From: Verrucomicrobiaceae bacterium
GTDB lineage: Bacteria; Verrucomicrobiota; Verrucomicrobiia; Verrucomicrobiales; Verrucomicrobiaceae
Assembly (NCBI GenBank): GCA_016795485.1
Contig: JAEUHM010000040.1
Coordinates: forward strand, 62,001-126,000
Direction of reading: 5' to 3'
DNA: 64,000 nucleotides
The notes below the pieces were generated by a model. The model did no database searches, had not been told where the DNA came from, and worked only from the letters and a program-made list of their open reading frames with translations. Below are positions 1 to 64,000 of the stretch, piece after piece. Position 1 is the first letter of the stretch, and every line of letters begins with the position of its first letter. The position numbers were made by a program, and so were the translations under genes.

Positions 1-655
1 GGCTTGTCAGCTCATCGCGATAAAATAGGAATCGCGCTTGGTCATTAGCGAACGGATATCCAGTCAGAAAGCATCCGTGATCGGCCGCAGTGTCACGCCA
101 CATATGAAGCATGTCTTCCGGCCTAGACATCTCCTTGCTTGTTCGCCCACGAGTGTCGGCAAGCGCAAAGAGATAGAGCAATTGATTGGACAACAACCAC
201 GAAAGCCTAATCACCTCCCGCTCTGGATTGCCCGACTCCAGAAGGTAAGGCGGACGCCCATGGTAACGCACGAGATTGACGATGTGTTCCCTGGTGGCCA
301 ACTCACACTTCAACTCCCGCAGCACCTCACGAGCGAGCGAGGCACCGACAATCGAGTGCTTCGGTGACCGTGTGCGCCCAGTCTCTGGATCAAGCACCGT
401 CGTCTCAGGCTTTCCAGCATCATGCAGCAGCGCCACGAAGAGCAGCACCACCTGCTCTTCCCGACTCAGTTCGCCGTAGGCATCGAGTCGCGTCACTTCA
501 TTAAAAACCATCGTTGTGTGAGTCCACACATCCCCTTCGGCATGCCATTCCGCGTCCTGCATGCACGTTCGCATCGGTGCCGCCCAGAACTGCCCGCTGG
601 CCCACTTCAAGATTTCCGCATCTGCGGCCTTCAACATGTCAACCCATGTCCTCAT
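1..655 (-). CDS. HD-domain phosphohydrolase, probable N-terminal part of an HD-Pnk RNA end-healing enzyme (partial)
   Basis: The frame is open from an ATG at 655 to the left window edge (about 218 residues). It shows an HD-phosphohydrolase pattern: an early His (WTHTTM), the HD pair in LLHDAGKP, further His in KHSIVGA and in [15 protein letters not shown], and a late Asp in FALADTRGR. The ATG overlaps the TGA of the upstream RNA ligase gene as ATGA, so the two are translationally coupled. In Runella slithyformis HD-Pnk an HD 2',3'-phosphoesterase domain is followed by a P-loop polynucleotide kinase, and such proteins occur beside RNA ligases; that is family knowledge. The kinase half would lie beyond the window, so the full architecture is inferred. 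Confidence 0.72.
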
Positions 656-1392
656 GACCAAATATCTGCATCGGGCGCGAGTTGATTAGGCACCATCTGC
701 TGATGCTGCCAGTGCTCGCTCTGTTTTACCTTCTCCACAAACTCCGGGCGCACAATCTTTGCCCTGCCAGTGGCTTTCCCATCGCATTCAACACGCAAGT
801 AAAGTCCCTCCATCCGCGAGTCGACACGACCAGTGAGCGGATTCTCAAACTGAGCCCCGAACTTGGATTCCCCAATCAACTCTAGCAGTTGCTCATGCTT
901 GGCCTTGCCCTGATGCACCACGGGCACTGTGTGTATCCCCGTGCCATCCAGCATCGCTAAACGCCGCTCAATTGACAGAAAGCAAGACTCCGACTTATCG
1001 TAGATATCAAACTCAAAAAAGTAATGCGGTAGCGAGGTGTAATGCACGCTGTGTTTCGCATACAACCACTCGCCGAACAAAATAAAGCGATCCTCCAGCA
1101 TAAGCTCCAGCAGCGGTCGCTTCACGGCTGTCCATTGTTTGAAGAGATCATATTGAGGATGCATTCCCTCCGTGATCTCATGCCCGCGACACTGCAACAC
1201 CATCCGTCCCGTGCTCAGGAAGTGCATCCCCACATTCGTTCCATCGAGTTTTTCCTCCACCACGAGCGATGCGTCCGCAATGAACGCCGCCGAGTCCCTA
1301 GCATTCATGTGGCGATCATCATCCGTGCCCTTCGAACCAAAAAGGTGCGGGGTGCGTGGGTATTTGATGAAACTGTCTGTTGAAGCGCCCAT
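652..1392 (-). CDS. RNA ligase family protein
   Basis: A 246-aa nucleotidyltransferase-superfamily ligase that would seal 3'-OH and 5'-phosphate RNA ends using ATP. Motif I is [10 protein letters not shown], with Lys48 as the predicted AMP-accepting lysine. A motif III-like [13 protein letters not shown], the FFEFDIYDK stretch, motif [11 protein letters not shown] and motif [10 protein letters not shown] follow in the expected order. The size fits a minimal ligase core without a large extra domain. The stop overlaps the start of the HD-domain gene, which suggests an end-healing plus end-sealing RNA repair operon. The winged-helix gene upstream ends 129 bp before this start on the same strand, so shared transcription is possible but unproven. 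Confidence 0.85.
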
Positions 1393-1521
1393 AGAAGAAA
1401 AAGGGGCAATTGGAACGAATGGCGCGAGTAAAGATTAGATCGCAGAAGATTCTTTTGCGGAAAAGTCCCCGCCGCTTGGGTGGTGAAACAACTCAGTGGG
1501 GTGATTCGAGAGCAAGACTGG

Positions 1522-1905
1522 TCACTTCCCGGGCTCAAACCTCAGCACAACGGTGCCATAATCGAGCACTCGGACACCATCTGGCAACGTTTGGCGATAC
1601 TGTGAGGGAATCTGATAATGCTTGGAACGCATGTCAGGGTCGCCAGTTGGCCTAACGCGGATCAACAGTCCTGCTTTTTTCATTCGTTGGAGGTGCCTGC
1701 CCATTTGATCGGGGTGACAACCGAGCTTCTTGGCCAACTGAATCACTGGCGGATAACTCCCATCGGCCAACTCCTTGAGCACCGCGAACCGCATCGGATC
1801 AGCCATCGCCATGATCGCCGCCAGCGGTGAGACACCCGGCTGGGAGGGTTGAGAGGCCTGGGGAGCAGAGGCTGCGGGCGAAATATCGGCAGAGTCGGCA
1901 TTCAT
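1522..1905 (-). CDS. ArsR-like winged-helix transcriptional regulator
   Basis: A 127-aa protein beginning MNADSADISPAA with a low-complexity Ala/Ser/Gln/Pro stretch. A winged-helix follows: MADPMRFAVLKELADG, then IQLAKKLGCHPDQMGRHL as the recognition helix, then a wing-like basic segment LLIRVRPTG. The MADPMR..VLKEL opening is typical of ArsR-type regulators, but no metal-binding cysteine cluster is visible. The frame is open further upstream to 2073, but that extension would be translated from the degenerate repeat array, so the ATG at 1905 is preferred. It lies upstream of the RNA-ligase/HD pair on the same strand and could regulate it; that is inference. Confidence 0.65.
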   Translation of the reverse strand: MNADSADISPAASAPQASQPSQPGVSPLAAIMAMADPMRFAVLKELADGSYPPVIQLAKKLGCHPDQMGRHLQRMKKAGLLIRVRPTGDPDMRSKHYQIPSQYRQTLPDGVRVLDYGTVVLRFEPGK

Positions 1906-1929
1906 AGCGTCATTGTGGCAGCCCAGCCC

Positions 1930-2250
1930 CAGGCGAGTCAATGCCCCAGTGCCATCACACCCCACCCCAAAGGCCTCGATGCCAGAGCCTAGACTCGGGT
2001 AACGCCACCCCCGATGCCCCCGCTCACCACCCCACAAGCTCCGATGCCAGAGCCTAGAGTAGGGTATCGGCACCCCTCAGGCACCGAAACCAGAGCTATG
2101 AGGCAGGGTAATCGCACCCCAAAGGGTCCTAAACCAGAGCCCAGACTCTGCCATCACCACCCCCAAGGCGCCGATACCAGAGCCTACAGGCAGGGTAACA
2201 CCACCCCTCAGGCCCCCGATGCCCGAGTCCAAGCTCTGGTATCATCAAAA
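1930..2250. repeat. Degenerate ~43-bp tandem repeat array
   Basis: About six imperfect copies of a ~43-bp unit can be aligned at the recurring core CCAGAGCC(T/C)A. It recurs near 1981, 2045, 2090, 2134, 2177 and, in weaker form, about 2222. The core is followed by a GGGTAA-like segment and a CACCCC-like segment, then GGCNCCGAT before the next core. Spacing is about 43-45 bp, with one longer interval holding an extra half unit. The array fills the space between the winged-helix gene and the frameshifted gene at 2311-3098. Frames crossing it read as low-complexity shadows. No function is evident. Confidence 0.65.
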
Positions 2251-2310
2251 TATGGGTCAAAATGGCAGAAAATAGAGCTCCCCGAGCCGTCCAAAGCCCT
2301 TTTTGCCCCC

Positions 2311-3098
2311 TCAAACCGGGTAAAGCTCCAAAAATGCCTCCATTTCTGCATCAGGTTGGCAAAGGATAACATCAAAAGGCAGCAGCAGGTCTTCGGCAAC
2401 GTTCACGTAGCAATTTCGGGGCAGCGCGTCGATGGCGAGGGTTTCAAACGCGTAGTTATAGAAGAGGCTGTGCTGACCAGTCGGGTCACGGATCAGAGTC
2501 CAGCCTGCGGCTTTGAAGTGGCGTTCGATGTCGCGTGGTTCGGCAGGTTCACCGTGATATTGGGGCTGGCTGATCGCAAATGAGACATTTCCATCTGCCC
2601 ATTGGATGACGGCAGTGAGTTGGACATCGTCACCAAACACCTCGTTAGCCCTGATCCAGCGATTCAGGTATTCCAGCGGAGTGGCAGGAGCGAACTCGAT
2701 GGCTCTTCTGATCCCTGGTTCGCCACGGAGATTGGGAACCGAGTGACTAAGGACTTGGGGAATGAGGCCAAACTTGGGCGGGATGGTCAGTTTTCCAACG
2801 AGTCCGGTGTCTTCACTAAACTCAACCAAGTGCTCGGTGCCGAGCTGTCTTCCATTCTGGCTCGCTAGAAATACTGACCAAGATTCAGGTGCGTTGGTCA
2901 GGAGCCCAACCTCATCAGCGAGAGCAACCGCCTGTTCGGCTTCGTCTTTTGAGCGGCTGGTCCGGTCATGCCCAGCACCTTGGAGGTGGTGCGCACAAAG
3001 GTCGCGTAGTCGGTCACGGAAGGCTTCAAGCGAATGGCCTTCTCGATGGACTGCAGACTGTTTTTTTTCGGATTCACAACGGGAGGAGTATCGGACAT
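2311..3098 (-). pseudogene. Frameshifted gene of unknown function
   Basis: Two overlapping frames together give one protein-like sequence. The first starts MSDTPPVVNPKK at 3098 and runs naturally to GMTGPAAQK near 2948. The second continues with DEAEQAVALADEVGLL to the stop at 2311 (ending FLELYPV). The switch falls in a run of four A on the coding strand, and one extra A would restore a single reading frame of about 262 aa. The C-terminal part is acidic and mixed alpha/beta in appearance (DVILCQPDAEMEAFLELYPV). I do not recognise the family. Either the gene is inactivated by a homopolymer deletion or the base is a sequencing error. It is divergent from the Wadjet locus. Confidence 0.55.
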
Positions 3099-3426
3099 CC
3101 AAAGTGGAACGTCAATGACACGAAAAGGTGGCAACGTTGCTCCTGTCGCCTTGTGTCGATTGGCAGTCTAGATTGCAGAAGGTCCGGCACTCCATCCAGC
3201 CCCGTCTTCAGGAGGCCAATCATGGGCAAGTCCACGGTGACATCCATCAGGCTTCTTTGCTCCTGATGGTTCGCCTATTGCACTTCTAAAGTGGCGTTTC
3301 GTCTTCGGCAGGCCGAAAAGTGGCACGCCTACCTGTAGATCGCATGGTAGCTAGCAGATAACCCCGTGTCGCCGATTGATCACTTGAACATGATTGCGTA
3401 TAGGGCGTAGGATCCAATTTGTTGTA
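3099..3426. promoter_or_regulatory. Intergenic region upstream of Wadjet with an inverted repeat
   Basis: This 328-bp stretch separates the divergent frameshifted gene from jetA and must carry the Wadjet promoter. It contains a perfect 8-bp inverted repeat, CCATCAGG at 3244-3251 and CCTGATGG at 3262-3269, with a 10-base spacer, and a second GC-rich hairpin-like patch around 3299-3340 (TTCGGC..GCCGAA). No convincing -35/-10 pair or gene is seen. A short minus-strand frame from 3245 begins plausibly but has no recognisable continuation. Confidence 0.35.
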
Positions 3427-4896
3427 ATGACTCTAAGCATTCGCCTCTCCCGCAGTGTCTCGGCTGACTTTTTTCGACCGCTCGCGAGTCGTTCGGCACC
3501 CGCATACATCGATTGTGCAGAGCGGTTGATTGGGGAAGCAAGCGAAGCGGGAAGGCTGACGCACAAGGAGACGATTGAGCTGATTCGAGAGGTGCTCGCA
3601 CAGCATCCGATTGCGATGCTGGATCATGATGAAGGTGCGTTGATCCGCGACGCACGCCAGCGCGCGGGGCAGTTCTTCAATCGCTTGATCGAGGTGGGCT
3701 GGCTGGAAGACCAGACACTGGGCTTGCATGAACGCTGGGCGGTGATCGCGCCGGGGCTGCGCCCGCTGCTGCGCATGTTGCGTGATCTGGCGGAGGACAA
3801 TGTCGCGGAGCTGAAGACCTTTGCCGACACGCTGCGCGGTCTGTGCGAGACTTTGGAGAAGAACGATGTGCTCGACCCGCTGCTGCGCCTGCCGGACGAT
3901 CTGCGTTCCACGGTCACGGACCTCACGCAGCGCCTGGATCATGCCATCGAGCAACTGCACGCGGTGGAAAAGCTGGTGTCGGGATTCGAGCAACGACAGC
4001 GCAAGAGCGAGTCGGCAGCGGATACGCTGAGCTTGTTCTACAATGAGTTCAGCCAGGGCCAGCATATGGTTTGCTATGATGCGCTGCGACGGGGTGGACT
4101 GCTCACGCGCATCGAGACCGCGCGTGGTCGGGTGTCGGAGCGTCAAGATGATCCGCTCATGCGCGAGCGTCTGGCTGAAGGTCTGCGCGAACACTATGGC
4201 TACAGCGATAACGACGCCTATGATCGCGCGCTGGAGATGATGCGTCGGCTGGAGCGCGATCTCGCAGGTCTGAAGCGTCGAGCGGATGCGATTGATCTGC
4301 GCATGGCAGCGTTCAATCGCCTCTCGCAGCAGCGCTATCGCTACCAGACTGAGCTGCGCGGGCGCAGGCCAGAACTGGTGAAGGCTTACTGCGATGCCAT
4401 CAGTGAGCAGCATCGCGGCCAGCGCTTCTCCGATCTCGCGAACAAGCCGGCCCACTTCACCCCGCTGTGCCTGGAGACACGATTCTTCTTCGGCCTCGAA
4501 GCTCTCTACAAGCCACGCCGCATCAAGGCTCCTGTGGACTTGTCCTTTGGTCACACGCAAGCACAGCAGCAGGATGAGAATGATGTGCTCGCTGCGTGGA
4601 AGGAGCGTCAACGCCTCGCGCTCACCCCGCAACGCGCGGCTCGTTTGATTGCGAAGCTGATCCCTGAGAAAGGCGGCAGCACCAGCACGGATGAGATTCG
4701 TCTGGAGACCACCGATGACCTGCTCGATCTGCTCGCCGCTGTCGCCTACGAGCACGCGCCAGCTCTGGCTGGCAAGCGCGTGCGCTGGAGCGTGGATGGC
4801 CTGCGTCTCCGGCATGGATTGGAGCCCGAGGTCGTGGCGATGGACGAGCAGGCCGGGCATCGCATCGAGCGCTTCACCATTCGTCGAGAATCTTGA
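3427..4896 (+). CDS. jetA: Wadjet subunit JetA (kleisin-like)
   Basis: First gene of a four-gene Wadjet locus, an SMC-like complex that recognises and cuts small circular DNA such as plasmids. Jet A is the kleisin that bridges the JetC heads. The protein is 489 aa from the ATG at 3427; a TTG at 3394 would add 11 residues. The N-terminus (SADFFRPLASRSAPAYIDC) and the following winged-helix-like part with RQRAGQFFNRLIEVGWLED fit JetA proteins, followed by a long helical and coiled segment. Identification rests on the order and on the neighbours JetC and JetD. The N-terminal pattern reminds me more of DUF5716 (type III-like) than DUF3375 (type I), but the subtype is unsure. Confidence 0.82.
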   Translation: MTLSIRLSRSVSADFFRPLASRSAPAYIDCAERLIGEASEAGRLTHKETIELIREVLAQHPIAMLDHDEGALIRDARQRAGQFFNRLIEVGWLEDQTLGLHERWAVIAPGLRPLLRMLRDLAEDNVAELKTFADTLRGLCETLEKNDVLDPLLRLPDDLRSTVTDLTQRLDHAIEQLHAVEKLVSGFEQRQRKSESAADTLSLFYNEFSQGQHMVCYDALRRGGLLTRIETARGRVSERQDDPLMRERLAEGLREHYGYSDNDAYDRALEMMRRLERDLAGLKRRADAIDLRMAAFNRLSQQRYRYQTELRGRRPELVKAYCDAISEQHRGQRFSDLANKPAHFTPLCLETRFFFGLEALYKPRRIKAPVDLSFGHTQAQQQDENDVLAAWKERQRLALTPQRAARLIAKLIPEKGGSTSTDEIRLETTDDLLDLLAAVAYEHAPALAGKRVRWSVDGLRLRHGLEPEVVAMDEQAGHRIERFTIRRES

Positions 4897-4929
4897 TTCT
4901 TCCTTCCGCTCCGTCATCGTCACGCTCCC

Positions 4930-5556
4930 ATGTCTTCCTCTTCCCACGATCCTCTTTGGCCGCGCTTCTGGAGCGACGTGCATGAGGCCGATCGTGCGCC
5001 GCTGCGCGATGTGCTGGCGGAGCTGCTGGGGCGTGGTGTGCTGCTGGGCAGCGAGGGCAGTGGACGCGATCTTTTCCTGCTCGCACGTGATCACTACCGC
5101 ACGCATCTGGAGGACTACCTCGCACCGCTCGCGCTGGAACTCATCGTGGACGAAGAGCACTCGATCCTGCAGGCGCGTCCGCGCACGGAGTCGTGCCTAT
5201 TGCTAAGGCAGTTCACAAAATTTGATTCACTTGTAGTGCTGACTCTGTGGCGCCTTTTTGATGACGAAAGAGCGGTCGGCACACAACAGGCAATCATTAA
5301 AACCGCGAATGAAGTTTGGTTGGCTCTACAACTGCACTTTCCAGGCTTGATTGAGCCGTCGGAAGCTAGACTGAAGGATGCATTGGACCTTTTTCATAAG
5401 CATCGTCTGATAAAGAGGAAAATGCCCGAAGGCATGACGCAGCTCGGCGATATGGAGATCGAAATCCTGCCCAGCCTCGCGCGTGCGATTCCCTTCGATG
5501 ACCTCGCGGCTTGGCAGACGCGTGTGGATCAATTTCAACCGCAGGACGACGCATGA
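4930..5556 (+). CDS. jetB: Wadjet subunit JetB (MukE-like)
   Basis: Second Wadjet gene, 208 aa, 33 bp after jetA. JetB is the MukE-like KITE subunit that binds the kleisin. Small size, position and predicted winged-helix content (LLRQFTKFDSLVVLTLWRLF, then a basic helix MDALDLFHKHRLI-like region) support this. The middle of the gene, about 5200-5425, is visibly AT-richer and uses rarer codons (aaa, att, ttt, cta) than the GC-rich flanks, which suggests gene conversion or allele exchange inside jetB. The stop overlaps the jetC start as ATGA, indicating coupled translation. Confidence 0.8.
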   Translation: MSSSSHDPLWPRFWSDVHEADRAPLRDVLAELLGRGVLLGSEGSGRDLFLLARDHYRTHLEDYLAPLALELIVDEEHSILQARPRTESCLLLRQFTKFDSLVVLTLWRLFDDERAVGTQQAIIKTANEVWLALQLHFPGLIEPSEARLKDALDLFHKHRLIKRKMPEGMTQLGDMEIEILPSLARAIPFDDLAAWQTRVDQFQPQDDA

Positions 5557-8500
5557 GCACCGGTGCCCGCATCACGCTCAGCCGCATCCTGGCGGTGAAC
5601 TGGTATGGCTATCGCCAGTTCATTGACGTCAAAGGCCTCACGCTCATCACCGGCGCGAACGGCTCGGGCAAGAGCGCGCTGCTCGACCTGATCCAGTTCG
5701 TGATGCTGGGCGAGCAGCACAGCAAGTTCAACAAGGCCGCTGCCGGTGCAGGCAGCGGTCGTAATCTGCGTGGCTACTGCTTGTGCGATACGAACACCAC
5801 CGGTCGTGATGGTCAGGAGCGCTACCTGCGACCCAGCAGCGTGACGCTCGCCGCACTGGAGTTCTCCTGGCCGCTGCAACCTGGTGAAACGGCCCCGCGT
5901 CGCGAGACCTGGGGCGCGCGCATCGAATACGAAGGACCAACGGCCAAGCCTAGCACCGTGTGGTTCCGCGCGGATCGTCGCCTCGACTGGTCGGACTTCC
6001 TGCGCACCGAGTCTGGGCCGCAAGCGATGCAGTTCACCACGGAGGAAGAGTTTCGCACGCATGTGAAGTGTGATCTGGAAGGCGATGCCTGGGATCGCCA
6101 GCAGACCTATCGCGAAGAGATGGCGTTGCGCGCGCACTTGGGCTTCGACACCGAGCAGATGGCGAAGACGCTGCCGCGTGCGATGGCCTTCGAGCCGGAG
6201 AGCAACTTCGAGAAGTTCGTGCGCGAGTTCCTGCTGGAGCCCGGTATGCCGGATGTACGCGCGGTTAAGGCCAGTGTGGACGCGCATCGTCGCGCGCAGG
6301 AGCGACTGACGAAGATGCACGATCAGCTCGACCGTCTAACGATGGTGTCTCAACGGCACGAAGCCTGGCTGCATCTCCGCCGCGAGTCGCAGCTCTACGC
6401 GCATCTTGGCGATGCGATGAAGCACGAGGAAGCGCTAGCTGATCTGCGCCAAAGCCAGGCCGCACTCGAGGCCGAGCGCGTGGCGAATGCGGAGAACCTC
6501 GCCGACCATCAGTCTGCCATCGCTGAACGCGACCGTTTGCAATCCATCATCGATGCCGCGAGCGCTTCGCTGGGTGGCACCGAGCGCGACATGGAGCTTA
6601 ACAAGAACCGCCAGGTTGAACTGCAAGGCGACATCGAGCGGCTGCAACGCACGGCTACCAATGTGCGAGAGCAATTACAGGAACGACTGCGTCACTGGCA
6701 GGACTGGATGCGTCTCGCCGCGCAGCTTGGCTTGGAGATGAGCGACGACGATGTGACGCTCTTCTCCCGCATGAAGAACCACGATGAAGTGCGCGCTCTG
6801 GATGCCGCGCGTGCGATGACGCCGCTCTACAACCGGCTCAAGGACACGGCGATGGAGCATCTGGCTCCTTTGGAGACGCGGTTTAAGGAACTTGAGTCGC
6901 GCAAGTCATCGCTGGAGGAAGGTTTGTTGCAACTCCACGAAGGCCAGCCAACACCTGCGCCTTTGCTGAATAAACTCCGTGCGCGTGGGCAGAAGGCAGT
7001 AGCGCTCGGGCGTGTGGTGGAGGTTAAGCCCGAGGCTGAGAAATGGTGGCCGTTGCTGGAGGCTGTGCTTGGTCCGCATAGGAGCGCAATACTGCCTGAA
7101 GACTTTGCCGCTGCATGGAATCAAGCGCAGCAAACGCCGAGTTCCACGGAGCCGCTGATCAGGCCAGAGGAACTCGATGGGAAGGCGAAACCTGGTTCGC
7201 TTCGCGACATGCTGGAGACTTCGCACGCGGATGCGGCGCGCGCTTTGGATCATCTGCTCGGCGACATCATGCCGGTGAAGACCGTCTCGCAGTTTGAGAA
7301 ACATGTGCGCGCGCTGTCGGCGGATGGTTGGTTCAAGAATCCGCCGCATCGCGTGAAGCTCGTACCGGAGAAGGAACTTACGTTGGGCGAGGAAGGCTTG
7401 CGTCGTCTGCGCACTGCGCGCGAGGAAGATCTGCGAGCGGCGAACATGTCGCTGGAGGAATTGAAGGCCGAGGTCGGAGACTGGCGCGCCTTTTTGAATC
7501 GTGGTCGTGAATGGCGCCTGGATCACTTTGCCAGCCCGCCGGGGAGTGACGAGATCACAAGGCTGCCTGCTTCGAAGCGTGAGCTGGATCAACTGCGCGA
7601 GACCTGGAACCTCATCGCCACGCCTGATGCGGTGGAGAGGGTCGAGTCGCTGCGTGTTCAGAAGAAGACGCTCGCCGGAGTGCATGAGCGCATTGGATCT
7701 TTGAAGTCGGCAATCACCGGCTTCGAGATCAGGCAGCGTCAGCTCGAAGAGAGCGTGGCGAGAAACAGCGAAGCCGAGGAACAAACGCGCCTCATGCGCG
7801 CCACCTCACGCACGCTGGTGCATGGTTTGACGGACGCAGACATCCAGCAGCGTATTGAGTCCGAACGCAAATCAACGACTTGGCGCAAGGCCATTGAAAT
7901 GGCGGCTGCGCTGACTTTGCAACGTGACATCGAATCGAAGGAGTCACGTCGCGAGCGCGATGAACTGCGTCGTGAACTCATTGCCGCGCACACCGAACTC
8001 AGTGACGCGCTCGACGTTGATGCCGAGGACAACGAAGCTTTTGATCAGCGTCGCCAGGATCTGGAAACGCATGAGCTGGAGAAGTTCACCGCTGCTGCCG
8101 AAGCTGCTCGCAAGGACTGGGAGGACCGCCTGCAGCATCAGGTGCTGGATGTCTTGCGCGAGAAGCTCGCCGAAGCCGACAAGACGAAGCGTGAACTCAA
8201 TCGTGCCATGGATCACGAGATCGGTGGCTGGCGCTACCAGCTCACCAGTCGCGCTGACAAGGCGCACACCGCCATCTGGACCTTGGTCGAGAAAGGCCTG
8301 CCCAGCGGCGAGGCGATGGAGTTGTTCAATGCTGCCGGACGTGAGGACATCGAGCGTGCCAAGGCGGAGCTGATGGCCGCGATTGATGCCGCCGACAATC
8401 CCGAGGACAAGCGTCATCAGCGCTCGCTAGACTATCGCTACTATCATCACTGGGATATCGAGGCCAAACCTGCGGGGCGTGGCGATGCAGCAGCGATCAG

Positions 8501-8882
8501 CCTGAACAAGAGCGCGAAGAAACAGAGCGGTGGTGAAAACCAAGCGCCGTTCTTCGTCGCCACGCTCGCTGCTTTCCGTCGCGTCTATGATCTGGGTCGT
8601 CGCGATGATCCGCAGAACCTTGGCCTGGTGGTCATGGACGAAGCGTTCAGCAAGCTGAGCGGGGATCGCATTGACGACTGTTTGGCGCTGGCGAGAAACT
8701 TTGGCCTGCAGCTCGTGATGGCCTTCCCTGAAGACCGCCTGCCGACGATGTTCCAGCACGCTGACACCGTGGTGCAGTGCCGCGTGGAACGCCGCTACGA
8801 TGAAGCGACCGAGCAGGTGCAGAGCATCGAGAACTGGGTGGTGCGCGTGGAAGGCAGCCGCCTCGCCGAGCTGATGGAATGA
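5553..8882 (+). CDS. jetC: Wadjet SMC-like ATPase JetC
   Basis: The 1,109-aa ATPase motor of Wadjet, related to MukB and SMC proteins, which extrudes DNA loops. Walker A is GANGSGKS at residues 34-41. Long helical coiled-coil arms rich in Glu, Arg and Leu occupy roughly residues 260-970. The ABC signature appears as KKQSGGENQAPFF near residue 990, and Walker B as LGLVVMDEAFSKLSGDR near residue 1025. All ATPase elements look intact. I place the start at the ATG overlapping the jetB stop; a longer frame to 5511 exists but would overlap more. It overlaps jetD by ATGA. Confidence 0.93.
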   Translation: MSTGARITLSRILAVNWYGYRQFIDVKGLTLITGANGSGKSALLDLIQFVMLGEQHSKFNKAAAGAGSGRNLRGYCLCDTNTTGRDGQERYLRPSSVTLAALEFSWPLQPGETAPRRETWGARIEYEGPTAKPSTVWFRADRRLDWSDFLRTESGPQAMQFTTEEEFRTHVKCDLEGDAWDRQQTYREEMALRAHLGFDTEQMAKTLPRAMAFEPESNFEKFVREFLLEPGMPDVRAVKASVDAHRRAQERLTKMHDQLDRLTMVSQRHEAWLHLRRESQLYAHLGDAMKHEEALADLRQSQAALEAERVANAENLADHQSAIAERDRLQSIIDAASASLGGTERDMELNKNRQVELQGDIERLQRTATNVREQLQERLRHWQDWMRLAAQLGLEMSDDDVTLFSRMKNHDEVRALDAARAMTPLYNRLKDTAMEHLAPLETRFKELESRKSSLEEGLLQLHEGQPTPAPLLNKLRARGQKAVALGRVVEVKPEAEKWWPLLEAVLGPHRSAILPEDFAAAWNQAQQTPSSTEPLIRPEELDGKAKPGSLRDMLETSHADAARALDHLLGDIMPVKTVSQFEKHVRALSADGWFKNPPHRVKLVPEKELTLGEEGLRRLRTAREEDLRAANMSLEELKAEVGDWRAFLNRGREWRLDHFASPPGSDEITRLPASKRELDQLRETWNLIATPDAVERVESLRVQKKTLAGVHERIGSLKSAITGFEIRQRQLEESVARNSEAEEQTRLMRATSRTLVHGLTDADIQQRIESERKSTTWRKAIEMAAALTLQRDIESKESRRERDELRRELIAAHTELSDALDVDAEDNEAFDQRRQDLETHELEKFTAAAEAARKDWEDRLQHQVLDVLREKLAEADKTKRELNRAMDHEIGGWRYQLTSRADKAHTAIWTLVEKGLPSGEAMELFNAAGREDIERAKAELMAAIDAADNPEDKRHQRSLDYRYYHHWDIEAKPAGRGDAAAISLNKSAKKQSGGENQAPFFVATLAAFRRVYDLGRRDDPQNLGLVVMDEAFSKLSGDRIDDCLALARNFGLQLVMAFPEDRLPTMFQHADTVVQCRVERRYDEATEQVQSIENWVVRVEGSRLAELME

Positions 8883-10114
8883 AGACACCTCGCTGGCTGG
8901 GCGAGTTTCATCGCCAGTGGTTCGCCGCTCGCAAGCGTCGGACCAACACAGCGGCGCGAGCCTTTCGGCGTGTGTGGCAGGACTTGCTGGACGACGCTGG
9001 CATCACGAAGGCCGAGGACCGCAAAGCGGCCTTTCGCGAAGCCGAGGCTCTGGAGCGTGAGAAGCGCGTGCAGTTCATCGGCCCACGACGCGAGAATCAC
9101 TCTGATCTGAAACTCGTGCTGCCCGTGGAGCAGGAGGCTTGGCTGCATGAGTTGTTCGGCACGCAACCTGGATCTGACACTCAGCAGCAGAGCATCGCTG
9201 TGATAGATCGCTTCGCTGCGTCATCGCATCCACTGCTCGCTGACAGTTGGCAGAGCCTTCTCACTCGTTTGCGTGAAGCGATCACTGCGGAGCGCGCCCT
9301 CGGCCCTTTCTCCTGGCTGGAGCCTGAGCGCATGAGTGAACTGCTCTCGTTGCTCTTGGCGCTTACCTCTCACGAGTGGCCCAACGGCACACTGATCCGC
9401 GATGCCAGCAGCACCTTGTTCAACGACTCCAAGCGGCTCGAGCGCGAGCAGAGCTACCTGGAGCGCTCGCTGCACTTGCTCTTCGAACGCGACACTCCAC
9501 TGGAAGCGCTGGGCATTCAGACCGCGAACAGCGTGCTGCATTACAGCGGCTCGCTCACCTTGCATTTCGAGGATTGCAGCACGCACGACAGCGACAGTCT
9601 GCGCTTCGAGTCCACGCTTTCCATTGCCGAGCTGATGCGTGCCACGCACCTCAGCACCTTGGCGAAGCGCCTGCTCACCGTCGAGAATCGCAAGACCACC
9701 TTCCTCCAGCTTGCCCGAGCCGACACTGCGCGAGACACACTCATCATCGCCAGCTCGTTCCCCACACAAGCCGTGCGTCGTGTGCTCGAGTTGCTGCCGC
9801 CCGAACTCCCGCACTACCACTTCGGCGACACCGACCCCAGCGGCTGGGACATTCTTCGATCTCTGCGTGACGTCTCACCGCGCCCGGTGCATCCCTTCTT
9901 GATGGAATGGCGTCCTGGCGGCGATTCAGGACGCTTGTCGCAACGCGATCACCAAGTGCTCACGCGCCTGCTCAATGACGAACGCATGGCCGATTGCCAA
10001 ACTGCGTTGCAGGCCATGCAGAGCGCTGGCACTCACGGCCACTTTGAGCAAGAGATGCTGGGGCCGCCGACTGTCCATGGCTGGCCGTTCTACGAAGACA
10101 CCCACGTCACGTAG
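8879..10114 (+). CDS. jetD: Wadjet nuclease JetD (Toprim domain)
   Basis: Fourth Wadjet gene, 411 aa, the topoisomerase VI/Spo11-like subunit that cleaves DNA. The basic N-terminal part (LGEFHRQWFAARKRR) leads to a central region and a C-terminal Toprim domain. Its acidic residues are visible: the Glu of LLTVENRKTTF near residue 267, and the paired Asp of HFGDTDPSGWDIL near residue 315. These are the metal-binding residues expected of an active JetD. It is coupled to jetC by an ATGA overlap, and all four genes are intact, so the locus looks functional. Confidence 0.9.
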   Translation: MKTPRWLGEFHRQWFAARKRRTNTAARAFRRVWQDLLDDAGITKAEDRKAAFREAEALEREKRVQFIGPRRENHSDLKLVLPVEQEAWLHELFGTQPGSDTQQQSIAVIDRFAASSHPLLADSWQSLLTRLREAITAERALGPFSWLEPERMSELLSLLLALTSHEWPNGTLIRDASSTLFNDSKRLEREQSYLERSLHLLFERDTPLEALGIQTANSVLHYSGSLTLHFEDCSTHDSDSLRFESTLSIAELMRATHLSTLAKRLLTVENRKTTFLQLARADTARDTLIIASSFPTQAVRRVLELLPPELPHYHFGDTDPSGWDILRSLRDVSPRPVHPFLMEWRPGGDSGRLSQRDHQVLTRLLNDERMADCQTALQAMQSAGTHGHFEQEMLGPPTVHGWPFYEDTHVT

Positions 10115-10120
10115 TGACTA

Positions 10121-10460
10121 CTACTTCAGCGTCTTCCTCAGCAAGTGGATAAGCTTCGTCTGGTAGTCAGAGCCGAGATTGTTGATGGTTTCGCAAGGTT
10201 TCCAACGGCTTTCACCTTATTCTCTAACTCTACACTTTGTGACTCCGCCACCTTGCCACTGTGGCTTTGCGAGAAGCGTGAATGGCCCGGTTAACCCATT
10301 GCTGCAGCGCTTTTTGCCACTCTACTTCGGGGCGTTGATTCAGGACCATTTGCACAGCCATCCCATAGGCGGTGGTAAATGAGGAGGCAAGCGTTGGAGT
10401 GGCTGGGGAAGGTGCGTCAAAAATGGGATAGGCCGAGTTGGTGTTTTGCGGGGATGGCCA
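10121..10460 (-). pseudogene. Remnant of an unidentified coding sequence between jetD and the IS
   Basis: Between jetD and the transposase two minus-strand frames read like protein. One is open from the transposase stop (10467) to a TAG at 10230, and contains SSFTTAYGMAVQMVLNQ and EWQKALQQWVNRAIHASRK. The other ends in DYQTKLIHLLRKTLK at 10121. Neither has a clear start. They may be C-terminal pieces of one gene broken by frameshifts and by the IS insertion. I do not recognise the family, and chance open reading frames are possible. Confidence 0.3.
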
Positions 10461-10466
10461 GCCATT

Positions 10467-11767
10467 TCAGGCGGGTGCTGTCCCATGAGATGCGACGCCT
10501 TGTGGCTCAAATCCAGGCAACCATGCGGAATGCGCGGCTCCCAGCAGGGTCAAGCTGCCGCCTGCCGTCCCATAACTTCGCAACAGCCCCACCAGATCAA
10601 GTCGCTCCCACATCGCCGCTCGCACCACGGCGAAGAGCCGCGTAAAGCTATGCCCCCACTCACCGATGTGCGCTGCATAGCGTAGCAGCACATAGAGGAG
10701 CAGCGCGGTCCATACCTGCCAGCGGATGGCGTTGGCGCTGTGGCCGAGGAAGTCGCCGAGCTTGAGCGTCTGCTTCACCTGTTTGAAAAAGACCTCGATG
10801 TCCCAGCGGGCGCGGTAGAGCTCGCACACGCTGCTGGCGCTCCAGGCAGTGTTGTTGCTGATGAAGACCATCAGACGCGGCTCGCCATCGACCTCCACCC
10901 AGGCCTCGACCCGGCGCAGCGCCCAGCCCGTGAGGTGTTTGAACTTGTCGCCCGTGAGCTTCACGATCTGGTCCTTGACCACGTTGCCGCCCTTTTTCAC
11001 CGGCAGGTTGCGCACGGTGCGGTAGCGGAAGTTGTCCTTTGCGCGGGTCACCCACTGCACGCCGCGCAGGTAGAGGTCATGCAGATGCTCGAAGTCCACA
11101 TAGGCTTTGTCGAAGACGACGACTTCTCCCTGCTCCAACCCGGCGCAGAGCTCGCGGGCACGCTTGTTGTCATGTTCGCCAGCGGTATCGACGATGGCGA
11201 AGGTGGGCAGGAAGCTGTTAAGGCCGAGGCGCAGGTGCATCTTTGCCGCAGCCTTGCGGCGGCGATGCTTCGCCCAGTTCATGCAATTGGCCACCAGCTC
11301 CATGACCGTGGAGTCCACTGCATGGATGCGCACTTTGAAGCGGTGCAGCAAAGAGCGCCCGGCATGGCCGCCGGGGCGCTGACGCCCAAAACTGCGGTCA
11401 TGGTGCTGGAGGTGGGCCAGAACACCAGCTCGGCGAATTTGGCATCACGCACCTTGTTGGAGTTGGAGAGGTTGTTGCGCGAGGGCGGCGTGAGTCCGAA
11501 GGCGGCGATGGCCCGCGCCTTGAGCCGCAGCCAGTCGCAGACATCATTGAGGCTCAGCGCATGGGCGAGCTGAGCGAAAAGCATCGTGCCGAGGTGGCTG
11601 AGCACTGTGTAGGTCCTGGCTTTGACATCGACGCCAGTCTCCCTGGCTGATCGGTGGATGATGTCACGCGGAATGAACTTGAGCACCTGCCCGAGAACAT
11701 TGATGTGGTAACGTGCTGGCTGAGTGGCGTAAGTGTGTGTTGATTTTGACATCGCACTCCAAATCAA
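10467..11767 (-). mobile_element. IS4-type transposase, interrupted by a frameshift
   Basis: The N-terminal frame (start 11767, MSKSTHTYATQPARYHINV) carries the DUF4372-like region common in IS4 transposases. The C-terminal frame (to 10467) carries the DDE core: HAVDSTVMELV, FDKAYVDF with a catalytic Asp, and the YRARWDIEVFFKQVKQ stretch with the catalytic Glu. Joined, they make one protein of about 430 aa. The switch is near 11417, where TGGCCCACC on the coding strand needs one more G to restore W-A-H-L-Q-H-H-D. No slippery signal is evident, so this looks like an inactivating deletion or a sequencing error. Terminal inverted repeats could not be fixed by eye. Confidence 0.85.
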
Positions 11768-11862
11768 GCCGCTTCCCGCCCTCAGTCAGCGCTCTTTACC
11801 CTCAAACCTCTTTGGGACGCCTGTGGACCATTTGTTCTATTGTCTGACGCGAACATGCGGCT

Positions 11863-11991
11863 GATATCCACATCGTTCGTCATGCGTGGCTCGCCATAGT
11901 AAATAGCGGCGACACTGCCACTGACCATGTAAGGCAGGCCGAGTTCATTGATTTTCCGCGTGAAGATGAGAAACGGCTCAGGTGAGTCCAT
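11863..11991 (-). pseudogene. Truncated nucleotidyltransferase (AbiEii/MNT-like), cut by the IS
   Basis: The first ~43 residues read MDSPEPFLIFTRKINELG then YMVSGSVAAIYYGEPRMTNDVDI. The GSVAAxxYGxxRxTxDVD pattern is the N-terminal nucleotide-binding motif of small nucleotidyltransferases found in toxin-antitoxin-like pairs. After DVDI the sequence stops resembling the family, close to position 11863, about 95 bp upstream of the transposase start. The simplest reading is that the IS element inserted into this gene and removed or displaced the rest. Its ATG overlaps the end of the small upstream frame, as in intact pairs. Confidence 0.6.
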
Positions 11992-12209
11992 GCATAAAGA
12001 TCTCTTTCACTCGCTGTTGCACTTGGGCCTCACTCCAGTCGGGATGCTGTTGGCGAAGACGAGCCGCTTTTACTTTTCTGCCGCCCCAATACAACTGGAA
12101 CGCCGTGCGCAGTTTTTGCGCGCCCGTCATGCGATGTAGCGTGGCGAGATATTCAGGCGTGAGGTCGGCAGCAATGGTCTGAGTACGCCAAGAGCATGGG
12201 GGTTTGCAT
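11978..12209 (-). pseudogene. Small partner protein of the nucleotidyltransferase, start region damaged
   Basis: A frame ending at 11978 contains LTPEYLATLHRMTGAQKLR, then QLYWGGRKVKAARLRQQHPD and WSEAQVQQRVKEIF. This pattern matches a family of ~80-aa proteins commonly encoded just upstream of such nucleotidyltransferases. No in-frame ATG, GTG or TTG precedes the conserved start. An ATG at 12209 lies in another frame (MQTPMLLAYS), so a one-base frameshift near 12180 probably broke the gene. An internal ATG at 12130 would give only 50 aa. Overlap of its stop with the next start supports the original pairing. Confidence 0.5.
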
Positions 12210-12210
12210 G

Positions 12211-12244
12211 AAAAAAAGCGGCTGAGTTGCCTCAGCCGCTTTTG
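12211..12244. terminator. Bidirectional rho-independent terminator
   Basis: AAAAAAAGCGGCTGAG, loop TTGC, then CTCAGCCGCTTTT forms a perfect stem of AAGCGGCTGAG/CTCAGCCGCTT with A-tract and T-tract on either side. It sits 40 bp past the stop of gnd on the minus strand, so it should end gnd transcription, and it can work in both directions. Confidence 0.9.
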
Positions 12245-12257
12245 GATTTATCAAGAG

Positions 12258-12271
12258 CGGGCTAAAGCCCG
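12258..12271. repeat. REP-like palindrome
   Basis: CGGGCT-AA-AGCCCG, a perfect 6-bp inverted repeat in the context AGCGGGCTAAAGCCCGGACTAC. Short elements of this form are often dispersed in planctomycete and verrucomicrobial genomes; only one copy was noticed here. Confidence 0.55.
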
Positions 12272-12283
12272 GACTACGAACGT

Positions 12284-13726
12284 TTACCCGATCACCTCGG
12301 GCCACTCGGTGTGGAAGAACTCGCCTTCGGGTTTGTCGAGGCGCTCGTAGGTGTGGGCTCCGAAGAAGTCTCTTTGGGCTTGGAGTAGGTTTGCAGGGAG
12401 GCGTTCGGCGCGGTAGCTGTCGTAGTAGCCGAGGGAGGCACTGAAGGCTGGCACTGGGATGCCGTTGAGGGTGGCGAGGGCCACGACTTCACGCCAGTTC
12501 TGCTGGGTCTTGCTGAGCACGTCCTTGAAGAAAGGATCGAGCATGAGGTTGGCCAGGCTGGCGTTGTTGCGATACGCATCGGTGATGCGGTTGAGGAACT
12601 TGGCGCGGATGATGCAACCACCGCGCCAGATGGCGGCGATGCGACCGAGGTCGAGGCCCCAGTTCTTCTTCTCGCCCATGGTCTTGATGAGGTCGAGGCC
12701 TTGGGCGTAGCTGATGATCTTGGAGGCGTAGAGGGCATCGTGCACCTTTTTGACGAGTTCCGCCTTGTCGGTGGTGATGTTGGCCTTGGGTCCGCTGAGT
12801 TCTTTGCTGGCGATGACGCGCTGCTTCTTCTGGCTGGAGAGGATGCGGGCTTCCACCGCGGCGTTGATGGTGCTGATGACGACGGCGTTCTCTGCTGCGT
12901 TGAGCAGGGTCCACTGGCCGGTGCCTTTCTGGCCGGCCTTATCGACAATGAGTTCCACGATAGGCTTGCCGGTCTCGGCGTCTTTTTGCTCGAGAGCCTT
13001 GCCGGAGATTTGGATGAGGTAGCTGAGGAGGTCGCCCTCGTTCCACTCGTTGAAGATGGCGGCCATCTCGTCCGTGGTAAAGCCAGCGTGCTTGAAGATG
13101 TTGTAGGCCTCACAGATGAGCTGCATGTCGCCGTACTCGATGCCGTTGTGGATCATCTTCACGTAGTGACCGGCACCGCCTGGGCCGATGTGGATGACGC
13201 AGGGCTCGCCATCGACTTTAGCAGCGATGGACTCAAAGATGGGCTTCATCACTTCCCAGGTGGAAGCTGGGCCACCAGGCATGATGGAGGGGCCTTTGCG
13301 GGCGCCTTCTTCACCACCAGACACGCCAGCTCCGATGAAACGGAGACCCTTTTCGGCGAGGTAGGCATCGCGCCGCTCGGTGGTCTGGTAGAAACTGTTG
13401 CCGCCGTCGATGACGATGTCGTCCTTCTCAAGAAGCGGGATGAGTTGCTCAATCACGGCGTCCACGGCATCGCGATCACTGTCCTTCACGGCGGTGGACT
13501 TGACCATGATGTGGATCTTGCGCGGGGTGGCGAGGCTCTGCACGAACTCCTCCAGAGTCTTGGTGCCGACCAGGGCTTTGCCCGGATGCTTGGCGATGAA
13601 CTCATCCGTCACGCTGGTGGTGCGGTTGAAGACGCTGACTTGAAAGCCACGGCTCTCGACGTTCAGCACAAGGTTTTGGCCCATAACAGCGAGGCCAATC
13701 AATCCGAAGTCACTTTTTTTGCTCAT
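12284..13726 (-). CDS. gnd: 6-phosphogluconate dehydrogenase, decarboxylating
   Basis: A 480-aa enzyme converting 6-phosphogluconate and NADP+ to ribulose 5-phosphate, CO2 and NADPH in the oxidative pentose phosphate pathway, in the cytoplasm. The N-terminal Rossmann motif is FGLIGLAVMGQNLVLN. The substrate-binding GAGVSGGEEGARKGPSIMPGG region is complete, and the catalytic Lys/Glu segment HYVKMIHNGIEYGDMQLI follows. The helical C-terminal domain ends near the tail residues RLDKPEGEFFHTEWPE. Length is the usual 470-480. It is divergent from the lipoprotein gene and is followed by a strong terminator. Nothing looks unusual. Confidence 0.97.
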   Translation of the reverse strand: MSKKSDFGLIGLAVMGQNLVLNVESRGFQVSVFNRTTSVTDEFIAKHPGKALVGTKTLEEFVQSLATPRKIHIMVKSTAVKDSDRDAVDAVIEQLIPLLEKDDIVIDGGNSFYQTTERRDAYLAEKGLRFIGAGVSGGEEGARKGPSIMPGGPASTWEVMKPIFESIAAKVDGEPCVIHIGPGGAGHYVKMIHNGIEYGDMQLICEAYNIFKHAGFTTDEMAAIFNEWNEGDLLSYLIQISGKALEQKDAETGKPIVELIVDKAGQKGTGQWTLLNAAENAVVISTINAAVEARILSSQKKQRVIASKELSGPKANITTDKAELVKKVHDALYASKIISYAQGLDLIKTMGEKKNWGLDLGRIAAIWRGGCIIRAKFLNRITDAYRNNASLANLMLDPFFKDVLSKTQQNWREVVALATLNGIPVPAFSASLGYYDSYRAERLPANLLQAQRDFFGAHTYERLDKPEGEFFHTEWPEVIG

Positions 13727-13829
13727 TTTGGGGCGGCTGACATAGCTCCCTGAGGGGGTGGCGCAACGGGATATTGGTGATTTTCACTTTTCACATGAAG
13801 GTTGCCCGGGCTCCGTCTAGCATCCGACC

Positions 13830-14639
13830 ATGTTCCAACTGGGCAAAAAAAGGCTGGGCCGGGCGCTGCTGACAGCGCTCTGCGGCTGTTTTTGTCTTGC
13901 TGTAGGGGGTTGCAAGTCCCTGCGGGAGAAGAGTCCCGAGGAGGTGATCGCCGAGGCGGAGAAAAAGGCAGCCCAGGACCCAAAAGCGGCCAAACCTGAA
14001 GAGGAGGCGGCTTTGAACGTCGATTTTTTGCTGGATATGGCCTTCAACGAGGCTGCGGCGATAACCAACGCGCAAAACTACGTTCCTGGGGTGGCCCGAG
14101 TAGCTGCCGACAGCGTGGAAGTCGTGAAGCGGGGTGCAGACGGCAATCCCCGGCGGGTCAGGGCAAGTGGACATGTTTTTTTGGAAATGACCGGCCTGGA
14201 TGAGGTGGCCACGGCTCTGAGTCAGGAGGCCTACATCACGGAGGATGAGATCATCTTGCGGGGTCGGCCCGTCGTGAAGCGAGGGTTTGCCACTCTGGAA
14301 GGACTCTCAGACTCCACGGTGTTCTTTGTATTGGGGAATCAGATCCGAGCGCTTGGCAGCCACCGCGTGAAGAATGGCCCCGTCATGCCGCGCGACCCGG
14401 AACAGAGCGCTGCCGTGATGGCCACGCTCCAAGAGCAAAAGAAGACCGGGCTGCCTGGAGTGAAACCCGGCCAGATTCCTTATACGAGCCTGCCAGAAGT
14501 GGGCCCCTGGCGAGAAGGGCCCAACCCGTTGCTTCCTCCACTGGACGACACGGCGGTGCCGCCGGAGGTCCGAGAGGAGATGCGCCGTCAGATGGAAGCC
14601 GAGGCTGTGCTGCAAAATGCCCGCCGCAGCGGCGACTGA
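13830..14639 (+). CDS. Putative lipoprotein of unknown function
   Basis: A 269-aa protein with a signal peptide and lipobox LAVGGC around residues 23-28, so it is probably lipid-anchored. A charged Lys/Glu/Ala-rich linker follows (residues ~35-60). The central part, GHVFLEMTGLDEVATALSQE then AYITEDEIILRGRPVVKRG, has the beta-strand rhythm of proteins that carry LptA/OstA-like or similar periplasmic repeats, but the match is weak and I would not name it. The C-terminus is Pro- and charge-rich. It heads three same-strand genes for exported proteins (13830-16541) and is divergent from gnd. Confidence 0.7.
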   Translation: MFQLGKKRLGRALLTALCGCFCLAVGGCKSLREKSPEEVIAEAEKKAAQDPKAAKPEEEAALNVDFLLDMAFNEAAAITNAQNYVPGVARVAADSVEVVKRGADGNPRRVRASGHVFLEMTGLDEVATALSQEAYITEDEIILRGRPVVKRGFATLEGLSDSTVFFVLGNQIRALGSHRVKNGPVMPRDPEQSAAVMATLQEQKKTGLPGVKPGQIPYTSLPEVGPWREGPNPLLPPLDDTAVPPEVREEMRRQMEAEAVLQNARRSGD

Positions 14640-14696
14640 CGGCACGCTGTACGTGAAGTCTTGCCTGCCGCCAAGGCATCGGCTTTAATCAAAGGC

Positions 14697-15797
14697 ATGC
14701 GTTTTGTCGTTCCACTTGTTGCTTCCCTGGTCTCCTTTGCCGCTCTGCAGGCTCAGGTGCCGAAAGGGCAGGAACCAGATCTCTCGGATGTGCAGTTCAC
14801 CACGGGTGAGGCCATTAAGATGCCGGAGGATGGTTCTCCATGGGCTCATCTTGACACGGATTTGCGATTTCCAGCCAAGCTCGGCAGTTTTGAGTATAAG
14901 TTTGGCTTCAAGGACAAGCGCCCGGAGGTGGGGATGCTCCTGACTTACGTTGACTTGAAGCTTAACCTGAAGGCCGACCTGATTTTGGCTCCGTGTCCGA
15001 AAAAAGTGAGCACCTCCCCAGACATCCTGCCGCCCGTGACCGAGTATTTGCGCTCAACTGCACGTGATCTGCGGGCCGCCGCGAGTTCTGCGGGTTACAA
15101 AGAGGTGGAAGAGAAACGGGAAGAGATCAAACAAGGCAAAATCGAGATCTGGAAACTCGGGGCCATCCCAACGGTGCAAATGTCCATGGAATACACTGCT
15201 GCCGATCCTGCAAATCCCGGCTCGCTGCCTCCGATCATCCAACTTCTCAATGTCATCCTGTACCAAGACACCTGGATTCAAACCAGCATGATCTTGCCTG
15301 CCAACGTCAGTGATGATGGGCGCAAGGCACGGGATGGGTTCATCACCCAATTGGTGCAAACCATCCGTGAACCAGCCATCCGCAAGGAGATGCTAAAGCT
15401 TTGCCATGAGTACGCCGCAGAGCCGCTGAAAAAGGAGTCCCAGGAGAATGCAGACAGCCTGCTATCGTTCTCCAGAGAAAGCCCTGTGTTTGAGATCCCA
15501 CTGCCAGGAGAGGCGCTGACGCCCGCTCTCAATGAACTCGCCACCGTGGCGGAAGGGACTGAAAAAGATGTGCTGCGTGGTTACCTCGTAGGCTCAGGTG
15601 CCAAGGCCTTGATGGGAGATCCACTGGAGGCTCAACTGGAAGAAGGAGCGCGTATTGCCTGTGTCGTCTATGGTTTGATCAAAGCCAAGAACGCTGCGGC
15701 CACTTCACCTACGATGGAAGAGCTTAGCAAGGTGGTAGCAGACAAAAAAGCGGCGGAATGGCTGCGGCAACGCATGAATGCCCCGCTGAAGGAATAG
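14697..15797 (+). CDS. Secreted protein of unknown function
   Basis: About 366 aa from the ATG at 14697, chosen because it directly precedes a good signal peptide (MRFVVPLVASLVSFAALQAQ); an in-frame start at 14661 would bury that signal. The mature part is mixed alpha/beta, with YKFGFKDKRPEVGMLLTYVD and later helical sections ending AAEWLRQRMNAPLKE. It has no cysteine pattern or catalytic motif that I recognise. It lies 57 bp after the lipoprotein gene and 24 bp before the SNase-like gene, so the three are probably one transcript. Confidence 0.65.
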   Translation: MRFVVPLVASLVSFAALQAQVPKGQEPDLSDVQFTTGEAIKMPEDGSPWAHLDTDLRFPAKLGSFEYKFGFKDKRPEVGMLLTYVDLKLNLKADLILAPCPKKVSTSPDILPPVTEYLRSTARDLRAAASSAGYKEVEEKREEIKQGKIEIWKLGAIPTVQMSMEYTAADPANPGSLPPIIQLLNVILYQDTWIQTSMILPANVSDDGRKARDGFITQLVQTIREPAIRKEMLKLCHEYAAEPLKKESQENADSLLSFSRESPVFEIPLPGEALTPALNELATVAEGTEKDVLRGYLVGSGAKALMGDPLEAQLEEGARIACVVYGLIKAKNAAATSPTMEELSKVVADKKAAEWLRQRMNAPLKE

Positions 15798-15821
15798 CTA
15801 ACAGGCATGAGTAATCTTTAA

Positions 15822-16541
15822 ATGCCCTCGGAAACTGGAAAAAAACCGGGTTTCACCAACCTCCTCATCACGATTGGCGTCGTGCTGACCGTGACGTTAC
15901 TGGCCATCGCCTTCAAGAAGCAACCGGTGCGTGAAGAGCGGACGGGTCCGCAAGGGGCCTTGCCAAAGGCGGAGCCCGTGGGTGTAGCCAAGCCAGTAAG
16001 TGCAGAAAACATTAAGCCGGTTGCGGAGAGCTTTGAAGAGTTCCCGAATGCGACACTCATCAACACGCCCGACAACGAGCCAGACACTTTCAAGGTGCAG
16101 ACTGGGCGCTCCGGCGAGTTGGTCTTTACCTTATATTTTGTGGATGCATTGGAGACCAGCTTCAAACAGACACGGAGGATTAAAGAGCAGGCTACCCATT
16201 TTGAAGATGCAACCACAGAAGCCATCGTAGAAACTGGGCGCGATGCAATGACGACTGTCACCCAGTTGCTCTCGGCTAGGCCGTTCCGCCTGCTGACCCG
16301 GTGGGAGCGAGATCCCGACAGCAAACACTACCTGGCGCTTGTGCTCGTGCAGACGGACAACGGCAACTGGACGTATCTGGCAGACATGCTGGTGCGCCAA
16401 GGGTTCGCACGGGTGCACGGCATCAGCACGCGCCTGCCAGACTCAGGCCGCGCTCTGGAAGACTACAATGCAGAACTGCGCACCCATGCCAAATACGCCA
16501 GGGACCGAAAGCTGGGCATATGGGCAAGGGTCAAGGTTTAG
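15822..16541 (+). CDS. Membrane-anchored SNase-like protein, probably not catalytic
   Basis: A 239-aa protein with one N-terminal membrane helix (ITIGVVLTVTLLAIAFKK). Its C-terminal half follows the thermonuclease fold order: LVFTLYFVDALETSFKQ corresponds to the R35/D40/E43 strand, and WTYLADMLVRQGFARVHG with RDRKLGIWA corresponds to the end of the domain. The Arg expected before VDxxE (R35 in staphylococcal nuclease) is Thr, and no DxYGR-like Arg (R87) is seen in RDPDSKHYLALVLVQ. Thus a nuclease activity is doubtful and the fold may serve binding. The residue comparison is by eye. Confidence 0.6.
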   Translation: MPSETGKKPGFTNLLITIGVVLTVTLLAIAFKKQPVREERTGPQGALPKAEPVGVAKPVSAENIKPVAESFEEFPNATLINTPDNEPDTFKVQTGRSGELVFTLYFVDALETSFKQTRRIKEQATHFEDATTEAIVETGRDAMTTVTQLLSARPFRLLTRWERDPDSKHYLALVLVQTDNGNWTYLADMLVRQGFARVHGISTRLPDSGRALEDYNAELRTHAKYARDRKLGIWARVKV

Positions 16542-16667
16542 GCGGTTTTTGCCATATGAGTGCACAATCTTATTGCGGCCCCCGTCCATCATCCGCTATC
16601 GAGACAACCAGCCACCGCCTGAGCGAGACGCCCGGTCGGGCGCTGGAAAGCAATCCTTGACCCTCCC

Positions 16668-18506
16668 TTGGAAGACGACCGCAGAAAGTACCAGCCCCTG
16701 ATTGATCTTGAAGGCATCCCGAATCGCCTACTCAAGACGGTGCTGCCAGTGCTCGGTCCATCCCTATCCGAGGTGCTGGGCATCCGGGCCGTCAATGACA
16801 TCCATGCCAAACTCGTAGCCGCAGGCACACCAGAGACCATGTGGTCCACCCTGGTGGAGGCCACCGGGGTCAACTACGAGGTAGCCGCCAGTGATCTGGA
16901 CCGCATCCCGCCCACTGGGCCGGTCGTGGTAGTGTCCAATCATCCGCTCGGCGGCCTGGATGGTATCGTCCTGGGAGACATCCTACACCGCCGCCGCAGA
17001 GACTCGCGGCTCATGGCCAACTTCCTCCTCAAGCGCGTGCTCTACTCGGAGCACCACATGTTTTTTGTGGACCCCTTTCCCAGAGGTGAAGAGGCCAAGC
17101 GCGCCAGCCTCGCCGGGATGAAGGCTTCCCTCAAGCACCTCAAGGCCGGCGGTCTGCTAGGCGTCTTCCCCGGCAATCGCGTCTCTCATTACCAAAAAGA
17201 CCTCCACACCGTGGCAGACGGGCCGTGGATCGAGAGCATCGGGGCGCTCGTTCGCCACACCGAGGCCACTGTCGTGCCAGTCTTCATTGAGGGTGGCAAC
17301 AGCACCTTCTTCAACCTCGCCGGGATGGTCCATCCCCTCTTGCGCACCATCCTGCTGGCTCGTGAACTCGTACGCCGCGCCCGCGATCCAGAGCCCGTGC
17401 GCGTTCATGTGGGCACACCCATCCCTTTCACCCGGCTCAAGCGCTTTGAGACGGACAAGGAGCTGGTCAATTTCCTCCGCATGGCCACCTACGTCATGGG
17501 CAACCGCCCAGACGTCACCCCGCCAGACGCAGAGCAGACCGTGGCACCCGTCACTGAGCCAGAGCCAGTGGCAGACAAGCTTTCGCCAGAGTTGCTCCAG
17601 GCAGACGTGGATGCCCTGCCGCCCGAGTGCAAGCTCCTCGCCAATGGCGACTACGAGGTCTACATCGCCCGGTCATCGCAGATGCCCTCCATCATGCATG
17701 AGATCGGCCGTGGACGGGAAGCCGCCTTCCGTTATGCAGGAGGCGGCACGCTCAAGCCACTGGACCTCGCCCCACAGGACGACTACTACCACCACCTCTT
17801 CCTCTGGCACACCAAAGACCAAGCCGTCGTTGGAGCCTACCGCCTGGGACTCTCGGACGAGATCATCGCCAAACACGGCCCGGAGGGCCTCATCTGCAGC
17901 GGCCTCTTCGATCTCAAGCCAGAGTTCCTGCGGCAGTTGAACCCTGGCATCGAGCTAGGGCGCTCCTACGTGCTGCCAGAGTACATGCGCAACTACAACT
18001 CCCTCCTGCTGCTCTGGGCTGGCATCCTGCAGTTTGTTGTTCGGGAGCCCAAATACAAAATGTGCTTCGGCTCCGTCGGCATCAGCCAGGGAGATGAGTA
18101 CACCCCAGCCTCACGCACCCTCATTGTGGACTACATGAAGGAGCACCTCAGCCACCCCACCCTCAGTTTGCAGGTGGAGAGCCGCAGCCCCTTCTACGGC
18201 GTCAAACTCAACGGCGTCAAGCCAGGCGAGGCCAACCGCATGCTCCAGAGCGTGGACGACGTCTCCGTGCTCGTCACCGGCCTGGAGCCAGACGGCAAAG
18301 GCGTCCCCATTCTCATCAAGCACTATGCCCGCATGAACGCCAAGCTCCTCAGCTTCGGCGTCTGGACCAACCACAGCAACGCCGTGGTCAGCTTCATGGT
18401 GGCAGACCTCACCACCGCCGACCCCAAGTTCCTCAAGCGCTACATGGGCGAAGAAGGCTACAAAACCTTCATGGCCCACCACGGGCACAAGGTTAGCGAC
18501 GATTAA
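16668..18506 (+). CDS. Fused PlsC-type and GNAT-type acyltransferase (OlsF-like)
   Basis: A 612-aa protein with two acyltransferase halves. The N-terminal half (about residues 80-280) has the PlsC motif NHPLGGLDG (HX4D), the FVDPFPRGEE block and GVFPGNRVSH, so it should acylate a lysolipid. The C-terminal half (about residues 330-600) resembles OlsB/hemolysin-type N-acyltransferases: DYEVYIARSSQMPSIMHEIG, then VVGAYRLGLSDEI, and ELGRSYVLPEYMRNY. In Serratia OlsF such a fusion makes ornithine lipids: the OlsB-like half attaches a 3-hydroxyacyl group and the OlsA-like half esterifies it. The start is TTG at 16668. It stands alone between unrelated genes. Confidence 0.8.
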   Translation: MEDDRRKYQPLIDLEGIPNRLLKTVLPVLGPSLSEVLGIRAVNDIHAKLVAAGTPETMWSTLVEATGVNYEVAASDLDRIPPTGPVVVVSNHPLGGLDGIVLGDILHRRRRDSRLMANFLLKRVLYSEHHMFFVDPFPRGEEAKRASLAGMKASLKHLKAGGLLGVFPGNRVSHYQKDLHTVADGPWIESIGALVRHTEATVVPVFIEGGNSTFFNLAGMVHPLLRTILLARELVRRARDPEPVRVHVGTPIPFTRLKRFETDKELVNFLRMATYVMGNRPDVTPPDAEQTVAPVTEPEPVADKLSPELLQADVDALPPECKLLANGDYEVYIARSSQMPSIMHEIGRGREAAFRYAGGGTLKPLDLAPQDDYYHHLFLWHTKDQAVVGAYRLGLSDEIIAKHGPEGLICSGLFDLKPEFLRQLNPGIELGRSYVLPEYMRNYNSLLLLWAGILQFVVREPKYKMCFGSVGISQGDEYTPASRTLIVDYMKEHLSHPTLSLQVESRSPFYGVKLNGVKPGEANRMLQSVDDVSVLVTGLEPDGKGVPILIKHYARMNAKLLSFGVWTNHSNAVVSFMVADLTTADPKFLKRYMGEEGYKTFMAHHGHKVSDD

Positions 18507-18558
18507 GGCCAACGGCCGTCGGCACGTAACTTCACTGCATGGGCCGGGCGCACCGGCT

Positions 18559-19473
18559 CTAGAACACGATGTTGAACCCGAGCGCGCTGCTGCTGCCTTC
18601 AAAGCGATCCCGCGCGCCGAACTCAATGGTCTGCCGCGCCAGAATGCCAAACTTCTGCGGCACGAACCAATAGGAGGCATACACTCCCGCGCCGTAGACG
18701 CGGTCATGGGTGCCTGGGTTGACGGCATCCCGCCCTTTGTCATCCGTGACCTGCCACTGGCCAAATCCATAGACGCCGGCTTCAAATCGCTCCGTGAAGC
18801 TGTGCTTTACCCCCAGGTCCAGTGTCAGGTGGGCTCCAGGGGTGAGGTCCATGCCTTTTTTGTCACCATTGAACTCATAGGCGATGGATGCAGAGAAAAG
18901 CGTGCCGCGTTTTCCATCTGGAGACCACGCGGTGGAGGCACGGAAGAGATGGGACCAAAAGCCCGCGCCCGTGTTGTCCAGCGCATCCGGTTCATAGGAG
19001 CCAGTAGGCGCCCAGAAACCATACGACGTGCTGAAGTCCCAGTGCGCAGTGCGCCATGTCAGCCACACCGGTTGTGCATAGCTGTCTTGAAATCCCCACA
19101 CGTCTTCTTCAATCTGGATGCGTCTGCCAAAGGCACTGACGTTGGCGGCAATGCTGCTCTGGCCGTAAATGGGCATCCACAGGGAAGAAACATCCGCACC
19201 CAGGAACTTGATGCCCGGGCTCCAGATGATCATGGGGATGACCTGGAAAGACTCCACGTCGATGTCCAAGTCAATGCGCTGCCCCAGGATGTCGAACCCA
19301 GTGATCTTGTCCCCCGCCGCGTCCCGCAGCGCCAGCGTGTTGTAGTAGTTGCCGTAGAAGGCCACGATGAAGCCCTTGGGCGGGGCAAAGTAATCTCCAG
19401 GGTTGAACGAGCCACCGCCCTGGTGGCCGATCTCTCCGCCGCTGGAAACTGCGCCCATTCTCGGCGTCCTCAC
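18559..19473 (-). CDS. Outer-membrane protein of the phenol-degradation (MetA/SphA-like) family, N-terminus missing
   Basis: A 304-aa beta-barrel-like protein. Alternating strands such as YNTLALRDAAGDKITGFDI, WRTAHWDFSTSYGFWAPTGS and the C-terminal ALGFNIVF ending in Phe indicate an outer-membrane barrel. GGSFNPGDYFAPPKGFIV near the N-terminus is the usual beginning of the mature Phenol_MetA_deg family. No signal peptide is encoded: the frame begins MRTPRMGAVSS from a GTG. The frame before it is open but not signal-like, and the zinc-finger gene ends only 20 bp upstream. The 5' end has probably been replaced, so the gene may be non-functional. Confidence 0.65.
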   Translation of the reverse strand: MRTPRMGAVSSGGEIGHQGGGSFNPGDYFAPPKGFIVAFYGNYYNTLALRDAAGDKITGFDILGQRIDLDIDVESFQVIPMIIWSPGIKFLGADVSSLWMPIYGQSSIAANVSAFGRRIQIEEDVWGFQDSYAQPVWLTWRTAHWDFSTSYGFWAPTGSYEPDALDNTGAGFWSHLFRASTAWSPDGKRGTLFSASIAYEFNGDKKGMDLTPGAHLTLDLGVKHSFTERFEAGVYGFGQWQVTDDKGRDAVNPGTHDRVYGAGVYASYWFVPQKFGILARQTIEFGARDRFEGSSSALGFNIVF

Positions 19474-19492
19474 TCGCAGATGACAAACATCT

Positions 19493-20047
19493 TTAGAGAT
19501 CGATAAGCCAACCGATCACAGCCAACGTCGTCATTTGTGCCGGAAAATAGTAGAATAGAGCTATTGCCGTCACGCACACCAAACCAATCGCAATGCCACC
19601 CAAAAGTCGGTTGATGCGCGCTTTGCGCTCCTCCCGCTCCACGTCTGCCAAAAGTCGCCAACCTCGGCTCTCGCAGCACTGGCAGTTCGAACGGATGCGT
19701 CCACGTGAGCCGCAGCTAGTACATGGCCTTTTCCCCACTGGATAATACTCGGTCTGCCAAACCCATTGCTTTTCCAATTGTTTACCGGTGAGATGGCAAT
19801 GCATGCAGTCAAATCGGTATGACGTGTTGTGACAACACGAACAATCGATCTCCACGTCCACTTCTACCTGGCGATCACGAGATTCCATGATGGTTTCATT
19901 ACCAGTACCATCGCAAGTAGAGCAACACCTCGTAAGGTGCCCGGTGCCCGCACATTCTTTACAGGCGACGGTCGGAGCAGACGAAACCGATGCCTGCAAT
20001 GGCTTCCTGATGAGGGGTGGGAGAGGGGGTAGCGTCGTGAGTTTCAT
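19493..20047 (-). CDS. DnaJ-type zinc-finger protein with a C-terminal membrane anchor
   Basis: About 184 aa from the ATG at 20047 (MKLTTLPPLPPLIRK); an ATG at 20125 would add 26 residues. It has CxxCxGxG-type repeats like the cysteine-rich domain of DnaJ: CKECAGTG, CCSTCDGTG, DCSCCHNTS, CTSCGSRG and NCQCCESRG. There is no J-domain. After a short basic linker (EREERKARINRLLGG) come one or two hydrophobic helices (IAIGLVCVTAIALFYYF). It is therefore a membrane-tethered zinc-binding protein whose partner is unknown. It is divergent, 119 bp away, from the 420-aa gene, and its 3' end abuts the truncated barrel gene. Confidence 0.65.
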   Translation of the reverse strand: MKLTTLPPLPPLIRKPLQASVSSAPTVACKECAGTGHLTRCCSTCDGTGNETIMESRDRQVEVDVEIDCSCCHNTSYRFDCMHCHLTGKQLEKQWVWQTEYYPVGKRPCTSCGSRGRIRSNCQCCESRGWRLLADVEREERKARINRLLGGIAIGLVCVTAIALFYYFPAQMTTLAVIGWLIDL

Positions 20048-20166
20048 AATCGGATGCTCATACTGACCCCGGAATCTGTATCCATGCAGCCAGACCCTTG
20101 AGACAAAATGCAACACGTTAGACATGAGTTAGACACGCAGGTGCGGCTCCACTAAGTTCTCAGCGG

Positions 20167-21429
20167 ATGAAACTAACCGCCGATCACAATCGCGTCCTCA
20201 ATGGCATCTTGGAAAAACAAGGCCGGGATCGTCTGATTCTGTATGAAGAACTACATCGCCTTACCCACCGTCAAGGCTCCACCACTCCTTCAGCACTTCG
20301 CCAGTTTGGGCAGCGTTTACTCAAACAGGATTTAGACTCAGCACAGATGGCGCTTTTGGCACAGGCCATGCAACTTGAGGCATCCGTTTTGCTGGCGCTA
20401 TTTTCAAATCAGCCGGTCTCCAGCGAGTCCGATGCCCCGGCAATTTTGATGCGACTCATTCCTCAGGCAATCCGCACGCATGTAGATAGCCTCCCGCTTG
20501 CCCACCTCGGGAAACAAACTCAACATCTCGCTCAATTTGCCAAAGACCGGGTGTACGAGAATCACACACCGCCCATTCAAGCCACCATGAGGCACGCACT
20601 GACACAAGGCACCCTGTCCGAAGCGGAGAAGCAAAACCTCAGAGCGTCAAAGCTAACCGTTCACGCTACCTCATCCATGCTGGGCGTCATCGCTCTCTTC
20701 AAGAGTTTGATTCATGACCTGGAATTGAAGTATTGGTCCATTGAATGCTCTTACACCAACAGTCTGGAGATTCATGATTACGCCCAAAAGACTGACGCAG
20801 ACGGTGACAGGACCCACCTCTGGATACTGGGTGACATCCAGGCTAAACAGGCGTTCTCAGAACACAAACTCAAGTTCCTCACACTAATTGGTGTTAACCA
20901 AATGGCGTTAGCGCTCCCTGCTTCGTGGGGCGACTGCCAATCGCTTACCGCGCTGCCGCCGAAAACCAGAGTGTGCTTTCTCAATCATCGGAGTGCCACC
21001 GCAAAATCGGATTTTGAGTTATGGATCAAGAAGCTTGGGAAAGACCTCATACCAGAAAGCCTGCACCCTCAGGACGCGCTCGCAAGACTATGTCAAAAGG
21101 AGCCATCAGCAGCAGTGCTGCTTTATCCATTCCAAAAGCTCATTGCCACACACCTCGGCATAGCCACCATCCCTCTACAACTCAATGCGTCTCCCACCAC
21201 TTGGCGGTGGTTCTTGTTTGGCGCTAGGAGTAACAAAACCAATACCCTTCACGAACTGGTTACCGGTGCACTCATCCACGCCCAACGCCGCATGCTCCAC
21301 GAACACAACCGTGTCGAACAAGTAGCTGAATGGATCACTGAAGGCGATGCTGGAGCAGAGTATCTGGCCAATTTGGCGTCCGTCAGTGGACTGGCCACCT
21401 ATCTCGAAGCTCTAAGATTCGGTATCTGA
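20167..21429 (+). CDS. Protein of unknown function, 420 aa
   Basis: A full-length soluble-looking protein that I do not recognise. It is mostly helical at the N-terminus (residues 1-120, with DSAQMALLAQAMQLEASV, possibly helix-turn-helix-like). A mixed alpha/beta central domain follows (DGDRTHLWILGDIQAKQAF, KTRVCFLNHRSATAKSD). A helical C-terminus ends LATYLEALRFGI. Base composition and codon use are AT-richer than the neighbouring core genes, suggesting transfer. It is divergent from the zinc-finger gene, so the two may share a control region. It sits at the left end of the accessory block that carries the methyltransferase-helicase system. Confidence 0.6.
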   Translation: MKLTADHNRVLNGILEKQGRDRLILYEELHRLTHRQGSTTPSALRQFGQRLLKQDLDSAQMALLAQAMQLEASVLLALFSNQPVSSESDAPAILMRLIPQAIRTHVDSLPLAHLGKQTQHLAQFAKDRVYENHTPPIQATMRHALTQGTLSEAEKQNLRASKLTVHATSSMLGVIALFKSLIHDLELKYWSIECSYTNSLEIHDYAQKTDADGDRTHLWILGDIQAKQAFSEHKLKFLTLIGVNQMALALPASWGDCQSLTALPPKTRVCFLNHRSATAKSDFELWIKKLGKDLIPESLHPQDALARLCQKEPSAAVLLYPFQKLIATHLGIATIPLQLNASPTTWRWFLFGARSNKTNTLHELVTGALIHAQRRMLHEHNRVEQVAEWITEGDAGAEYLANLASVSGLATYLEALRFGI

Positions 21430-21532
21430 GTGTTGATCGTCGCAGAGAGTGGTGGTCGGTTTGTCGCACAGTCACCTGATTCTATCTGGGTCCAAAATCA
21501 TTCATTTGCCTTGTTCTAAATCGTAGTGCGCA

Positions 21533-21793
21533 TCAGCACCCAAAAGATATCGCCACGGCAACAAAGCAGTCCTCCCGCTCCGCCAAGACCAACAACCCTT
21601 TCCCACACTCATCCCACCTAGTTGGCGTCCACCCGTTCTCTGTATCTGGAAACCACACTTCCATGGATTGCTTCACCTCCGTGAACAACGCCTTCAACTC
21701 CTCTGCCACCACCGCCATGGGCACAATGTCAGCAAGCACATCTCGTGCGGTAAAACCACTAACCCCACGCCCAAGATAACGACAATCAATCAA
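21533..21793 (-). CDS. Small hypothetical protein, 86 aa
   Basis: An open frame with an acceptable protein-like composition: MIDCRYLGRGVSGFTARDVL, then AVVAEELKALFTEVKQSME, VWFPDTENGWTPTRW, and a hydrophobic end. It could be a small accessory protein of the downstream block or a remnant. No signal peptide or known motif is seen. The flanking 21430-21532 and 21794-21959 stretches contain nothing that I can identify. Confidence 0.35.
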   Translation of the reverse strand: MIDCRYLGRGVSGFTARDVLADIVPMAVVAEELKALFTEVKQSMEVWFPDTENGWTPTRWDECGKGLLVLAEREDCFVAVAISFGC

Positions 21794-21959
21794 GCCCTCA
21801 GAAGAGTTCTGCTTATCAATCCATGTGCGTTACCAGCAAACGTTCGCCCACATCAGGCCAACACAAAGTAGAAAAGAAATTTTCCAACCTTGAGGAAAGT
21901 TGGAGTCGGTTGGGTATTTTGGGTGTCAGGTTGGGAGCGTTAGTCCCATGCATCAAAGT

Positions 21960-23159
21960 CTAACTTGCTGCAATGATGCTGGCTGTGTCTGTGTCGTAAC
22001 GAAAACCACCGATGGTATCGTCTATGACCCGCTGGATAGCCTCTTCAATGACAGCTAGGGGCACCAAAAACCACTCCCGTGGCTCGACTTGAGAACCAAA
22101 CCTGTCCTTCAGCTCCATATCAAGCCGCGCTGAAGAGAAGAACTTGTGCAAAAGCATCTCAAGATGTTTACCACTTACATTGGACAACTTAAAGGTGGCG
22201 ACAATCTCGACATCAGATAATAGGTAGGTTGGGTCCTTCTTTGCGTTAGCAATTCGGCTTTTTACATCACCTGTAGTTACACCTATTTTGTGCATCACAG
22301 AGCGGTTCTGTGCCACGAAAGGATGGTTCGATTTACTTCGAAGAACGTAGATGTAGCCAGCCGCCACTTCTTCTTCCTCCTCTTCACCTGAAAACAATGG
22401 TCCAAAATCCAAATCAGTAATTCTCCGGCTAAACTTGTCCTTGTTGAGTGCCCTCTGCAGAGACCGTACTAGCAAGTCACTTTCTGTGCCGTTGTCATAG
22501 ATCACCCTTAGCCGCCGATCTTGTCTGCCGTAATCACTTACAAAAGGCTCTCCCATTTCTGCCACCAAGACCTTTTGTCCATCAAGGACAAAGAGGTCGC
22601 CTTTTTTCACCTCTGCATTGTCTTTATATTTGCGCGTATGTCGCTCGCCTCGGGCTAGCTGCGACTGGACCAGTTCAAACAAAGGTCTAAACATCTCAAA
22701 GTCTAGGCATGGATTACGCTTCGCGACTTCCTCAGCTGCTCTAATCTCTTCCTTAGACCGAACGTGTTTAAGTTGAGTTATATCGCTCGGCTCGGTAGGC
22801 ACACCCAAGCTAGACAACAGCTCTGCATCGCTAATTGGGTGCGACTCCTCGATTATGGCTGGAAAAAAACTGTCGCGCCCGAGCAATCCATGAGAGTCCA
22901 GCCCAATCACCAATTGACGGCACTCGGGAGATTCGCGGATGCGGTCCAGCCTTACGGCATAAAGACGCTCAAAGATGTCCCGGTTCTCGCCATGCTCGGG
23001 GCGGCGGCCGTGTTCTTCGACGAACCGCATGATCTCTTCAAAGCCAGCGATGACCCGCTGCTCCCGAGGGGAACGACCGCCCGTCTGGTTGGGCTCGGCT
23101 TCGACGCCAAGCTCATCCAGCAGGTCCAAGTCTTCGTCGGTGATGGTCTTCTTAGCCAT
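21960..23159 (-). CDS. GIY-YIG nuclease family protein (T5orf172/MUG113-like)
   Basis: A 399-aa protein, the last gene of the four-gene unit. The start at 23159 (MAKKTITDEDLDLLDELG) overlaps the helicase stop by 8 bases. A charged N-terminal region includes helices around residues 40-200. The GIY-YIG-like domain begins near residue 265: GYIYVLRSKSNHPFVAQN, KIGVTTGDVKSRIANAKK, then HLEMLLHKFFSSARLDMEL and EPREWFLVPL. The Tyr pair (YIYVL), Arg of SRI and Glu of LEMLL are in the expected order for this nuclease family. It is the most obvious candidate for the DNA-cutting component of the system. Confidence 0.8.
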   Translation of the reverse strand: MAKKTITDEDLDLLDELGVEAEPNQTGGRSPREQRVIAGFEEIMRFVEEHGRRPEHGENRDIFERLYAVRLDRIRESPECRQLVIGLDSHGLLGRDSFFPAIIEESHPISDAELLSSLGVPTEPSDITQLKHVRSKEEIRAAEEVAKRNPCLDFEMFRPLFELVQSQLARGERHTRKYKDNAEVKKGDLFVLDGQKVLVAEMGEPFVSDYGRQDRRLRVIYDNGTESDLLVRSLQRALNKDKFSRRITDLDFGPLFSGEEEEEEVAAGYIYVLRSKSNHPFVAQNRSVMHKIGVTTGDVKSRIANAKKDPTYLLSDVEIVATFKLSNVSGKHLEMLLHKFFSSARLDMELKDRFGSQVEPREWFLVPLAVIEEAIQRVIDDTIGGFRYDTDTASIIAAS

Positions 23160-25212
23160 TCTGCTCCTCTCTGGCTTTACGTTGCAGGAAGGCGATGCCT
23201 TCCGCCATCCGTTTCTCCCATGGATCGACCGCCGTGATGGAGGGCAGGCGGCCTTTCTCCTTCTTGAAGACAAGCGCCCGTTTCGCCAGTTCGCGTGCTT
23301 CTTCGAGAGTGATGTTCACCCGCTTGGCCGCGATGATCTCCGCCACCTGTTTCAGGCGCTCTTCGCCCATTGACTTCGCCAGGATGGCATAGGCTTCTCC
23401 AAAGGGGTTGATGCGGTCGATCAGATCAATGTCGAGTTCGGTGACACTCAGGGCATAGCGGCGCACTCCATCAATCAGCGCGGTGTTCTTCTCGGCGGTT
23501 GTTCCTCCAGTGGTCTCGCCGTCAGTCAGTGCCTTCTTGGCCTCCTGCACGAGGTTCAAAGCAGCAACAGCGTGCTGCCGCACGGCCTCCTGATCCTCAT
23601 CATCCAGATGCGGGTAGGTTTCCTTCACGATCTTGCCCATGCGAACCTGTGTCAGTTCTTCCGGCACGAGTTCAGGATCAAAGAGACCGCGCTCCACGGT
23701 GCGCTTGTCCTGCACAAAGGCGGTGATGAGTTCATTCAGGTCCTCGCGGCAGATGCGCCCGGCTTCGGGGCTTTTGGGTTCCACCAGTCCTTTGATCTCC
23801 AGCTGAATCTGCCCCGTGGTGGTGTTGACGCCGACATTCGTTCCGTAGGGATCATAACCATTGGGACCGTAGTCAAAACCGGGTGTCGGTGTGTTGTTCG
23901 GGTTCTTCGGTTTGAACTCGAAACGCGGGGCCAGCACCTGCTCCATGAGCAGGCTGGCCGCGATGGCTTTCAGGGTGTCGTTCACCGCTTCCGTCACGGC
24001 TTCCTCCGTGGCATCCGGTTCAGCGATCAGGTTCGTGAAGCGGGCCTTCGTCTTGCCTTTCGCGTCACGCGTGGCCCGTCCTATGATTTGAATGATCTCC
24101 GTCAGGCTGGAACGGTAGCCCACCGTCAGCGCATGCTCGCACCAGACCCAGTCAAAGCCCTCCTTCGCCATTCCCAGCGCGATGATGATGTCCACATGAT
24201 CCCGGTTGTTCTTCTGCGCCGGGTCTTTGAGCGCGGCCATCACTTGGTCGCGCTTCGCGCCATCATCCACCAGATCGGCGATCTTGAGGATGCGCCCGCT
24301 TTTCGTCTTCACCAGTTGGAAGCCTGTCTTCGGATCAGCGCCCTGCCACTCGCCTAGCTCGTGCAGCATGTGCTCCACCTCCTTAATCTTGTCCCCCAGA
24401 CTTTCGCGGGAGTTTACGTTCGGGATGTGTAGGATCGTCTTCTCGTCCGGGTTGAGCACGCTGAGAATTTCGTCCGTGTATTGCCCGCTGTAGAAGTAGT
24501 AGCCGATGTCGAGTTGCTTCAGGTATTGGTAGCCGTTGAGCTGCTCGTAGTAAGTGTAGGTGACCGTGTCGAACTTAGACTCGTCATCCGGGTGCAGCAC
24601 CGCCTCCGCGTCGCCCCGGAAATAGGAGCCGGTCATTGCCACGATGTGCGTCTTGTCCCGCGCCATGAGCTGCCGCACATGCTCGCCCAGCTTGTTGTCC
24701 GGATTGGCGGAGATGTGGTGGAACTCGTCCACTGCGATCAGCCGGTCATCGAAGACCTCCACGCCGAACTTCTCCATGGCAAAGCGGAAGGTGGCATGCG
24801 TGCAGACCAGCGCTTTGTCCCCGCTCTCGAGGAATTTCTTCACCGCTTCTACCTTGCCGCCGTTGTCGGAACCTGGTGCGTCACACAGGTTCCACTTGGG
24901 CTCCACCTTCCAGTCGGCGAAGAACCCATACTGGCTCAGCGGCTCGTCATGAAAGCTTGCGCCGATGCTGCGCTCCGGCACCACGATGATCGCCTGCTTC
25001 AGCTTCTGGTTCGCCAGCTTGTCCAGAGCGATGAACATCAGCGCCCGGCTCTTGCCGGAGGCCGGGGGCGATTTGATCAGCAGATACGGCTCCCCACGCT
25101 TTTGGTAAGCCCGCTCCTGCATGGGCCGCATCCCCAGCGAGTTCGAGCGCGTGGAGCTGCCATCCTGCGCATAGGTGACGGAGACGGAAGGGATGGAATT
25201 GGAAGTGCTCAT
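23152..25212 (-). CDS. SF2 DEAD/DEAH-box helicase (type III restriction Res-like)
   Basis: A 686-aa ATPase/translocase. Walker A is SPPASGKSRAL near residue 50. Motif II is AVDEFHHIS near residue 162, motif III VAMTGSYFRGD, and motif VI QIIGRATRDAKGK near residue 377, so both RecA-like domains are present. The C-terminal third (residues ~430-686) is helical and acidic and probably contacts partners. It carries no obvious nuclease domain. It follows the 285-aa gene by 1 bp and overlaps the GIY-YIG gene, indicating a single operon. By analogy with type I and III restriction enzymes it would move along DNA to activate cleavage. Confidence 0.88.
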   Translation of the reverse strand: MSTSNSIPSVSVTYAQDGSSTRSNSLGMRPMQERAYQKRGEPYLLIKSPPASGKSRALMFIALDKLANQKLKQAIIVVPERSIGASFHDEPLSQYGFFADWKVEPKWNLCDAPGSDNGGKVEAVKKFLESGDKALVCTHATFRFAMEKFGVEVFDDRLIAVDEFHHISANPDNKLGEHVRQLMARDKTHIVAMTGSYFRGDAEAVLHPDDESKFDTVTYTYYEQLNGYQYLKQLDIGYYFYSGQYTDEILSVLNPDEKTILHIPNVNSRESLGDKIKEVEHMLHELGEWQGADPKTGFQLVKTKSGRILKIADLVDDGAKRDQVMAALKDPAQKNNRDHVDIIIALGMAKEGFDWVWCEHALTVGYRSSLTEIIQIIGRATRDAKGKTKARFTNLIAEPDATEEAVTEAVNDTLKAIAASLLMEQVLAPRFEFKPKNPNNTPTPGFDYGPNGYDPYGTNVGVNTTTGQIQLEIKGLVEPKSPEAGRICREDLNELITAFVQDKRTVERGLFDPELVPEELTQVRMGKIVKETYPHLDDEDQEAVRQHAVAALNLVQEAKKALTDGETTGGTTAEKNTALIDGVRRYALSVTELDIDLIDRINPFGEAYAILAKSMGEERLKQVAEIIAAKRVNITLEEARELAKRALVFKKEKGRLPSITAVDPWEKRMAEGIAFLQRKAREEQNG

Positions 25213-25213
25213 T

Positions 25214-26071
25214 TCAAGGGTTCTTTCTCTGATCGTAGCGGCGAAGAAACAGGCGGGCTGTCACGAGTGAAATCTGAAGCCTGAACGTCGCATCCTCCTC
25301 TTCAGATAGGCCGGGATGTCCTCCATGAGGATGCATCCGGCTCAGTAGTCCCTGAACGAATTGGGGTTTCTGGTTGTTTGCGTTCCACTCGTTATATTCG
25401 CTCAATAAAAATGGAGGCTGAAGAGTGCCGAGATAATCCCGCTTCGCCTTACTGTCTGCCGCACTCGTGTCGCCAAGACCCTCTGCCATTTCATTCAGGT
25501 AACTCTCATAGAAATTACGAAGCTCGCCATTCGCTCCCGACCACTCACCCCGCTGGAAAGCAGAAATGGCTCGCACCAGATGGCCTTTTGCGGTGCGAAA
25601 GCCATTTCGATCCAGCAGCATCACAACCTCGCTCTCCGCATCTCGGAAGTCCGTGCCTGGGATGGTCTCAGGGAGCATGCGAACCAGAGCCGAAATTGGC
25701 TCCGTTGCCGTTTGCCCCCAAGAGAACAGACTCTGTGTTCCCACCTTCTCCGTTATAATTTCGAAGCCATCAAACCGAAGTCCTGCAATCAACTTTTTCC
25801 AAGTTGCCGAATCACGGTGCCTTTCTGGTGCTGTGATGGCTTTCTCGACCAGAGCGCGCGAAAGCGACACACGACCGCTCTGGGTAATTACTGTGGGCGC
25901 TTCCTCTAGGGCTATCCTCGCCAAGCTCGCTACGCGGGCCGATTTGCTGGTTGCGCCGCAGCGCCCTGCTATTCCCCACTGAACCTCCAAGACCTCCATA
26001 TCGTCATGTGAATGAAAGCAGGAGATGACCTCGGCTGCAGCGACGACAGTCATGTTGTTAAATTCACTCAT
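25214..26071 (-). CDS. Protein of unknown function in the methyltransferase-helicase operon, 285 aa
   Basis: The start overlaps the methyltransferase stop as ATGA, and the stop is 1 bp from the helicase start, so it is an integral member of the operon. The N-terminal half is mixed alpha/beta (LEVQWGIAGRCGATSKSARV, ITEKVGTQSLFSWG). The C-terminal half is helical: GHLVRAISAFQRGEW, LRNFYESYLNEMAEGLG, then SRMHPHGGHPGLSEEEDATF and ARLFLRRYDQR. The HPHGGHPGLSxEEDxTFR pattern is striking and recalls helical C-terminal domains of some abortive-infection proteins, but I cannot assign a family. Possible roles are target recognition or a bridge between the methyltransferase and helicase. Confidence 0.7.
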   Translation of the reverse strand: MSEFNNMTVVAAAEVISCFHSHDDMEVLEVQWGIAGRCGATSKSARVASLARIALEEAPTVITQSGRVSLSRALVEKAITAPERHRDSATWKKLIAGLRFDGFEIITEKVGTQSLFSWGQTATEPISALVRMLPETIPGTDFRDAESEVVMLLDRNGFRTAKGHLVRAISAFQRGEWSGANGELRNFYESYLNEMAEGLGDTSAADSKAKRDYLGTLQPPFLLSEYNEWNANNQKPQFVQGLLSRMHPHGGHPGLSEEEDATFRLQISLVTARLFLRRYDQRKNP

Positions 26072-28869
26072 GCTTTGAGAGTTATGGAGTTCCGCCGGAC
26101 TACTTTCTTTGTTGCCGGCTGTTTAGTGGACATCTGCGTGTAGAGTTCAAAGAGCTTCTCCAGGCGCTCGGTGTCGTTCTTGAAGCGGCGGCCGAGGTAG
26201 ATGCGCTCCAGCGTCTCGTCATTGCGCTCGTGGGCGGCCCGCAGGTCCTCGGGCATCGTCTCGGGATCGTAGAGATCGGCAATCGTCGCCGGGAAATGCG
26301 CCTCCCGCGCCAGCAGGATGTCCTCCGCGCAGCGCGTCAGGTCGGCTTTGTTCTGCTCCGTCAGCGGCGGCACGGGGAAGGTGTTCCAGCCGAGGGTGTT
26401 GGAGTATCGGTAACGTGTTTCGAGCTTTCCGCAGACAGTGGCGATCCAGACGAGGTGGAGCTTGGAAGCGATGATCGCTAAGTTCCAAAGCGGGGCGTCG
26501 TAGAGGGCGAAGGCGAGGTCTGAAATGATCGTTCCAGCCTCCATCCGCACTGCTGGCAAATAGCCGCGGCTTTCTGAGCTTACCCGCGGCACAACGATCG
26601 AGACTTCATCACCAACCTGCCGAACCTGCTGGAATGCGTGTGGACGAGCTGCCGTATCGCGAGTCAGTTTTTTCGTGCTCTTAAGTCTCATGGCTTCGAC
26701 CGCCGAAGTTCTGGCAGCAATCGAAGGGATACCCATGGCAGCTCCCTTCATTTCATCGGAAATCCAGAGACAGTAGCGGACCGCCCCATTGATCGCCTCG
26801 AAGGAGCCTACAAATCGTCTGAGGAAAAACTTTCGCTGAGCGGAGTTTAGGTTGAGCGCCGGAATTTCATCAGGTTCCAGCAAGAGATGACCTCCATCGA
26901 CGGCCTTATTGCCATTATCCATCGCAGTCATGGTTCCGAGCACTTCGTCAGACGGAGTGACTACGATGTTCGGCCCGGCCACCAAATAGGCGTTGATGTT
27001 CTCGGCATCTCTCAGCACCGCCCCGCCATCTTCATTGAGCGAGTAAAGGCGGCGCAGTTTCGCTGGACTGTTTGAGATGCCAATAATAGCGACCGTGACT
27101 CCGGCGTTGTGACTCGCAAGATTTGCCCACTTGAAGCTGGTGTGGGCGAAGTGAATTGCATGGCCGGTTTGAAAAATGATCGGCCAAAGAATGGGGACTT
27201 GTTGGCCTTGGCAGATTGAATTGGTCGAGACGAAAGCAGCATCGGCACGAGTGTGCGTGCCGTAATCGGCCGCCTTCATAAACCAGCCTGAGACGTAATC
27301 GAGCCAGCCCGACGAACTCGTTCGGCCTTCAAAGATATTTTTGATTTCGACCTTCTGTTCTTTCGACTGAAAAGTGGCTCCCAAATACGGCGGATTCCCG
27401 CAGATGTAAGTCTCCCCACCTTCATTCTCGAAATCAATCTCCGCCTGGTCCAGCGGCGTCTCAAACAAATCATCGGCACGGTTCTTCACCCCTTTGCCCG
27501 TGGGTGGGCAGATGCTCAGCCAGTCGAGCCGCAGCGCGTTCCCACAGGTGATCCAGTTTGCGGCCTCCAGCGGCAGGAACTCGGCGAGGGCCAGCCTTTG
27601 ACCGCGATAGAGCACGTCACACTGATACTCGGCGATGATGAGGGCGAGGCGGGCGATCTCGCAGGAGAAGTGACGCAGCTCGATACCGCGGAAGTTGGTA
27701 AGCGGGATGTCGGACTTGCGTTCGGCCTCGCCGCGTCGCTGGTTGATCTCCGCCTCGATCTCCCGCATCTGCTTGTAGGCGATGACAAGGAAGTTCCCGG
27801 AGCCGCAGGCAGGGTCAAAGACGCGGATGCGGGCGATGCGCTTGCGCAGGTTGAGGAGCTTTTGTGGACTGGTGCCCGCCTCCTCCAGCCGTGCCCGCAA
27901 GTCATCGAGAAAGAGCGGATTGAGCACCTTCAGGATGTTTGGCACGCTGGTGTAGTGCATGCCCAGGGCTCCGCGCTCCTCCTCATCCGCCACGGCCTGG
28001 ATCATGGAGCCGAAGATGTCCGGATTGATCTTGGTCCAGTCCAACGTGCCCACATGAATGAGGTAGGAGCGGGCGATCTTGCTGAAGCGCGGCACGTCCA
28101 CGCTGCCGGAGAACAGGCCGCCATTCACATAGGGGAAGACATCCGCCCAGCTCTTGATGCCTTCCTTCTCCCGCTGCTTTAGCGGCGTATTCATCGCGCG
28201 GAACAGCTCGGAGATGACCTCGTGCGTGTTCGACGAGTCCCGTGCGCTCATCTGCTCCACCGTGGCGGTGAACAGCCCCCGGCTGCGGAAGATGTCCGTG
28301 TCCTCGGCAAAGAACGAGAAGATGAGCCGGGCCATGAAGTGATTCAGCTCCTCCCTCCGGGCGGCGGTGTCCCATTTCGGGTTCTCCTTCAGCAGCTCGA
28401 TGTAGAGGCGGTTCAGGCGGCTGGTGGCCTTGATGTCGAAGGCGTTCTCCCGGATCTGCTTCACCGTGGTGATGCCCGCCAGCGGCAGGAAGAAGCCAAA
28501 GTGATTGTGGAAGTCCGAATAGTCGCAAGCGACCGTCTCCCCATCCGCAAGGTTCTCCGCCTCGAAGCTCTTTCCATCCGTGGCGAGGATGAACTTGCAC
28601 TTTTGCCGCGCCGTGGCCGGGCTGTCCCGCAACGCGGTCAGTGTGGCCGTGACCTGCCCCTCGGCGCAGACCTTGAGGTGGATGTTATTCCGCTGAAGCA
28701 CACCGCCGAGGTCCGACTGGTTCGTGCCGCCTTTCCCCTCTGCCTGAAGCCGCTTAATTGTCGTCTCCTTGTTTCCAAACGCCTCCAGGAAGGCAAACGG
28801 GAAGCGCGCAGCATCAAACGGCTCTTCCGCGAGCTTGGAGATGGCTTCTTCGATTTCGACGGCGTTCAT
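26068..28869 (-). CDS. MmeI/YeeA-like N6-adenine DNA methyltransferase
   Basis: A 933-aa class I SAM-dependent methyltransferase. Motif I is VFDPACGSGNFLV near residue 350, and motif IV is CGNPPYLGA near residue 490, typical of N6-adenine methylation. An N-terminal helical spacer precedes it and a large target-recognition region follows (residues ~600-850), with a C-terminal LTRCAEDILLAREAHFP segment. The size and order match MmeI/YeeA relatives. The N-terminal ~150 residues show no PD-(D/E)xK nuclease motif of the MmeI type, so cutting is probably supplied in trans. First gene of the minus-strand operon, divergent from the HTH module. Confidence 0.88.
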   Translation of the reverse strand: MNAVEIEEAISKLAEEPFDAARFPFAFLEAFGNKETTIKRLQAEGKGGTNQSDLGGVLQRNNIHLKVCAEGQVTATLTALRDSPATARQKCKFILATDGKSFEAENLADGETVACDYSDFHNHFGFFLPLAGITTVKQIRENAFDIKATSRLNRLYIELLKENPKWDTAARREELNHFMARLIFSFFAEDTDIFRSRGLFTATVEQMSARDSSNTHEVISELFRAMNTPLKQREKEGIKSWADVFPYVNGGLFSGSVDVPRFSKIARSYLIHVGTLDWTKINPDIFGSMIQAVADEEERGALGMHYTSVPNILKVLNPLFLDDLRARLEEAGTSPQKLLNLRKRIARIRVFDPACGSGNFLVIAYKQMREIEAEINQRRGEAERKSDIPLTNFRGIELRHFSCEIARLALIIAEYQCDVLYRGQRLALAEFLPLEAANWITCGNALRLDWLSICPPTGKGVKNRADDLFETPLDQAEIDFENEGGETYICGNPPYLGATFQSKEQKVEIKNIFEGRTSSSGWLDYVSGWFMKAADYGTHTRADAAFVSTNSICQGQQVPILWPIIFQTGHAIHFAHTSFKWANLASHNAGVTVAIIGISNSPAKLRRLYSLNEDGGAVLRDAENINAYLVAGPNIVVTPSDEVLGTMTAMDNGNKAVDGGHLLLEPDEIPALNLNSAQRKFFLRRFVGSFEAINGAVRYCLWISDEMKGAAMGIPSIAARTSAVEAMRLKSTKKLTRDTAARPHAFQQVRQVGDEVSIVVPRVSSESRGYLPAVRMEAGTIISDLAFALYDAPLWNLAIIASKLHLVWIATVCGKLETRYRYSNTLGWNTFPVPPLTEQNKADLTRCAEDILLAREAHFPATIADLYDPETMPEDLRAAHERNDETLERIYLGRRFKNDTERLEKLFELYTQMSTKQPATKKVVRRNSITLKA

Positions 28870-28910
28870 GCGGAATGGATTGAGCCCATGAAAGCGGCTG
28901 GGCGACAGAG

Positions 28911-29117
28911 GTGCAAGCGTTTCGCAAACTCACGCTTGAGATGCACACCAGCGGAGGGGCGGTCTGTCTCTGCGGGAAATGGCCACGGTGCTGGGGTGTG
29001 TCCAAGTCCTATCTCTCCGCAGTGGAGTCTGGCTATCACACGCCATCCATGGAGGCTTTCAGGTCATCTTCATCTGACGTTGGCATGGGGAGAGACTGCC
29101 AGAGGGAGAGACGATGA
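28911..29117 (+). pseudogene. XRE-family HTH regulator with compensating frameshifts
   Basis: The frame starting with GTG at 28911 (QAFRKLTLEMHTSGGA) ends with GVSKSYLSAVESGYHTPS, which is a recognition helix of an XRE regulator. Between them the correct helix 1-2 sequence, LSLREMATVLG, is in another frame (about 28956-28999). One base is missing upstream and one T is extra near 29000, so the intact HTH is broken by two compensating indels. After MEAF the expected remaining HTH helices are absent. The stop overlaps the next small frame as ATGA. It lies 41 bp from the methyltransferase start on the other strand, so it probably once regulated that operon. Confidence 0.5.
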
Positions 29118-29287
29118 GCAAGGATTACGCTTGTTGCACGGTAGCCGGGTTGGATGCCGGGGAAGGCGGGTGGGTGGATGCTTGGCCTCAAAAAATCCTT
29201 GCCGCAGATGGGGTGGGTTTGGCACAATCTGCACTGATCGCTGCGGCATTTTCTCCTGAGGTTCAGGTGGACCTCTTGGTGCGATGA
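29114..29287 (+). CDS. Small ORF of 57 aa, coupled to the HTH genes
   Basis: ATG at 29114 preceded by a strong purine-rich ribosome site (AGAGGGAGAGACG). The frame reads MSKDYACCTVAGLDAGEGG, then WVDAWPQKILAADGVG and LAQSALIAAAFSPEVQ, and ends LLVR. It overlaps the preceding HTH frame by ATGA and the following HTH gene by ATGA (29284-29287), which is unlikely by chance for a non-coding stretch. A hydrophobic section in the second half (LAQSALIAAAF) could be a helix. Function unknown; an inhibitor or partner of the regulator is one idea. Confidence 0.5.
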   Translation: MSKDYACCTVAGLDAGEGGWVDAWPQKILAADGVGLAQSALIAAAFSPEVQVDLLVR

Positions 29288-29607
29288 ACAGCGGGACTCC
29301 TGCTCATGAGACACGTCTTATGCCTGACAACCGGGAGCGTGATGCTTTCGAGTATGCCACACGGTTGTGTGAGGAGTTGCCGCATTTTCTGCATGACTGC
29401 CGGGAAGGCGCGCACTTGAGCCGCTACGCTTTGCAAAAGTCTTGCGGCGTCTCCCGCGACATGCTGGGCAATGTGGAGCACGGTCAATCGGTGCCGACGC
29501 TCTTTGTCCTGGCACGGATCGCCTATGGCAACCGCATGACGCTGACGGAATTTGTGAGGCAGTTGGAAAGTCGGTGCAGCGCTCCGCAAAAAGAGACCGT
29601 GGAGTGA
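29284..29607 (+). CDS. XRE-family helix-turn-helix regulator
   Basis: A 107-aa protein. The HTH spans about residues 40-95: LSRYALQKSCGVSRDMLGNVE, then HGQSVPTLFVLARIA and GNRMTLTEFV. It is a typical Cro/CI-type DNA-binding domain, probably dimeric, and small enough to be a controller protein. An in-frame ATG at residue 13 (MPDNRERD) could also be the start. It ends a coupled HTH - 57-aa - HTH set divergent from the methyltransferase operon, an arrangement like that of restriction-modification control proteins; regulation of the operon is inferred from position only. Confidence 0.8.
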   Translation: MNSGTPAHETRLMPDNRERDAFEYATRLCEELPHFLHDCREGAHLSRYALQKSCGVSRDMLGNVEHGQSVPTLFVLARIAYGNRMTLTEFVRQLESRCSAPQKETVE

Positions 29608-29798
29608 TCCACGTGGCAGGTATGTCGGAGATGTCCGACTAACGCTTTGCCTGGGGCTGTGGTGAGATAGCGGGCGAATCCACCACCAGCCGAGATGAAG
29701 CCGATTTTTCTCTCCAACTGCTCGATTTGGGCTCCGGGGACCGCTTTTGGGCCTAAAACGGCGGTTTTTTGCCCCAAAACGCTTCCCCCATTCGGCGC

Positions 29799-30042
29799 GG
29801 GGGCGTCGTTGGACGCTCTGGGGGCGGAGTTCCGCCGCGCGGGGGCGTCGTTGGACGGCGCGGGGGCAGAGTTCCGCCGTCCGGGGGCGTCGTTGGACGG
29901 CGCGGGGGCAGAGTTCCGCCGTCCGGGGGCGTCGTTGCACGGCGCGGGGGCGGAGTTCCGCCGTCCGGGGGCCGCCCCCATTTCCCGGGACGACGCCCCC
30001 GCAGCGTGGAGCGCTGCCCCCGTAGCGCGGAACGGACCCCCC
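29799..30042. repeat. 21-bp-period GGGGGC array that inverts strand at a fold-back
   Basis: Eight head-to-tail 21-bp units of the form GGGGGC-N15 occupy 29799-29966, alternating two types: type A begins GGGGGCGTCGTTGG, type B GGGGGC(A/G)GAGTTCCGCC. A and B together make a 42-bp higher-order repeat. At 29967-29979 GGGGGC-C-GCCCCC forms a fold-back, after which three units of N15-GCCCCC (the last CCCCCC) continue with the same 21-bp register on the other strand to 30042. The array lies 141 bp upstream of the gene at 30183. Open frames across it on both strands are low-complexity and not counted as genes. The 29608-29798 stretch before it shows nothing else recognisable. Confidence 0.85.
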
Positions 30043-30063
30043 GGATGCTGCGGGGGAAGACTG

Positions 30064-30182
30064 GGAGAAGAGCAGGCTGGGAGATTCAGTCTCTCCAAGT
30101 CCCCTCGTCTCCAAGTCTCCATGTCTCGTCCGAAGGTCACCCTCCCGCTCTCCATGACTCCACCCCTCCAAGTCTCACCGCC
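30064..30182. repeat. Short direct repeats of a CTCCAAGTC motif
   Basis: Between the 21-bp array and the next gene, pyrimidine-rich copies of TCTCCAAGTC occur at about 30092, 30110 and (as CTCCAAGTCTC) 30166, with the related CTCCATGTCTC/CTCCATGACTC at 30117 and 30151. They alternate CTCC blocks with AAGTC, ATGTC or ATGAC. The role is unknown; the spacing of about 18-40 bp is irregular. Confidence 0.4.
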
Positions 30183-30977
30183 ATGAACTGGGACCAAGGA
30201 ACCTGGGACAACGGCTTTTGGGACCAGCCGTCGGATTACCTTTTCCTTCAACGCAAACCACAGAACAACCGCACCAAAATGAAAAGACAAGACTACTACC
30301 CCAGTCGCATCGGAGACCAGGTCAACTGGCTCGACAACTATGGAACCAAGCTCCCCATCCACGGGGCCACGCTTGGTGTGATCGCTGGCGACATCACCGC
30401 CAGTGTGAATGACGCGAAATACGCCAAATACGTCCTGGGCACCTGGCTCACCGCCGTGCGTGCCTTTTCACCCTCCACGACGGATGCAGTGGATGATGTG
30501 CTCACTGGCGGTGGCACCACGCCCTTTGTGCTGCCCACCTTCACCGCGCCGGACCTGCCCGCTGGCGTCACTGCCGCCATCCCCGGCACGCTGAACCGCA
30601 TCTTTGCCCTGGTGGCCAAAATGAAACTGAGCGCGGGCTACACGGAAGCGATCGGCACGGACCTGGGTATCGTGGGCGCGGAGCAGACGGATAAGGCGCT
30701 GCCAAAGTTCGACGCGGAGCTGCTGCAAGGCGCGGGCTGCCAGTGTGTGAAGCTCACCTTTGCCAAATACGGCCACATGGGTGTCTACATCGAGAGCCGC
30801 CGAGGCAATGGAGTGTGGGAGTTTCTGGCTATCGACACGGAAAGCCCCTACATGGATGAGCGCCCGCTGCTGGCAGCCGGACAACCGGAGGTGCGTGAGT
30901 ACCGCATGCGCTTCTGGGACAAAGGCACACCGAATGGCGACTGGACGGATGTGGTGAAGGTGACGGTCTCTCCGTAG
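30183..30977 (+). CDS. Unknown protein with a WD-rich N-terminus, 264 aa
   Basis: The ATG at 30183 opens MNWDQGTWDNGFWDQP, a short three-fold W-D repeat, followed by a basic segment (KPQNNRTKMKRQDYYPSR). The middle has a helical region, NWLDNYGTKLPIHGATLGVI and AKYAKYVLGTWLTAVRAF. The C-terminal half resembles a beta-sandwich, CQCVKLTFAKYGHMGVYIE, then GVWEFLAIDTESPYMDERP and DWTDVVKVTVSP. Fibronectin-like or surface function is conceivable, but there is no signal peptide. I do not recognise the family, though the W-D start looks like one repeated in verrucomicrobial genomes. The upstream repeat array may belong to its control region. Confidence 0.65.
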   Translation: MNWDQGTWDNGFWDQPSDYLFLQRKPQNNRTKMKRQDYYPSRIGDQVNWLDNYGTKLPIHGATLGVIAGDITASVNDAKYAKYVLGTWLTAVRAFSPSTTDAVDDVLTGGGTTPFVLPTFTAPDLPAGVTAAIPGTLNRIFALVAKMKLSAGYTEAIGTDLGIVGAEQTDKALPKFDAELLQGAGCQCVKLTFAKYGHMGVYIESRRGNGVWEFLAIDTESPYMDERPLLAAGQPEVREYRMRFWDKGTPNGDWTDVVKVTVSP

Positions 30978-31009
30978 CGCACTGCGTTCGCGCGTTGCAG
31001 TGGTTGGCC

Positions 31010-31273
31010 ATGGCTGAAGGGCGCTCCGCGCCATTGACGGTTGTTGGCAAACCACTGCAAAGCCAGGTGATGCGAGATCAGCTCAATGCGCTCAATGATG
31101 ACATCCAGACCCGTGTGACGGAGGCGCAGTTGATCGGTGCCATTGACGGCACCAGCGCCAACACCAATGCGGTGGATGTGCTGAGCATGAACGCAGACGC
31201 GAACTACGAGCAGGGCCAGATGCAGTTGGTGTTGAAGAAGATTGATCAACTGATCCTGGCACTGAGACGGTGA
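31010..31273 (+). CDS. Small hypothetical protein following the WD-rich gene, 87 aa
   Basis: From ATG 31010: MAEGRSAPLTVVGKPLQSQV, then LNALNDDIQTRVTEAQLIG and NYEQGQMQLVLKKIDQLILA. It is mostly helical and acidic, and could form a coiled coil. It begins 32 bp after the previous stop, so it is probably co-transcribed; a TTG five codons upstream is an alternative start. Unknown function; the pair may work together. Confidence 0.5.
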   Translation: MAEGRSAPLTVVGKPLQSQVMRDQLNALNDDIQTRVTEAQLIGAIDGTSANTNAVDVLSMNADANYEQGQMQLVLKKIDQLILALRR

Positions 31274-31405
31274 GCGGGATTGGCAGTCATTCTTCTGCCC
31301 CCATTCTTCTGCCATTTTCTCATTCATTGATTTGCACCGCCGTGGCGTGGAGGCAGATGGCGGAGAGGCGGCGGCATCTCGGAGCGTCTATAGTGTGCGC
31401 TGTTG

Positions 31406-32437
31406 ATGATGAATGTGATCTCGAATGTCGATGAACTGGATGAAGTGCTGAGCCGGCCCACGGATGGGGCGCGGGAGGCGATGCGGCGGGTGCAGGGGGA
31501 TGTGATCCTGCTGGGTGCCGGGGGCAAGATGGGCCCTACTCTGGCCCGGATGGCCAGACGGGCTCTGGATGAAACGGGCCAAACGCAGCGGCGAGTGCTG
31601 GCGGTGTCCCGGTTCTCCTCACGCAAAGCGGCTGAGGATCTGCAAAGGCACGGGGTGGAAACCATTTCAGCGGATCTGCTGAACCCGGCCGAGGTGGCGG
31701 CTCTGCCTCTGGTGCCAAATGTGTTCTTCATGGCGGGACAAAAGTTTGGCACGCAGGACGCACCAGAACTGACGTGGGCGATGAACACGCTGGTGCCCGC
31801 GCATGTGGCAGAGCACTACAAGGCATCCCGCATGGTGGTGTTTTCCACCGGCTGTGTGTATCCGCTCATGCCAGCCGATGGGCGAGGAGCGACTGAGGAT
31901 GATCCGCTGACGCCACCGGGCGAGTATGCGAACTCCTGTGTTGGCCGCGAGCGGTTGTTCGGTCATTTTGCCAAAAAACACGGCACCGCCCTGCTCTACT
32001 TCCGCCTGTGTTATGCCATAGACCTCCGCTACGGTGTGTTGCATGACGTGGCGCGCAAGGTGCTGCATGATGAGCCGGTGGATGTGACGATGGGCGTGGC
32101 TCACGTGATCTGGCAGGGCGATGCGAATGCACGGGCGCTGCAATCACTGGAGCTGGCCTCCTCTCCACCCCGCGCGCTGAACGTGACAGGGCTGGAGCGT
32201 GTGCGCATCCGGGAGTTGGCGGCCAAGTTTGGCAAGATCATGGGCCGCGAGCCGATCTTCACCGGGGCCGAAAGCCCAATGGCATGGATTTGGGATGCCA
32301 GCAGGTCTTACGAGGCATTCGGCGCACCAACGGTGAGTTTGGAAGAGATGATCCAGGCAACATCTGATTGGCTGATGCGCGGTGGGGAAACACTTAACAA
32401 GCCAACGCACTTCGAAGTCACGTCAGGCAACTTTTGA
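31406..32437 (+). CDS. NAD(P)-dependent epimerase/dehydratase family protein
   Basis: A 343-aa extended short-chain dehydrogenase. The Rossmann motif is VILLGAGGKMGPTLARMARR near residue 35. The usual catalytic Ser is in VVFSTGCVYPL, but the YxxxK is less clear (ANSCVGRERLFGHFAKK), so it may act on an unusual sugar or be a reductase rather than a classic UDP-sugar epimerase. GEYANSCVGRERL aligns with the YGxSK helix. The downstream GNAT and DHDPS-like genes run in the same direction, so a catabolic or nucleotide-sugar operon is likely. The ATG at 31406 is preferred over the TTG just before it. Confidence 0.75.
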   Translation: MMNVISNVDELDEVLSRPTDGAREAMRRVQGDVILLGAGGKMGPTLARMARRALDETGQTQRRVLAVSRFSSRKAAEDLQRHGVETISADLLNPAEVAALPLVPNVFFMAGQKFGTQDAPELTWAMNTLVPAHVAEHYKASRMVVFSTGCVYPLMPADGRGATEDDPLTPPGEYANSCVGRERLFGHFAKKHGTALLYFRLCYAIDLRYGVLHDVARKVLHDEPVDVTMGVAHVIWQGDANARALQSLELASSPPRALNVTGLERVRIRELAAKFGKIMGREPIFTGAESPMAWIWDASRSYEAFGAPTVSLEEMIQATSDWLMRGGETLNKPTHFEVTSGNF

Positions 32438-32446
32438 ACCCAACTC

Positions 32447-32910
32447 ATGACTATCCGAACCTGCATTGAATCTGACTTACCTGAACTGAAGCGCATCACC
32501 CTTGAAGGATTCGAAGGCATCGCGTTTGATCAGAACATCGAGCGTCAGTTTGGCATCCTGAACGGCAAAGACTGGCGCTGGAGGAAGTCTCGACACATTG
32601 ACGAAGATTTTCAAACTTACCCCCAAGGCTGTTTCGTGGCCGAAGAGGACGGAGTCATCCTCGGATACATCACCACCCGTGTCGATCACGAGGCCGGCAA
32701 AGGCCGCATCCCCAATCTCGCTGTCGATGCTGCTGCACGGGGAAAGGGCACGGGACGCAAACTCATTGAACACGCTCTGGCCCATCTCCGAGCAGAGGGC
32801 ATGGCATTTGTGATGATCGAGACCATGGCAAACAATCCGATTGGCCAGCACTTGTATCCTTCGTGTGGGTTCGTGGAGACCGGGCGGCAGATTCACTACG
32901 CGTTGAAGTT

Positions 32911-32914
<4 letters not shown>
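32447..32914 (+). CDS. GNAT-family N-acetyltransferase
   Basis: A 155-aa acetyl-CoA-dependent acyltransferase. The acetyl-CoA-binding motif A is LAVDAAARGKGTGRKLIEHA near residue 91, preceded by the strand GCFVAEEDGVILGYITTR. Motif B (FVMIETMANNPIGQHLYPSCG) completes the fold. The substrate is unknown. The stop overlaps the DHDPS-like start by ATGA, so they are coupled, and a metabolite tailoring role in that pathway is possible. Confidence 0.85.
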
Positions 32915-33918
<1,004 letters not shown>

Positions 33919-33965
33919 CCGTGAGAAATCGGTGCCTACAGCTCCGTAGGTAACACCAAACCATC

Positions 33966-35402
33966 ATGCTTTGCTCACGCCGCCATTTTTTACATTCCCA
34001 GAGCTTCGGCCTTGGCTCACTCGCGCTTGCATCCCTGCTCGAGCGAGATGGACTCCTGGGCGCGCCTGCAAAGCCGGAGAGTTTTGGCGAAATCCGCTAT
34101 GACTTGACGCCAAAGAAGCCCCACTTTGAGCCGCGGGCCAAGGCAATGATCTCACTCTTCATGATGGGAGGGCCGTCACAAATGGATCTGTTCGATCCTA
34201 AGCCGATGCTGACAAAGTATCACGGCCAAAAGTTCCCTGGTGAGGTCAAATACGACAACGTGGCCCAAGCCTCGTCAAAATGCTTTGGCTCGCCGTGGAA
34301 GTTCCAAAAGCACGGGCAGTGCGGCATGGAGCTGAGCGAGTTGCTACCCAATCTCGGCCAGATCGTAGATGAGATTACTCTCATCCGCTCCATGACCTCA
34401 GGCGTGAGCAATCACGCTCAAGGATTGTATGCCATGAACGCGGGCAAAGGAATCGCTGGCCGCCCAACGCTTGGTTCTTGGATTACCTATGGCCTCGGTT
34501 GCGAAACCGATGAGCTTCCTGCCTACATGTCGCTAATCGATCCCGCTGGTCTGCCCATTTTTCCGATGGATCACTTCGGCAATGGTTGGCTGCCATCTAT
34601 TTTCCAAGGTACCATCGTGCGAGCCACCGAACCGCGTATCTTGAACCTCGATCCGCCGCCGTCACTCGCAGGAGCACCGCAGGAACGCCAAATGAAGCTG
34701 CTCCGAGCTCTTAACGACGACCACCTCGCGGAGCATCCTGGCGAACTGGATCTTCAGGCACGCATCGCAAGCTACGAACTCGCGGCTAACATGCAAACAG
34801 CGGCCAAAGAGGCTTTGGACATATCAAAAGAGCCCGCTCACATCCACAAGATGTATGGGATCGACAATGATGTGACCAAAAACTACGGCACCCGCTGCCT
34901 CATCGCCCGAAGACTCGTCGAGCGCGGAGTGCGCTACGTGCAGGTGCTCAATCCGGGACAAAGCTGGGACCAGCACAGTGCTCTGGTGACATCCCTACCA
35001 AAGCTTTGCGCGGCTATGGACAAGCCTTCGGCGGCACTCATTCTCGACCTGAAACAACGCGGTCTATTGGACACCACGGTCGTGCATTGGGGCGGTGAAA
35101 TGGGCCGTCTCCCGGTTCTGCAGAATGATGCAGGCTACGAAAAATGGGGCCGCGATCACAACACTTACGGCTTCAGCACGTGGCTAGCGGGCGGTGGATT
35201 CAAAAAAGGCTACGTGCACGGCGAAACCGACGAGTTTGGTCACAAGGCGGCCGTGGATGAAGTGAAGCACTACGACTACCACGCCACATTACTCAAAAAC
35301 TTCGGTTTGGATCACACACGCCTCACTTACAAACGCAATGGTCTGGCGGCATCCCTCACGGACAACCAAGGGGCAAAAGTCGTGGATCAACTACTGGCCT
35401 AA
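33966..35402 (+). CDS. DUF1501 family protein, exported
   Basis: A 478-aa secreted protein typical of Planctomycetes and Verrucomicrobia. The start has SRRHFLHSQSFGLGSLALAS, a Tat-like twin-Arg signal (RRHFL) with a hydrophobic stretch. The family's FMMGGPSQMDLFDPKP segment and the later GRDHNTYGFSTWLAGGG and DEFGHKA pieces are present. These enzymes are alkaline-phosphatase/sulfatase-fold proteins, and the DxFDxKP and HxN parts supply metal ligands. They are usually paired with cytochrome-domain proteins; here the partner is a PhoD-type phosphatase, whose start overlaps the stop as TAATG. The physiological substrate is unknown. Confidence 0.9.
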   Translation: MLCSRRHFLHSQSFGLGSLALASLLERDGLLGAPAKPESFGEIRYDLTPKKPHFEPRAKAMISLFMMGGPSQMDLFDPKPMLTKYHGQKFPGEVKYDNVAQASSKCFGSPWKFQKHGQCGMELSELLPNLGQIVDEITLIRSMTSGVSNHAQGLYAMNAGKGIAGRPTLGSWITYGLGCETDELPAYMSLIDPAGLPIFPMDHFGNGWLPSIFQGTIVRATEPRILNLDPPPSLAGAPQERQMKLLRALNDDHLAEHPGELDLQARIASYELAANMQTAAKEALDISKEPAHIHKMYGIDNDVTKNYGTRCLIARRLVERGVRYVQVLNPGQSWDQHSALVTSLPKLCAAMDKPSAALILDLKQRGLLDTTVVHWGGEMGRLPVLQNDAGYEKWGRDHNTYGFSTWLAGGGFKKGYVHGETDEFGHKAAVDEVKHYDYHATLLKNFGLDHTRLTYKRNGLAASLTDNQGAKVVDQLLA

Positions 35403-36412
35403 TGCGCAGAAGACAGTTCCTCTCGGCAGTCCCAGCCGCCCTTATGGCTGCCGACAACTCTGAGCGCATTGTGCGCAATGTCGTGTTCGGCTCCTGCCTG
35501 GATACTCACGAGCATCCCATGCTGGACACCACGCTCAAACTCGAGCGCGATCTTTTCGTCTTCATGGGCGACAATGTCTATGCCGACAAAGGCGGCATCC
35601 CCATGATGAAGGAAAAGTATGCCCTACTGAAGAACAGCCGTTTCTTCCGAGGCCTTCAAAACAAGCCCATCCTTGCGACATGGGACGATCACGACTTCGG
35701 GCTCAACGACGGTGGCGCAGACTATCCTCACAAGCGGGAGGCTCAAAAGGAGTTCTGGGATTGGCTGGATGAGCCGACCAACTCACCCAAGCGAAAGCAG
35801 GAAGGTGTTTACCAGTCAGTTTCTTTTGGCCCAAAAGGATCTCGACTCCAAGTGCTGCTTCTCGACACCCGCTACTTCCGCAGTTCGCTCAAGAAGGTCA
35901 CTAAAGACAAGGCGATGCTCGGCGGCGTTTACGTTCCTACTGAGGATCCAAACGCCACTATGCTCGGAGCTACTCAATGGCAATGGCTAGAGTCGGTTCT
36001 CAAAGAACCCGCCGACTTGCGCCTGATCATCAGTAGCATCCAATTTTCACCAGAAGCGCACGGCGGTGAGTGCTGGGCCAACATGCCGCACGAACAAAAG
36101 CGATTGTTGGACTTGCTGAAAGGCAGTCAGGCCGTTGTCCTGAGCGGTGACCGCCACTGGTGCGAGTTTTCGCACAACGGGATCTACGACTTCACTTCGA
36201 GTTCCATGACGCAGAAGCACCCGCGTGGAACTCCAACGGCTAACCGCTTCCGCTGTTTTCCAAAGACCTACCACCTGCCCAACGTCGGCCACCTGAACAT
36301 CGATTGGGCCGCCAAGACGCTCACATCGCGGATCATTGGCGAAGACGGCACCACCAAGCTCGAACAGACTCTGCCATTTAGTGCTTTGGAAGTGATGCCC
36401 AAAGGCGCGTAA
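35402..36412 (+). CDS. PhoD-like alkaline phosphatase D family phosphoesterase
   Basis: A 336-aa exported metallophosphoesterase. The N-terminus MRRRQFLSAVPAALMA is a Tat signal. Metal-binding motifs are FMGDNVYAD, ATWDDHDFGLND and LSGDRHWCEF, in the usual order for this family, which hydrolyses phosphomonoesters or diesters with Ca/Fe in the periplasm. It is coupled to the DUF1501 gene by a one-base overlap (TAATG). Its 3' end overlaps the end of the convergent sulfatase gene by 35 bp. A role in phosphate or phospholipid turnover is the likeliest, given the family. Confidence 0.85.
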   Translation: MRRRQFLSAVPAALMAADNSERIVRNVVFGSCLDTHEHPMLDTTLKLERDLFVFMGDNVYADKGGIPMMKEKYALLKNSRFFRGLQNKPILATWDDHDFGLNDGGADYPHKREAQKEFWDWLDEPTNSPKRKQEGVYQSVSFGPKGSRLQVLLLDTRYFRSSLKKVTKDKAMLGGVYVPTEDPNATMLGATQWQWLESVLKEPADLRLIISSIQFSPEAHGGECWANMPHEQKRLLDLLKGSQAVVLSGDRHWCEFSHNGIYDFTSSSMTQKHPRGTPTANRFRCFPKTYHLPNVGHLNIDWAAKTLTSRIIGEDGTTKLEQTLPFSALEVMPKGA

Positions 36413-37745
36413 ACAGATCGCGATGGGCGGGTGATTCGCTAAGGTCACTTAGCTCTTGAGGATCTGTATGGAGATCAAAGAGTTGGGAGCGGTTCTGTTT
36501 CCAGTAGTGGATGAGTTTGAAGCGGTTCTCTCTCACCATGGTCTGTGTGTCGGTGAAATGGGCGATGATCAGGGGATGGAGCTCCTTGATGTTGTCCTTG
36601 AGCAGCGGGAGGAGACTTTTTCCTTGGACGGTGGAAGGGATCGGCAAGGCCGCGAGTTCGCAGAGTGTTGGGAACAGGTCGTAGAGGCGACATTGGGCAC
36701 TGGATCTTTGGTTCTCCGGCATGCCTGGGCCTGCAATGATCAAGGGAACGGTAACGGTGTGCTCGTAGAGGTTTTGTTTCCCAAGTAGACCGTGACTTCC
36801 AAGGGCCAAACCTTGATCCGACGTGAAGATGATGATGGTGTTGCTCATGTGACCAGTGTCCGCCAGAGTTTGTATGACACGTCCAAGCTGACGGTCCATT
36901 TCTGTGATCATGGCATAGTAGCACGCAAGCTCCGCTTGAACGTCGGCCTGCTGCAATGGACGCGGCAGGAGTTTCTCGTCCCGACCGTCAATGTTGCCAT
37001 GATCAAACGGATGTTTGGGCGCAAAGTTGTCTGGCAGCTTCATGTCAGCCGCTCGATAGTGTCTTTCACCCTCTGGCCAGATGCGCGGGTCATGCGGCGA
37101 GGTGAAGTTGATGTGCAAAAGGAAGGGCTTGCCACGTTCCTGGCGTTCGAGAAAACGAATGGCTCCGTCTGCGATGTGGCGATCTGTAGCTGACGTCAGC
37201 CCGATGCCTTTGTCAGGTTCTGCGGTTCCGGATGCTGTCTTGAACTTCCATCCTGTGTATCCCGTAACGAGTCTTCCTGCGTGATCCGTTTGATGAGTGA
37301 GCCGTTGGCCTTTACCTCCCCCCGAACTGTAGAGTCCACTGGTGGTGGTGTAGCCATGACGCTGCGGTGTGCCGTCGGTGTGCCATTTGCCTGTGTAGCA
37401 AACGACATAACCTGCCTCGGCGAATGCGCGAGGTAGTGTTTGGAGTTTGCTATTGATGGGCGGATTTGGATACTTTGGATATGCCTCCCGGGCTGGACAG
37501 CCGGTAAGCATTTCCGCCCGGCTAACGTGACAAATCGGATAGGTGGCGACCGCACGAGTGAACGATGTGCCTCTCCTGACCAAGGCGTCGAGTGTAGGTG
37601 TCTGTATCCGCGGATTGCCCAGAGATTGAATCGTGTCGGCACGCTGGTCGTCCGATACGACGAAGACGATATTCGGAGGCTCTGCCAATGCCTGACTGGC
37701 GACCAGCACCATGCCAAACGCTATCGCGCCGAGCAAAGATTTCAT
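36378..37745 (-). CDS. Secreted sulfatase family protein
   Basis: A 455-aa arylsulfatase-type enzyme with the signal peptide MKSLLGAIAFGMVLVASQALA. The N-terminal metal site is NIVFVVSDDQRADT. The active site is PICHVSRAEMLTG, with Cys as the formylglycine residue, although the third position is Val instead of the usual Pro/Ala. Later motifs GKWHTDGT and FTSDQGLALGSHG are present. It should remove sulfate esters from polysaccharides in the periplasm, or outside. Its start overlaps the DUF4230 stop by ATGA. Its 3' end overlaps that of the phosphatase gene. Confidence 0.88.
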   Translation of the reverse strand: MKSLLGAIAFGMVLVASQALAEPPNIVFVVSDDQRADTIQSLGNPRIQTPTLDALVRRGTSFTRAVATYPICHVSRAEMLTGCPAREAYPKYPNPPINSKLQTLPRAFAEAGYVVCYTGKWHTDGTPQRHGYTTTSGLYSSGGGKGQRLTHQTDHAGRLVTGYTGWKFKTASGTAEPDKGIGLTSATDRHIADGAIRFLERQERGKPFLLHINFTSPHDPRIWPEGERHYRAADMKLPDNFAPKHPFDHGNIDGRDEKLLPRPLQQADVQAELACYYAMITEMDRQLGRVIQTLADTGHMSNTIIIFTSDQGLALGSHGLLGKQNLYEHTVTVPLIIAGPGMPENQRSSAQCRLYDLFPTLCELAALPIPSTVQGKSLLPLLKDNIKELHPLIIAHFTDTQTMVRENRFKLIHYWKQNRSQLFDLHTDPQELSDLSESPAHRDLFTRLWASLPKH

Positions 37746-38512
37746 GGGAGCGCAACGGTTGGTTTGAGTTCAGCAGGGTTCTCGTCACCAGGGAAGCGAA
37801 CAATGATCGCACTGATGCCCTCAGACCGCCACTGCTGTTCTTTTAGCAGCCAAGTGCGAACAAACTCGGCTACCGCTTTGCGCGAGGCGTCTTTGACTTG
37901 ATTGATGCGCCGCTGCGTTGCCGCACGGCGCTCGATCATTGGCGTGAGGTTGCGCTCAAGCTCGGCAAGATTGCTCGCTGCGTTAAACCTTAGCCAGCCC
38001 GCCTCAGATTTTCTGGACATTCCGTCGGTGCGAATCGCGGGCGGCAAGCTTGGCCGGATTTGGGGGGCAACCACGGTACAAACATTACCATCCACCGAGA
38101 GCTTCCATTCATCCGTTAGCTTGATGTGATAACGGTACACAACAGGCACCTGGATTTCAGATACAGTGGTGCCGAGATAGATTAGATTTCCCAGCGTCTT
38201 AATATCCACATCAGCTAAGACTTCATTCATCTCCAAAGTAGCCACTTCCAAGATATCGCCGTTAGTTGGGGTGACACTGACCAGGCTTTCCCGAAAAGTC
38301 CGAGTGATGTTCTGAGTTTGAAACTTGCCTGGCAGGGCTCCGAGAAAGCTGAAAACACCCCCAGTGGCCCTGGATAGCATGTCGGACCCCTTCCAAAATA
38401 CGAAACCGAGTAATAATGCCCCGGCGACTCCAACAACGGCCAAGCCAGCACCGCAGCCAAATCGTTTCCGTGGCGATTCAGGCAGTTGAGCGTCTGGGGG
38501 AAGGAGATTCAT
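37742..38512 (-). CDS. DUF4230 family membrane-anchored protein
   Basis: About 256 aa from the ATG at 38512 (MNLLPPDAQLPESPRKRFG), chosen because it leads into one hydrophobic helix (CGAGLAVVGVAGALLLGFVF). The extracytoplasmic part contains the DUF4230 pattern: FRESLVSVTPTNGDILEVAT, then YLGTTVSEIQVPVVYRYHI, and a helical end with QVKDASRKAVAEFVRTWLL. The family is widespread but without established function. It is translationally coupled to the sulfatase gene by ATGA, so both may concern cell-envelope sugar turnover; that link is inferred. Confidence 0.78.
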   Translation of the reverse strand: MNLLPPDAQLPESPRKRFGCGAGLAVVGVAGALLLGFVFWKGSDMLSRATGGVFSFLGALPGKFQTQNITRTFRESLVSVTPTNGDILEVATLEMNEVLADVDIKTLGNLIYLGTTVSEIQVPVVYRYHIKLTDEWKLSVDGNVCTVVAPQIRPSLPPAIRTDGMSRKSEAGWLRFNAASNLAELERNLTPMIERRAATQRRINQVKDASRKAVAEFVRTWLLKEQQWRSEGISAIIVRFPGDENPAELKPTVALP

Positions 38513-38634
38513 GGCGGGAACTGTAAGCCACCGTGACTGGATGTGAAAACCAGAAAGGGTGCTGTCTGATTGCTGCCTCAACCATCAAATCTAGTTGATT
38601 GGCGATAACATCTAGAAAATTGGCTTGTGGTATT

Positions 38635-39585
38635 ATGGAGATTATGGTTTATTTGACATGTATGAATGCAGCCCCCGCGCTACCTCCCGCCTCTTTTTCC
38701 CAAAACGCTCTCATGGCGCCACCACCCGCAGCGCCAGAGACTCACGGATTGTCCCTCCGCTCACGTCTAGACGCTGCGACAATGGCTATTCTGCAAACAA
38801 GAGATCAAGTTGTCCGATCACTCGACAAGCATTTGTCAGAGTTGCACTCATTACGACGTGCATTGAGCGAGGCAGACTCACCTCTGGTGTCGCAATCCGC
38901 ACCCGCAATTTCCATCTCGGCACCACCGCCGCAGAGTGAGCTGCAAACTCCGGTGTCAGTGACTATCCTGCCACCAACACCAGCGCCAGTTATGCCAAAG
39001 CCCGTGATGACTCAGGTAGTTTGGCCCTCGGCTCAGAACGCTCCTGCTGTAGCGCCAGCAACCGCCGAGAGAGCAGCTGGTGGCCAGCTCCCACTTCCCA
39101 CCATGCCACCCCCTGCGGTCATCAACGCGCTACAGGGACTCCAAGATGTTCTGCTTCAGAAGGCACCTCTTACTCCACCGCCAATGCCCGTGAGTGCAGT
39201 CTTCACCGAACAGTTGCCCGCACTGCCGGAAGCTCCAACGGTGCTCCAACCTGCCCCAGTTGCAGCTTCCATCAGTCCCTTCGAACTCGTGCCGTCTCAA
39301 ACCACTATTTCTCCAAGTCAGTCAGACTTTGTCCCACAGCAGCGCACTCCAACCATTCCACAGGTGCCACTCAGTGTGGCGAGAGAAGCGACAACCGACC
39401 CAAAGATTGACCAAGCAACATTGGAGGATCTGAATGCAGCTCTGGCTTATGCATTCTCACAGGCAGCGACACCCGTGCAGTCATCCTCACAAGGAGGACC
39501 AATGACGAGTGTGATGTCCCAACTCAATCCAGCGGGCCTGCAACAAGTCACCAACCAACAGTGGCAGTTGCCTCCTCGCCACTAG
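38635..39585 (+). CDS. Proline-rich protein of unknown function
   Basis: From ATG 38635, about 316 aa: MEIMVYLTCMNAAPALPPAS, then a helical patch (LDAATMAILQTRDQVVRSLD, KHLSELHSLRRAL). A long Pro/Gln/Ala-rich disordered stretch follows (TILPPTPAPVMPKPV, APPPQSEL), and a small helical end (QATLEDLNAALAYAFSQA). The frame is sustained and codon use looks coding, but the start is uncertain because several Met codons follow and no signal peptide is seen. It runs convergent to the FecR gene. The character suggests a structural or surface linker. Confidence 0.5.
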   Translation: MEIMVYLTCMNAAPALPPASFSQNALMAPPPAAPETHGLSLRSRLDAATMAILQTRDQVVRSLDKHLSELHSLRRALSEADSPLVSQSAPAISISAPPPQSELQTPVSVTILPPTPAPVMPKPVMTQVVWPSAQNAPAVAPATAERAAGGQLPLPTMPPPAVINALQGLQDVLLQKAPLTPPPMPVSAVFTEQLPALPEAPTVLQPAPVAASISPFELVPSQTTISPSQSDFVPQQRTPTIPQVPLSVAREATTDPKIDQATLEDLNAALAYAFSQAATPVQSSSQGGPMTSVMSQLNPAGLQQVTNQQWQLPPRH

Positions 39586-39612
39586 GTTTCGGGCATCAAT
39601 CGATCAGGGCAC

Positions 39613-41730
39613 TCAATAAGCCGGTCGGCTGGAGAAACTGCCTCCCCCTGGGGCTGCCGGGGTGCCGCCTTGCGTAAAGTTGCCAGCCCCTGGTGTGTTG
39701 AACCTCTTTGTGTCAGCGTAAACGTTCACTGCACCAGTGGATTCAACAGATTTGCCCGGCAGAATCTCAACCGTGCGGCCTGCGATATTCGTTAGCGGCG
39801 AGTTGAGCGTTGTGTTGTCAACAAAACGTACTCCAGCATTGCCCGCGCCTTCAGCATACAATTTGATCGCGCTTGCAGCGCTGATCGTGGTACCTCCGAT
39901 AGTAATCCATCCGTTCGTGCCAAGGGTATGCGCCTTGAATACATCGGCAGATGCCATGGAGTTGGTCAGATTGATATTCCCCGTAGAGGCTGTGAGCTCG
40001 ATCACACCGTTGCTCTGAAGGTCAGAGCCGATGACATCAATGTTTCCAGTGGTAGAACTCAACACGAGAAGTGCACCCGGAGCCGTAAGCGCCTTCAGTT
40101 GGGAGGAGTTGGTAATGCGAATGTGACGTTTTGCCTGAATCCGCAGTTCATTGTTGTTAGCGGTAATTGATGCCTCGTTCACCTCTACATCACGCCCAGC
40201 CGTAAAGGACGCTGAGTCAACCTCAACGACAGCACCTGAGACTCTCACATCCCTGCCAGCCACTACAGTCAGCTCAGATGGCCCGGGGGAACCATAACTG
40301 TCGGATGTAAGGCTGATGCCACCTTCGATAATGACATCAGAAGCCAAGCCAGCTGCCACGAGAAGCAGGTCTTGCTCATGACCGGTAATAGCGGTGTCCG
40401 TAGAGCGCACAATCACATCTCCGCGGTCAGAATAAAGCATTAGACTTGCGAGCGGAGTGGTCTCCAGCGCGAGGACCGGTGAGTCAACTGGATCGCCCCC
40501 GGAACCAGGTGGCACGGTGACTCCAGGGAACGAACTACTATTGCCAACCATCAAATCGCCCTCCGTTGCAAATGCGACATTCGATATACCGGCTGATCTC
40601 AGGTCAAGCCCTCCGATCGTGAAATCCGGCGTTCCATTGATCAACGCACTTCCAAACTTAAACACCGCCCAACTTCCGGCCTCGTTAAGGGTCTGCTGAA
40701 GAAAGGGATCAATGACGTCTGTTCTTCCAAAAACGCGCTCTTGGAACAAACCATCGTGGGCACCACTATAGGCAAGTCCCGAAGCGTTTGTCAGACGTCC
40801 GGTATTGGTATTGACGTCGATGTGGGGGTTCGTCCTGACAGATGTGGTTTCGTTAATAAAGGCGCGACCAGCAATGACGGGTATGCCTCCGCTGGCATCG
40901 CCATCTTGACCGCCGGGTCTGCCACCAGAGCCATCGGGGCCATCGGATGGTCGTTCGCTAGGAGGTGCGCCACCGCCAGGGGTGAGGGTGAAGTTTCTAA
41001 ACAGGTCCGCACGCGTTTGTTGATTCAGTGAAACGGTGGTGCCGCGTCCTGTTATGGTTAAAGGTGTCGGTTCCAGCCGACCACGTTCTAGGCGCTGGTT
41101 CTGCTGATTCACGGCCTGCTGAACTTGATTTTGGTTCGGGAGGCCTTCCTCATTGCCATTGATTAGCTTTGACGTCTTGAGCAGAGTCTTCAAATCAATG
41201 TCCACCGGCTCAGGGATTGATGTCGCATCGGGTTTCATGATGAGCATCTGGCCAGCGGTGAAACTACTGAAGCGCCCAGGCTGATCGTTGAAATACAAGT
41301 CTACGATGCCCTCGATCACGATAAGCTTGATGTAGCCGTTGGGCATGTATTCAAACATGACTGTGGTGCCGGTGACCGCTGCCGTGACGGTCGCCGTACG
41401 TACCTTGGCTCCTCCACGCCCCTTTGGCACTTGGAGAAGCATCACACCGTGATCAAGATCTAGGGTCCGCGCCTCACCCTTGAGCGTAAAACGGGAATTG
41501 GCCCCCAACCGAGTGAGAGACTGGTCAGGGAATCTGAGTTCAGCGCGGGAGGCTGCTCCTGTGGCGATGGAAGTGACGGGAGTGAGTTTCTCTCCGACCA
41601 CCGCTGTCCGTGGAGCTTCAGCAGCTCTTAGAACCCTGACATCCTGATGCACTCGAGTGACTTCGGCTTCCTTGTATTCCACCGCATGTGCGATGGAACT
41701 GAGGATTAACATGATGAGCGTCTTCTTCAT
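39613..41730 (-). CDS. FecR-domain protein with a beta-helix-like passenger
   Basis: A 705-aa secreted protein with the signal peptide MKKTLIMLILSSIAHA. The FecR domain (about residues 35-160) has VGEKLTPVTSIATGAASRAE, then GANSRFTLKGEARTLDLDHG and TATVTAAVTGTTVMFEY. A Gly/Pro/Asp-rich linker follows (residues ~255-285), then a filamentous-hemagglutinin-like series of short repeats with NNxLxIxA and GNI-type turns (SITANNNELRIQAKRH, LSSTTGNIDVIGSDLQS), suggesting a beta-helix. It probably sits in the periplasm or outer membrane. It is followed by the barrel gene and CHASE2 cyclase, the usual partners of this FecR type. Confidence 0.82.
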   Translation of the reverse strand: MKKTLIMLILSSIAHAVEYKEAEVTRVHQDVRVLRAAEAPRTAVVGEKLTPVTSIATGAASRAELRFPDQSLTRLGANSRFTLKGEARTLDLDHGVMLLQVPKGRGGAKVRTATVTAAVTGTTVMFEYMPNGYIKLIVIEGIVDLYFNDQPGRFSSFTAGQMLIMKPDATSIPEPVDIDLKTLLKTSKLINGNEEGLPNQNQVQQAVNQQNQRLERGRLEPTPLTITGRGTTVSLNQQTRADLFRNFTLTPGGGAPPSERPSDGPDGSGGRPGGQDGDASGGIPVIAGRAFINETTSVRTNPHIDVNTNTGRLTNASGLAYSGAHDGLFQERVFGRTDVIDPFLQQTLNEAGSWAVFKFGSALINGTPDFTIGGLDLRSAGISNVAFATEGDLMVGNSSSFPGVTVPPGSGGDPVDSPVLALETTPLASLMLYSDRGDVIVRSTDTAITGHEQDLLLVAAGLASDVIIEGGISLTSDSYGSPGPSELTVVAGRDVRVSGAVVEVDSASFTAGRDVEVNEASITANNNELRIQAKRHIRITNSSQLKALTAPGALLVLSSTTGNIDVIGSDLQSNGVIELTASTGNINLTNSMASADVFKAHTLGTNGWITIGGTTISAASAIKLYAEGAGNAGVRFVDNTTLNSPLTNIAGRTVEILPGKSVESTGAVNVYADTKRFNTPGAGNFTQGGTPAAPGGGSFSSRPAY

Positions 41731-41744
41731 GGACTATTCAAAAT

Positions 41745-42707
41745 TTAGAACCTCACACGCAGAGCGATGCTAGGCCCTGCAAGATGGGTTTCGTAGTCGA
41801 ACACATCGACGTTGCTACTGTTAAAGGTGAAATTGTAGCCAGCACTCATCTCTAGCCATTCTTTGGGTCGCCAGTTCAGCGCAACGCCAGCGTTGTGATA
41901 CCAATCCTGCCTCCCTTCGAAGTTAAAGTAGTCATAGAACACAGTGCGATAGGTGGTAAGGAGCGCCAAGGTTCGGCTGAGCCGGAGTGAGTAGCCCAAC
42001 TGTGCCCAATGCTCATGCCGTTGCAGAAACTCCGGCTCTGCAGCAAATGAAAGCTGACTCTGCAAGCTAACGTGAATGCTGTTGAGGCGATTGATGGTAA
42101 ACGCACGGTAGGCTCCCAGCCTCGCGCTGTGAGATTCATAGAGCGCATCGCTATCCAAGTCCTGTGTAATGCGCTGATACCCGTATTGAACGTACAGCAA
42201 TGTGTCCCACAACTCTGGCATCTGGATGATTAGACCCGCCGTGCCCTCCCAATACTCATAGTTAAGGATGTCCAGCTTGTCGTAACGGAATGAACTCAAT
42301 CCCGCCTGAACGTCACCGATGAAGCGCCCCTTCAAGCGCTGCTGCCATGCTAGGTTAACGCCGCCGACCATGAAATAGTCTTCCACAGCGCCCGCGTTCA
42401 CATTCGCCGCGTTGCTCGTCCAAAAACCGCTAGTGTGCGCTGTGGCCCTGAAATGACGACTCTTTTCGTGCTTTCGGAGAATGAGTTGCAGCCCAATGTC
42501 ATCATCAGCTGCAGACGATGGGGCCTCCACCCCCAGATTGTCCAACCCGGTGAGGTCATCCTTCGTGTCTGAAGACAGCAATGAAGCCGCAGCATCATCT
42601 GCTCTCAAACCTTCCACAGCACGTGCCGGATCTGCAAAGGTCTGTGCTTACAGAGGGAGTGCGGTCGGGAGAACTCCAATACAAAATGCTATCAAAAGTC
42701 CGCGCAT
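41745..42707 (-). pseudogene. Outer-membrane beta-barrel protein with an in-frame TAA in the signal peptide
   Basis: The barrel part has alternating strands and ends in ...GPSIALRVRF with terminal Phe, typical of outer-membrane insertion. The gene starts at ATG 42707 as a clear signal peptide, MRGLLIAFCIGVLPTALPL. The next codon is TAA (42648-42650), followed in the same frame by AQTFADPARAVEGLRADDAA, the start of the mature protein. CAA changed to TAA would explain it (LQAQ is a common cleavage site). Without readthrough or an internal start at 42617 (which lacks a signal), no exported protein can be made. It forms a FecR/barrel/CHASE2 set. Confidence 0.75.
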
Positions 42708-42760
42708 CTCTTTGATATAAGCAATTTGAAGGCAAGTGTTACCAAAATCTCACTTTTTCC

Positions 42761-44872
42761 GTGATGAAGGCTCACTCCAGACACCCATTGGTTCTATCGC
42801 TCGTCGTGGGCGGGGCAGTGCTGGTGGCGCTATGCTACGTTTTTGAGCCCATGGCAAGCAAGCTCGTCACTCAAGAGCGAGTGATGCTGGACGGCCTCCA
42901 CACGACTTCCAAGCCCGCACCTGTTAGGAAAGACGTTATCATTTTAGGCATTGATGACGCATCCCTCAAACTTGACAGCCTATGGCCAGAGGACTTAGAG
43001 GCTTCCCCCGCTCTCAAATTGATGCAGACTCAATGGCCTTGGCCACGTGGTGCCTGGGCTCACATTCTCGACAAAGTCTTTAGTGCAGGCGCCTCCAGGG
43101 TCTTTATTGATGTCACCTTCCGCGGGCCGTCCACGGACCCTGCCCAAGACAGAACACTAGCCGATGCCCTAAAGCGCCACGGGCCGAAGATCGTGCTGGC
43201 CAAGAAGTTCGAGACTTCCACTGTCGGGAACGAGACAGTCAGCGAGCTTACGTTACCGCACGAAGCAGTGACAGGCCCACCTCCTCATCATTTTCTGACA
43301 GGCTTTGTCAATTTGTGGCCTGACTTCGACCAAGTCGTTCGTACCGTTCACTGGAATCTCACCGCGAGTGAAGCAGAAGCTCTGGAACTCAACTACCCCA
43401 ATGTCATTCCAGACGTTAATGAGATTCGTCATTCATCGGTCGCTGAAGTTTTGGCTCAAGTTATCGGGGGCCAGCCGAAACGTATTCGTTTCGGGCCGCA
43501 GGAGGCCTACCAGCCTATATCGCTTTACCAGATGTTTGTTCCAGACATGTGGAAGAGCAATCTCGACAACGGTGCCGTCTTCAAGGGCAAAACCGTGCTC
43601 ATCGGCGCGACTGCAGCTGACCTTCAAGACTTTCATCAGACGCCGTTGGGAAAACTCCCCGGCGTGCAATTGCTTGCCCACACTTACGGGGCACTATCCG
43701 CTCAGCAGTTTCTCGCAGATGCACCGTACGGCTGGCGTTTGTGGTGCATCCTGGGCTCCACATTGATCGCGACAGCAATATTCAGGAAGGTTCGCAGTCC
43801 TTTGTTGGCTTTATCGCTCTTCTTTGCCATTGGTTTTGCATTCAACTGGGCCACTACCGCCGCATTTGACGCATTTAACACCGAACTGCCCTCCCTTCCC
43901 TTTCTACTAGCAATGACAGCCACTAGTCTGGGTGGCTTTGCCGGAGGTCTGGTGGCAGAAATCCGCGAAAGTCGTCGCATTCAGCGCCTTTTGGAGCGCT
44001 ACACCTCTCCTGAACTGGTGAAGGAGATGATGCAAGATCGTGAGGGACTTTACACCACCCTTGGCGGCGTGGAACGAAACGTCACGGTGTTCTTTTCTGA
44101 CGTACGCGGTTTCACCAGCCTTTCGGAACAACTAAGTGCAACCGAGATCGTAGCCCGGCTGAATGAGTATCTCGGAAGAATGGTTGCCGAGGTCATTCAA
44201 TATCGGGGCCTGGTCGATAAGTTCATCGGAGACGCCGTGATGGCGGTGTGGGGAAGCCTGCGTGCAGAAGCAACCAAGGAGTCTACCACAGACGATGCGC
44301 GGCGAGCTGTTGAGGCGTGTCTGGCAATGAGGCGCCAACTGGAAATACTCAATGCCCACTGGAGATCGTTATGCCTAAACGAGTTTCAAATGGGCATGGG
44401 TGTGCACCAAGGAGATGCCGTCGTCGGAAATATTGGTTCAGCTGCCCCGCACGAGAAAATGGACCTCACAGTGATTGGTGATTCAGTCAACCTTGCTTCC
44501 AGGCTCGAAAGCATCACAAAAGTCTATGGTGTGGATCTGGTCATCAGCGAAACCGTTTACGATGCGGTGAAGGAACACTTCATCTGCGTCCCGCTGGACC
44601 TTGTCGCAGTCAAAGGTAAAGTCCGCCCCGTAGCCATCTTTACGGTTCTTGCTCCTGCCGGCGGTCCTGAGCCCGAGGGGCTGGAAGACTTCCGAAGGGT
44701 GGTCGATTGTTATCGCGTTGGTGACTTTGAGCAAGCTCAAGCGCTACTGAAACGAGCAGAAGCTAGCGGGTTCATGCCGCAATTGATTCAGATGTATCAA
44801 CAGCGACTGCGCGATCTGCGCAATGCACCACCGGACGGATGGACGGGAGTCTATACCATGAAAACGAAGTGA
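42761..44872 (+). CDS. CHASE2-domain adenylate/guanylate cyclase
   Basis: A 703-aa membrane signalling protein. After an N-terminal helix (LVLSLVVGGAVLVALCYVF) comes an extracytoplasmic CHASE2 domain (about residues 50-310, with DVIILGIDDASLKLD and GAWAHILDKVF). Three membrane helices lie around residues 325-400. The class III cyclase domain covers residues ~440-620. Its metal Asp residues are in VTVFFSDVRGFTSL and DKFIGDAVMAVWG, and the NLASRLESITKVYG stretch is present. It makes cAMP (or cGMP) in response to an envelope signal. It is divergent from the barrel gene with only 53 bp between starts. Confidence 0.92.
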   Translation: MMKAHSRHPLVLSLVVGGAVLVALCYVFEPMASKLVTQERVMLDGLHTTSKPAPVRKDVIILGIDDASLKLDSLWPEDLEASPALKLMQTQWPWPRGAWAHILDKVFSAGASRVFIDVTFRGPSTDPAQDRTLADALKRHGPKIVLAKKFETSTVGNETVSELTLPHEAVTGPPPHHFLTGFVNLWPDFDQVVRTVHWNLTASEAEALELNYPNVIPDVNEIRHSSVAEVLAQVIGGQPKRIRFGPQEAYQPISLYQMFVPDMWKSNLDNGAVFKGKTVLIGATAADLQDFHQTPLGKLPGVQLLAHTYGALSAQQFLADAPYGWRLWCILGSTLIATAIFRKVRSPLLALSLFFAIGFAFNWATTAAFDAFNTELPSLPFLLAMTATSLGGFAGGLVAEIRESRRIQRLLERYTSPELVKEMMQDREGLYTTLGGVERNVTVFFSDVRGFTSLSEQLSATEIVARLNEYLGRMVAEVIQYRGLVDKFIGDAVMAVWGSLRAEATKESTTDDARRAVEACLAMRRQLEILNAHWRSLCLNEFQMGMGVHQGDAVVGNIGSAAPHEKMDLTVIGDSVNLASRLESITKVYGVDLVISETVYDAVKEHFICVPLDLVAVKGKVRPVAIFTVLAPAGGPEPEGLEDFRRVVDCYRVGDFEQAQALLKRAEASGFMPQLIQMYQQRLRDLRNAPPDGWTGVYTMKTK

Positions 44873-44881
44873 GCTTGCGAG

Positions 44882-45940
44882 CTATTTGCCCACGCTTTCT
44901 CGGTCTTGTCTCATCCATTCTTGAGCCTTAGTCCAAAAGACTTCCATTGGTAGAGCAAACGTAGTTACCCGGTCAGCACGGGCAATGTTGATACCCACGG
45001 CGTTTCCATCCAGATCGTAAAGGGCACCACCCATGTCCTGCGGGTGCAGCGGAGTAGCATGCTGGAGGACTCGTGGGAATCCGTCAGTTCGAACAGACAC
45101 ACCACCGTTGCCATAGTCTTCACCTTCGAAGTTGCTGGCAAGCTGCCTGAGGCTGGCGAGCCTCACCCGAGCGGTCCGTTCACTTTTGCCCCGTCGAAAG
45201 CGCACAGCGACTTCCTGGCCCGCCGCAAGAGTCAGCATCACCACCTTGACTTCCTCCTTCGTGCTCACTTTCTCGCCACCAATCTCCAACAGCACATCGC
45301 CCGCCTGCAACCCGGCGTCCAGAGCGGGTCCGGCCACCGCCACGTCGGTGAGCATGACTTCGTTCTTACCGCCCTTGGTGGAGGTCATCATCTGAACTCC
45401 CAAACCCGCACCGCGAGAACTGATGGGGCGACTGGTGGCGCTGATCACACCCAACCTAGCCTCGACAGGGCCAGGTTTCTGCCCCTCCAAATCCGCACTG
45501 CCTGCCACGACCCACTCGCCAGCCTGTAACTTCGACGTTGCGGCCCACGTCGGCTCTATAACTGCGCTAACCGGCATCTTCGCCAGCAAGAGATCAAGCG
45601 CCCGATCCTCATGCACTCGCCTAGCGGAGGCCTGTTTGCCATCTGGCCCGGTGACACGAAGCTCTCCCTCCCGCCGCAACTCGCTCGCTTTGGTCAAAAA
45701 GTACCCATCGTCAGAAATAATCGTCCCACGCACTAGGAGCTGACCTGCCTTGTCGACCACTTCCACCATCGCACCTCGTACATTGACCAGCACAGGCGTG
45801 ATAGCCTCCAGGGTCTTGCTCCCATTCGTTTGAGATGCCGCATCCAGAGTGGGCGATGTAGCGAGTTGCGCACAGCCCTCCTCCACTGCCAGAGGCAGGA
45901 GAAAAGCTGCCCAAAGGCACGAACGAGCACCACTCACCAT
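44882..45940 (-). CDS. HtrA-like serine protease homologue, catalytic residues missing
   Basis: A 352-aa exported protein with an N-terminal hydrophobic signal (CLWAAFLLPLAVEEGCA). The trypsin-like domain (residues ~45-190) keeps GYFLTKASEL where GYxLTNxHV is usual, so His is replaced by Ser86. The Asp of DRALDLLLAKM (Asp116) remains. The GNSGGP Ser site appears as PQDMGGALYD, with Met at the Ser position. A PDZ domain follows (VAVAGPALDAGLQAGDVLL, IGGEKVSTKEEV). It therefore probably binds rather than cuts. It is convergent with the cyclase gene, 9 bp apart. Confidence 0.7.
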   Translation of the reverse strand: MVSGARSCLWAAFLLPLAVEEGCAQLATSPTLDAASQTNGSKTLEAITPVLVNVRGAMVEVVDKAGQLLVRGTIISDDGYFLTKASELRREGELRVTGPDGKQASARRVHEDRALDLLLAKMPVSAVIEPTWAATSKLQAGEWVVAGSADLEGQKPGPVEARLGVISATSRPISSRGAGLGVQMMTSTKGGKNEVMLTDVAVAGPALDAGLQAGDVLLEIGGEKVSTKEEVKVVMLTLAAGQEVAVRFRRGKSERTARVRLASLRQLASNFEGEDYGNGGVSVRTDGFPRVLQHATPLHPQDMGGALYDLDGNAVGINIARADRVTTFALPMEVFWTKAQEWMRQDRESVGK

Positions 45941-46088
45941 CCCTCACTGAGAGCACTGGAAGACACTTTGGCAACTTGGGTGCGGAATCGGCCTTCCTAT
46001 AACTGATGAAAATCCCTTATGGCGAGTAAGGCTTGAAGAACTGGCGTGGAGCATCCAATCTCCCTTTCCAAACAGGAAGCTCCAAAAC

Positions 46089-47909
46089 GTGGACACGCTT
46101 GAATATCATCCGCCTTCACCCGGTCAGGCCCAACCTGCCACATCAGGTGGCAATTGGTTCGAGCGGATCCGTCCTCGGCGGTTGAGCATGCTCCTCACTC
46201 TTGCACTGCTGACGATAGGTCTGGTATCGGTAACAGGTGAAGCCATGTTCCTGGCCCGCTACAACACCAAGCAGGCCACCAAGTTCACCCAAGATCGAGC
46301 TCGCCGTCTAGGATCATGGGTTGCCAGGATGGCTGTTCGCTACCTGCCCAACAATCAACGCAGTCCCTTTCGCTCGGAACTAAAACGCATCCAACAAGAG
46401 GACGGGGTCACCTTTGTGGCCCTTTGCAATGCCGACGGCACGATCAACCTAGCCCGCTCTTCACGATACACGCGCCTTCACGTTACAGAAGCGTTGATCC
46501 CTGAAGCTGCTACCCTGGTGATGGAGAACATGCAGATTTTATCTCCGGTTTTCAAACCCACCACCGATCAGAGTCGGCTTATGGCCGTCATCCCCCTGCG
46601 CCTTCCTGATGGAACGGTGATGTCAGTCTATCATGAGATGGACTTAACGGAGCCGCTGGCGCGTGCAAAGAAAGCTGCCGTGGTCGAAGGTCTGGTCAGC
46701 GGCGGGGTACTTGTCGTTTTTTGCCTTGGCTTGTGGTTCATCCTTAATCGCACGGTGACCAGCCGTGTGCACCACATAGTTACCAGTGCCCAGGCGATGG
46801 CTGAGGGAAAACCTGTGCCAGATCCGCTCCGTGGATCAGACGAGTTGGCAATGATCGACTCCGCCATGCGCATCGCGCACGCCACGGTGAATGGCCAGGC
46901 CGAGGAAGTACGTGCTCAGCGCGAGCGTTTTCGCACGATGGTTGAGTCGCTGCCCGTGGGTGTGATTACGATGCGGGCTGGTGTTGTCACCTTTGTCAAC
47001 AAAGCGGCCCAAGACCTGCTGGGAAATCGGTCGCAATCTTCTGAGAGCTTGCCTCAAGAACTTCAGCACGCGATCGAACAACTCACCCAAAGTGATGGAC
47101 CTCAACTCATTGAGCTAACCATCCCCGCCCCAGATGAACGTGGATTGTTACAATTGGAGGTCACGGCTCACTCACAAGTCGGACCTCGCGGCCAAGGCAC
47201 GCAGGTAATGCTGCACGATGTCACCGCAAGGCGTGCTGCTGAGCGTCAACGAGAGGCTCTGAGCCATGAGATTGCTAACGCTTCTGAGCGTGAACAACGC
47301 CGCATCGGCCAGGATTTGCACGACGACATTTGCCAGCGGCTGGCAGCCATCAAGATAACGATGCAGGATTTTGAAGAGATCCTTGCGGCTCAGGCACCAG
47401 GGCTCATGGATGACGCAGATCACATCGTAGACCAGATCACCGACGCCATCCACATCACCCGCGCCCTAGCGAGGGGTCTCTCACCCGTAGATATCGATGC
47501 AGGCGGTCTGGGAGTAGCCCTTGCCGCGCTCGCACGCAGTGCACGAGAAGTCCATGGGGTGGAATGTCGCTTAAACATACCGGAATCTCTCCCAGATATC
47601 AGCCAACACACAGCCACACAGCTTTACCGCATCGCCCAAGAAAGCATCAACAATGCGGCTAAGCACGCTCACGCCTCCAACATCACCGTAGATCTCACGA
47701 GTCATTCAGATGACCACCTGGAGCTCAGTGTTGCCAACGATGGACAGCCTTTCACTCCATCCGCGACTTCTGGTGGTGGCATGGGTTTGCCCATTATGCG
47801 GTATCGGGCGGCGAGCATCGGTGGTTCCATCACCTTTGAGACAGGCTCCTTATCGACAGCTACCACCATGCGCTGCAGCGTTCCTTTATCCAACCCTTCC
47901 CTTTCATGA
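46089..47909 (+). CDS. NarL-type sensor histidine kinase
   Basis: A 606-aa membrane kinase starting with GTG. Two membrane helices (residues ~35-60 and ~197-220) enclose a periplasmic sensing region. HAMP follows (TSRVHHIVTSAQAMAEGKPV), a PAS domain with RERFRTMVESLPVGVITMR, then HisKA_3 with the phosphorylated His in REQRRIGQDLHDDICQRL, and an HATPase with QLYRIAQESINNAAKHAHA and GMGLPIMRYRA. It would phosphorylate the coupled response regulator, whose ATG overlaps its stop. The stimulus is unknown. Confidence 0.9.
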   Translation: MDTLEYHPPSPGQAQPATSGGNWFERIRPRRLSMLLTLALLTIGLVSVTGEAMFLARYNTKQATKFTQDRARRLGSWVARMAVRYLPNNQRSPFRSELKRIQQEDGVTFVALCNADGTINLARSSRYTRLHVTEALIPEAATLVMENMQILSPVFKPTTDQSRLMAVIPLRLPDGTVMSVYHEMDLTEPLARAKKAAVVEGLVSGGVLVVFCLGLWFILNRTVTSRVHHIVTSAQAMAEGKPVPDPLRGSDELAMIDSAMRIAHATVNGQAEEVRAQRERFRTMVESLPVGVITMRAGVVTFVNKAAQDLLGNRSQSSESLPQELQHAIEQLTQSDGPQLIELTIPAPDERGLLQLEVTAHSQVGPRGQGTQVMLHDVTARRAAERQREALSHEIANASEREQRRIGQDLHDDICQRLAAIKITMQDFEEILAAQAPGLMDDADHIVDQITDAIHITRALARGLSPVDIDAGGLGVALAALARSAREVHGVECRLNIPESLPDISQHTATQLYRIAQESINNAAKHAHASNITVDLTSHSDDHLELSVANDGQPFTPSATSGGGMGLPIMRYRAASIGGSITFETGSLSTATTMRCSVPLSNPSLS

Positions 47910-48595
47910 AAAAGCCCCAGACTTCCTCCCCGGCCAGCCCAGACCAAAAAAAGATCGTCATCGTGGAGGACCACACACTGATGCGTGAGGGGTTGACTCA
48001 ACTGGTCAACAGCCAGCCTGACCTTCACGTTGTGGCGGAAGCGAGTGATGCGGCCAAGGGACTAAACGCTATCTTGGAACATCGGCCTGACGTGGCGATC
48101 GTCGACATCACCCTGCCGGGACGTAATGGACTCGAACTTATCAAAGACATCCGCGCCCAACTTCCAGAGCAGGCCATTCTCGTTAGCTCCATGCATGACG
48201 AAACGCTGTACGCAGAGCGCACCCTGAAAGCTGGTGCCAAAGGATACATCATGAAGGATGCTGACCGTGGCAGCTTCATTGACGCGATTCGTCAAATCAT
48301 TGCCGGCGGCTACTACGTCAGCGAGCGCATGTCCGCAGAGATCTTTGCGGCCTTCACGGGAGACAGCAAGCAGGTAAAGGGCAGTGTCAATCGCCTGAGC
48401 GATCGTGAGTTCGAAGTTTTTGAACTTCTCGGTCTTGGACTCGGCACCAATGAGATCGCTCAAAGGCTCGGCATTTCACCAAAGACCGTCGAAGTGCATC
48501 GCGCACACATCCGAGAGAAGCTAGAAATGCCGACTGGGGCCGCTGTCGTTCGTTATGCCGTCCGATGGACCGAAACGAGGAACCTTGGTGCCTAA
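47906..48595 (+). CDS. NarL/FixJ-family response regulator
   Basis: A 229-aa regulator. The receiver domain has the phospho-Asp in PDVAIVDITLPGRNGL near residue 65 and Lys in GYIMKDAD. The LuxR-type HTH is at residues ~160-225: LSDREFEVFELLGLGLG, then NEIAQRLGISPKTVEVHRAHI. It is coupled to the kinase by ATGA. It ends 4 bp before the convergent SufE gene. Confidence 0.94.
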   Translation: MKKPQTSSPASPDQKKIVIVEDHTLMREGLTQLVNSQPDLHVVAEASDAAKGLNAILEHRPDVAIVDITLPGRNGLELIKDIRAQLPEQAILVSSMHDETLYAERTLKAGAKGYIMKDADRGSFIDAIRQIIAGGYYVSERMSAEIFAAFTGDSKQVKGSVNRLSDREFEVFELLGLGLGTNEIAQRLGISPKTVEVHRAHIREKLEMPTGAAVVRYAVRWTETRNLGA

Positions 48596-48598
48596 AGC

Positions 48599-49015
48599 CT
48601 AGCTCGCTGCTAACAAGCTACTGGCAATCTCGACCATGCGCTTTCGCACGGCTGCCAGCCCATTCAATCTCGTGGGTGAGAGCATTTTGTTAAAACCAAG
48701 GCTCTGCCACAACTCCGGTTCGGTTTGAACAATATCCCCGGCCGCACAGCCACTGTAGACATCTACCAAAAGATTGACCAAGCCATGGACCATGGGGGAG
48801 TCTGCTTCGGCACAAAACTTCACTGAGCGAGCGTCTCCCTCGTGAGCCAACCAGACTCGCGAGCTACAGCCTCTGACCAGCGCTTCATCCGTCCTTAGGA
48901 CGTCCGCCATTTTGCGTACTGCAGCACGAGTCACTGCGGCCGATAGACGCTCTTGCACGTCCGGCAAGATGGTGAAGTCGTCCACAAGTTGTCTCTGATT
49001 GTCGGCTGGGCTCAT
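48599..49015 (-). CDS. sufE: SufE family sulfur acceptor
   Basis: A 138-aa protein that accepts persulfide sulfur from a SufS-type cysteine desulfurase for Fe-S cluster assembly. Cys50 in VRGCSSRVWL is the conserved sulfur-carrying residue and the following acidic ADSPMVHGLVNLLVDVYSG matches the family. Length is typical. It is the last gene of a four-gene operon whose start overlaps the stop of the redoxin gene by ATGA. No other suf or isc gene is in this operon, which is odd; the HscA-like fragment at the right edge is separate. Confidence 0.85.
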   Translation of the reverse strand: MSPADNQRQLVDDFTILPDVQERLSAAVTRAAVRKMADVLRTDEALVRGCSSRVWLAHEGDARSVKFCAEADSPMVHGLVNLLVDVYSGCAAGDIVQTEPELWQSLGFNKMLSPTRLNGLAAVRKRMVEIASSLLAAS

Positions 49016-52000
49016 GGTTTTACGCTAAGTGCCTTCGTGATGGCTTCACGAAGTTTTTCAGCGTGACTTGAAGCAGCACCAACCGCCACCCAAGACACTT
49101 GGCCCTTCGGATCAATGACGACCAAGTGCGGCAGCGCCTCTACAAGATACTTTCGGGAAATCTGCTGCTGTGCATCCATCACGACATCGAGTTTCCAGCC
49201 ACGCTGTTCGATGAAACGCTTCACTGCTGCTTTGTCCTCCGCTTGATTGACTGCGATGAAGCAAACCTTTTCTGCACCAAACTCACCCGCAACACGCAGA
49301 TTCTCAGGCATCAGCATGGTGCAAGGTCCACACCAGGTCGCCCAGAAATCAAGCACTACGACTTTGCCTTTGGTCTCGCTCAGAGCAAACTCTTGCTCTT
49401 TGTAAAGCATCGGCAGTTTGAAGTCTGGTGCGTTTTTGCCAAGAAGTGGAGAACTACCGCCACCTTCTGGCAACACCGGCTCTGGAGCGTGCTTCAACTG
49501 CCAGTCTGTGTGGCTAGTGAGCGCTCTGGACATGGGAGGAGGTGTCCACATCACCATCGAAACGGACGAGAGCGGAACCTCACATGCTCCGAGCGCTTCA
49601 GATTCCCCTCGAAGCACTTCAGTTCCAAACTCAGTCAGTTTCAGCTTGAGTCTTGAGCCGTCATTCAAAAGAAGCCACCTTTCATCGTCACTCGGGTTTA
49701 CCTTGGTCGGCACCTTGGCCGTTCCTTGGTCCACTGGCGTTGGCTTTTGCAGCCACACCATCGCCTTAATGCGATCCCTCGGCACGTCCATTGCCTCCAG
49801 CCCGGAGATAAACCTCACGCTTCGTTCAGTAGCGAGTTCCACTCTACCACGGACGAGGTCGCCGTTTGGTGCCACGAGAGCATGGGTGGGCATATTGTCC
49901 CTTCTGAATCTTGGGACAGTCAATGCCTCGGCTTTGGCGGCTGGAGGTGCCCGCAATACCGGAAGATAGCCCGGTTTGGGAGATATCTTAAACCCTGAGA
50001 CGGTTACACCTCGGGCAGTGTTTCCCCACAGAGAACTGGATTTGAACACCAAGCCATTGCCAAGACTTTGCTTGTCCTCCACGGCCTGTTCCAGGAGACG
50101 CACATCATCGACAAAAACTTGGACTTTCCCATCACTGAATGACATCCGCACATCGAGGGTGTCTTTGGTCAAACTGCGTAACATCTGCTCATCAGAGACT
50201 CCTCGATTTTCATTTCCACCAGGCACCAAATACAGCGTGTCGCCGGAGCGGTAGAGAGTAACGACGAAAGAACCCTCATGCAGACGGGCCCTGTCTGCCA
50301 CAAACAGCCCCACCTGCAATCCACCCCATCCTTCCATCGGCTTAAATCGAAACCGAATCTCCTCACCAGTCGCCAACGAATCGTGACCAAACAACGCTCC
50401 ATCTTCCAACTCCACTTTGTCGTCAATCGGCTTGCCACCCAAAGTCAGCTTACCCTTCTTCGCCACGCCAAGATTGAAACCCCAGCCTGCGTCTCGGAAT
50501 CCCTCGTTGAGAGCTGTGCCTTTGATCCAGTGCACCGCTTTAATCTTTTCTGCAGGGAGTGAAACGGCACCAGATAGCGGAGTTCGCAGATCAACTGCCT
50601 GCTCGGTAGCCCCTGTAAAATCCGCACGCACAACTTCCCCTGATGCTAGGAAGGCCATGGCTTCAGCTCGCGTGGGCTCGGTCGCAGCAGCAGCACGTTG
50701 CACTTCCACAGAAGTTCCATCACTAGGGCGAACGATCCTGACGGGCTTTGTAGCGCCCTCAAGAAGCCAACGGGGATCCGCCAATCCCTCCGCTGCATCC
50801 AAAGTGCCGTGCAGGTTGATTCCCCCAGTCCTGAGCACATCCATACAGGCAAACTCAGTGATGGCTTCGGCACGCGGCACTGGTCCAAACATCACACGCA
50901 TCAGATTCTCACGCTTAAGACATACCGGCTTCGTACTCCAGGCTGTCGTCATGGTGATATCATCGACAGTCAGAGCCGAAAGGTCACCGTTGAGTTCAAT
51001 CCCGCCTGCCCAGATTGCACGCATCTTTAGCGGACGCGCTTCGAGAGACATGTCACCATGGTCCGCCACGATGCGGACCGCATCACTTGGTGCCAGCGGT
51101 CTACCATTCACCAAGAAACTTCCATTTTCACCCGTCAGTTCAGTTACAATATCAACTGGCTCAGGGTTCTCACCATCCCATTTCGTCACGCTCACATGCT
51201 CCACCACTAGATTGAGTCCTCGGTTGAAGAAGAAAACTCCTTCCTTGGAAGTGGTCGCTCCGGAGGTCTTTCCAACTATCGGTGTCTTTGGAATCGGGGG
51301 CGCATCGTTCCTCAAAGTGCCCAATAACGAACCATCGGGACCGAAGGCACTGATAAAATCCTTCTTTTTGTCCCAACATAGCGTCAAGCGCACTTCTCGA
51401 TCATCTTCACCAAGTGTCTTTAGCGGTGTAAACCTTGTGTTGTCTCCATCGTGAGATACGAGGACCAGTTCATTCTTCCACGTCTCAAGCCGGGGTTTGG
51501 AGTTCATGGCGGAAAAGAGCCACATCTCAAAATCGGGTCTGCTAGTTGAGCGCACTTCGATGTCAATTTTAACCATATCGGGCAACGTCAGCGCCGTGCC
51601 AGCCGTCTTGTTCCACATGCGAGTCGCTATCGCGCCTCCCGAAGTCGGGAAGTATGGGCCGGATTCCCAACCGGCGATTCCTGTTGGGCCTGTGTAGATG
51701 ACCCCAGGACCATCCAGGTGATCCACTGCGGCAATCTCGGGCCACTTGGCCGTGATTTCGCCACCGTGAGTGCAGCGCCTGCAAATGAGTCCTTCCTTTT
51801 GTGGACTCACCTCTCCCGCGAGAATCATATCGCCAGTTTTGAAGCGGATTCTCCAACTCGCAGCCGGTCTGCCGATCTCTGTTGGGCGGGCCTCCTCCAA
51901 CATCATCACTTTGCGAAGATCGATGAGAGTTTGCTCAGCCAGGAAATTGCACTCCCACACCAGTTTTCCCTCTCGGAAACCAACGGCGCGGCCAGGAGAA

Positions 52001-52185
52001 CTCTCCAAGGTTGGCCAAAAGAGCCTCGTAGGGCCCTTTGGTTTCGGTTGCTGCGATGTCGGAGGCGTTTTCTTGACTTGGTTCATGAAATCAAGCAACC
52101 CACCGATTACATCCAGCCCGATCAAGACTTCAGTCGCAACAAACAAGAACAAAACAAGAAACAGCGATGTCCCGCCTCGTCTCAT
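49012..52185 (-). CDS. Large exported protein with C-terminal thioredoxin-like (TlpA/redoxin) domain
   Basis: A 1,057-aa protein. An N-terminal hydrophobic helix (TSLFLVLFLFVATEVLIGLD) anchors or exports it. Long beta-rich regions follow (residues ~60-850) with repeated AIWAGGIELNGDLSAL, VRADFTGATEQAVDL and IKAVHWIKGT-like segments, perhaps laminin-G or beta-jelly domains. The C-terminal ~150 residues are a thioredoxin fold, KGKVVVLDFWATWCGPCTML, with the WCGPC redox pair and later ALPHLVVIDPKGQV. It would act on disulfides in the periplasm. Coupled both to the preceding and following genes by ATGA overlaps. Confidence 0.8.
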   Translation of the reverse strand: MRRGGTSLFLVLFLFVATEVLIGLDVIGGLLDFMNQVKKTPPTSQQPKPKGPTRLFWPTLESSPGRAVGFREGKLVWECNFLAEQTLIDLRKVMMLEEARPTEIGRPAASWRIRFKTGDMILAGEVSPQKEGLICRRCTHGGEITAKWPEIAAVDHLDGPGVIYTGPTGIAGWESGPYFPTSGGAIATRMWNKTAGTALTLPDMVKIDIEVRSTSRPDFEMWLFSAMNSKPRLETWKNELVLVSHDGDNTRFTPLKTLGEDDREVRLTLCWDKKKDFISAFGPDGSLLGTLRNDAPPIPKTPIVGKTSGATTSKEGVFFFNRGLNLVVEHVSVTKWDGENPEPVDIVTELTGENGSFLVNGRPLAPSDAVRIVADHGDMSLEARPLKMRAIWAGGIELNGDLSALTVDDITMTTAWSTKPVCLKRENLMRVMFGPVPRAEAITEFACMDVLRTGGINLHGTLDAAEGLADPRWLLEGATKPVRIVRPSDGTSVEVQRAAAATEPTRAEAMAFLASGEVVRADFTGATEQAVDLRTPLSGAVSLPAEKIKAVHWIKGTALNEGFRDAGWGFNLGVAKKGKLTLGGKPIDDKVELEDGALFGHDSLATGEEIRFRFKPMEGWGGLQVGLFVADRARLHEGSFVVTLYRSGDTLYLVPGGNENRGVSDEQMLRSLTKDTLDVRMSFSDGKVQVFVDDVRLLEQAVEDKQSLGNGLVFKSSSLWGNTARGVTVSGFKISPKPGYLPVLRAPPAAKAEALTVPRFRRDNMPTHALVAPNGDLVRGRVELATERSVRFISGLEAMDVPRDRIKAMVWLQKPTPVDQGTAKVPTKVNPSDDERWLLLNDGSRLKLKLTEFGTEVLRGESEALGACEVPLSSVSMVMWTPPPMSRALTSHTDWQLKHAPEPVLPEGGGSSPLLGKNAPDFKLPMLYKEQEFALSETKGKVVVLDFWATWCGPCTMLMPENLRVAGEFGAEKVCFIAVNQAEDKAAVKRFIEQRGWKLDVVMDAQQQISRKYLVEALPHLVVIDPKGQVSWVAVGAASSHAEKLREAITKALSVKP

Positions 52186-53003
52186 TTCTTCTCCTCCCGC
52201 TTCAATCGGGTTTCGTGATTCCGCTTAATCCAGTTCCAACTTTCTTTGTACTGGCCCGGCATCATCTGCCAGCGCTCCCACTGCGCCTTATCTGAAATGA
52301 TATCCTTTGCCGCTTTCTCTTCCACTCCCAGAACCATCACGGGCACCATCTCGCTATAGATGCTGTTGCCTTCGCCATCGTTGTAATAGTTGCTCATGTC
52401 AGGAAGGTAGTCTTTGACCACTTGGAGCAGCAACGGACGCAGTTTCCCGAGTTGGCCTTCTGCGAGTCCCACGCGTTCCACCACGTACTGCTCCAACAAC
52501 ATCGCCAGCGCCTTCTCTCGGTACTTCTGCCGTTCATCGCGCGCCGATGTGAGCTTTTGTTGCTCCTCCGCCGTTAGCACTTGAGCCAATGCAGCCCTCC
52601 ACAGGGGCTGCGAGCTTGCGCCACTCATACTCCAGGACGCATTGTTAGCGGCGAGAACCTTCTTGATCGTTACCGCAGTCGCGCCTTTCGTCCGGCCTTC
52701 CACGCCGCTCATGATCGAACCCCGCACGGCGCGCCCCGCCTGCTCCAGCGCTCCTTCAGCAGCGAGTTGCAGCGTCTTTATCCTCGGCTCATCAAGCTCT
52801 AGCTCACGTTGAATCTCCTGTAACTCAGACTCAATGGCAGGTCTCGCCTGCTTCTTTGTCTTCTCGTAAATCTCAACCATCTTTCTACTGGTCTCCGACT
52901 GCACGAACTCCAAACCGTACCACGACGGCAAAGTTGGAGTGGTGTCGGGCTCTGCAGCCCACGCTACTACCGAAAAGATGAGGACTGCATGCATGAGCTT
53001 CAT
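52182..53003 (-). CDS. Exported helical protein of unknown function
   Basis: 273 aa from ATG 53003, which gives a clean signal peptide (MKLMHAVLIFSVVAWAAE). The remainder is alpha-helical and charged: SETSRKMVEIYEKTKKQARP, ELQEIQRELELDEPRIKTLQ, VLTAEEQQKLTSARDERQKY and a C-terminus NRKRNHETRLKR-like. The frame continues upstream of the start, but that would place the signal peptide inside. Its start overlaps the previous stop by ATGA. I do not recognise the family; the pattern ILT(A/P)EEQxKL and the neighbouring gene suggest they are related. Confidence 0.7.
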   Translation of the reverse strand: MKLMHAVLIFSVVAWAAEPDTTPTLPSWYGLEFVQSETSRKMVEIYEKTKKQARPAIESELQEIQRELELDEPRIKTLQLAAEGALEQAGRAVRGSIMSGVEGRTKGATAVTIKKVLAANNASWSMSGASSQPLWRAALAQVLTAEEQQKLTSARDERQKYREKALAMLLEQYVVERVGLAEGQLGKLRPLLLQVVKDYLPDMSNYYNDGEGNSIYSEMVPVMVLGVEEKAAKDIISDKAQWERWQMMPGQYKESWNWIKRNHETRLKREEKK

Positions 53004-54610
53004 GGCAACTGATTCTCCTTTGCAGCTTTGATGCGGGCTTGAATCGAAGACCAATAACCACCACGTTTTGCCATCACGGACTCGATTGATTTGACCTGCC
53101 AGGGCTCCAAACAATCCTTCCATCCCTGCTTTTCTACGCCCTCCAGCATAACAAGCAGATAGCTTAGCGATTGGTAACCCAAAACACCCCTCAGATCGTC
53201 CAGCACAGCCAGATCTTTGCACAGAGGAAGCAACACCTGTTCCATTTTCTCCCGCTGGCTAGCGGACAGTCGGGCTTTTTGATCCACTTCAGAAACCAGT
53301 AAGAGTAGCCAAGTCTTCTCTCTTGCCCCTTTTCGCAGTTCCTCTTGCTCCAACCATCTTTTCCTCTGTTCCTCTGTGAGCTCTTGATTCAACATCGCTC
53401 CCCATTCTTTTCTCAGCTGTGCGCTTAACGCTCGATTGGCCTCATCGCTCGAGAACCAAAAATTGCCAGCTTCAATCTGCTTAATGCGGTCTTCACGATT
53501 TCCCCTGGCGATCTGCCGTTCAATGCCCTTCCGGATGTAGGTCTGTGACTTCTGACGCCAGTCAGCTAATGCTTCTTTGTGTATCACTTCGATCCTTGCC
53601 TTCAATTTGGCAGCTAGTTCCTCATCTTTGCCAGTGGCTTGAATCAACCCGTCCAGACTTGCTTGCTGCTTCTTCAAGCTCGGCTGAGCTGTCTGCTCCT
53701 CTACACGCTCACTCATCAACTTAACGATGGTATCAACACGCGTTGCTACCGCTGCCTGCTTCTGCACGATCTTCTTCTCTTCGTGAGGAGTGACTAGAGC
53801 CTTCCAAGTCTCATCCAGAACCTTGCGTGCCTCCATATAAGCTTCTTTCGTGCCAGGCACATAGATCGTCATTGTTTCCTGCTTCTCAAGCGCCACTACT
53901 TTGCCGAGGTCCGTTAGAAAGTCTCCTTTCTTCCAATCTTCTAACACACTCTCCAATTGGCGGCGGTAGTGGCTTCGATAGATTTGCTCGGCCTTGGCCA
54001 GCGCATCCGTCATCCGTTTGGCACGCGATTCGTCCATCTCGGCATCGCTCACCTTTTGGTCGATTTCTCCCTCCAGTTCGCTCATGACCGATTCTGTGGC
54101 GTTTTTGATCCGCTGGTCCACTCCTTTGGACATGGATTTGATTGCGCGCTCACGCCTTCTCGCAGCTTCACTCTGCCATACGGCGTGCTCCTCGGGAGTG
54201 AGATTGGATTCCAACCAATTTGCCCAGAGTTCACGAAGACTTTCGCGACTCTTCTGACTGCTGGGATGGTGGACTGAATCAGCAAGCAGGTTGCCAAAGT
54301 CGGGATTGGACTCGTCATCACCATTCGCAATGACATGAAGCTCATAAATCTTCCGCCAATGCTCCAGGCCAGCTTCGTAGAGTGGTTTTGCGGCGCTTAG
54401 CAACTTGCGCTGGCGCGCGTCATCCAATTTCAAATGTTTGGCCACGCTCTGTATGAGTTCATCATACTGCTTTTGCTGGGAACTCAGTTGCCCAGCCTCT
54501 CGGGCTTTCCAATACAACCTTGCTTTCTCTTTTAGGTCACCCTCTTCTGCAAAAGCAACCGCCGCAGCCCAAAGTGGACCGAGCAAAAAACAGCGGAAAA
54601 GAAAGCCCAT
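53000..54610 (-). CDS. Exported helical coiled-coil protein of unknown function
   Basis: A 536-aa protein, first gene of the operon. Signal peptide MGFLFRCFLLGPLWAAAVAFA. The rest is strongly helical with repeated elements of the kind LTPEEHAVWQSEAARRRERA, LTEEQRKRWLEQEELRKGAR, LSASQREKMEQVLLPLCK, which also occur in the next gene (LTAEEQQKLTSARDERQKY). These LTxEQ(x)2-3W units recur several times, so the two genes probably share a repeat module. Function unknown; a periplasmic binding or sensor role is possible given the redoxin and SufE downstream. Confidence 0.7.
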   Translation of the reverse strand: MGFLFRCFLLGPLWAAAVAFAEEGDLKEKARLYWKAREAGQLSSQQKQYDELIQSVAKHLKLDDARQRKLLSAAKPLYEAGLEHWRKIYELHVIANGDDESNPDFGNLLADSVHHPSSQKSRESLRELWANWLESNLTPEEHAVWQSEAARRRERAIKSMSKGVDQRIKNATESVMSELEGEIDQKVSDAEMDESRAKRMTDALAKAEQIYRSHYRRQLESVLEDWKKGDFLTDLGKVVALEKQETMTIYVPGTKEAYMEARKVLDETWKALVTPHEEKKIVQKQAAVATRVDTIVKLMSERVEEQTAQPSLKKQQASLDGLIQATGKDEELAAKLKARIEVIHKEALADWRQKSQTYIRKGIERQIARGNREDRIKQIEAGNFWFSSDEANRALSAQLRKEWGAMLNQELTEEQRKRWLEQEELRKGAREKTWLLLLVSEVDQKARLSASQREKMEQVLLPLCKDLAVLDDLRGVLGYQSLSYLLVMLEGVEKQGWKDCLEPWQVKSIESVMAKRGGYWSSIQARIKAAKENQLP

Positions 54611-54711
54611 GGCGGTGGTGTGGCGTCTGCCACGACCGCAGTATCAGGAGAAGTATGCCCTGAATGCAATCTCAAAGTGTCGGCCGACCACCGGAATCGA
54701 CAAATCTTCTC

Positions 54712-55776
54712 CTATTCGGTTTCCGTGACCTCGTTGAAAAAAACTTTGATGAAGTTCATCTTCCGCTTGTCGTCGTAACCACGCTCCACCACTGGGTTTG
54801 CAGGACTGTCGGATGGGTTTTTGAAGTGGATCTCCACGCCTGTGTCCAACTTTACAACTGCACTCAGCTTTTTGACCGCCTTGTTGACATGCTTGGGCGA
54901 AATCTCAAACGATGTATCGAGCGGAAGCCCGTGCTCTTCTTCCAGACGAGCTTTGTGTTCCGCAAATGTCGCAATCGCTTCCGGAGTTCTCAGAACCTTC
55001 TCCTCAAACTCCTGTAAGTCGAAATGTTCGCGGCCGTCAAAGAATGCCAGAGCGTCCCGCGCCGCAACAAAAGTCTCTTCTGGCGCTTCTTCGGGTTTGG
55101 CTTCGTGAGCCAAGTAATCCGTCACGAGGTTGGCATAGGTGTTCGTCAAAAACGCAGAATCCGGCACCGCCTGAAGGCCAAGGAACTCACGGACCCAAAA
55201 CTTGCTGTCTGCTCCCGATCGATCAAACGTCAGCGCGTAAAATCCTTTTTGAGCAAACAGATTCAGGATCAAACATCCTTTGTCGATTCTCTCGGGATTG
55301 ATCCCCTGCTCCGTGTGCAGTTCCAAATCTCCGTCATTGGCCGTTATACTCAAAAAGGGTGCCATGCTTTCTGCCTTGAGAATGCACAGTCCTTGAATCA
55401 GCTCACCATCGGCCTCGATTTCATCCACTAGCGCGATGCACAGATCTCCAGACTTGATGTTGGGGTGATTGGACTTGGCATACAAACGTTGTGCAATCTC
55501 AATGCCTTTGGGTAGTAGCTTGGAGGGAGCATCAAATACCGCCTTAGCCACGCCATTCATCTCATGCTGGTCCAAAGACGAATGATGATGAAAGCGATGC
55601 GGCATCAGATTCTTAAACGGCTTCAGAAACAGAGCCGTCAGAGTCGGCTGATCTTCCTCCTTCACGCGAAACACTTCTTTGGAGGTCTGCAGTGGCTCCT
55701 CACGCTGAGGATTGCCTACCTTGGCAAGAACAAGGCGCGAGATTGTGGCAGAAGAGAATCGGATTTTGACAGACAT
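54712..55776 (-). CDS. Nucleoid-associated protein (NdpA/YejK-like)
   Basis: A 354-aa protein of the 37-kDa nucleoid-associated family. An N-terminal alpha/beta section (RFSSATISRLVLAKVGNP, RLYAKSNHPNIKSGDLCIAL) leads to the core LCILKAESMAPFLSITANDG and FYALTFDRSGADSKFWVREFLG. A helical C-terminus has EFEEKVLRTPEAIATFAEHK. Such proteins are DNA-associated and may have a peptidase-like or defence-linked role in some genomes. The gene stands alone between operons, 66 bp from the DUF1361 gene. Confidence 0.75.
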   Translation of the reverse strand: MSVKIRFSSATISRLVLAKVGNPQREEPLQTSKEVFRVKEEDQPTLTALFLKPFKNLMPHRFHHHSSLDQHEMNGVAKAVFDAPSKLLPKGIEIAQRLYAKSNHPNIKSGDLCIALVDEIEADGELIQGLCILKAESMAPFLSITANDGDLELHTEQGINPERIDKGCLILNLFAQKGFYALTFDRSGADSKFWVREFLGLQAVPDSAFLTNTYANLVTDYLAHEAKPEEAPEETFVAARDALAFFDGREHFDLQEFEEKVLRTPEAIATFAEHKARLEEEHGLPLDTSFEISPKHVNKAVKKLSAVVKLDTGVEIHFKNPSDSPANPVVERGYDDKRKMNFIKVFFNEVTETE

Positions 55777-55842
55777 GAAGTGAGGTGAAGAAACCCGCCT
55801 TTCATGGCAAAAGAAGCCCGCCGTTCAACCTAAACGATTGCC

Positions 55843-56484
55843 TCAGTTTTTGGCTCTCGTGAATATCAGACGATGATGCGCGTAAATCAACAGCAACAAG
55901 GCTCCAAAACCAAGCGTGACACCCCAAGTTCGCAGATGATGGTGCGGCAACAGCACCCGAACAGCAATATCCTGAATGAGCCCAACGGGATCGCGCAAGA
56001 TGTCCCAGCTATTCCATCGCAGGAACCTGCCCAGATAAATCCCAAATCCTGTCAGCATCGAAATAACGGCGACTCCCAGCCACGCCTTGTAGAAGCCCAT
56101 CTTGGCTTCTAGCCACTGATGCACGTGTCCTAAAGACGAAAACGTTACCATCAGACCAACAAGTGCAAATGACACGAGCAGCAAGAGACCATGCCACTCG
56201 TGACCGACCAATTTTTGAATATGAAGCAGGTCTGTGAGCAAGTAGGGAGCATTTGGAAAAAACAGCAACCAAGGCAACAATACAAGCCCGCCCAACTTCA
56301 CTGATGGAATCCACCGCAACCAAAAGCTGAGGGCATAGGGGATGCAGGCAAGGAACAGATTCCATGGCATGAAGCGGAACTCGGTCACTCGCATGACGCC
56401 AAAAACTAAGATGCTTAAAAATACGCACCAGCACCCTGCGAGGAACAGCAAAACCACTTCACGGAAACGGAGATCAGATGTCAT
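55843..56484 (-). CDS. DUF1361 integral membrane protein
   Basis: 213 aa from ATG 56484 (MTSDLRFREVVLLFLAG), an ATG chosen over one seven codons upstream. It has about six membrane helices, such as FLACIPYALSFWLRWI, GLVLLPWLLFFPNAPYLLTD, GLLLLVSFALVGLMVTFSSLG and FGALLLLIYAHHRLIF. The FPNAPYLLTDLLH segment is the family signature. The function is unestablished. It is divergent from the methyltransferase that heads the type III PKS cluster. Confidence 0.85.
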   Translation of the reverse strand: MTSDLRFREVVLLFLAGCWCVFLSILVFGVMRVTEFRFMPWNLFLACIPYALSFWLRWIPSVKLGGLVLLPWLLFFPNAPYLLTDLLHIQKLVGHEWHGLLLLVSFALVGLMVTFSSLGHVHQWLEAKMGFYKAWLGVAVISMLTGFGIYLGRFLRWNSWDILRDPVGLIQDIAVRVLLPHHHLRTWGVTLGFGALLLLIYAHHRLIFTRAKN

Positions 56485-56609
56485 GGGCCATAAGGTTACT
56501 TGCACGAAGCCTTCCGCAACCAGATCTCACAACGCATAGCAGATTCCCGCATGCCAATCTAAACATTTGATCGAGCGGAACAGCCCTTTTGTGCAACTCT
56601 CGCTTGCGA

Positions 56610-57215
56610 ATGAACGAGCGTTTCGTTGAACCCGAGCAACTGGATCATCTGCCTGCGGACCATCCCGAGGCAGTTCGAAGCCGACGGGATCTCCGAATCA
56701 TCAATGCGATGCTCGGAACCCGCCGCTGGTTGGAAAAGCGGATTCCAGTTGGCGCCGCTGTTCTGGAGCTTGGTGCTGGAGACGGCTCTATGTGCCGCGG
56801 ATCCTCTTGGACAGGGCTGGATCTTGCTCCACGCCCTATTGATCTGCCGCAAGCGTGCAGTTGGGTTCAAGGCGACATGTTTGATGCCTCCAACTGGCCC
56901 AAAGTTGGCGTCATTGTGGCCAACTTGTTCCTACATCACTTCAATGAGGACCAACTTCAATGGCTGGGGCAGCAGATTCGCCGCTCTTGCGGACTCTTTC
57001 TCGCTTGCGAGCCCCGCCGTCACCCTTTGCCAATGGCGAGCGGCGCCCTACTCGCCACCTTGTGTGACTTCAGCCCAGTGACGTGGAATGACATGATGAT
57101 CAGCATCCGCGCGGGCTTTCGAGGTGCGGAACTTGCGGATGCACTTGGCTTTAACAGCGGCTTTCGAGTTTCTGAGACGCTACTCGGATCGTATCGGCTT
57201 GAAGTTCATTTATGA
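56610..57215 (+). CDS. SAM-dependent methyltransferase of the polyketide cluster
   Basis: A 201-aa class I methyltransferase from the ATG at 56610 (MNERFVEPEQLDHLP); an in-frame start at 56589 is the alternative. SAM motif I is AVLELGAGDGSMC, with later VQGDMFDASNW and the motif IV-like VIVANLFLHHF. The stop overlaps the flavoprotein start by ATGA. With a flavoprotein and a type III PKS it makes the trio seen in the Streptomyces Srs system (PKS, methyltransferase, flavoprotein hydroxylase), so it probably methylates a phenolic or resorcinol lipid. The substrate is inferred from context only. Confidence 0.75.
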   Translation: MNERFVEPEQLDHLPADHPEAVRSRRDLRIINAMLGTRRWLEKRIPVGAAVLELGAGDGSMCRGSSWTGLDLAPRPIDLPQACSWVQGDMFDASNWPKVGVIVANLFLHHFNEDQLQWLGQQIRRSCGLFLACEPRRHPLPMASGALLATLCDFSPVTWNDMMISIRAGFRGAELADALGFNSGFRVSETLLGSYRLEVHL

Positions 57216-58219
57216 AGTCAGTCACCATTGCTGGCGGAGGCCTGTCTGGACTGGCTCTTGGTATTGCCTTGCGCCAGCACGAGGTACCCGTCACCATCAT
57301 TGAGGCAGGCAGCTACCCACGACACAGAGTTTGCGGAGAGTTCATCTCAGGCGTGACGGATGAACAACTACAGGCACTAGGCATTGAGGACTGTCTAGCT
57401 CACAGCATGCGTCATTCGACCAGCGTCTGGTACGATTTCGACCGCCCGTTTCTGCGTGCAAACTTGCCGGAACCGGCCCGAGGCCTGAGTCGTTTCGCGG
57501 TAGACGCAGCACTTGTTGAGCGATTCTCCGCTTTAGGTGGCCGACTCCATGATGGAATGAGGCAAGATCGTGATGGCGAGGGGGTCGTTTGGGCCACTGG
57601 CAGACAGAAAAAGCCATCGGATTGGATGGGACTTAAAGCGCATGTGGAAGGGCTAGAGCTTGAAGCCGGGTTGGAGATTCACTTCGGCAAAGACGCTTAC
57701 GTTGGCCTCACAAAAGTCGAAGGCGATCACGTGAACATCTGCGGGCTGTTTCGCCGCAACCAAGCGATACCAGGAGGCCAAGCATTGATCCAAGCCCTAC
57801 ACGACTCCCTGCTCCCCGGATTGGCAAGCCGAGTCTCCAATGGCAACTTGATGCCAGGCTCGCTCAAAGGCGTAAATCATTTCTGTCTCGGTTGGCAAAC
57901 TCACGTCGACCCAAGCCGCGCTTGCATCGGGGACTCTTCGGCGATGATTCCGCCGTTCACTGGAAACGGCATGAGCATGGCCTTCCAGAGTGCTCTGGTG
58001 GCCAGAGAGCACTTGCTCAATTGGAGCCTAGGTCATCAGCCTTGGGACACCACCGTCAAGAGCCTGAGGAGCGCCCTGCACTCCACATTCGATCGCCGCA
58101 TCCGATGGGCCCGCGTTATGCAATCGGTGCTAATGCATCGCCCTGGAAGACTTCTCGCCGGGTGGCTGATTCGGCAACATCCTTCAACCTTCGAAAGCCT
58201 CTACCGCAGAGTCAGATGA
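57212..58219 (+). CDS. FAD-dependent oxidoreductase (UbiH/geranylgeranyl reductase-like)
   Basis: A 335-aa flavoprotein. The FAD-binding fold begins SVTIAGGGLSGLALGIALRQ with the GxGxxG-like glycines, then IIEAGSYPRHRVCGEFISG, a pattern shared with hydroxylases and geranylgeranyl reductases. The second FAD segment is CIGDSSAMIPPFTGNGMS. It is shorter than most such enzymes (~380-400 aa), yet both FAD motifs are intact. It overlaps both neighbours by ATGA. By analogy with SrsC it may hydroxylate the aromatic polyketide to a quinone, or reduce its acyl chain. Confidence 0.85.
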   Translation: MKSVTIAGGGLSGLALGIALRQHEVPVTIIEAGSYPRHRVCGEFISGVTDEQLQALGIEDCLAHSMRHSTSVWYDFDRPFLRANLPEPARGLSRFAVDAALVERFSALGGRLHDGMRQDRDGEGVVWATGRQKKPSDWMGLKAHVEGLELEAGLEIHFGKDAYVGLTKVEGDHVNICGLFRRNQAIPGGQALIQALHDSLLPGLASRVSNGNLMPGSLKGVNHFCLGWQTHVDPSRACIGDSSAMIPPFTGNGMSMAFQSALVAREHLLNWSLGHQPWDTTVKSLRSALHSTFDRRIRWARVMQSVLMHRPGRLLAGWLIRQHPSTFESLYRRVR

Positions 58220-59223
58220 GTCCGCGTCTTTCTTCCATTGCTACTGCATTCCCCGAACGTTCGTGGACTCAGCGTGAATGCTGGGATATTCTAAAAAGCT
58301 CAACGACCGTCGGCAAACTCAAGTCGCGTTCAGTCCAGTTGCTTGAAAAAGTTCTCACCGGGGACAGCGGCATCGAGAAGCGCCATTTTGCAACCGCGAG
58401 CATTGAGCATGTGCTCAGCCGCAACGCGCAAACACTTAGCGAGACCTATGAAAGCGAGGCCACAGCACTCGGCACAGCAGCACTGTTGAAGGCGATGCCC
58501 GCTGACGGAGTCGATGCGCTGTTTGTGTGCTCTTGCACCGGCTATTTGTGTCCGGGACTGAGCAGCCACATCGCAGAAAAGGCCGGCCTGAGGCCGAACA
58601 TCAGCCTTCTGGACCATACCGGAGCTGGTTGCGGTGCGGCTATCCCAACGATCCGAGCCGCCTGTAACTACGTGGCTGCAAATCCAGGACATCGCGCCGC
58701 CGTAGTGGCCGTAGAAATATGTTCGGCAGCTTTTTACGTCAACGACGATCCTGGCGTGCTCATCAGTTTGTGCTTGTTCGCAGATGGCGCAGCAGCAGTC
58801 GTTCTGGATAGCGAGTCAAAAGCTGGCTGGCGATTTTCTGGATTTCAAACGCTCCACATTCCCGAACAACGCGAGAAAATCCGCTTCGTGAACCGCGATG
58901 GCTACCTCTGCAACCAACTGGATAGAGCTGTGCCAGATCTCGCGGCTTCTGCGGTGAAAAAACTCTACTCAACGACGGTCTCTCAGCCTCGCGTAATCAG
59001 CCATTCCGCTGGCCGAGACGTGCTCAATGCCATCCGCTCAAAACTGCCACACCAAGACCTCGCCGAAGCCGCCGAAACGCTTCGACTTCGAGGGAATGTC
59101 AGCAGTCCCTCCGTCCTCATCGCGCTAGAGAACGCCCTGACTCGTTCAAGCACCGAACCACTTTGGCTAACTAGCTTTGGGGCCGGATTCTCAGCTCACT
59201 CCTGTCACCTGACTCACGATTGA
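58216..59223 (+). CDS. Type III polyketide synthase (chalcone/stilbene synthase-like)
   Basis: A 335-aa thiolase-fold synthase that extends a starter acyl-CoA with malonyl-CoA and cyclises it to a phenol, resorcinol or pyrone. The catalytic triad is visible: Cys169 in VVAVEICSAAFYV, His in ISHSAGRDVL, and Asn in LRGNVSSPSVLIA. GAGCGAAIPTIRAA, FADGAAAVVLDS and the C-terminal SFGAGFSAHS support the family. It is coupled to the flavoprotein gene by ATGA, so methyltransferase, flavoprotein and PKS make one unit. The likely product is an alkylated, methylated phenolic lipid; length and specificity cannot be read here. Confidence 0.9.
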   Translation: MSPRLSSIATAFPERSWTQRECWDILKSSTTVGKLKSRSVQLLEKVLTGDSGIEKRHFATASIEHVLSRNAQTLSETYESEATALGTAALLKAMPADGVDALFVCSCTGYLCPGLSSHIAEKAGLRPNISLLDHTGAGCGAAIPTIRAACNYVAANPGHRAAVVAVEICSAAFYVNDDPGVLISLCLFADGAAAVVLDSESKAGWRFSGFQTLHIPEQREKIRFVNRDGYLCNQLDRAVPDLAASAVKKLYSTTVSQPRVISHSAGRDVLNAIRSKLPHQDLAEAAETLRLRGNVSSPSVLIALENALTRSSTEPLWLTSFGAGFSAHSCHLTHD

Positions 59224-59287
59224 AGCCCTGAGCAATCGGCCTTTCAAACACTTGCCCTCGCCCGTCATCTGCGGAACTTGAAATCAC

Positions 59288-61015
59288 ATGCCCGCTCGCA
59301 AAACCCCTGAAACTCTCCGCTCCTGGCGCTGGTACGGCCGGGATGAACTCCGTTCGTTCGGCCACCGCTCGCGCGCCAAACAAGCCGGTTTGGATTCCTT
59401 CGACTTCACAGGCAAACCTGTCATCGGCATCTTCAACACTTGGACAGATTTGAACTCCTGCCACCTTCACTTCAAGATCACTGCGGAATGCGTTAAACGA
59501 GGTGTTCTACAGGCAGGCGGGCTGCCATTTGAAGTGCCAGTGATGTCAGCCGGCGAGATGCTGACCAAACCAACGGCCATGTTCCATCGCAATTTCTTGG
59601 CAATGGAAACAGAGGAACTTTTGCGCGCTAACCCACTGGACGGTGCGGTGCTTTTGGGTGGTTGTGATAAGTCCACACCGGGACTTCTCATGGGTGCGTT
59701 CAGCATGAACATCCCCATAATCTATGTTCCATGCGGACCGATGATTCGTGGCAACTGGCGTGGCGAAACACTTGGCTCAGGCTCTGATGTTTGGAAGTAT
59801 TGGGACGAAAAACGTGCTGGTAATCTCTGCGGAGATGCTTGGGCTGAAATTGAGGATGGCATCGCACGTTCTGCCGGGCACTGCATGACCATGGGCACTG
59901 CGAGCACCATGACTTCGATGGCGGAAGTGCTTGGCCTCACTCTTCCAGGGGCGTCTTCGATTCCTGCGGTCGATTCAGCCCACAACCGCATGGCCGCAGC
60001 AGCCGGGCGGCAGATTGTTGAGAACGTTTGGGCCGACTTAAAGCCACTTGATGTTGTAACAGCGGCTTCATTCGACAACGCAATCGCCGTCGACATGGCC
60101 CTTGGCGGCTCCACAAACGCCATCGTTCACCTTGTAGCGATGGCTGGCAGGGCAGGCATCAAATTGCCTTTGGAGCGCTTTGATGAAATCAGCAAAAGGA
60201 CGCCACTGATCGCAAACTTGCGGCCCTCCGGAAAATACTTGATGGATGACTTCTACACGGCTGGTGGACTCAGAGCCACGCTCAAAGTGATGGAATCACT
60301 TCTGACCACTGATCTCATCACGGTGAACGGCAGGACCCTGAGTGAGAACATCGCTGACGCTGAAGTCTACAACTCCGACGTCATTCGATCGCTTGACAAT
60401 GCACTTGCCTCAGATGGCGGAACGGCCGTCTTGCGTGGCAATCTGGCCCCAGAGGGTGCTGTGATCAAAGTATCCGCCGCCACCAAAGAACTGCTTAACC
60501 ACACGGGTCCAGCCATGGTGTTTGAAGATTACAATGATCTGAAGAAGCGCCTGGATGATCCTGATCTGCCAGTGACAAAGGATAGTGTGCTGGTTCTCAA
60601 GAATGGAGGTCCCGTCGGTGCGCCTGGCATGCCGGAGTGGGGTATGCTCCCCATTCCCAAAAAGCTTCTCAAAGAGGGCATTCGGGACATGGTCCGCGTG
60701 TCGGATGCCCGGATGTCCGGCACAAGCTATGGAACCTGTGTCCTCCACGTCTCGCCAGAGTCAGCGGTTGGAGGTCCGCTAGCTCACGTTAGAACGGGCG
60801 ACCTCATTCAACTCGACGCTACCAATCGGCAAGTGAATCTGCTGGTCTCGGATGAAGAACTAGCCAGCCGTCGAGCCAGTTGGGCGCCTCCACCGCCACG
60901 TTACGGCCGTGGCTATGGCAAGCTCTACTGCGAACATGTCACGCAAGCCCATGAGGGAGCTGACTTTGACTTCCTTCAGTTCGGGCCCGAGACGCCCGAA
61001 CCGGAGATTCACTAA
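59288..61015 (+). CDS. IlvD/Edd-family sugar-acid dehydratase (L-arabonate/D-xylonate type)
   Basis: A 575-aa Fe-S dehydratase. The N-terminus TLRSWRWYGRDELRSFGHRS is characteristic of L-arabonate-type dehydratases rather than IlvD. Cluster cysteines are in WTDLNSCHLHF, LLGGCDKSTPGLLMGAF and AGHCMTMGTAS. Substrate-binding GGSTNAIVHL and SGTSYGTCVLHVSPES follow. It converts an aldonate to a 2-keto-3-deoxy acid in sugar-acid catabolism. The DHDPS-family gene at 32911 might act on such a product, though it is 26 kb away. The end overlaps that of the convergent ABC-F gene by 4 bp. Confidence 0.85.
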   Translation: MPARKTPETLRSWRWYGRDELRSFGHRSRAKQAGLDSFDFTGKPVIGIFNTWTDLNSCHLHFKITAECVKRGVLQAGGLPFEVPVMSAGEMLTKPTAMFHRNFLAMETEELLRANPLDGAVLLGGCDKSTPGLLMGAFSMNIPIIYVPCGPMIRGNWRGETLGSGSDVWKYWDEKRAGNLCGDAWAEIEDGIARSAGHCMTMGTASTMTSMAEVLGLTLPGASSIPAVDSAHNRMAAAAGRQIVENVWADLKPLDVVTAASFDNAIAVDMALGGSTNAIVHLVAMAGRAGIKLPLERFDEISKRTPLIANLRPSGKYLMDDFYTAGGLRATLKVMESLLTTDLITVNGRTLSENIADAEVYNSDVIRSLDNALASDGGTAVLRGNLAPEGAVIKVSAATKELLNHTGPAMVFEDYNDLKKRLDDPDLPVTKDSVLVLKNGGPVGAPGMPEWGMLPIPKKLLKEGIRDMVRVSDARMSGTSYGTCVLHVSPESAVGGPLAHVRTGDLIQLDATNRQVNLLVSDEELASRRASWAPPPPRYGRGYGKLYCEHVTQAHEGADFDFLQFGPETPEPEIH

Positions 61016-62907
61016 GAGTTGGTTTTCAGTTCCTCAAGTTCGGCCCACCGCACAAACTTTGAGTCCAAAGTCTGGCGTTTAGCCGCCAGTTCATCCAGCC
61101 AAGCCTGTGTGCCATTTCCAAGCCGCACAAAATGCTCCGGTTCGTTCATGGCGGCCTCACACTCCGCAATCTCCTGCTCCAGCGTAGCAATGGTGGCCTC
61201 AAGCTCACCCAACTCACGCAGTTCCTTCTGCGAGATCTTCCGCGGCTTGGCTTCACGCTCTGGCTTGGATTGCTTCACGGGCACCTTCAGTACTTCCACT
61301 TCCGCAGCGGCCATCACGGCACGTTTCTCGTGGTAGTAGCTGTAGTTTCCACTGCAAATGTGGACCCGTCCATGCCCCTCAAAAGCGATGATGCGATCAC
61401 AGACACGATCCAAGAAATAGCGATCGTGACTCACGATCAAAACACAGCCCGAGAAGGCAAGTATCGCCTCCTCCAACACACGCATCGTCTGTAGATCAAG
61501 ATCGTTGGTCGGTTCGTCCAAGATCAAGAAGTTGCCGCCCTGGCGCAGAATCTTGGCCAACAACACGCGACTCTGCTCCCCGCCACTGAGCTCCTTAACG
61601 CGCATGGTGACACGCTCATCGGTAAATAGAAATCGCTTCAAATAGGTGCGGATGTGCAATTTCTCGTCTCCAAAGCTGACGAAGTCTGACTTGCCTGCCA
61701 CTTCCTCCATCACGCTGTTCTCTGGATTAAGCAGAAGACGCTGTTGATCGACGTAGTTGAAAACGGTGCGCTTGCCGATCAAAACTGAGCCCTCGGAAGG
61801 CTCTTGCGCTCCCATCAGCAAACGAAGAAGCGTCGATTTTCCCAGTCCGTTTCGGCCAATGACTCCGGTGCACGTTCCTGCTTCGAACGACAGATCAAGA
61901 TGACTGAAAAGCCAGCGGTCCTCAATGCGAGCGCCCAGGTTGGTTGTATCGACAACGACATTAGCAAGTGCAGGCGGAGGTGGAATGATCAAGTCCATGA
62001 CCAGTTCTTGCTCAGGAGCATCCTGGCTCGCTACGCGATCAAACTCATCGAGCCTCGTCCTCGCCTTGCTACGTTGGGCCTTTACACCAGCCCTCACAAA
62101 CTCCAACTCCCGCCTTAAATAGGCCTGCCTCCTCCGCTCGCTACCGGCCTCGATGCTTTCCCTCAACGACTTGGCTTCCAGATATGCGGTGTAGTTTCCA
62201 ACATGACTGTAGATGCGCGAATCATCAATCTCCACGATCCTGGTTGCGATGTGATCCAGAAAATACCGATCATGTGTGACAAACAAAACCGCGCCCTTGA
62301 ACTCTCGGAGGAAGTTCTCCAACCACTCGATCGATTCCGCATCCAGATGGTTCGTAGGCTCATCCAGAAGCAGCAAGTCGGGTTGTGATACGAGTGCTCT
62401 AGCCAGTGCAACTCGCCTCTTTTCGCCACCAGAAAGATCTCGCACGATTCGATCCGCCGCAGGGGCTCCAAGTTCATTCATCACTGCGATGATCCGAGCC
62501 TCGAGACCCCAACCGTCACGTAGTTGGATGTCGTTCAACAACGCAGCCTCCTGATCGCCCTTCACCTCACCTGATTCGTAACGCTGGATCATCTCCAGAA
62601 CTGCAGAGCCACCTGTGCGGACGTTATCGATCACCGTTGCATCTTCGTTCAAAGAAAACTCTTGGGCCAAATAGCTAGTGAGCATCCCATTCCTGCGGGA
62701 GATGGTGCCACTGTCCGGCCGTTCGCTCCCAGCCATGATTTTCATGAGACTGGTTTTGCCCGAGCCGTTTCGACCTACGAGGCCTAGCTTCTCTCCCTCA
62801 TGGATCGCCATCGTTGCGTCCGTGAAAACTTGCTGCAAGCCGAACTGGAGACGCAGGTCTTTGACTGAAACGAGGGCTGGAGAAGTTGGAAACACGTTGC
62901 CCTCCAT
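61012..62907 (-). CDS. ABC-F family ATPase (Uup-like)
   Basis: A 631-aa soluble protein with two ABC domains and no membrane part. Walker A motifs are GRNGSGKTSL and GRNGLGKSTL, signatures LSGGEKRR and LSGGEQSR, Walker B LLLLDEPTNHLD and FLILDEPTNDLD, with the second Glu of the pair. A linker with RRQAYLRRELEFVRAGVKAQ joins them. A C-terminal basic coiled coil (ELRELGELEATIATLEQEIAE) is typical of Uup, which acts on ribosome or DNA intermediates. Both sites look active. Confidence 0.92.
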   Translation of the reverse strand: MEGNVFPTSPALVSVKDLRLQFGLQQVFTDATMAIHEGEKLGLVGRNGSGKTSLMKIMAGSERPDSGTISRRNGMLTSYLAQEFSLNEDATVIDNVRTGGSAVLEMIQRYESGEVKGDQEAALLNDIQLRDGWGLEARIIAVMNELGAPAADRIVRDLSGGEKRRVALARALVSQPDLLLLDEPTNHLDAESIEWLENFLREFKGAVLFVTHDRYFLDHIATRIVEIDDSRIYSHVGNYTAYLEAKSLRESIEAGSERRRQAYLRRELEFVRAGVKAQRSKARTRLDEFDRVASQDAPEQELVMDLIIPPPPALANVVVDTTNLGARIEDRWLFSHLDLSFEAGTCTGVIGRNGLGKSTLLRLLMGAQEPSEGSVLIGKRTVFNYVDQQRLLLNPENSVMEEVAGKSDFVSFGDEKLHIRTYLKRFLFTDERVTMRVKELSGGEQSRVLLAKILRQGGNFLILDEPTNDLDLQTMRVLEEAILAFSGCVLIVSHDRYFLDRVCDRIIAFEGHGRVHICSGNYSYYHEKRAVMAAAEVEVLKVPVKQSKPEREAKPRKISQKELRELGELEATIATLEQEIAECEAAMNEPEHFVRLGNGTQAWLDELAAKRQTLDSKFVRWAELEELKTNS

Positions 62908-62953
62908 TGCACGTCAGGCAAAGGAGGGCAATCACGGTCTTGGGGGACGAAGA

Positions 62954-63616
62954 CTAGTCGTTTAGCACCACGCGAAGAGCGCCACCTGAGATGGCAAAGT
63001 CCTTCACCCCAGCAACAAAACCTTTTACGGCGGGATCACTGCTGATGTCGGCGTTCTGGAATAAGTTCAGGCCTTTGATGTTGCCCAACCAAGCATTAGG
63101 AAGCGATATCCCTCCCACACTGATGTCAGAGATGCTGAACGCCAGCTTCTTCTCTGCATCCATGCGGGCATTGAAAGCGCACTGAATACGAAGCGTCTTG
63201 CCTCCAAACATCGGTGCATCTTTTTCGATGGGTACGATGGCAGTAGCTACACCGCTGCCATTCCCCAACTCTACCTTTACCTGCTCACCCAGACCTTGAT
63301 CGGCCAGGAAGGCATTGATCTCGCGCTCACTGAGCTGCAGGGTTTTCTTCGGGTCAGTTGGAGGGACTTGGGGAGTTGCCTCTGCCTGACCCGCAGCGGA
63401 CATGGCCACAAGCTTTGAATCCAGGGCTTCTTTCTCCGAGTTTGACAGAGCCACTGGGTTCAGGGTGGAAGCATAAAAGTTGTGCTTAACCCACCAGACA
63501 GAAGCGGCTGCGGTGATGCCCGCGGTCCCAAGCACAATAGCGGCAACGACGAAGAAAGGGCGTTTCCAAAATGGACGAACGACTGAGGGAGCGATGGAAG
63601 GAGGGTTCATGTTCAT
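62954..63616 (-). CDS. Membrane-anchored protein of unknown function
   Basis: A 220-aa protein with one N-terminal helix (PFFVVAAIVLGTAGITAAAS) after a short basic tail, so most of it is probably outside the cytoplasm. The soluble part has TLQLSEREINAFLADQGLG, a pattern seen in lipid- or peptide-binding-like domains, and a later repeat of beta strands (ISDISVGGISLPNAWLG, KDFAISGGALRVVLND). No catalytic motif is recognisable. It ends 46 bp after the ABC-F start on the same strand; the HscA-like gene lies upstream, 80 bp away. Confidence 0.65.
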   Translation of the reverse strand: MNMNPPSIAPSVVRPFWKRPFFVVAAIVLGTAGITAAASVWWVKHNFYASTLNPVALSNSEKEALDSKLVAMSAAGQAEATPQVPPTDPKKTLQLSEREINAFLADQGLGEQVKVELGNGSGVATAIVPIEKDAPMFGGKTLRIQCAFNARMDAEKKLAFSISDISVGGISLPNAWLGNIKGLNLFQNADISSDPAVKGFVAGVKDFAISGGALRVVLND

Positions 63617-63696
63617 ACGCGTCAGACGTTGGAGGCAAAAAGTTGTTCATCTATTGCAAAATCACTTCCCATCTGGAACTGACTTCTTCGGGCTTG

Positions 63697-64000
63697 CTAC
63701 AAACCGAGCTTGCGATCCAACGCCTCCTCCATCGCTCGCTCTACCAACAAGACGGCCAGGGACTGAGTAACATCGTCGAGCGTTGCATTAGCCCGTTTCA
63801 GAGCAGTAGCATCATGCAACTCCGCTTCCAAAATCTCGCGCACAGCACTGCTCGCACGCCGAATCGCACCCGTATCCACAGCGTCTCCCACCAAAGGAAG
63901 CGCTTCATCGACGGCTGCCAGTAGTTCCTCGGACTTCATCTTCGCCTCAGTCCAGATGCGCTCATTCATGTCATCGAGCGCATGCTCCACACTGGCGTTG
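63697..64000 (-). CDS. C-terminus of an HscA-like Hsp70 chaperone (partial)
   Basis: The frame is open to the right window edge. It contains NASVEHALDDMNERIWTEAK, then EELLAAVDEALPLVGDAV and ILEAELHDATALKRANATLD, ending ERAMEEALDRKLGL. This helical-lid pattern, with AxxEAxxxxxxLxxALxxxxxLL and the D(x)ATALKxANATLD motif, matches the C-terminal lid of HscA-type Hsp70 proteins that help Fe-S cluster transfer. The nucleotide-binding domain lies outside the window, so DnaK or another Hsp70 cannot be ruled out. Confidence 0.6.
   Translation of the reverse strand, partial: NASVEHALDDMNERIWTEAKMKSEELLAAVDEALPLVGDAVDTGAIRRASSAVREILEAELHDATALKRANATLDDVTQSLAVLLVERAMEEALDRKLGL

Follow-up and report, generated by a model that had tools for sequence, protein, structure and literature searches.

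What maintains a stretch of DNA in which a guanine run returns every 21 bp, turns back on the opposite strand and continues towards a gene? The array that raises this question lies in a 64,000-nt stretch of a 6.5-Mb Verrucomicrobiaceae genome (G000:C46:62001-126000), hereafter the window. The array and its neighbours are arranged as follows, in window coordinates.

29284-29607 (+): Xre-type helix-turn-helix (HTH) ORF of 107 aa, the first cassette gene (Pfam HTH_31, 7e-6; HTH_3, 1.6e-5)
29637-29782 (+): conserved leader, already weakly 21-bp periodic, delimited by blastn blocks and identity to orthologues
29799-29972 (+): forward half of the array, nine GGGGGC runs at one per 21 bp, in two alternating 21-mers (42-bp higher order)
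29967-29979 (no strand): fold-back GGGGGC-C-GCCCCC, kept in four homologous arrays
29974-30043 (-): inverted half of the array, GCCCCC at 29974, 29995 and 30016 and degenerate at 30038, 8 bp off the forward lattice
30044-30182 (+): CT-rich spacer from array to gene, poorly conserved among orthologues
30183-30977 (+): WDxG/FN3-like gene of 264 aa, from a multicopy family (copy counts, AF2 model)
30995-31273 (+): small ORF of 92 aa, RDQLNALNDDIQ...SANTNAV...LILALRR, probable third cassette gene (similar ORFs at other loci)

Within the forward half, GGGGGC begins at 29799, 29820, 29841, 29862, 29883, 29904, 29925, 29946 and 29967, with every spacing equal to 21 bp. The initial annotation had recognised this 21-bp array and counted eight forward units; there are nine, the last belonging to the fold-back. 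Its two alternating unit types are borne out by TRF, which returned a 42-bp higher-order unit at 94% match, and the fold-back followed by three inverted units is confirmed by the positions of the GCCCCC runs, which are again 21 bp apart and are followed by a degenerate fourth C-run at 30038-30043. The inverted units had also been placed in the same 21-bp phase as the forward ones. Here the period holds and the register does not: the inverted C5 runs begin at phase 8 of the forward lattice, and the proposal that all G-runs share one helix face is therefore limited to each half and fails across the fold-back. The window array contains 10 in-phase pairs, compared with a mean of 0.011 and a maximum of 1 in 2000 dinucleotide shuffles, and its GC content is 80% against 56.5% for the window. 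It also exceeds the bounds first given to it, as homology and weak 21-bp periodicity run upstream into the leader, starting near 29637-29695 (blastn blocks begin at 29637 against C25 and at 29673 against C41b; identity to orthologues is 65-77%, gap-free from 29695). Because the same array was found in independent assemblies (a Verrucomicrobiaceae MAG, G028, JAIXOU010000106.1; and JAFMIR010000091.1, a Prosthecobacter MAG) and again at another locus in its own genome (C41:121-379), it is no assembly artefact, and the observation is confirmed as real. Related arrays are present elsewhere in the family and order, these two MAGs among them. The idea that the G5 blocks might pair as G-quadruplexes was discarded: the array has 0 canonical G4 motifs (loops would be about 16 nt), and most sister arrays lack G-runs.

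The array is one part of a recurring gene arrangement. At 10 loci, and also at C41b, the array is preceded by a homologue of the Xre-type HTH ORF, and at about half of the loci the HTH ORF is unrecognised by an HTH profile. A comparable small ORF stands immediately 3' of the FN3-type gene at G028a, C31 and C47, and the cassettes occupy different genomic neighbourhoods. In the window, the DNA just upstream of the HTH gene (26068-28869, minus strand) encodes a complete MmeI-type (type IIL) restriction-modification enzyme of 933 aa (Pfam MmeI_Mtase, 6e-116, plus TRD, N, helicase-spacer and C domains). The product of the gene at 30183-30977 had no match in Pfam, NCBIfam, PHROGs or PADLOC, and none by sequence in the PDB. 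The family is multicopy, with 14 matches counted in its own genome and matches in 13 of the 57 genomes searched. An AF2 model (28 sequences, pLDDT 81) predicts that the N-terminus is WD-rich and disordered and is followed by a helical hairpin and, at the C-terminus, a beta-sandwich. Among the best Foldseek matches of the model are PDB domains of FN3 type (E about 4e-3) and, from BFVD, FN3/tail-fibre proteins of phages (E 3e-4 to 1e-3); these matches are weak and partial, and the predicted sandwich is FN3-like in this qualified sense. Searching with tblastn found no match to the gene among 50,697 phage records or 72,556 plasmid records, and a phage or plasmid origin was rejected.

Across the family, the arrays agree in their period. 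Autocorrelation of the upstream DNA was computed over all lags from 8 to 63 for 38 sampled family copies or fragments, and the top lag was 21, or its multiples 42 and 63, at about 30 of the 38, among them one locus from a different family of the order (G310) and another from outside the class (G067). The units themselves are unrelated between loci (GGGGGC..., GGTAGCNNTACC, TTTCCAATTGG, TTGCCCTCCGTCAATCTGGCG, GACGTCGCTGGGCGGTACACC, GGAGGCGCACCTCC, GGTACACGTACC, TTGTCGTACGACAA and others). What these loci have in common is the 21-bp period and not a sequence, and the two features initially reported for the window, a period of two helical turns and a location just upstream of a gene, recur at about 30 other loci with unrelated units. 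The exceptions or unclear cases are C42, G004b and G067d, which have 8-bp repeats (the upstream contig of G004b being short), a gene fragment at C58, and G067b, G068, G067c and G017, in which an array is present and lag 21 is not the top one. A class of period-locked, sequence-diverse arrays tied to a gene cassette very probably exists. We found no description of it in the open-access literature, and it appears not to have been described before.

To place these arrays in their genomic background, the own genome was sampled by regions amounting to 1.25 Mb, with a tandem-period threshold of 0.55. The commonest tandem period was 21 bp (17 segments), followed among basic periods by 24 bp (8 segments), which, as in coding repeats, is divisible by three. 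Every recognised WDxG-type gene in the sampled DNA has an upstream array, among them two genes of other WDxG families, at C49:54453 (RWDTNGLTWDSG) and C20:169599 (MNWDEGVWDQGVWD); about seven further arrays of this sample lie next to no recognised family gene. G011 and G002, both complete genomes from the same bacterial family with no copy of the gene found, yielded zero non-coding 21-bp arrays in 800 kb, the sole 21-bp match falling inside a long ORF. In a third genome, G010, where the gene does occur, 400 kb yielded four, of which three immediately precede genes of the family. These comparisons show that the arrays occur in genomes with the gene family. One array in G010 (C57:193034-193218, in L295) is separated by about 145 bp from an ORF of 296 aa belonging to another family (MPITNNASYVPTMNEFAAHW...), which suggests that arrays of this class serve other genes besides those of the WDxG families.

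Arrays and their flanks can have separate histories. Between C4 and C47 the leader is 97% and the gene 90% alike, whereas the array and the HTH are completely different. At C49:212k, an orphan array without the gene is a 95% copy of the C4 array and ends where C4 has its start codon. Two distant arrays without a recognised family gene, C20:10069-10444 and C4:252863-253278 (L237, L218), have a 42-bp unit in common as reverse complements (AACCTGGAAATCGAAAA...AACCTCGGAACGCC), which indicates that arrays themselves spread.

At the window-type locus, the array is under constraint. The arrays of the window, C41b, G028a and Prosthecobacter align over 340 nt without a single gap, which upholds the initial impression of a regularity beyond that of a decayed repeat. 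Among three orthologous loci from three genera, array identity is 75-83%, compared with 55-62% at the gene's fourfold sites and 32-60% in the spacer that leads to the start codon. Invariant columns make up 78% of the G-run and 59% of the rest, with 0.92 at the second, fourth and fifth G of the run. The length of window-type arrays is fixed across the three genera, and the C47 and C41 arrays differ in length. Purifying selection thus forbids indels in the window-type array, and the array is non-coding. The latter point bears on a reading in which 21 bp are seven codons and the array encodes heptad repeats of a protein, since the ORF at 29695-30186 (MKPIF...GASLDGAGAEFRRP) spans it. This frame is open, with similar starts, in four homologues, and frames are open at C4, C14 and G028b too; however, the array has more than one open frame, which is to be expected when a 21-mer is poor in stops. 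Moreover, every array pair has its substitutions spread evenly over the three codon positions (28/25/29, 34/31/31, 27/21/21 and so on), a pattern that speaks against purifying selection on a protein in whatever frame. Protein coding is therefore not the conserved trait even though an ORF spans the array, and a protein of seven-codon repeats, largely refuted by these counts, is highly improbable.

The reading that we prefer, tentatively, is that of a helically phased array of DNA sites within an HTH-array-FN3-gene cassette, bound cooperatively by the adjacent HTH protein. According to this model, the array would serve in cis as the DNA element of a movable cassette that occurs repeatedly and consists of the Xre-type HTH gene, the leader, the 21-bp array, the WDxG/FN3-like gene and the small ORF. 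It would act as duplex DNA, one 21-bp unit being one protein site, and the exact two-turn spacing would bring all sites of one half onto one face. The binding protein, most likely the cassette's HTH product in the form of dimers, would bind cooperatively over about 12-18 sites, and the resulting nucleoprotein stretch would control, probably by silencing or switching, the downstream FN3-type gene. Unit sequences would diverge along with the HTH protein of each locus, thereby keeping paralogous cassettes from cross-regulation. HTH identity does correlate with unit similarity (Mantel r 0.67, p 0.0002). With gene relatedness removed the correlation is weak (partial r 0.32, p 0.05), and G-run arrays are common to the window and G010 though their HTH proteins are only 32% identical; recognition of the array by the HTH protein is thus put forward as a hypothesis and not as a result. 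The inferred cooperative binding of protein to phased sites is a serious possibility. More doubtful is the wider proposition that selection keeps the pitch, at exactly two DNA turns, and leaves the sequence free, such that each HTH-FN3 cassette would have a private, period-locked array and the arrays would be a new kind of element. If this were true, Verrucomicrobiota genomes would each carry dozens of switches insulated from one another.

Whether the array works as DNA or as RNA can be approached through the symmetry of its units. Over 30 arrays, self-complementarity of the unit (dyad symmetry) exceeds that of column-permuted controls (Stouffer z 7.4); individually it is significant in 10 of the 30, and for the window array p is 0.88. 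Among non-Watson-Crick cells, G-T and A-C are equally depleted (117 versus 134 expected and 151 versus 173 expected, respectively), and this absence of a wobble preference is as expected of duplex DNA; the symmetry of the arrays is DNA-like, not RNA-like. The competing view is that the array is transcribed as a 5' leader in which a long hairpin or a string of hairpins controls the downstream product, or that a separate RNA made from it would be inhibitory, by analogy with the repeat RNA of type III toxin-antitoxin systems. Its position directly upstream of a gene would suit such a role, and the fold-back would close a single hairpin of about 280 nt. The window array folds better than its shuffles (z -4.85), as do 31 arrays on the plus strand on average (mean z -3.6, and -2.3 against column permutation). 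However, the opposite strand folds equally well (-4.0), and C47, G048a and G010d are among the arrays that fold no better than shuffles. RNAalifold on the four homologues gave a covariation term of +1.1, that is none, with both sides changed in 7 of 98 pairs, and G-U is no more favoured than A-C. Nothing reached the gathering threshold in Rfam for the window or for eight sister loci, and a lone chance match to mir-2545, far under the gathering score, was dismissed. RNA hairpin units were rejected for want of wobble asymmetry and covariation. Since both strands fold equally, covariation is absent and Rfam has no match, a DNA function is favoured, and a structured RNA of either kind is unlikely.

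Two further readings were weighed. The array might be a non-functional satellite, its 21-bp units made and homogenised by tandem duplication, tolerated in long intergenic regions and carried with the cassette. Near-perfect repeats in some arrays, unit numbers that differ between close paralogues (C47 and C41), the locally homogenised look of the 42-bp units in the window and the existence of orphan arrays all fit this account. It offers no reason, however, for one period across dozens of unrelated sequences, for gap-free alignment between genera or for conservation above fourfold sites, nor does it agree with the lack of non-coding arrays in 800 kb of relatives without the gene family; we consider it rather improbable. 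Alternatively, arrays might be ends, landing sites or exchange sites for swapping cassettes or arrays between loci. The replacement of arrays between the otherwise near-identical flanks of C4 and C47, the copying of an array without its gene to C49:212k, up to the position of the start codon, and the differing neighbourhoods of the cassettes all suggest such traffic. Yet an unsystematic look beside the cassettes revealed neither integrase nor transposase, the gene is absent from the phage and plasmid records searched, and gapless conservation is unexpected of exchange sites, which makes a recombination or mobility site very unlikely.

The arrangement proposed here, a phased array of sites for an HTH protein, resembles tandem operator arrays such as iterons, phage and plasmid repressor operators and the heptad arrays of omega repressors, in that regular, partly dyad-symmetric repeats adjoin the gene of an HTH regulator and lie upstream of a gene. 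It differs from them in comprising 10-18 or more units, in keeping a 21-bp period despite unrelated sequences and in being chromosomal, multicopy and at some loci strand-reversing, and the sites are putative. Type III toxin-antitoxin loci (ToxIN, CptIN, TenpIN) likewise place a tandem array directly upstream of a gene and have repeats that differ between homologues, but ToxI repeats are longer than the 21-bp repeats found here. Moreover, the product of the present gene is FN3-like by its predicted fold and has no ToxN, CptN or TenpN match in Pfam, NCBIfam or PADLOC, and the RNA covariation and G-U preference looked for above are both missing. CRISPR arrays have regular spacing in common with the present ones; here, however, the pitch is 21 bp, there is no constant repeat with unique spacers, and Cas genes were not noticed. 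REP/BIME palindromic repeats and minisatellites (VNTR) are also intergenic, dispersed and partly palindromic or tandem, whereas the present arrays do not form a single sequence family, conserve their period instead of a sequence and, at the window-type locus, keep unit number and register between genera.

Homologous regulatory DNA is normally recognised by its conserved sequence. Paralogous arrays of this class differ in sequence and keep the 21-bp pitch, and sequence searches are therefore blind to it. A scan of the phylum for CGGGG at 21-bp pitch returned mostly unrelated coding or simple repeats, showing that a fixed-sequence pattern is the wrong probe. The class marks a multicopy gene family that no database model covers, in a phylum for which genetic tools are few, and allows a clean test of whether helical phase alone can be a selected trait.

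A pattern scan of contigs also matched Actinomycetota, Myxococcota and a gammaproteobacterial Thiotrichaceae MAG; these arrays look different and were left out of the counts. In the Thiotrichaceae MAG (S06.Bin195), six contigs (L087, L092, L093, L094, L097 and L099) carry many 21-bp arrays of CCCCCGCGGCGTGGATGACTC with a terminal GCGTGCGGGGGGG fold-back and flanks of GTACAAGAGAACAGGAATACTACTATA. The viral contig IMGVR_UViG_3300006736_000309 opens with a 21-bp array of the CCGAACTGACACCCCATTGGG type, 5' of its first ORF (L100:1-147). Within the same phylum, G242, G185, G254 and G271 (L043, L044, L047 and L068) have different 21-bp arrays (GCGCAGGACAGAGCCTGCGTT; CCCGGGTGCCCCAAGCACCAC), which are possibly further members of the period-21 class.

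Neighbouring periods were seen as well. The window itself contains, at 2024-2213, a tandem repeat of 43-44 bp (TCACCACCCCACAGGCTCCGAAACCAGAGCCTAGAGGCAGGGTA, 4.4 copies), close to twice 21-22 bp. In the same genome, two arrays with a period of 22 bp and 11-12 copies (G000:C14:40180-40423 and 92458-92714; L188 and L190) carry one unit, CGCGTTACTCGACCTCGAACAT, in opposite orientation and form a second, distinct array class.
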